Made by a program: the position numbers and the translations under genes
Assembly: GCA_018389105.1 (NCBI GenBank)
Contig: JACATO010000632.1
Location: 620,001-684,000 of the forward strand
DNA length: 64,000 nt
Source of the DNA: Nautilus pompilius
Taxonomy: Eukaryota > Mollusca > Cephalopoda > Nautilida > Nautilidae
Direction of reading: 5' to 3'
Notes under the pieces: generated by a model
The model's database searches: none
The model's input: only the letters and a program-made list of their open reading frames with translations
What the model was told of the DNA's origin: nothing
In this document: piece by piece, positions 1-64,000 of the stretch
Position numbering within the stretch: the first letter of the stretch is position 1
Layout of the letters: each line of letters begins with the position of its first letter

Positions 1-439
1 AATGGCCGTTGACCTATCCGTAAGACTTAAATAGGGTTAAAAAACAGAGGTGGACTGAATTGTTTATAGTGAGACGAGGCAACAAGAAATCTCTACGCTT
101 CACATTAAAAAAACCCATCAATCAAACTGATTGTCTGATGATGATTTCTGACCACTAAAATCTAACCAAAGTTTCACATATATTGCCAGTTTCTTGGAAT
201 GGAAAAAAAAAAAAAAGTTCTTATATGATCTGTTCTAGAAGTTAGGGAATTTTCTACTCTCTTACAGGATTCTAATTAATGAAATATATAAAACTACTTT
301 TTGAACTTAAGAAAGTCGTGCTTAAAACAGCGTAGGAAAGATATGAAAAGCAAACTCTTCATTGTATTCTTTTGGGTATCACCAGCAGCCCAATAAATAA
401 AAGACATTGTTCAAAAGTGACAAGAAAGCAAATAACAGG
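1..439. other. Intergenic, no recognised feature
   Basis: AT-rich sequence beyond the likely CCDC77 poly(A) site. No exon-like frame, transposase motif or inverted repeat was seen. Confidence 0.4.
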
Positions 440-1166
440 GGGAAAAAAAGCAATTCTAAAAATAAGATTTATTTATTTGACTTCAAATGAATTAACTATT
501 CCACACAAATTCAGTCTTCAGTACCTGAATATCTGATGTAAAAACAAAAGCAATTCTCCATCTAATGTTAAATGAACGAGAACACGTGCACACACACACA
601 CACACACACATTTGGAACGGCAGTATTCCATTTACATAAAAACCAAAAAACAAACACCCACCACCACTCAGTAGAGTCCTTTACATCACTATCGGGGCGG
701 TGACATCAGAGGACTCCTATACGCTTCTATTATCTCACAAGGGGCGAGAAATTAAATCATGACAGCATACAAAATCAAGTTGGAATATATAAAATAAGAA
801 AACTGGGCCAGAATTTTTAGATCTGTTTAAAGAAAAGAAAAATGGAATTTAAAACAAACTCATATCTGCAAACATATTGAACTTTTTCTTTTTTTGTAAT
901 ATCAATGAAAGATTTAAAAACTTCCTAACAGTAATTCAATTTTGATTTTTTGTAGCACCAAAATGCATTACATCTGTATGTACAGTAATTGAGTTTACAA
1001 ACTGCCGATTAAATAGCTTTCTGAATAATAGACGGACGGATGAAAATAGCTACTAACACACTGAGAAAAGTTAACTCACAGCAGTCTCTTCTCACAAAAT
1101 GTCACACATATGGTTAACAGTTCTTGGCTACTGTGTGATGTCTGAGTTCTAAAGGTGTATTTACAC
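440..1166 (-). terminator. Probable CCDC77 3' UTR and poly(A) signal
   Basis: Downstream of the CCDC77 stop on the minus strand there is no further exon. Overlapping AATAAA hexamers on the minus strand (plus-strand TTTATTTATTT at 468-478) with T-rich minus-strand sequence beyond would fit cleavage near 450. A (CA)11 tract lies inside at 589-610. The choice of signal is inference. Confidence 0.35.
589..610. repeat. (CA)n microsatellite
   Basis: Eleven CA dinucleotides in the probable CCDC77 3' UTR. Confidence 0.95.
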
Positions 1167-30302
<29,136 letters not shown>

Positions 30303-31117
30303 TTTGAAAATTGCGCTTTTTGTTGTTGTTGTTGTTGTTCTCTCCCTTCTCCGATGGAGGAGGAGGAGGAAGAATAGCGGGGACCCCGAGTACCTCAGGG
30401 TTCCTAGTGCCGTCGATTTTATTTGTTTATTTATTTATTGTGGATAGACGCCGCTGGGGGTCGGGCAGGAAGGAGACCGACGGAGACGCGCCTGGAATAT
30501 TTTACAAAAAAAAAAACAAAACAAAAAAAATCAAACAAAAAAAAACAAAAAAACAACAAAAACAAAAAAATAAACAAAAGTAAAAAAATAAACAAAAGTA
30601 AAAAACAAACAACAACAACAACAACAGCAGGATTTTGTTGTTGTTGTTTTTTTTTTCCTCTCTCTTAACATACGTAGCCTCCCAAATCACATTTTAAACG
30701 AGATTCGTCATACCGAGGTTCCTCGGCTGGTTGACCCGCTGGATTTGACCTCGGCCGTCGGTATTCCTGCTCGCAAAACACAGAAGTCGGACGAAACTGG
30801 ATGTGCGAGGCCGTCCTCCGACGCCCCGCCCGGCCCCGGCCGCTCCGGGTGCGGAAACGCGCCAGTCGAAGTCGAAAGCGGGCGCAACCCCGGCTCGGGG
30901 CCGGGGCGATCGCTCGCGAATGCGCGGGTCTATGTCGCGCGGATGCGGAGCCTCCCGGAACGGGGGGGGGGAGTTCTTTGGGCCGACACACACACACACA
31001 CACACGGACTTCATAACGCTCGGTTGTTGTTGCATGGATTTGTTTGGATTTACGCGGACATTTCTGTTGTGGAAGCTGCCGAGGGAGTACGTGGGTGAAT
31101 GGCGGCTCTGATTCGAG
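30303..31117. promoter_or_regulatory. Putative bidirectional CCDC77-KDM5 promoter
   Basis: 815 bp separate the two start codons. The right half (about 30700-31117) is GC- and CpG-rich with no obvious TATA box, as in CpG-island promoters. A (GTT)n tract and (GGA)n lie near the CCDC77 side (30319-30372), an A-rich tract fills 30506-30610, an AAC/GTT inverted repeat spans about 30608-30650, and a (CA)n lies at 30987-31005 near KDM5. YY1-like ATGGCG motifs sit at both gene starts (30306-30296 minus; 31098-31107 plus). Transcription start sites are not visible, so the bidirectional role is inference. Confidence 0.7.
30506..30660. repeat. A-rich tract and AAC/GTT inverted repeat
   Basis: A run of A and AAAC units (30506-30605) precedes (AAC)n and then (GTT)n, which can pair around a short loop at about 30626-30632. 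Low-complexity sequence in the middle of the promoter region. Confidence 0.8.
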
Positions 31118-31134
31118 ATGGATCTTTCGGATAA
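31099..31134 (+). CDS. Upstream ORF overlapping the KDM5 start
   Basis: ATG at 31099 opens a 12-codon frame ([14 protein letters not shown] at 31132-31134) that is +1 to KDM5 and ends 14 bases after the KDM5 ATG. The overlap would force leaky scanning or limit KDM5 translation if the transcript begins upstream. Sequence is certain; a function is inference. Confidence 0.4.
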
Positions 31135-31276
31135 CCCCTACCTGTATTTCGTTCCGCCGCCCGAAGCGCCGGTCTTCACCCCGACCGAGGAGGAATTCCG
31201 CGACACCCTGGGATACATATCCAAGATCAAACCTATTGCGGAAAAAAGCGGGATATGTAAAATAAAACCGCCTCCG
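31118..31276 (+). CDS. KDM5: KDM5 exon 1 (JmjN)
   Basis: 53 codons, from ATG 31118 to donor GTTAGT. Contains [27 protein letters not shown] and [12 protein letters not shown], the core of JmjN. Confidence 0.96.
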
Positions 31277-34200
31277 GTTAGTGTCCTTCCTTCCTTCCTT
31301 TACTCGGCTTCTCTCTCCCACTTTGTCCGCTCCCTTAGGCCGGCGGGGGGCCCGGCCGGACGGGGGGGGGACGGAGACGGAGAAGGTACGTGCGAGCCGA
31401 TATCTTAAACATGGCGACGCTTTTGTTTGGCCATCATCAACCATCCCACCGCCACTCGTGCAAGGGCTTCCCTCCTCCCCCCCCCTCCTGTGGAGGTTAG
31501 GGAGGAGGTAAGGGAGTGCTCGCTGGGGCCCCAGTCGCGTGGGTGTCACGTAAGCCGTGTGGGAGAGCTGACAGACCGTACCCACCCAGGGAGGACCGAC
31601 CGACCGACCGGTCAGAGTCTACACCCAGATAGGAGAGTGCCCGCCCGCTCTGTCCCCTCGGCTCCTTTATTCGATAACGATTTCCCCACCAGCACCACTG
31701 GAATTGCGTTATGCCCGTCCCCGTTTTACCTTGAATGCTTACCAAATATATAATAACTACATCTGTTCGCTAACCGTAGGGGGAAAACCTTTCTCCAAAG
31801 GAGTTTAATTGCGTGAAGTAAAATGGTTGTGTAATCTGTAAATACCTGGGGTGGATGGATGGATGGATGCTAATATTGCTTTTCCGAATGAAGTGCGTGC
31901 GTGGGTTTTCATTCCTGCGATGATACACGACCAGGTAAGATGTTAAAAGAATGGAATTAGCATTTAACTGGGATGGTGGGGGGGGGAACTAAAGAATTCC
32001 TTCTCTACCCCCGGATCCTGATCCTTCCAGTCGTCTTGCAGCACATTAACCTTAACGGAAAAGATTGTTAGACAGTTAAAAATTTTGCGTAAAAGTCAGA
32101 GAGAGAAGTTGATTTATTATTATTTGTTGTTGTTGTTGTAAGCCAGCCTGCGCAGGGATCAGGGATGCCGGATTCCTCCTCTTGGTTGACTGTTTTTTGT
32201 TAATTATCTAATACGCTTTTTGTCATTGCAATTCCTTTGACCTTCTCGAATAATTCGTCAAGGCTCGTTAGGGTGTGATGCGGAAACTCTCGGGCTTTGC
32301 AGATAGTTGGGCCGCAGACGGAGGAACGACATTGTCAGATGATGGCCATTGCTGGACACGATCCTCCTCCTCCTCCTTAATGCTCTCCTCCTCTTGCTTT
32401 ACCTTTCAGGACTGGCAACCGCCATTCGCAGTCGATGTGGAAACTTTCAAGTTCGTGCCTCGCATCCAGAAGCTGAACGAGCTAGAGGTTAGTGAAATGT
32501 TTATGGGCTTATTTTCTCCTTTAGGTGGGTGGCTGGGAGCGAAACCCAACGGGGGGAATGCTGTCGATTTTCCCCGTGACCTCTTTATGTGAAGCCAATA
32601 TGGCTGCCGTGCAGCAGTCCTGTCCTGTCCTGTCCTGTCTCGTCTCCCACCTCCGTCGGGCTGCTGCTGCACACACGGCATTATTTCTGAAACAAACTCT
32701 CTTTGCGCTGCGTAATTATTCTAGTTTGAATTAATGCTGTGTGGGCCCGTTTCATTCCCCCTTTTTTAGCTTAATAATTGTTTTGTCTGGGGCCGGTTTG
32801 TCCGCCAACCGAATGGCGGCTTCTAGTGTGGACCAACAACTACAACTACTACTACTACTGGCGGCGGCGGTGGTGGCTCCTTCCTTCCCTCCCTCCCTCC
32901 CACTTGTAATACGCACAAAGGGACGGCTTTCCTTTCCTTTCTGGTGGTTTGCGCCTGGCATCTAGACAATAAGATGGTAGTGTAGTGTTCCGGGACGGAT
33001 CGTGTAAGGAATTTACCTAGACCTCGAGGAGGAGCTGCTGCTGTCGTCTACAGGCCGCTCGGAACATTTTGGGGTTTAATTAATTTTATCGCAGTTCTCT
33101 TTTTACGAAAAATAAAATAGTAATTATGGAAAAAATCTTTATTGAAGTAGAAGGTGTTTTCGATATTGTAAGAAAAATCTTATATATCCAGAGAATTTAA
33201 TTGTTTTAAAGTTTAATGTCCATATTGAATTCGAAAAATTCAGTTTTTCTTGTGTAACATTAAAAAATTTTTAGATCATTTCCGAGTTTAATTAGTAGGA
33301 ACTCTCTCTCTCTCTCTGCAGCTAGAAATCAAGGTGTACCTCTTAGCTTTGGTTATGATGATGATACTTTTCCTGTCGAAACCCGTCTGCATTTAAACCT
33401 TTGCCAACTGTAGCGGAGCGAAGGACTTTCTCGTGCAGCCATATAGAGCTTTAATGTTCAGGAAGATTTCTTTCCTTAATCATTTTCTATCAGAAATCGT
33501 AAATCTGAAAAGCCCTGCACATCTTGAACTGTTAAATATTTAACTGTTTATCTTAAGTTTTTGTTTTGGTTTTTTTTTTAAATGAGGGAAAAAAGGGGAC
33601 TTTGGTTTGGTGGAGTGTTTATTGTACTCTTTTTTTAGATTTACAAATATACTTCGGTTTGTAAATTGCTTTTGGTCATGTCTGCCTTTGAATGTCTTTT
33701 GTCCCATTGTTACCTGATATCTTGTGTAGATTTGATTTGTTTTGTGGTGATACTCAGGTTTATAGGCAATGCTATTGTTGGGTAAGTTGAGTTTTAAAGT
33801 CTGATCTGTTGTGGCTCTGCCCCCCCCCTCCCTTTAAAAAATATTTTTGTAAATTTGTCATTGTTGACACTTTTTTGTTGTTGGTATAAGTGTACTGTAT
33901 CATCAGGCTATGAATAATCTGGAACAAATGGCTTTTTTTTCTAATTTCAACAAATTTCTTTTTGTTTAATAGTAGTTTTACAAAAGTGCATTAGATGTTA
34001 CCTCAAGGCAGTTTGGTTTGCCAGATATAGTTCTGCTCATGTGCACCAATCATGGGGTAATTCTGTTAATCACATGGAATGCAAGTTGCAAAGTTAATTT
34101 GTCATCTTGTAGGCTTGTTTCTTGACTACAATGTTGTTGTTTTTGTGTGTGTGTGTGGGCAACCTCACCTATTCATGATACTCCTATATTAAACATTGTT

Positions 34201-37200
34201 TACATTTAACATTGACCTGTAACTCTCAAGACAAAAGTTAAAGAAAGAAAAAAAAAAGTTAGCAAATTTGCCAGTCAAATTGTGCATTGTTTTCTCAAAT
34301 CTTTAAATCTAAAGCTCTCTGACTGTTGGTGGAAATAAAGAAATATTTCTGGTCAGTATAATTCGGCTGATAAACTAGAAAGGTTGGTTATGCTTAGGTG
34401 GATAAATTTCTTCAGCACTGGTTTTTATTTGCTGTTGGACCTAGTTGTTGTTAGCTGTTTGAGATGCACGTAAGAATTTTGTAACTTTTTTTGTTAGATT
34501 TGTCATTTCTCCTGAATTGTTAACTTTGTCAAGGTGTTTGGACATTTGCAGGCTTTTGTTTTATCTTTTGCAAGTTTGCAAAACATGGAGAGTAAACGAG
34601 GTATCTTAAATATTTTGAGAGAATATTGTACACTTATTTTAATATTATTGCAATATATATTGAAATAATACTGTAATAGTATATTGCAGAATATTTGCAT
34701 TTGCAGTACTTTGGAGTAGCACTCATTTCATTTTAATATTTAAAATTTGTTTATCTTTTGCATATTATAGGCAGTCTCATCTTACTTTAGAGTTAGAAAT
34801 AACTACCTGCTACCTAAACTGTCTATATATAGTAGTAGTATCAAAGTTCGATCTTTTCATGCTCTTACTATTAGAAAAAGTGGAGAAAACTGTTTGTACA
34901 ACATGCACAGATATTAGCCACACACAAAAAAAACAATGGAAATGGACTAGCAACTGCTTCGATATGAATTTTAAAAATGTAAAAATCATTATTTTCTACT
35001 ATAAACACTATGTACAATGTACAGACACTTAAAGGTAAATGCTCATTCAAACTTTCACGGCTACCTGTTTTATTCTGGTGGCATGAATAGAGTTTAAGTT
35101 TTATGCAAGGCCGAAATCGATGACACGGAGTGGATGAGATAAGTAATCCTGGTATTTGGGATTGTGACCCATTTTTTGGCATATCCCACATGTCCAATGG
35201 GGTTCATGACTGGTGATTTAGCCAGGGCATAGCAGAATTGTGATGCCCTGGTTCTTTCATTTCTGCATTGCTTAGGTGGTGAGAGCTGTGGCACCAGTTT
35301 TTCATAAAAATACTGATTTTTGGAAGATCACCATTGGCATAGCCAAGTGGAAATCTCATGTATTAAGCAGAAGTTAATTGTTTGCTGTAACTCTCCAGTA
35401 GTCTGATCACAACATGAACTGATTGCTATAGTTTGCCATGGCAAGTCACCATACCCGCATTAGGGTGATGACTACAGAACTTATTTTTAAATATCAAAAT
35501 TCCTGCTATGACATGGGTTGAACTTTTGCATATAAAACATTAATATAAAGCTCGTTTTTGATTTGTGTGAAAAAAGTTGCCCCAGGCTGCCAAATAAAAA
35601 TTTTCATTTTACGCTCTAATAGGGCAAATTTCATAAATATTGATGTATTGGCATTCTCATACAGATTTATTTGTAACTGATACATAACTCCTATAATAAA
35701 GTTTAGTCTAATGGCTGATTATAAGTCAAGTGATACAATAGACAAAAATGCTAAAAATTTGGGCCAAACATTTGCCAAGTACAACTAAAAGACAAAGAAA
35801 TTTGCCAAGAATTGAAAGTTTCAAAGATTACGTTAGGTTACCTTTAAAAAAAAAGATGTTTTAGGATGTTACCATACACTACTTGATAATGAAAAATCAA
35901 AACAAAAAAGAGTTAAAATTATTCATGAAGAATTAATTAATCTATGGAAGAAGATGAGTTTACCCATACTCAGCGAGCAGGCAATCATTGCTCGTATTAA
36001 TAAACTAATATTAGAATATGAAAAAAATGAAAGATGTCCAAAAGAAAAATTTTAAAAAAAAATTAGATACTGTATTTGACATTACAAAGCCAGAAGGACA
36101 ATGGTTGTGTGAAGAAGACAAGAAACTTTATGAAAAACAGACCGAATCTGAAGGAAAAATAGGCTACGCAACTCATAGACAAGCTTCAATTTCCTCAATT
36201 CATCCATCAAAAAGACAGAGATGCACTCAAAAAGACAATAAAACTGAGCCGCAAGATGATATAAAAGATGACAATCAAGTAGTGCAACCACCAATTCCGA
36301 TACCAGTTCTAATGAAAGCATCTATGAATCTTCCCCTAAAGCAAAGCAAAAATTTTCTACGTTTCTGCCTACCAAATACTTACTGAACTATCACTTTCTA
36401 CTCATAAAGCATCAAACGTTTGTTTAAATCTTGCAAAAGAGGGGATAAATCTGCCAACAACTCCTCAGTCTGGAATATTCAAACACATGATTAGATGTGG
36501 GGAAGAGGAAAATAAAAAATCATCTTAGAGAAGAGAAAGATTACTGCTTGCATTTTGATGGAAAAAGGTTACCAGGAGAAAGAGGAACAGTAAAGCATGG
36601 AGAAAAGTATCAAGTTGTATGCCTTCACAGTCCCACAAAAAAAATTAAATTAGGGGTGGTCAGATGTGAAAGTGGTTCAGCCGAAAGTATATTTAAAGGA
36701 ATTGTTAGTATTCTTGACGACAACGATGCATGGTCTAGAATCAAAATGATCATTTGTGATACTACTGCTGTAAATACTGGCCATATTAATGAGGTTGTAG
36801 TTAGAATACAGCAAAAAATGTTACAAATGGGTCTAAATGTACCTCAGTACATAGGTTGCCAACACCACATTTTGGACAGAATATTAAAACATGTTCTTGA
36901 CTTCTATCTTGATAAGCATACCACAGGTCCTAATTTGAATTATAAATTTATAGATGAAATAACTGAAGGGTATGAGGTCTTAAAAGAATCGTATACGTAT
37001 ACTCCAGAGGTAGAGATGCCCGTTGTGGAAAATCCTGGATGGAGGGATGATTTCAGGTTCCTTTATATTCTATGCTTTGCATTTCGACAATATAAGGAAA
37101 ATCACAAATTACCGAAAATAATTTGGTGATCTCTACCATCAATTCATAGTGCTCGATGGAATTCCAGAGCAATTTATTCCCTTATTGCTTATTTTATGTT

Positions 37201-40200
37201 ACCAAACTGGAGAGCAGTACTTGAAAAACCAGTTACTTTCATAGCTTTTGGTTGGCAGGAAGTATGGTTTTCTAACCAAAAATCTAAGAATGAAATATAT
37301 GACAAACTCCTGTTAAATATTAAAGAAACTAAGTGCAGAACTGCTGAAAAATGCTTCAAAACTCACTGGTCCCAAGAAAATTCTGTTATTGATATACCAC
37401 GACCAAATATTATTGCTGAAAGGGGAATTAAACTAATGGAAGAATTAAGGAAAACTTGTAAAACTGATAAGTATTTAAATATAAAATTTGTTTCAAAAAA
37501 CAACTTCTAATTATTTTAATAAGTAGTATTGTACTATTTGTTACTTTTTAAAAAAGAAATAGTCTTTCTTTGATTTTTTTTTTTTTTTTAACTTTGTTTT
37601 TAAATCAAATCACACTCGTGTTTTGGAAAATTAAAAAAAAAAACACTATATTAAAAACTTTAAGTCTAACCCTGGGGGAACTTTTTTCAAAATTCAGAAG
37701 AATGATCAGCATATTCTTAATTCGTACCAAAAAGTTCGAATCCCACTGCAGGGTAATAAAATTTTTTTTTTGTCATCACCCTAACCCACATATATCCACT
37801 GCTTGAGAACAGTGAAAACCTGGACTCATTTGGAAAATTAGTGTTCCAAAAGGCAGGAGAAAGATGAGCAACATTAAGCAGAATGAAGGGTGGTTTGCAT
37901 CTTTTGCTCTTCCATTGTATTCCAATGCTATGAATATGCCTAATGGTTCTTATCTGCACATATTCTAGATTTAATTTCCATACTTCTCTTTACAGCATAG
38001 TGTTCATTTTGTTCAATTTGGTCATCCAGGACAGTTACCCAATACTTTGGAGGTTTTCCACTATCTGCCCTTTTCAAAGTTCATTAGTTCTTGCAAGCCA
38101 TTTCACAAATAGGTTATCTATCTGCAAACTAAGGCTTTCTTTTGACTATACCTGTTATAGCTTGCTATGGTAATACATTAGAATTTGAAGCTTCAAAAAA
38201 AAACTGAAATTTTATTGATTATCTATAGTTCCCTCTGTCCACTGGTACTCTTTACTTCACAAGTGTCTACTTTCAGTCAAAAACTGCTTGCTCTCAGATT
38301 TAAAATGAGCAAATTTACTTGAAACAATTTTAAACTATTTCAATTTAAAGTAAAAATGCTTTTTTGATTTTAAAGTTATACATAAATTGTAACCAGACAA
38401 GTTTTTTAAAGGTGAAAAGTCCAGGTCAGATGCATGTGACTACAGGAAATATTCAAAACAAACAAACATGGCTTACTTTTAGCCTAAATTACATTTAGTG
38501 AAATATCCATTGTTCAGGGCAGCACAGAAGCAATATTGTGGACCATTGATTCCAATTCGGATGACTGAATTAGAGTTTCTGGTATTCACATTGCAGGGTT
38601 ACCTAGTGATCAGTGGCAGTGGACAAAGTGACTAGACATGATATCAAGGATGAGGAAGTAGAACAGTGAAATTAGACTCGGTTATGAAACTAAAACCATG
38701 TGTCCATTTGTATTCTATTTATTACATGCTTTTATCTCAATGGACTGCCAATGTTGAGCTCCTGAGTTGGTTGAAATTAGCTCTGTTTGGTGTACCTCTT
38801 TGATGTGGTTTCCTCCAGCATCTTAAAAATGAAGAGTTATAGGAGGAGCTTGGCTTGTAGCCTCCTATACTGAGAAATGGTCAAGCACACAATAATCTCA
38901 TAACTGAGATTGGAATCTGAAACCTTTGAAATTAGATATTCAGAGTTAATTCCTATATTGTCATTGAAATATCCTTATGTACTGTAATTTAGTTCCTACA
39001 TTGCATCCAGTTTTCAACATATGCCCCAATAAACATGGTCATGTCTATGACAGCATCTATTTAACCTTTCAGAAAACATTTTGATATTCTGCAACCCCAT
39101 CTTTTAACCTACATGTAAATGGACACCAATTGTGCCAATGTTTGATTTCCTGTTTATCATGGGGACACACTATACAAGGACCACACAACTTATTGCATCA
39201 GTTCAACTTATATATATGCACTTCAGACAGTTGTTTGTTGTTTTAAAATTTTGTCTTAAATTCTTTTCTTTTTATTGGTTTATTACACTATTTATATCTT
39301 ATGGAAACATTGATATATTTTTCATTGTATTTGTTTACTTTCTCTGAATGGATTTGTGGTGAAATTTCATTTGTATATATATATGAATTTGTTTTTAATA
39401 AAAAAGATCTAAAAGCTTTCCTAGGTGATTTGAATATTGGGTAAAAGTGCTAACAAGATCTGTATAAAGGCAGTGCTCATTGTTTGATATCCATTGATAG
39501 TGGGCAAAGCCTGCTTTAGCAAAATTGCATGTATACATGTTTGTAGAATGTTTGCTACAGTGTGTATTTAACATTTGGTTCCAGACTGCATGATTTAACT
39601 GTATGTGATGCCAACCATTTTGTAATCCTTTAACTGGTATCAATAGTGATTTTGCAGCTTGATGTAAGATAACAATTTTTCTGAAGACGGCTGACACAAA
39701 AAATAAAAAAAGTATTTTGCCTTAAGCATCTGTATGTATATGAAATAGCTATAAGAGAGAAACAAAACAAAACCTTTATGACAAGCTGGTATTATCTTGG
39801 AATTAGTCAAATACAAGCCAGGGTGGCTTATAGTTTTTATGAATACAGTCAACTCCTAAAAATTCGAGCACCTTTGCACTAAACAGTGCTTGAATTCCTG
39901 AATTTTATGAAGTCTTGAACAGTATGGAACCTCCAGATTGAAATTTTGCATTCAAAAGAGTTTTTAAATGGTGTTTGTACTTAAAATATATAAAGAATCA
40001 TCAATAAATGGAAAGATATGCGAGTAATATTTAAAGATTTGTTGTATTGAATGTTTTGAAATAAGAGGTTAGAGGTAAGTGCTACTCGGGTATTGACAAT
40101 TTTGACTCTCCACCCTGGACAACCAAAAAAAGCTGCTGTTCATACACAATCATAAATAAAACGTGTGAATAAAAATATTTGCTGTGCTTGCTTACCAGAG

Positions 40201-43200
40201 GAAGAGGTTGGTGACTATGAAGTTGAAGTGCCATGTCTGGCAGCTGGAAAAGCAGGAGGCCGGTCTTTCATTTTTTTTGTAATATTTCTGCTTTTTGCAT
40301 AACAGTTCAGTGACATTTTTCATGTATCATCACTAATGTGTGGCCTTTCTTAGAGGTCATGCTTGGGTAGAATAGCCAGAAATTTGAAATGCTCCAAGGT
40401 GGGTGGGTCAGTGTACAGCATTGTTGTACAATGGTTGCATAGGTTAAATCAGTTCTGTTTTGTTTATCTTTATATTAAGATCTGCACACAAACGTCTAAA
40501 TTCTGTATACTGCAAGCATTATGCATATTGCAGGGGGGGTGAGAACAATTAGCTAAAGTAATATTTCATTGTGATCTGTTTTCTTCTAATATTTATTTAC
40601 AATACAGTTTACACTAACTTCATGGATTGGTTAGCGTATGTACACAGATGTATTTGTTTCAAAGATTTTTGTAAAGTTTATATTTGTGAAGAGTTTGGTT
40701 GAATTTCTTATTGTTGGGCATTGTATTTCAAAGACTTAACCTTTCTTCCTTTTTGAGTAGATCAGTTTTGTTTTAAATTTGTATTTCAAATTTTTTTGCT
40801 AAGAATTGTGTGGCTGGCTCTCAGTAGGTTCTTGGACATTTCTATTGAAATAATACTATTTGTTGAGGTTTTAATTTTTTTAATTATGGAACGTTTTATT
40901 GCAGTAGATTTTGGTTAAATTTTTCAAGTTTGATTTTAAAATAATTGGCATTTTCTAAAAATAAAAAAATCTTAACTCTCTGGTGATGATAGTGCTGATT
41001 CATTGGACCCCTAAAAGAACCTTGCTAGTTTGTGCCAATCAGCAATGGCTTTTCAGTAAAGCAACCTAGCTAGAGAGATGGAGAAACTGTCTTCAAAGGG
41101 TTAATGTAATGCCAGCAGCATATCATTTATAGGTAGAAAACAGATTATTTCTTATAACTTAAATTGTGCAAAAAGAAGTGTAATGAGTTTTGTGGGGGGG
41201 GGAAGCATTGTTTTGAAACTTTAGTTTGAATAAATGTATTTGAATGGACTTTATTATACTACCAATTTAAACTAACTCATGCCTCCACACAATTTTTAGA
41301 TCCATCCTCAGCATTCTGCCATCATATATCTAAGTCACACTAAATTTGTTTTTGTTTGTGATTTTATTTTCTAAAAAGCTCTGAAGAATTTGATAAGGGT
41401 TGTAGTGTTTGGTAGCTTACCAAAACAAGACACCAATGATAAAAAATTTTAGTTTTTGCCTTCTGATTCAGTAGACAAATAGAATATAATAAATAGAAAC
41501 TTTGTGGACAAGCTGTGTATGCTTTACATTGTGATTTAATGTAAGAAGGTAGATGGATGATATAAAGTGGCAGCAGTGAGTTGTTCAGGAAAGTTTTCTG
41601 GATATTTTTGAAATAGCAGCTATTGAAGCCACGAAGCAGGCATAACTCAATGTGGGATAAGTGGATTTTGATGGATGTCATATTGTTATAAGCAACACAG
41701 ATATTGTAGCATTGAGAAATTTTCTTTTTTCTATTGTAGTTGCTATGTTTTATCTTTTTCCAATAAGTCCAAAGATAATTGTCTGAGTTATCTGCTGGAG
41801 CAAGTTTATAAAAACCTTTAATTTTTTCACTTAAACATTGCAACAGGATAGACATTGGTAGCTGATTTTATTCCTTAAGGGTGAGCTGAAAGTCATTAAA
41901 GTCTAAAAAAGATTGTAGGAATCGGTTTTGGACTAGAAAAACTAAAGTTGTCTTGATAGTATACAAAGCATGTATGTTTGGCTTGGGTCTAAAACAGGCA
42001 GACATTGAGCAAACTTTTAAAAAGCATTTTTCTATTTATTCACATATAAAGATCTTCGGTCAAATTTGCTTGGTTATATTTCAAATAGATTTGATGCAGA
42101 TTTTTTATTAAATGAAGCTGTCTTCACTTTATTCTGGTCATTTTTCAGGATTCCTTTCGCAAGTATTGTAAAAGTAAATCTTGCAAAACATTTAAAATTT
42201 ATTAGTATCGATTTTTCATTGTTTTTAATTCTTGGAGAATTACTGTCTGAATGCTAGTAATTTTTCTGAATGAAGATTGTCATGTTAAATTCTTTAAAAA
42301 TTAGATTATGGGTCTTACTACTGAAATATAAACTGCAGGTTAGTATAAAGTCTCTCCTGAATATGAAATAAAAGTGTCATTTTTAAGGAAGTGATTTTAT
42401 AAATAATTTTGTATATGTTACCCCCAAACTCTGAAATTGTTTATTTTGTGATTTGGGCAAAAAACTTGTGCAATGCTGTGCATGAAATTCAAAATTTCAA
42501 CTGTGCAAACATTTTGTGGTTTGCACTGAGATAAGTTAATGATTAATTAACATTTGACAGTTTAACACTTTAGCAGTATGAAGGGCAGTATATCCTGTTG
42601 TTAATCCATGAGTTTTGCTGATGAACAGCATCTTATTGGTGTCTTCAGGTGGGGGAAAAACTGGCAGAAGTTGTCCAAGAAGGTTAGCACATTCTGATAA
42701 CTTATTGAAATCCCTTTGTTTTTGGCTGCTTATCAACATTACCATGAGAAGTATTTGTAACTAGAGGGTATGGTGGCTATCAGGATGCTGCATATGGAGT
42801 CTGGTCATGGTGGAGAGAAGACAACCTAGAAGATTCTGGATCAGTAGCCAACATCCCATGGTCCCTTGTCTGGAGCATAGAATGAGATCCACACAAGAAA
42901 CAGCATCTGGAATAGTCATCAAACCTATTACTGTGGAGGACCTCAGTGAGCATGACCAATGGATCTACAAGGTGGAGACAACTCTGAACTTGAGCTCTTG
43001 ACCTCAGCTGTCCAGTAGCATAACTATTGTACTACCAGGATATGCTGTCTTTGATTGAAAGTTAGTTGAGCGTTTAGAAATGTCAACAAAAAAGAATCTG
43101 AAGTTATAAAACTTTTTTGCTTTAAGTTATGGCTAAAGAAACTGAACGACACAATTAGATGGATATTACTCTTTGTCTGAGCCAGAGTAGATATGGAAAT

Positions 43201-46200
43201 GGCTCCCAAGGAAGCAGCATTCATCACCTGTTTTAAAATCTATTTTGCAGGAATGCAAAAAAAAAAAAAAGCAGCCCTTTTTACCCCTCAGCCTAATCTT
43301 CCTTACCAAGAAAAAAAAATTCCTAGAAGATTGGATATGGCAAAGATGTGCATATTATTTTACTTGTAAAAAGTTTGTTGGCAAAATGTAATAATGGCAT
43401 GTAAAAGGTAATGTGCAAAATGCGAAAAAAAAATATTTTTCAGCAATAGTGCAAAAATCAAGTTGGTGAAGCTCAGTATAATTTACAAAGCAGGCAATAA
43501 CTTATTATGATGAAACATTTCGTGATTTATTCCTTATTATTCTCTCCATTATCCGATCAATCACCGAAAGCTTCACCACCTTCAACAGGAACAATCTTGT
43601 CATCAGAGCCACTCCCACACTCAGAAATTGACTATCAACTCAACATCATCAACAGAGGCCATATTTGAAAAGTTGCATTTTACAGGAATATATTGGGTGA
43701 CAAAGCCCAAAGTCCAAGGCACTGGCTGCTTCCCTACAAAATATTGATCTCACGAGAGAGAGAGTCTCGCGCTGTAAGGGAGGTAATACGGTAGTAATTC
43801 AGATTAATGTACTTTTTTTTCCTCCAAGTCAGTCAATGCAAAACCTTTAACCAATTTAAAGTTAATTAACAATTTTTTTTTTTTTTTGAATGCTTGAAAT
43901 TTCGATTTAAAAAAAATATTGCAATTGTTGGTAGTGGTGGTTATTTTCAGCAGTCAGGGTCTTTAGTATTAGATAGTATTGGTGTTAATGTAAAAAAGAA
44001 GTTTTCCCGATTAGTTTGAAGTCACTTTCGTTGGGTGAATTTGTAGCGGTATTATTTTCAGATATTTGCTAATATTTAAATTATTTGCTTAAGTTCGATT
44101 TCTGGTTGCTTAATTAGAATGTGAATGTTAGATGGCTTCAGAATTTTTGAAAATTTAAAATCATTGGTGTGATGATAAATATTAAATGTTTGAACCTTTG
44201 TGATTACAGATTTTAATACAGGCATACTTCTTATAGCACTCAAGATGTGTTCTTGGTGAACTGAGTGCTGTATGAGGAGGTTATAACATTTAGGAATTTC
44301 CTCCTCTGAGATAAGAGAGCTTTAATAGGAAACAGCACTATGAGGTATTCCTGTATCTAAATTGTGCCCCTTTATCTGAATCCTCTAATTTTCAGTTTTG
44401 TTGCTTTAGCCAAGAGCAGATTTTGAAGACTTTAGACAGAACAATTCACAGAAATGACTGGCCACCTAATGTGCTATTAAGTCATATATTATCTTTAAAA
44501 TAGAAAAACTTTAAAATACTTTACAATTTCCATTTCTACAGAAGTTTTTTATATAGTTGAAGGGAGATAACTTTTATTTTTAAAAATGAAATGTCTTAAG
44601 CTCCACATTAGTAGTATTTTAGAGTTATAGGGAAAAATCTATCTATCTATTTCTCTCTGATTCTGATCTATATATATATAATATATATAGATCAGAATCA
44701 TTTTCATGAATGAACAGTGAGCATCGGTTTTCAAGAGAGGACTGAAAGCATTTCAGTTTGGCTAATGTTTAATTAGAAATATAAGCTAATAGCTGTTTTC
44801 ATGTTCCTGAGAAATAGTAGTATTTAACATTGATAAGATTACGGCACTTTGGTTAGTTTTGTTTGTTTTTCCATGTAGCTCAACTGCAGAAATTTAGTTT
44901 CTATATACTAGTATGCTTACAGATGATGTTTAGTAAACTCAATCTAGCTTGAAAGTCAAGATGTTGGAAACTTGAAAGCAGCAGATGCGGTTAATTTTAT
45001 AATTGGTAAATTGACAATATTTGCTAAATCAAAAATAACAAATAACTAGTTTTTCTGAAGTAGGTTCATTCTTTCTTAATACAGTCCATAATCTAATGTC
45101 AGTCACTTGATCTGAATAGTGGGTGGTGCGTTAGTATGATGACATTTCAGAATTCTTTTTCAGAGTTCAAAATACAAGTATAATGTTAAGAAACTTAATA
45201 CAGTTGTCCCCTGGTATTTGCGGGGGTTATGTTCCTAGAGCACCCGCGAAGAGTGAAAAACCGCGAATATTGGACGTGGTCCATAAAAATGCCTATAAAT
45301 GTCAAAATATAACGCAAAATATAATAAAAAAATATATAAGTAAATATATAAATAATAATAATTTAATAAAAAATACAACACTCAGCGAAACACATGAGAT
45401 AGCTACACATGGGCAGCAGCCAATCAGCAGCGAGGAGAAATGAATAACGCTCTCAGATTGGCTACTTTCAAACCTCCAGCCAATAGCGTTTATTTTATAT
45501 CGATATTTTGCTGAATTTACGTTAGTATTTATATTACAAAATTAGTAAATTATATTGTTATTAATAATTTAGGGTTAAAAAGTGTGAAAAAATATATATT
45601 GCCACGAAAAAAGCCATAAAAAAATTGCGGAAGATATTTGCGATTCCGCGAATATGTGGGGGTTTCCACGGACAATTAGTTAGGTTCTAAGGAAAATTCC
45701 ACGAATAACCGGGGCCGCGAATGCCGAACGGCGACTACGCAGGGGTCGACTATATACCTTGCACTCCAGTGCTTGTAATGTAAAAATTCTGAGGACAAAA
45801 ATATTTTGCCAGATTTGAAATTCTCTTGTATTTAAAGAACATTACTCAGATATCTGGTGCTAGTATAAATGATTACTTAAATATGGAATGGGTGTGTAAA
45901 ATTGATTGTTTAATAATAATAAACATGTAAAATTCCCATAAATTCTCTATCTATACCAAGAGTGATTATAAAAAGAAATGATTTGTATGTTAATAATTTA
46001 GGAAATTCAGCATAATCCATTTTAAGTAGGTGTTCTGTCAAATATCTGTTAAGTGATGCTGACCAGTGAAAAGTAATCAATGAATTTTATATTAAAGTGA
46101 ATTTCCTTTGGCAATTTTAACCTGAAGTCTGACTAAAAAGTTCTGATCTCATGTGAAATTTGTATTATCAACAACAACAAAAATGTATCCATAAATGTTA

Positions 46201-49200
46201 TTTGTCTATCATCGTTTTGGTGGTTTGACAGGCTAATGTAACGCTGGCTGAAAAAAACTTGTTAGCCATTATGAATTATTACAGCATTTGTTTTCAAAGA
46301 TAAACCTAACTAATTTTGCCAGCATGATTTTAAAATTTGTTGACATTTTAAGTTTGCTTGCAGAGATCAACTTATTTCTCCCAAGATTAGATAGCACTTG
46401 TGGAATCTTAGGGATGAGGATATGGAGCTACTTGAATGTTGGTTTAGTATGAGTGTCAGCTGTTGCATGCAATAGCCAGGCTATGTACCTTTGGTGATAG
46501 TATAGTATACCTGTTCAGCAAAATGGTAATACAAAGTTGTTTTCCTTTTGTAATTACAAAATTTCAGAAGTTTACGTGTAAAATCCACAATGCTGTTTTG
46601 GTGTGGCATCACTATTTGGAATCTTTGTATACATTTCTCATGACATTCCAGAGTTACAGTTTGGAAGTAAGTTGTAACTGACTGACTGTTTTAAGTAAGT
46701 TTATGGGCACCAGATATTTGTAATTTGTTTTTAAATAAGGTTTCTAATTATATATGATCATCCTGTTATTTTATTAGACTAACTTAAAGACATATTTTTA
46801 CAGATTCTTACTGAAGTTTACTCTTTTCAGGCCAAAACAAGAATAAAGTTGAATTTTCTTGATCAGCTTGCCAGGTTTTGGGAATTACAGGTAGGTGCTT
46901 GCTTCTGAAATGAATTCCTCCTCTTACTGTTGGAGATGTAAAGTAGCATAAAGAATACATAGAATCTTTTAAAAGCTTGATTACTTACGTAATATCTCTT
47001 GCCATTTGTTGCTGTTTCACTGTGTATCCTACAACTTAAAGGTAACTGGGCTTATCAAATCATCAGTTTATAAAGTGATGTATTGATATTGTTTCTACTA
47101 AAATTATTAATATTTAATGCTTAAAATTATTGATTAGGCATCCAGGTTACTTAAATTTCATAGCTTACAACTATGGTTTGTTTTTCTTTTTTTTCATTTA
47201 AGTCAGAAAACTGCTAAAACTTTGATTAATACTAAAGCAGTATCAGCAAATCAGTACTCGATGGTTTAACTATATACCACTTTCCATGTTAAGAGAGGCA
47301 TAAAGTGATGCAACTTAGTTTCAAGTAACTTTAAAAACTCATTATTAATTACCATGTTTTTATGTTACATTGATTGATGTTTTTCTTGCTCTTTGTAATG
47401 TCCAAGTTGATCAAAGGTGAAGTCTAACAGATTAGGGGGAAATGCTTTCATGTTTAATAATAATAATAGTTCCTTTAATTCTTTTACTGCAACAAATTTT
47501 AATCAAACAAATCCCCTTCATTAACATCTTTCCTTTCAAAAGAAGTACAGGAAGTAGAGAATCTAATTGAGTAAATTGCAAGTAGCATGGCTACTTTAAA
47601 GAGACAATTTTTCTGGTGGAATGAGGTTTGGTTCTCTGCAGAAATTTACCAAAGGGATGCAGACATCTTGAAAATTGAAACCTGCTGGTTGTAGGTAATA
47701 ACTGTAGCTAGTATGTGCTTTGCAGTGTCCTGAGAAATGAATTCAGGACAACCAGTGCCTGCAGAACATGTGACCATTTTAACTGTTAAGATAATTGTTT
47801 TTACTGGTAAATGTAAGTTGATTGGCATTAGACCAACAGCAGTTGGTCAGTCATTTTTTTGTTGTTTTATATTTTTGATAGTTTAAAGTCATACCTGATA
47901 AACACTCAGTAACAAACTCTGGAATGGTTACCTTTAGCTGCAGGTAATTTAAAGAAACTAGGTGGGACTAGTCAGATAGCGAAATTCTATCTTATTACCC
48001 ATTAGACCATTCCTCCCCAGAATCTTTTTGCATGTTTTTGTATTATGATTCCAATCAATAAATCTAACTTTTAAATAATTTCAGCTGTTATGCAGTGTGA
48101 ATCATGTGATTAAAAACTCCAATATACATTTACAAGGGTGGAGGATTTATTAAATAAAAATTTATATTGTGGGTAAAAAAATGCTTTTGTTTTTAATGAT
48201 GAACAGAAAACTTGAACATTCATACAACCAAAAATGCTTAAGATTGTGTAATTTTAGGATGTTTGTAGCATTTAAACACACTTGCTTTTATACTGTTTAT
48301 AAACTTTGACTGTACATTAATACCCCTGTTTGTGTGAGATAGGGTTCTTGACAATTTTGTGCTAAACAGGGTTGTTAATTTAGTCAGGATAGGTTCCATA
48401 GATTAGTGAAAACTAAATTATCAATATTAATGCACCATTAATCTGAAAAAACATTACAGTAAATGAATACCACCAATAAAAGAATCACCATATTATTAGT
48501 AATTTTTATTTTAATCTTCCTGCTGTGAAGTTCCTCGCTGTGGCTCTTTGGAGGATGATGGTGTCTTGAAGGCATCAAGTATGAGCTCCTTTCACTTATG
48601 GTCGTGCAGAATATTTTCATGGCAGGCAACACCTTAGTTAACAATACTCCTGACAGCATAGATGTGCTCCCAGTTGTTGTCATACTGCTGCAAAAGATGC
48701 AACCCTGAATTTATAAGAGCTAGTTCCTCCTGAATAACTTTGGTGGTATGGATGTTTTCACCTGGAACCCTGTCAGCATCTATCTTCACACCCTGTCTGT
48801 CATGCAGCTCCATGTTGGCCAAAAGTGTGATGTCATTGGTGACTGCCAGCACATTCTCCTCAAATTCAGCAAAGTAATTAACAATGTCTAGCTGCAATTT
48901 CTACCATGCACTATTCATACAATTATACCTAACTTCCTGCCAAGACTCATTGTTGTTATTGATAGTGTTAATTATGCTATATACCGTCACCAGTCCCTCA
49001 CGTATTGTTTATCCTTCCCATCAGCGTCTTTAACCAGTTGATTAAAGGTTCAGTGTAGGTAGTAAGCCCTAAAGACAGCAATGGTACCCTGGTCCATGGG
49101 CCACAACAGGGAAGTCTTGTTGAACAGAAGAGAAACAACCTCAACTGGTAAGTCAGTTTGAAGTGTCATAGGTTTGGTGGCCTGGGGCATTTGTCCAAGG

Positions 49201-52200
49201 GTAAAATCCATGTTGCTCACAATAATTCATGATAGCCAGGCAGAAACAATGGTCAAATCAGTTGTTAAAAAACATTCTTAGTTACCCAAGCCTTAGGGTT
49301 TGACTGCCAGCTGTTCCTTTACGTCTCCCTTCATAGCTTGTAGTGTCTCGGAATGGTGCACAAGAATAGGCTTTAGCTTCAAGTCACCAGAAGTATTGCT
49401 GCCAAGGGGTGTGAGGTGGTCTTTTCATGCCTTAAAGCCAGAGGCACGCTACTCTTCGAGATGAACATGTGCAACAGCATCCTGTTCCAACTTCCCATCC
49501 ACATTAAAAACAAGGTTTGGAGGTTAATTGCCAGTCTTAAATGTTAAAGGAACTCACCTGCTGCCTTCTCATTTGTACTTAGTGATCAAACTATTCACAA
49601 CTAGCCTTCAGGTCATCAAATAAAGTTTTTGCTTTTGAAAGAATTACTGCCTTGCTCAGGGGCATGGCACATTGGTTCATATCTTCTACCCATGATAAAA
49701 ATTTCTATTTTCTCCATAACAGTGTCTTGTATGAGTTTAGCAGCAGCATCTGGAGTGGTGAACTGGCCTGCTGCTTCGATTTTGTCATCACAGTTAATTG
49801 CTGACTACAAGTATGCTCATAGTGCTAGGTGTACCGGATTATGAGCATGCTCCTAATCGGTAGTCATTGTGTTACGTCCAAATTCATGCCAAACTGGCAC
49901 ATAGTCCAGATTCCAAATGTCACAGAACTTTCAATTTAACATCAAGACTGTTGCTCTTACACTTCATTTTTTGGTTCATTCTCTGCACTGTCATTTCTAC
50001 TTGTTTGGGACCAACGTTTAGTTAAATTTGACCACATTTTATCACTTAAAACGAGTCAAATAATTGAGCAAAGTAGAACTAACCAATGTGATGATTGCCT
50101 TCCTCCAAGGGGAGTAATTCTGACTGCATTCAAGTTTAAGGGGCACATGCTCCCACCATTTACATTTTTACTGTTTTTAATAATTTGTTTTTTAAATTAC
50201 TGAAAAATGATTGTTGCATTTTTATTTCAACTTTTGAACAGTTTTTTTTTCTACATGTATTTAAAAAAACTTGTACTATAATGAATCCCCATATAACGGG
50301 GTTGCACAAAGCAGGGTATTACTGTATTCTTGTTCCAGTTGAAACTTTTGAACATTTGCATCTAGATTTTATGAAAATGCAATAAAATGTTCTATTTTTA
50401 TTATGGCTTAAACAGTTAACTTTAGAGGTTCATGATTTCTTGTAAGTTAATACAAAATTTAGAATAATATTGATTAAGTTGATAAAAAAAAAACATGGTT
50501 GACTCTAGATAGTTTTGGGGAAAATTTTAAGTTTTGAGTTTCATGGATAGCAGTTGTTGAAGTGGGTTTGTGTTGCTGGTCCTGTAACTTTGAAGTTCCT
50601 TCAGAATCCTAATGATTCTAGGAATAGTTTCTTTTCATAGTATGCATTTAAAATAGTAACTAAAAATTAGTCCATATAGTAAATATTTAACTTGAGTAAT
50701 GTGGGTTTTCTAACTTGACACAATTATTTTAAAAAAAAAAACTTAAATAATTTGTTGTTTTTCCTTTCTTAAAACACTTCTAATAATATTAACAACAAAT
50801 AGATTTTGTAGAATCTGTTTGGAATTAGTAATGGAATTGAAATTTCAATTAAAGAATATTTCATGCATGTTGTTTGATTCAGAAGTTAAGCCTTGTTGAT
50901 AAGGAATTATTTCACCAAGCAAATTTTAAAAAAAATGTATTAAGTAAAAATTGATTATAAAAACATTTTTTGAAAGAAATGGAATAAAACAAATGTTATT
51001 AGGTAAATATTAAAAAGGCCTTTTCACAGAAATTGAATAATTATTAGGTAGGTATCTTTCTTCCTGTGAACCAAGCCTCTCTGGGTTCAGGCTATATTTG
51101 ATGCCTTACTGTACTGTACAAGTTGTATGCTGAACAAGAGAATTCTGGTAATGATTCTGATAGAAAATCAGTACTGTTATGAAATTTTGTTTGTTTGCTT
51201 TTTAAATTTATTTTTTATCTATTCTTTAGTTTCTGAAATTTAATTCTACATAAACGTCACAACTTGCTTCTATATAATGTTTTTATTTTTCATCTTTTAG
51301 ACTTAATGCTCTGAAAATGTCTGCTCCAACAGTTTGTGATAATATTTTTTTTTGCATTTTAGCTTGTTATATGCGGTAAGAGTTGAGAGTAATGAATGAG
51401 AGAAAATACTTTTCGCTAATAAAACTGTTCCTAGAAGTGAAATCTCTAACCAAGGCTAAAATTAATTGGAAAAATGGCTTTGATCTGTTTCTTTCAGGGT
51501 TGTGCTTTACGTATTCCTCATGTGGAAAGAAAACTACTTGACTTGTACACCTTGTACAAGGTAATATATCTTTTATTTCATCTTTGTTTGATCACTAATA
51601 ACAATTTTATTGTGATGCTTGTTTAGTAGTGTATTTTGGTATCTCAGAAGATGTGACAATTATTCAACAAATACTTAGTGTTACCTGATTTTGGCTTAAT
51701 GGAAACTTGGATTATGCGCTGTTGGTGTGTCAAGTAAAAACAAACCAGCCAAAAATGTTAAATATGGTATAAAATATAAATGGGATTTTACTATGTGTGC
51801 ATTCTGAAAGTTGCAGTTGGGGTTAATGCAGTGTGTACTACAACCATTATTTTAGTTGAGCTAGACAAAAAAAATAATATTTGGTACATAAGTTTTTCTG
51901 TTTTTTCTACAGATGGTTGAAGATGAAGGAGGCATGGAAGTGGTATGTAAAGAAAGAAAATGGTCAAAGATAGCAATGAGAATGAATTTCCCCTCAGGGA
52001 AGGGGCTTGGTTCCATTCTGAGATCTCACTATGAAAAGCTTTTGTACCCGTTCTATCTCTTCAGAAACAATGGTGCAGAGGTAGGGTTTGTTTGTGTTTT
52101 TTTTAAAAACTTAATCTAGTTTGGGAAAAATGAGTTTCAAATGTCTAGCTTCTGATAAGCAATGTAGTAATACAGATATTTTCAGGAAGATTGGTTTAAC

Positions 52201-55200
52201 CTGTGCAATTCTTTATTATCCTTTTTTAAGGACCAAAAATAAAAATTTTTTTTACCTAAGTCCTGCAGGCTTTAGACAAAAAATACAAATGACCGTAAAC
52301 TTTGGTTTTAGAAGAAAAATTCATAATCTAGCAAATTTGTTAGTTCCCATGATGATTCTGTGTAATCTTTCTTGACTTTAAACTGCATTGAAATCATGTA
52401 AAATGACTGCATATTTAGGCTAAAAGTATTTAATGAAATAAGCACACAAACCCAAACCAAAAAGATATTGCAAGTGATGACTTAGGAATATTGTCTTTAC
52501 ATTTTTTTCCTCAAGGCTGTAGTAAGGTTTAAATTTGTCAATATGATCACTTAAATAGCATTTTTTTTATACCATTTAGGATTTTAAATGAAATTTATCC
52601 ACAAAGTAAATGAAATCTATTATTACTTTCTTTTTTAATGACTTTAGATGCCAGATTGCTAAACAGTATGGGATGAAAATATGTGGAATTTAGGTTATGA
52701 ATTACTGAATTTTTTAAAGGAATAAGTAACTTGTCACTCTGAAGTGTCTACGTGTGCATCAGAAGATTACTCTAAATGGATTTTGAATTGTAAAAAAAAA
52801 ATACTAGAACTGAAGATATGATGAAGTGGAGAAAAAAGGGCAAGATCACATGAATAAGAAGGAAAAAAAAACAAACTGTAGGCTGGTGTGGTTTTGGAAA
52901 TCCAATTGTGCCTCTCACATTAATTTGAAAAAACAAACCAGAAAGTTGTTTTGAATAATCTTTTGTATGTATAAATATCTCTTGTGAATGTCTATTTGAA
53001 GTACCATACTACAGTGCATTCTAATTGTTGGAGAAATGTTTGTCTCATGGTTTTGGTGCACAGGTTGATGATAAATTTAAAATTAGTCCTAAAGCTGGTT
53101 ATTCTTCCAGATGCATATACAAAAATTTTGAACCATATTTCATCAGCCACATGAAGTGAAAATTCCCTTAAATTTAAAGCTAAAACTATTGATAAAGGAA
53201 ATGCAAATTCTAGAAATAAAACTAGGATAAGTGGTTTAGTAGACTTGTTAGACTTTATTTTAAATCCTTATTTTATAAATTTCATTTCTATTTTGTTTTG
53301 TACAAAATATTTATTAACAGAAATTTCCTCAACTGATTTTAAACCAATAATTTTTTTTTAATGTATGAATACTTAAGTCACTTTAATCTTTATCCTTAAT
53401 TTAAAATGAAACCATCTGCATTTTAAGAAATGACATTTTACCTATAAGCAGTTTAGATCATAGATTACATTAGATTTTTGAGATGAGATTAGACTTAGTG
53501 AATCAGTTATGAATGAAGATTAACATTTGTCATCATTGTTAAAAGAAAAATATTTTTCAACATTTTACCTTAATTGGAACAATTTTGTGGTTCTGTGGAA
53601 TAAAGTGAACCTATTAAGCTTATATAGGTCTATTTTTGTTTTGATATACAGTAAAATGCAACCAATAGTCCACTTGAGTTGGGTCTTGAGAAAAATCCCA
53701 AATTTTGATTGATTTTGTTTTTCATTAGGAGAGCATTGATCAGTGTTTGTAAGCAGGAGGAGCGAAATACAGAGTACTGGAGATGCCAAAACTGGGCAAA
53801 TTGCGCTGAATGAGGCATGATACAAAATCTGAGTTTTGTCCATGCATTCCTCATACACAATCATGTCTCAGAAAATGGCTGGGTTTACCAGGTGATGATC
53901 CCAAATGTTTGGTCTTGGACAGGTAAAGCAGCTTGAGCAAGAAAAATGCAAATGGGCAAAGAACCAGTTCAAGTGAAACTATTGCTCACAGACTGATTTT
54001 GTCCCCACTTGCAGTGGGTGAAAATTTTGCTGGGAAAAGTGACCAATAGTCTGCTTGGGTTGGGTTTTCAGGGGTGGATTAATGGTCGCACTTTACTGTA
54101 TCATACGTATCTTTGTATTGTTTATTTATAATGTTTGTAATTTTCATCAGACCATTAAAAAAATTTTTTTTCTAAAATTCTTTGTAATTAAAATATTTCT
54201 GAAATTTTGAAATTGCTTTGAAAATGTTGGGTTTTTTTAAAAAAACAAACAAAAAACCCAACATTAATTTCAAAAATTTAATTTTAAAAAAATCTTGTTT
54301 TTCAATTAGTAATCCACAGCATATAGTAAATAAGTTAAGTAACATTTGCAGTGTAATTTCGGTAAAACAGAATTTGTATTACACAAATTACTTCTATGCT
54401 GATGTATGTTTTAGCCAGCTGACATTTATAAAACCTACATATTATTAATACTAGGTCAGAATAATTCTACTTCCTGCGCAGTTTGGGAGAGAATCTTTTC
54501 TTGAATGGCAAACATATACTGAGATAGGCAATTTCAATGAGATTTTGGCATGTAAAAAATAAGATAAACTTATGGTACTGAAGGAGAGAATAAAAGTTTG
54601 TTTGTTTGTTTTTATCCTATAGCACTAAAGCTATTCTTAGTGCACTTTTTAGATAAATAACACTTCAAACTTCAGTTTCCTGCAAGTTTTATCTTTTTTT
54701 TAAAAATTTCTGATTATCAAAACATTCCAATCTTTCTCAAGTTTTAAATTTACATAAGTATTAAATCTTCAGTATATATATTTCTAGGAGTGTTGTAGTT
54801 TATACCTATGGATTATTAGATTCCTAATGTAGGCTTTAATCCTTTTACTGCTAATTATGTAAATACTAATTTTTAAAATATTTGTCAGCTCAATGAAAGA
54901 ACTTCAAAATTATTTAAATCTTTTTGGCTTTTCATTAAAATGAAATGATAGGTTACATTAAGTTTGTTATAAATGTAGGATGCTTTGTCATCTAAAATGT
55001 ACATATCTGAAAAATTATTCACTGATAGAAGGAAAAGTTTTGTTAGATAATGTAAAACTATAAGACAAGTTAACCTAAAAAAAAAAAAAACTATAACTGA
55101 GAATACAATTTAGCTTTTTTTTTTTCCTTAGTCAAGAATCTTAAAATAATTTCTAAAAAAAATGCAACATTTTTAACCTAATAAAAAGAGAACTTACACT

Positions 55201-58200
55201 GGCTGGCCCCTTTATTAGGACCTATAAACCCTCTTAGACTTAGGTCTGACTTGAGCTGCAAATGCGAAATTAGGTTGACCACATGTAACAGGTGATTCCT
55301 GAAGCACTATGTATTGACTTGGACAAACATTTGTAATTTGTCTTTCCCAATATCTGTTAGACTAAGACATTATAGCTTTCAAGAGAGGCATGATAATGGG
55401 TGCATGCTCCAGTAGCCAAGACTTTCGTTGGTAGGCTGTTCCAAGATAATGGTCATTTGAGCTTATCGGCAATGGCAGATTGTGAAGAAAATGTCTGCGT
55501 GAGAGAATTGTTTGTAAACGTAGTAACATAAGAGGAGAAAGGTAGTTACAAGATAAAGTCCACCTGTTATCAAAGAATATCGCCAAATGACAGACACATT
55601 CATTTCATGCCCAAATTCAGCCATACCTTGTTAATGTTGCAATGAATGGATCATGGTATAGATCATGTGTAAACCACAGATTGCAGTTATGAAAAGAAGC
55701 TCCATGTGGTGTAGAGTGCAGACATTGGATTAAAGAGAACTGGCAGAAAATGTAATCTTCATACTTCCAACTGTGCAAGGAAGAAAAAAAAATGGTGGAT
55801 TTTTTTAGGTGCAGTCATGGTTTGAGGGTCCCTTGGTTTTCCTAGAAAACAGAAAATGCTAAAGCTTACCTCTGCAACATTTCCAGTCAAGTGAATCCAG
55901 TAACACTTCATGTGTTTCTTTGATGGGGGGCAGCTACTTTCAAGATGACACTGCTCTCAGTCACTATACCCACATTGTATGCTCATGGTTTGAGGAAAGG
56001 AAGGAGCTATCAAATATCTCCCAATGACCAGCACAATCCACAGATCTGGATCCACTTTGGTATCTGGGATGAATGACTTCATCTTGATTTTCTCTCTACC
56101 CCACTCCATAGTGTATTAATAGCTGAGAGGTGAAACATCTCATGGCACCTTCCTGTTCCATGCCACATGTTATGGCTGTTTTTGGAGAAAAGGTGGCCCA
56201 AGCTGTTATTAGCTATAGGTTCTAATAAAATAGCCAGCCACTGTAGCTATTGACTCATTTTAGTTACAGAAGTGTAATACTTGTGCACAATCAGTGGTTC
56301 TTTTATTATTTAAATTTTTTCCATTAATCTTTAGTAAAGTGGTGCAAGTAGTTTGTTTGCTTTCAGAGTTAGCAAAATTAATTTCAAGGCCAAGATCTGT
56401 ACTATTCGAGGTTGACAGAGCTAAACAAAACTTAGATGCATGTACTAATGGATGACAATTTGCTATCGAAAGCCACAGCAAAGAAGCTCTGAATAAATGA
56501 TCTTGTATGGTTTTTAAACCGCACAACCTCAGTTCCACTTTGTAAGATGCCTTTTTTGAAGCACTTATTTAATTTGAAGAAAAGTTACAATGAATATATT
56601 TACTGGTGATGTGTTCAAGCATCACTAAATGAAAGAGACCATTTTACTTTTATTCTAAATATTAGCATATTAAACTAAAAATGATTGTTTTGATGTCAAT
56701 TTAAAAGTCATTCACTTTGTCGTTAAACTAGTTATTATGTCTCAGCGACTACTTTAGGGAAAATGTCAAGTACATCATTTAGCAGGATTATTTGTCATAT
56801 CCCTATTGGCAGAATAATATGCTTACATATCACTAACCTTTTTATTCACCCATTCAATAAATAAATACAATTTTATGATATCAATGTTTTCTTCATAGTG
56901 CAACATTTTATATAGAATGTATCGATTTTTAAAGCTTTCATTGAGTAAAATAAAATATAAACTTGTCTTATTTCATAGCCTAAGAAATTTATCAACTTTC
57001 AGTTTATTATTGCTATTTGCTTGTTTTGCATCACCCACACTGTCTGTGATCTTATATTCGGGTTTTTGTTTGGATTTCTCCATTTTAAGTGATATTGTCT
57101 GAATTAAATGCTTTTAGAGACTGAATGTTCAGATTATCTACCCGAATCTGTACAAATGTTCATAATCTTGTAAGTAAAATAGAAATGTTACCTATTGTTC
57201 ATATGATTTGCTTTAGTACTGATTGCCTGAGTTTGATGCCTATTTGGGGACCAACTTAGTTTGGAAAGCCTTCTATAGCATGGTTTCTCCCATAGCTAAA
57301 CAGTGATGTAAACATGCCGTTGAACACAATGGCAGTTATCAGTAACCATGGCATTACACAAACTCATCAGGTATGTCTACAGTTGTAGAGTTTGTAGAAA
57401 ATTATGCACAATATATTTTGTGTATATTTATTATACATTACATTGACCACTTGTCGTAGTGTGCTGTTTTTCTAAGAATTAAGCAACAAACAAAAATATT
57501 TCCAAAATGGTTAAAGCTTTCATGAAAGAGAGAAAAAAAACTTGCGTTCATATAAATTTTGGCCATGTCGAGATATTGGTTTTGAAAGGCACTGCTAGAA
57601 ATGTCTAAAGTGGAGAGCTAATGATAGAATATATGGCAGATAGTTACAGACCCTGGTGGCTAACTGCTAAATGTAAACAAGTGTAGTTTCTCAGCTATGG
57701 AGACAATTTTAGGTGCTTGAATTTAGATTAATGTTTATCATTGGTAAGGACCCCAGCAGATAACTACTGCAAACTTTTAGTTTGGCATAGTGTATCTTTA
57801 TCTCTGAGCCAACTGATTTTTTGACCACTGCAGCCATGGGGATGTTGGTATTAGTCTTACCCATATGTAAGAGGTTGCACGAAAAAAGGTTTGATACAAG
57901 ATAACCCTTGGTGGTTTTACCTGCCACTGTAAATGAGCTGTTGAACTAGTGCCATAAACAATTTGCTTGCTTGGTCACGTCATGAATGAAACAATGATCT
58001 CTTTACTGATGGGTCAAGATTTATCCTTTAATGCGACTCGAGGTGTGTATTCACCTGGAGAAAACAGCCAACTAGCCCACAAACTTTATAGAATGGAATC
58101 ATTACAGTGGTGGAAGTTTGATGGCCTGGATTGTGATTTCATTGATTTGCATGTGTTTCAGGAAGGTACCCTGAATGCATTGAGGAATAGAGACAAGATT

Positions 58201-58619
58201 CTGGATCCCTTTCAGAACATACAGGTGCATTTGGAGAATACTTCATTTTAATGAATAATGCTTGTCCACATGGGCCACATGTAGTCAACTAATATCTTCA
58301 AGGCTAAACCATTACCTATGCAATTTGGGGCAGCATGTTCTCCTGAGCTAAATCCTATTGCAAATGCTTGGGATGCTCTGGGAAGACTTTTCTTTCTTCG
58401 TAGGTTACTCCAGGAACTGCAAACATCTCTGATAAAACGATGGACTATACTGCCCACTGCTTTTGTAGATAAGGTTATAAGCAGCATGCAAAGCTTCTGG
58501 GACCACATCCCCTATTGATTACCTCTAATTCATGTTTGTTTACTTATTTGGTCCTGCTTCTTTTTAACCCCTAAACAAAAAATTTGTAATTTGCTATTTT
58601 CTTCTCTTTTTTCCCTCTT

Positions 58620-58669
<50 letters not shown>

Positions 58670-61600
58670 TTGATCATTTGGTGAATAAAACTTATGCCGT
58701 TTTGTAAATTTGTTTATGTAGTGAACGCTTTATAACAGATAATGAATGCTAAATTACTTTAACAATATATTAAAAAATGAGTTTCTTTGCTTGGTTTGTG
58801 ATTTGTGTGCCTTATAGTTTTGTTTATTGGTTGGCTAAAATGCCTATTTTGCCTTTAGCACAAAGGACTCCAAGTTTAGGAGATATAAATGAAAAAGATA
58901 TTTTTGTTGGCCTTAAAAGTAAACTTTCCGGACTCTGATTTTGCCAGTGTTGGTGCTAACAAGTTTTTGAATGTATGCATACAACTGTTCAAAAGGGAAA
59001 CACTTTGGATGTGATGGTTCCATTTATCATCTGTGACATGCACAAAAATCAGTCACCAAGTTTTAAAAAAAAAACAGCAGGTGTTTGAATTAGGGATTGA
59101 ACCTTTGGTCCTTTTGCACTTCCTGTGTAGAAAATGTGCATATCTAGATATTTGTTGTATTCTGATTATGTATGTTTATTTCTAATTGTAGTAGTAATGA
59201 AGACTCCTTGCTAAGTTTTGATTATATTCTTATGTGTACACACGCAAGTTTCTAACTTTTTGTTTGGTTCTTATTGGAGCGATATAAGTCTTATTGTTAA
59301 TTAAGTAGTTTAGAAAATTAGCTGGCATTGTCCAAAACTTAAAATAAATTTATCCTTAGATGCATTTGATCCTGAATGATGATAATATCTTAAAAGTCAT
59401 GTGGACTTTGAGGTACATTTGAAAACAAACAAATCAAGATGTTCTCCTTGTGCTTTGCTTCTGTTTTTAATTGTCTGCCAAACCTGAAAACAGTTATTAT
59501 ACCAAACTCAGAACAATGAATATTTATTATTATACCGCAAAAAGTCTTGTTTGAAAGAAGTATATTTTCCTTATAACCAGCCAACTGTAGATTTTTTTTT
59601 TAAAACAAATTATTAAATGCACCTAAGAAATAAAATATCTCGACAATCTTTTGGATGACATTATCTTGTTTTTTGTGGGATTTTTTTTTTTTTAGCTAGG
59701 ATCTATAGTGATGTTATAACCTGGATAAAGCCATCTTGAATGAAGAGCTATTACAACAGAATAACACCACACACCGGCATAGTTATCTATCTTTCTCTCT
59801 TCAAGATTTTTCTATTTAACCTCCCCTCTCCCAGCTACATTTAGATTAAGGAGTCTGGGGAATATTCAAATCTTTTTTATGAAAACAACTTAGAAGTTAC
59901 TTGATTTGATATTTGAATATGTAGTAGTACGTAACCTTGCAGTCCCGCTTTGTGTGGAAACACTAGGACAGCTAATTAATTCCAGTAAATAGTTTTGCTT
60001 CTCTTAACTGAAGATGAAACTTATTTTAATATGATGCCATAGGGATTTTCCTTACTCTTCATTTTTTTTTTTTTTTTAATTAGATACATTGATCTCTGGA
60101 ATTTTGCAAATTCCAGAATTTGACTTTTACTCAAAACTTCTAACGAGATTTTATCTGTGTTAGTTTATCTGATAGGCTGCGTTCTGAATGCTATGAAATT
60201 CCATAGAAATAGATAGGTAGAGAAAAGTGCAATACCACTAAATTCATACTATGTTCACTGTCTTCATTAACAACTGAATATCATCTTATGAATAAAGTTA
60301 CATTTTAAAGTTAAGAAATAATTACCTGTAAATATGGGGTTTTGAACTCTAGAATAGAACTACTATTTTTGGTTTCGTGTAATTAACTGTGGGCCGATGT
60401 TGAGCTCAGTCTTTTTTTTATGTTTTTGTTTTTTTTTTTTTCAGATTATTTCTACTTAATCAAAATGTAGATTTTAAATATATGCATAGAGCAAATGGAA
60501 CTAGTTTATTTAATTCATAATTAGCGCATTACCTTAAAAATGATACGCATCACGCAAGTAATTTTTCTTAAACTTAGGCATTTCCACAACTTGAACTTTA
60601 AACAATTTAGGGTTGGTGTTTTGATGAGTAAAGGGTTGGAGAATAAAGTAAATTTTAATAACCTTTACTGCAGTCATTGATGTTTGTTTTTTTTTCTTGG
60701 TACTTAGAGATCTTGAGACCCTGATGTAGGTTACTATTGCCACATGCTTTTGCATGGCATGATTAGTGTGCAACATATCGGTGCTTACCTTAAAAATCTT
60801 ACACGCCTCTCTTGGGGGGGTCAATAAACTTCAACAAATTATTCACTGGCTAGAAAAGCCAAAATGTAATTAACTTGCTTGGGGTTCAACTTTTCCTTAC
60901 AAAATAGAGCATTGGTATTTGTTGGGGCCTGGATGTTTATTTATAGCTGCAGTTTTTATTAATTCTCATTCAATGTAGGTTTTGACACTAACTTAATATT
61001 TTTTATTTAATACACATTTTAAATATTTGAGAGAAGCAATTCTCATAAGTTAGTGTCATGCCTGTTGTACGGTTAGTGAGTGAATGTTAATGTTCTTTTG
61101 TTGTTTAGTTGCTGAGATTAAAATAGTCAAAGGATGAAGGATGCTTCCTCAAATTAAAATGTTTACCTAGCTAGTTTAAAATAAATTTGGTGGCATTTTA
61201 AATTTAATTGGTCTAAGATTTTAAAGTATTACTGTGGTACATAAAGGAGTAATATGAACTGATGTCATAGTTCTGCTAGCAAAACACTTTGAAAACAGCA
61301 GTAGTCTGTAAATATTTTGGAGTGGCAAGCTACCCATATTTCTAAACAGCAGTATCTTGGAAAGTAGTGAGGGAAAAAGGGGAGTTTTCTTTTATTTTGC
61401 ATTTTAATGTCAACAATTTTTTTTACTTTAAAAATTGCATTTACTTGTTTGTAAAGATGCAACTACTTTGATCAATAGCACAATCCAGTGGCTCATTGGC
61501 CTACCAGGGATGGGGGTTAGAAATTTATTTTGTAAGACTTCAATGAATATACTTTTAAGAATAGTATCCTCTATAAAAATGAAAAGCAAACTGCTGATTT

Positions 61601-64000
61601 TATAAATGTGAAAATGCATAACCCCATTACTTTGTTTTACTTGAATGATAACTGGAATACAGCTGTTACGTCTTATAGTAAAGTTTTTTATCAAAGCTTG
61701 CAACAAAATAATCAAGAATAACGCGAAACAATAGTCAGTTGTGAAATAAAAAGTACTGCCACGCTGCTCATTTGATATATCTATCCTGTGAAATGTTTCA
61801 TCACAATATTTCCAACAAAATGTTAAAACTGGAACCCCAAACATTGAATGATTTGTCCAGGTTAGAGTTTCTTTATTTCTATTTTTGACTAAACTAAGCC
61901 AGATTCATGATTGCTTACAAGGGCATGAGTCTTCAAGTCTAGTTTGGAAAATTCTCAACTGTATGTGAATTTTACCACAGCTAAACTTGTGCTTCCAGAT
62001 GCATTTCAAAAGTCCAAGTTTCTTTTATTATAGAGTACACAGCCATGCTTTCCTCCAGTTCTTGTGGCCATTTCTTGTTCACCTCTAAGCAGAAAAGGCT
62101 TAGGAGACTGACTTTTGAGGCACTAGATCCTATGACTTCCAAATTGGGCATTGCAACTTGAAGTGGATTATTTCCCAACAAAAGTATGGAGAATCAAAGG
62201 AAAAATCAAATGAGTGGATAGAAAGAAAATAAGAAAAAAGAAGTAAAAAAATCCAAGAAAAATTGGCTGAAAAGTCTAGAATGCACCAGGTAGCTTTGAA
62301 AACGATGTGACAAGCAAGCCCCAACAACATGTGCTTCATTAAAGAGACACAAGAAATGTTGTGAAGGATCATGGATAATTCATCACTTTCTGATAAATTA
62401 GAAATGATAATTTCTGTTTTGAGTGGCTAAACCTTTTTTAAATAAAGGAATGATTATTTGCTATATAGAATGTTAATCTGAAATTAGCATTTGGTGTAAT
62501 GTTATGCCTTTAGGCCCTTGGATCATGCTATTGGTCTATGCCAACTCTTCACCCTTAGTGTTATTTTGGTCCTTCATCCTTAATTTTCATAGAGGGTACT
62601 GATGAGAAAATGTCAGAATTGTTTAAGAATTCTCACTGAAGTATAATGAAAACAATGTTACCATATCATTGGAGTTTAGGTCTTTTGGGTGATCATCATT
62701 GTCAGGATAAAGAAGGGGTTGCAAGAACTTGCATGAAAATCGTGATACTTGATAGGAAGGATTTGACTGTAAGCCTACTTTGTGAACATTACAGAAAGCA
62801 AGTGGGCTTAACCATGAGTAAAGGGCTAATACTCTTGATGATATGGTATATTAAAGAACAGAAAAAGTGATAAATTATTAATCATCATCAGAACCCTCTA
62901 CATCTATGTTAAACACAAGCATGGAATAAAGTAGCATCCTTCACTAATTAACTTCAGGTGGGTTGTCATATGCTCAAGCAGTCAATAAAACTGGAGAAGG
63001 ATGATGATGAGAAAGATGCTGACTACAAGCCGCATGGAGTGTCATCCGAAGTGGAGGGAGGATTCACTAGGAAATCGAAGCGATCAGTTCCAGAAGTAAG
63101 AGTGTGATATCACATATGCACTCACTTTCTGCTGCCTTTCTTCTCTTGTACTATTCAGTGTCAAGCTGATCTGGCTTCTTTCTACCCAACCATATGCTTT
63201 CTAGAAAAAAAAAAAACTAGTTTTTTTTTTCCCTCTGACCTTACACCACTCCTGCTTTCATTTTTTTTTTCTAGAGTGCTTTCTTGGCAGCCCTCATTAG
63301 ATAGACAGACGTGTGTCACGCCTTGAAAATTGCTTAACTTAAAAACAAATTGAAGTATTCTAAAAATGATGCACACTGGTATTATATAAATGAAGGGACC
63401 TTTTTATTTAAAATTAAAAAAAAAAATTAACATTTTTAGCATCATTTACTAACACCACAGCTTAGCACAGTTTCTAGAGAGAGTGTGTGGGAGGGAGAGT
63501 AAGCTACAGGAACGGTACTACCCTGTTTGGAAGACTGTTCATATAGTATAGCATCAGCATTTGGTTTTGAAACTGTTAAGTTGAACAATGCAATTGTGTG
63601 GTTTTTGTGAATTTTAAGGGCTGCTAAGAATTTTATTTTTAGAAATGTTTACTACTATAGCCAAGCATTAACTGAGATTTTAATTCTAATGGAATCTAGA
63701 TCAGGGCTCTGTTTTCATTGTGTGCCGGGTAATCTTTAAAACAGACCTGCCGCATGTGTGTTTTTGGCAGTAGTTTGCTTTGTTATCCATTTGACTCAGG
63801 TGACCTAGTATCAGTAATGGAATTTCAGCGTACTTTACACAAAGACTGGGAAAGTACAAGTTTGTAAAGAGGAAAATTAATTTTATTATTACTGCAGTTC
63901 TGTATAAAACCACTGAATTATTTAGTAGATTACAAAAGGTTGGGGGGGGGGGAGAGCACAGCTCCAAGCTAATGATACCACCTTGTAAGGTGGAAACCAT
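31118..64000 (+). CDS. KDM5: KDM5 (JARID1/Lid) histone H3K4 demethylase, N-terminal part
   Basis: Six exons: 31118-31276, 32410-32487, 46831-46890, 51498-51560, 51913-52080, 62958-63095, all phase 0, giving 222 aa; the gene continues past the window. Residues about 16-57 are the JmjN domain ([25 protein letters not shown], then [10 protein letters not shown]); about 82-172 are the ARID DNA-binding domain ([43 protein letters not shown]). Exon 6 has DADYKPHGV, like the DKEYKPHSI linker of KDM5B/C. The nuclear enzyme removes H3K4me2/3 using Fe(II) and 2-oxoglutarate; its JmjC, PHD and zinc-finger parts lie beyond 64000. The start is supported by an in-frame TGA at 31109-31111. Confidence 0.96.
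31277..32409 (+). other. KDM5 intron 1
   Basis: GC-rich first third, then a GATG tract at about 31851-31869 and (GTT)n at about 32128-32139. A YY1-like AACATGGCGAC lies at 31409-31419. Confidence 0.8.
32410..32487 (+). CDS. KDM5: KDM5 exon 2 (end of JmjN)
   Basis: 26 codons after acceptor [22 protein letters not shown] and RIQKLNELE match all KDM5 paralogues. Donor GTTAGT. Confidence 0.96.
35080..35340 (-). pseudogene. Tc1-like transposase C-terminal scrap
   Basis: Minus-strand frames give [20 protein letters not shown] and, one frame over, [12 protein letters not shown], both decayed forms of the Tc1 block SPDMNPIEHVWDMLKKR, then [12 protein letters not shown]. Only about 260 bp is recognisable. 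Confidence 0.45.
35770..37510 (+). pseudogene. hAT-like transposase, one family member with few lesions
   Basis: N-terminal part reads [16 protein letters not shown], then across a frameshift near 36050 [20 protein letters not shown] and [10 protein letters not shown]. After a shift near 36520 the catalytic-like core follows: HFDGKRL (36551), CDTTAVNTG (Asp at 36758), [10 protein letters not shown] (36857, the CxxH position) and, after a single in-frame TGA (37127-37129), [10 protein letters not shown] (RW motif) and a C-terminal [12 protein letters not shown]. The D, CxxH, RW, E order resembles hAT RNase H-like transposases (inference). Similar uncharacterised proteins are repeated in invertebrate genomes (recalled). 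No BED finger or inverted ends were seen. Confidence 0.65.
42770..43050 (-). repeat. tRNA-like SINE candidate
   Basis: On the minus strand TGGTAGTACAATAGTTATGC (A-box-like, around 43040-43018) is followed by CTGGACAGCTGAGGTCAAG and AGCTCAAGTTCAGA (weak B-box) near 42993-42980. The wording is that of a tRNA head with an unrelated body to about 42770. No poly(A) tail found. Confidence 0.4.
44219..44353. mobile_element. Short inverted-repeat element (MITE), 135 bp
   Basis: Ends CAGGCATACTTCTTATAGCA and, on the other strand, CAGGAATACCTCATAGTGCT, flanked by TA (44217-44218; 44354-44355). Too short to code; likely moved by a Tc1/mariner/pogo-type transposase. Confidence 0.72.
44658..44700. repeat. 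Near-perfect 43-bp palindrome
   Basis: TGATTCTGATCTATATATAT pairs with its complement around an AT centre, preceded by (CTAT)n. Confidence 0.9.
45201..45752. mobile_element. Tigger-type non-autonomous element, 552 bp
   Basis: Ends CAGTTGTCCCCTGGTATTTG (left) and TAGTCGACCCCTGCGTAGTC (minus strand, right) with TA on both sides (45199-45200; 45753-45754). GC-rich ends with CCGCGAATAT-like internal repeats, AT-rich middle, no coding frame. Resembles the CAGT.G.CCCC ends of Tigger elements. Confidence 0.75.
46831..46890 (+). CDS. KDM5: KDM5 exon 3 (ARID start)
   Basis: A 60-nt exon encoding [20 protein letters not shown] between TTTTCAG and GTAGGT; first helix of ARID. Human KDM5A has [20 protein letters not shown] here. 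Confidence 0.96.
48315..50324 (-). mobile_element. Tigger/pogo element, full length, degenerate
   Basis: About 2.0 kb. Ends: CATTAATACCCCTGTTTGTG at left and CAGTAATACCCTGCTTTGTG on the minus strand at right, each with TA outside (48313-48314; 50325-50326). Transposase remains on the minus strand: [12 protein letters not shown] with [15 protein letters not shown] (about 49150-49046), then an acidic C-terminal region (48900-48640). Broken by stops. Confidence 0.85.
48640..50000 (-). pseudogene. Tigger/pogo transposase pseudogene
   Basis: The block around the second catalytic Asp ([15 protein letters not shown], about 49100-49050) is clear and followed by [15 protein letters not shown]-terminal remnants include [14 protein letters not shown] and [10 protein letters not shown]. 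The N-terminal CENP-B-like part is eroded. A second lineage from the copy at 20.5-22.5 kb. Confidence 0.75.
51498..51560 (+). CDS. KDM5: KDM5 exon 4 (ARID)
   Basis: 63 nt encoding [17 protein letters not shown] then TLYK; acceptor TTTCAG, donor GTAATA. Confidence 0.96.
51561..51912 (+). other. KDM5 intron 4
   Basis: 352 bp, no feature beyond splice signals. Confidence 0.85.
51913..52080 (+). CDS. KDM5: KDM5 exon 5 (ARID, C-terminal helices)
   Basis: 56 codons after acceptor [46 protein letters not shown] and [11 protein letters not shown]; donor GTAGGG. The second residue of the usual GGFE is Met here (GGME), a small departure from the family. Confidence 0.96.
53649..54098. mobile_element. 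Tigger-type non-autonomous element, 450 bp
   Basis: Ends CAGTAAAATGCAACCAATAG (left) and CAGTAAAGTGCGACCATTAA (minus strand, right) with TA flanks (53647-53648; 54099-54100). The internal motif CCAATAGTC.(A/G)CTTG..TTGGG recurs near both ends, so the ends carry longer subterminal inversions. No coding frame. Confidence 0.82.
54224..54265. repeat. Hairpin-forming inverted repeat
   Basis: AATGTTGGGTTTTTTT faces AAAAAACCCAACATT across a short A/C loop. Confidence 0.85.
55197..56243 (+). mobile_element. Tc1-like element with both inverted ends, degenerate
   Basis: 1047 bp flanked by TA (55195-55196; 56244-56245). Ends CACTGGCTGGCCCCTTTATT and, on the minus strand, CAGTGGCTGGCTATTTTATT. On the plus strand decayed Tc1 blocks remain: CAAGATGACAC at 55941 reads [11 protein letters not shown] (from QDNA.PHTA) followed by VCSWFEE, and about 100 bp on DLDPLWYLG (from DLNPIEN.W). 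Many stops. Short for Tc1, perhaps internally deleted. Confidence 0.8.
57800..58520 (+). pseudogene. Tc1-like transposase remnant (C-terminal half)
   Basis: Plus strand: [13 protein letters not shown] (from SRF....R..V.R..GE) at about 58025, [20 protein letters not shown] and [15 protein letters not shown] (58105-58220), then in another frame [20 protein letters not shown] and [12 protein letters not shown]...LP to the stop at 58516-58518. The QDNARPH block between them is scrambled. A Tc1 lineage distinct from the 55-kb element. Ends not found. Confidence 0.75.
58628..58666. repeat. (TA)n microsatellite
   Basis: About 19 TA units just after the Tc1 relic. Confidence 0.95.
62958..63095 (+). 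CDS. KDM5: KDM5 exon 6 (linker between ARID and PHD1)
   Basis: 46 codons, acceptor CTTCAG and donor GTAAGA, phase 0 on both sides. Acidic stretch [18 protein letters not shown] followed by basic [11 protein letters not shown]. The YKPH motif and the basic patch occur in the same linker of KDM5B/C. Confidence 0.9.
63096..64000 (+). other. KDM5 intron 6 (partial)
   Basis: Begins with donor GTAAGA and continues to the window edge. Contains poly(A/T) tracts and a G9-10 run near 63942; no further exon seen. Confidence 0.7.

What the first reader, a model, noticed from the sequence alone, without database searches (positions are those of the whole stretch)
30280..31276. Ancient head-to-head CCDC77-KDM5 gene pair
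A chromatin demethylase and a centrosomal coiled-coil protein are divergently transcribed with start codons 815 bp apart. From memory, human KDM5A and CCDC77 are arranged the same way, so the pair may have survived since early bilaterians, a candidate for selection on a shared promoter linking H3K4 demethylation to a ciliary/centrosome gene.
Basis: partly seen in the sequence, partly recalled or inferred. Interest (0 to 1): 0.85.

Follow-up and report, generated by a model that had tools for sequence, protein, structure and literature searches.

The report
Ancient divergent KDM5–CCDC77 gene pair
In what is very probably a mollusc genome, a histone-demethylase gene and a centriole-structure gene start back to back from one CpG-rich promoter region, apparently as in humans, so the pairing is probably over half a billion years old, although ancient pairs of this sort are a known class and no functional link between the two genes was shown.

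Summary
KDM5 starts at 31118 (+) and CCDC77 at 30302 (−), exactly 815 bases apart. CCDC77 is a complete 10-exon, 588-residue gene; its name rests on a recalled human sequence. KDM5 runs on beyond the window with PHD, JmjC, C-hel and C5HC2 parts. Each appears single-copy in this genome, which is probably a mollusc, perhaps Nautilus pompilius. The interval holds by far the strongest CpG island in 144 kb. Combined strand composition of the non-coding DNA switches sign at 30263, as expected from long divergent germline transcription. Human KDM5A and CCDC77 are listed as neighbours and the KDM5A 5′ end faces CCDC77; CCDC77's own strand there is recalled. Best reading: an inherited bilaterian head-to-head pair sharing one promoter domain, probably with two core promoters inside it. 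One study counts 372 putatively ancestral bidirectional promoters in chordates, so this is a new member of a known kind. The proposed tie between H3K4 demethylation and a ciliary gene has no support here. Other invertebrates and start sites could not be tested.

The parts
30303..31117 (.). 815-base interval between the two start codons: proposed shared CpG-rich divergent promoter domain
   Evidence: distance; the twelve CpG-richest of 1,368 windows lie within C608:650001-651900, i.e. window about 30001-31900; combined skew switch at 30263, just inside CCDC77 intron 1
30280..30302 (-). CCDC77 exon 1 (MASSDVR..), GTAAGT donor
26338..26732 (-). CCDC77 exon 2
25966..26087 (-). CCDC77 exon 3
12169..12306 (-). 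CCDC77 exon 4
7735..7906 (-). CCDC77 exon 5
6902..7142 (-). CCDC77 exon 6
5547..5772 (-). CCDC77 exon 7
4650..4775 (-). CCDC77 exon 8
2720..2872 (-). CCDC77 exon 9
1167..1337 (-). CCDC77 exon 10 with stop codon
31118..31276 (+). KDM5 exon 1, JmjN domain
32410..32487 (+). KDM5 exon 2
46831..46890 (+). KDM5 exon 3 ([20 protein letters not shown]), start of ARID
   Evidence: ends set by eye from the printed sequence
51498..51560 (+). KDM5 exon 4, ARID
   Evidence: ends set by eye
51913..52080 (+). KDM5 exon 5, ARID C-terminal half
   Evidence: ends set by eye
62958..63094 (+). probable further KDM5 exon ([17 protein letters not shown]...), assigned by eye against recalled KDM5 sequence; end approximate
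   Evidence: sequence printed; no homology search done
30295..30305 (-). YY1-like AAAATGGCGTC overlapping the CCDC77 start codon (partly forced by Met-Ala)
31098..31106 (+). YY1-like AATGGCGGC 20 bases upstream of the KDM5 ATG
30505..30618 (.). A-rich imperfect simple repeat that splits the interval

Best explanation
This is an inherited head-to-head gene pair. KDM5 (H3K4 demethylase) and CCDC77 (centriole A-C linker protein) are transcribed in opposite directions out of one CpG-island promoter domain about 2 kb wide, within which each gene probably has its own core promoter close to its own ATG. Shown: the two gene models, their orientation and spacing, apparent single copy number, one dominant island, and the combined strand-asymmetry switch. 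Inferred: that the island is unmethylated and drives both genes; that the arrangement descends from the bilaterian ancestor and is the one kept by human KDM5A and CCDC77; and that it persisted because a break or insertion would cut one gene off from the island that both need (ordinary cis-regulatory constraint on broadly expressed genes), not because the two products work together.
For: 815-base divergent spacing. Gene models. KDM5 apparently single-copy: 5 of 6 matches on C608, the sixth a 42-residue JmjN-like match at 52%. CCDC77 apparently single-copy: 9 of 9 matches are exons 2-10 on C608. Strongest CpG island of 144 kb: up to 82 CpG per 800 bases, median 6, at most 35 outside C608:648.5-654.5k, 1,368 windows. 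Cumulative (G+T)-(A+C) with exons and homopolymers masked has its minimum at 30263; 0 of 10,000 block shuffles reach the observed range. Fourteen hemocyanin beta-sandwich domains in this genome. Human listing KDM5A, CCDC77; human KDM5A exons 6-9 at chr12:460,661-470,642 and exons 1-10 within 458,096-507,789, so its 5' end is on the high-coordinate side, where CCDC77 is listed. Cattle listing the same. Two other families of human 12p13.33 lie on other contigs here (RAD52 family on C2112; CHGN family, to which B4GALNT3 is recalled to belong, on C358, C300, C65, C867 and C1354), so no wider block was seen.
Against: The island has two GC-rich parts with a GC dip and A-rich tract between, and each gene has its own YY1-like site, which fits two neighbouring promoters as well as one. 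The G-C skew taken alone turns at 27199, 3 kb inside CCDC77 intron 1, not at the interval, and the negative combined skew does not end with CCDC77 but continues at 610-620k. No expression or start-site data. Human CCDC77 strand and the CCDC77 reference sequence are recalled. No other invertebrate could be examined: three collection scans confirmed no relative. Only two neighbour families were tested for a wider block, on a 958 kb contig.
Confidence: 0.65

Rival explanations
1. Passive survival: the pair is ancestral, but has simply not been broken in a slowly rearranging genome; the two promoters are independent and adjacent.
For: Two GC-rich parts separated by an A-rich tract; separate YY1-like sites near each ATG.
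Against: Two human 12p13.33 neighbour families are not on this contig, so linkage around the pair seems to have turned over while the pair stayed; one CpG-rich stretch spans both starts.
Confidence: 0.25
2. Selected functional coupling: co-regulation of KDM5 and CCDC77, or feedback of KDM5 on its own H3K4me3-marked promoter, ties centriole integrity to chromatin state.
For: Physical sharing of the promoter region. CCDC77 is in an S/G2-M gene list and its knockdown inhibited proliferation (PMC6788831, passages).
Against: No co-expression or binding data here. A paper search for KDM5 with cilia, centriole and H3K4 listed five papers, none on this subject by title. Divergent pairs are common: 25% of neighbouring genes in amphioxus.
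Confidence: 0.06
3. Coincidence: the two genes came together independently in this animal and in vertebrates.
For: Nothing beyond the lack of intermediate species.
Against: Chance of this precise divergent neighbour is about 2e-5 per genome (my estimate, no call).
Confidence: 0.02

Closest known systems
Ancestral bidirectional promoters of chordates (amphioxus genome paper, PMC6292497; passages read)
   Same: Two protein-coding genes 5' to 5'; the paper counts 372 putatively ancestral cases and examines YY1 motifs on ubiquitous promoters.
   Different: Those were defined by CAGE or 5'-to-5' microsynteny in chordates; here there are no start-site data and the animal is probably a mollusc. Whether KDM5-CCDC77 is among the 372 was not seen.
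Ancient metazoan microsynteny (Irimia et al. 2012; not held; title seen in reference lists, content recalled)
   Same: Neighbouring gene pairs kept across animal phyla, attributed to cis-regulatory constraint.
   Different: Its pair list could not be read, so this pair may already be in it.
Human KDM5A-CCDC77 at 12p13.33
   Same: Listed as neighbours, KDM5A 5' end toward CCDC77.
   Different: One of several vertebrate KDM5 paralogues there (A, B, C and D are named among the PDB matches); a single KDM5 here. Exact human spacing and CCDC77 strand are recalled, not tested.

Membership tests
KDM5/JARID1 demethylases | JmjN + ARID + PHD + JmjC + C5HC2 zinc finger in order, closer to KDM5 than to JARID2 or KDM4 | tested here: met
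   JmjN and ARID; PHD1-type sequence near C608:706.7k read by eye only; JmjC, KDM5_C-hel and zf-C5HC2 on the same strand
CCDC77 (centriole A-C linker protein) | full-length sequence similarity to a CCDC77 reference | tested here: inconclusive
Head-to-head (divergent) gene pair under 1 kb | opposite strands, 5' ends facing, TSS distance under 1 kb | tested here: inconclusive
   orientation met and ATG-ATG distance is 815 bases, so start sites within the interval would be under 1 kb apart; start sites not mapped and upstream non-coding exons not excluded
Bidirectional (shared) promoter | one open, CpG-rich, unmethylated region driving both genes | tested here: inconclusive
   a single dominant CpG island and a combined skew switch support it; two GC-rich parts and no functional or methylation data leave it open
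Ancient bilaterian microsyntenic pair | same adjacency and orientation in protostome and deuterostome genomes | tested here: inconclusive
   arrangement shown here in a probable mollusc; human adjacency and KDM5A direction from papers; human CCDC77 direction recalled
Ancient bilaterian microsyntenic pair | retention in further invertebrate phyla | not testable with these tools
   no other animal genomes are offered; scans of genome contigs and viral contigs confirmed no relative

The most novel reading that the evidence does not exclude
The pair has stayed together since before the protostome-deuterostome split because KDM5 protein sets H3K4me3 on its own promoter, so the centriole A-C linker gene CCDC77 is bound to the KDM5 feedback loop. 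Centriole-wall integrity and KDM5 dosage would then be coupled in all animals that keep the pair, and human deletions of the KDM5A 5' end would be double lesions.
Probability: 0.05. Interest if true: 0.7.

Novelty: new member of a known kind. Interest (0 to 1): 0.38.

Why it matters
If the pair is as old as it looks, it is a small, testable example of promoter sharing resisting rearrangement for more than half a billion years. It also gives a caution for human genetics: loss of the KDM5A 5' region may remove CCDC77 expression as well. The homozygous 50 kb deletion chr12:458,096-507,789 in PMC7755391 should, by recalled hg19 coordinates, take the CCDC77 5' end, and the word CCDC77 does not occur in that paper's main text.

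Tried and rejected
Looked for other animal loci in genome contigs (CCDC77) and viral contigs (CCDC77 exons 4-5; KDM5 exon 1): 11, 2 and 8 pattern matches respectively, none confirmed as a relative. Looked for a database reference for CCDC77 in Pfam (none) and the PDB: the S13 matches (best E=0.0012) were rejected as chance matches of a charge-rich protein. Looked for a larger conserved block: the RAD52 family and the CHGN family lie on other contigs; SLC6 (PF00209), the WNK-type family (PF12202) and the ERC1-type family (PF10174) were asked for and never answered. Motif scan of 30250-31180 against 500 first-order random sequences: NRF1, ETS, NFY, E2F, CREB, X-box, TATA, Ronin and ZBTB33 patterns absent; GGGCGG 2 found, 1.03 expected; CHR 1 found, 1.56 expected; only YY1-like patterns clearly exceed expectation. 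The same YY1-like patterns also occur at 31408 and 32812 (+), so they are not confined to the interval. Pfam scans covered 31001-61001 on the plus strand and 1-30500 on the minus strand, save a gap of about 500 bases near 10.0-10.5 kb; the opposite strands and 61-64 kb were not scanned, so further genes there are not excluded. No Rfam family at gathering score and no tRNA in the window. Human CCDC77 strand: PMC12251285 (passages) gives only an intron position and did not settle it. Paper searches on YY1 at bidirectional promoters and on conserved bidirectional pairs gave nothing used. In one search my mask for KDM5 exon 3 was about 70 bases off (46900-46970 instead of 46831-46890), too little to matter in a 64 kb sum.

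Full report
What is there. The window is bases 620001-684000 of contig C608 (957,877 bases) in a 727.6 Mb assembly of 2,558 contigs. KDM5 begins on the plus strand with an ATG at 31118, and CCDC77 begins on the minus strand with an ATG at 30302; 815 bases lie between.

KDM5. Exon 1 carries a JmjN domain (Pfam E=1e-15) and a later exon an ARID (E=1.3e-8). The first five exons spliced give 176 residues whose best PDB match is KDM5A over 162 residues, E=1.1e-71, followed by lid and JARID1C, D and B; JARID2 (4.5e-17) and KDM4A (about 1e-4) are far weaker. Beyond the window the gene continues on the same strand, with a PHD1-type exon near C608:706.7k (read by eye), JmjC exons at 713.6-716.9k, and the KDM5 C-terminal helical and C5HC2 domains. 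In the whole assembly the KDM5 start has six matches, five on C608 and one short JmjN-like match on C149, so KDM5 appears single-copy.

CCDC77. Ten exons on the minus strand, 30302 down to 1167, with nine GT-AG introns, give an uninterrupted 588-residue protein. All nine matches in the assembly are exons 2-10 on C608. In print CCDC77 is a component of the centriole A-C linker with WDR67 and MIIP (PMC12704290, passages) and sits in a list of S/G2-M genes, its knockdown inhibiting proliferation (PMC6788831, passages).

The organism. Fourteen hemocyanin beta-sandwich domains (PF14830, typical of molluscs, recalled) were found, seven on each of two contigs. This makes the genome probably that of a mollusc. 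Seven units per gene (recalled for Nautilus) and a size of 727.6 Mb fit Nautilus pompilius, published at 730.58 Mb with contig N50 1.1 Mb (PMC8257504, passages). The species is inference.

The interval. CpG observed/expected is 0.35 over the window and 0.81-1.46 in the 400-base windows from 29801 to 31400. Among 1,368 windows of 800 bases over C608:590001-734000, the twelve richest in CpG all lie within 650001-651900 (up to 82 CpG; median 6). Outside 648.5-654.5k the best five have 33-35 CpG with GC below 0.47, near 594.4k and 689.2k, next to or within transposon-like open frames. Inside the interval the GC content dips around an A-rich tract at 30505-30618. YY1-like sites lie at each gene's start in its sense direction: AAAATGGCGTC at the CCDC77 ATG and AATGGCGGC 20 bases before the KDM5 ATG (0.05-0.06 expected per pattern). 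The first is partly forced by a Met-Ala start, and like patterns also occur at 31408 and 32812. Together this suggests one island with two cores.

A fossil of transcription. With homopolymers, coding exons and the A-rich tract masked, the cumulative (G+T)-(A+C) of the plus strand falls overall through CCDC77 and rises overall through KDM5, with its minimum at 30263; 0 of 10,000 shuffles of 1 kb blocks reach the observed range. The A-T sum alone turns at 30274, but the G-C sum alone turns at 27199, inside CCDC77 intron 1. The positive bias continues through 684-734k, along KDM5 (34.5 to 77.1 per kb); on the other side it is -37.1 at 610-620k, +4.2 at 600-610k and -14.1 at 590-600k, so it does not stop sharply at the CCDC77 stop codon. 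A sense-strand excess of G and T in germline-transcribed genes is established knowledge (recalled), and the pattern supports long-lasting divergent transcription from about this spot. Blocks are not independent, so the shuffle count is only indicative.

Age. A human gene listing runs SLC6A13, KDM5A, CCDC77, B4GALNT3 (PMC8303811, passages). KDM5A exons 6-9 lie at chr12:460,661-470,642 and exons 1-10 within 458,096-507,789 (PMC7755391, passages), so its 5' end points to the high-coordinate side, toward CCDC77. A cattle listing has the same order (PMC9247466, passage). Chicken has both in one unordered list for an island of homozygosity (PMC7718761, passage). I recall human CCDC77 on the plus strand, its start overlapping that of KDM5A; this is not from a call. 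If this holds, a mollusc and a mammal share the divergent pair and the bilaterian ancestor had it, since coincidence is of the order of 2e-5 (my estimate). RAD52 and CHGN family members, looked for because relatives lie in the same human region, are on other contigs, so no wider block was seen; this is limited to two families and one contig.

Mechanism. The simplest account is a shared CpG-island promoter domain whose disruption would hurt at least one broadly expressed gene, so breakage is removed by selection (inference). Amphioxus data show how ordinary this is: 25% (3,950 of 15,884) of neighbouring genes are arranged in bidirectional promoters, these are enriched for housekeeping functions, and of 372 putatively ancestral ones 54.5% were lost in stem vertebrates (PMC6292497, passages). 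A link from H3K4 demethylation to cilia is not needed and nothing here shows it.

Prior knowledge. Six held papers contain both KDM5A and CCDC77; I read passages of three and saw the other three only in the listing; none is about a shared promoter by title. KDM5A with 'bidirectional promoter' lists two papers, neither about this locus by title. CCDC77 alone occurs in 61 held papers, of which 40 were listed. The main catalogue of ancient pairs is not held, so I do not claim that the pair is unreported.

Verdict. It is a good example of a known class.

Noticed in passing
window 31099-31134 (+): A short upstream reading frame (11 codons, starting inside the YY1-like AATGGCGGC) overlaps the KDM5 start codon in another frame; if transcribed it could dampen KDM5 translation. 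Read by eye.
   Followed up: partly
window 30320-30339 and 30505-30626: TTG/AAC and A-rich simple repeats lie in the interval; read along CCDC77, a (CAA)n run sits just upstream of its start codon.
   Followed up: partly
window 21047-21268 (-): Remnant of a DDE_1-type (Tc5/pogo-like) transposase (E=8.7e-14) inside CCDC77 intron 3.
   Followed up: no
window 35837-37507 (+): Cluster of long open frames of unknown nature in KDM5 intron 2; four of them had no Pfam match.
   Followed up: partly
L012 4744-5985 (-): 414-residue open frame with a hAT dimerisation domain (E=3e-9) within the span of KDM5 beyond the window.
   Followed up: no
C557:780470-791999 and C1362:511129-522124: Two hemocyanin-like loci with seven beta-sandwich domains each, the basis for calling the genome a mollusc and perhaps Nautilus.
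   Followed up: partly
C608:610001-620000: The strand skew of CCDC77 continues at equal strength (-37.1 per kb) for 10 kb beyond its stop codon: a long 3' end, read-through, or another minus-strand gene.
   Followed up: no
human chr12:458,096-507,789 (PMC7755391): A reported homozygous deletion of KDM5A exons 1-10 probably also removes the CCDC77 5' end (recalled coordinates); CCDC77 does not occur in the paper's main text.
   Followed up: partly
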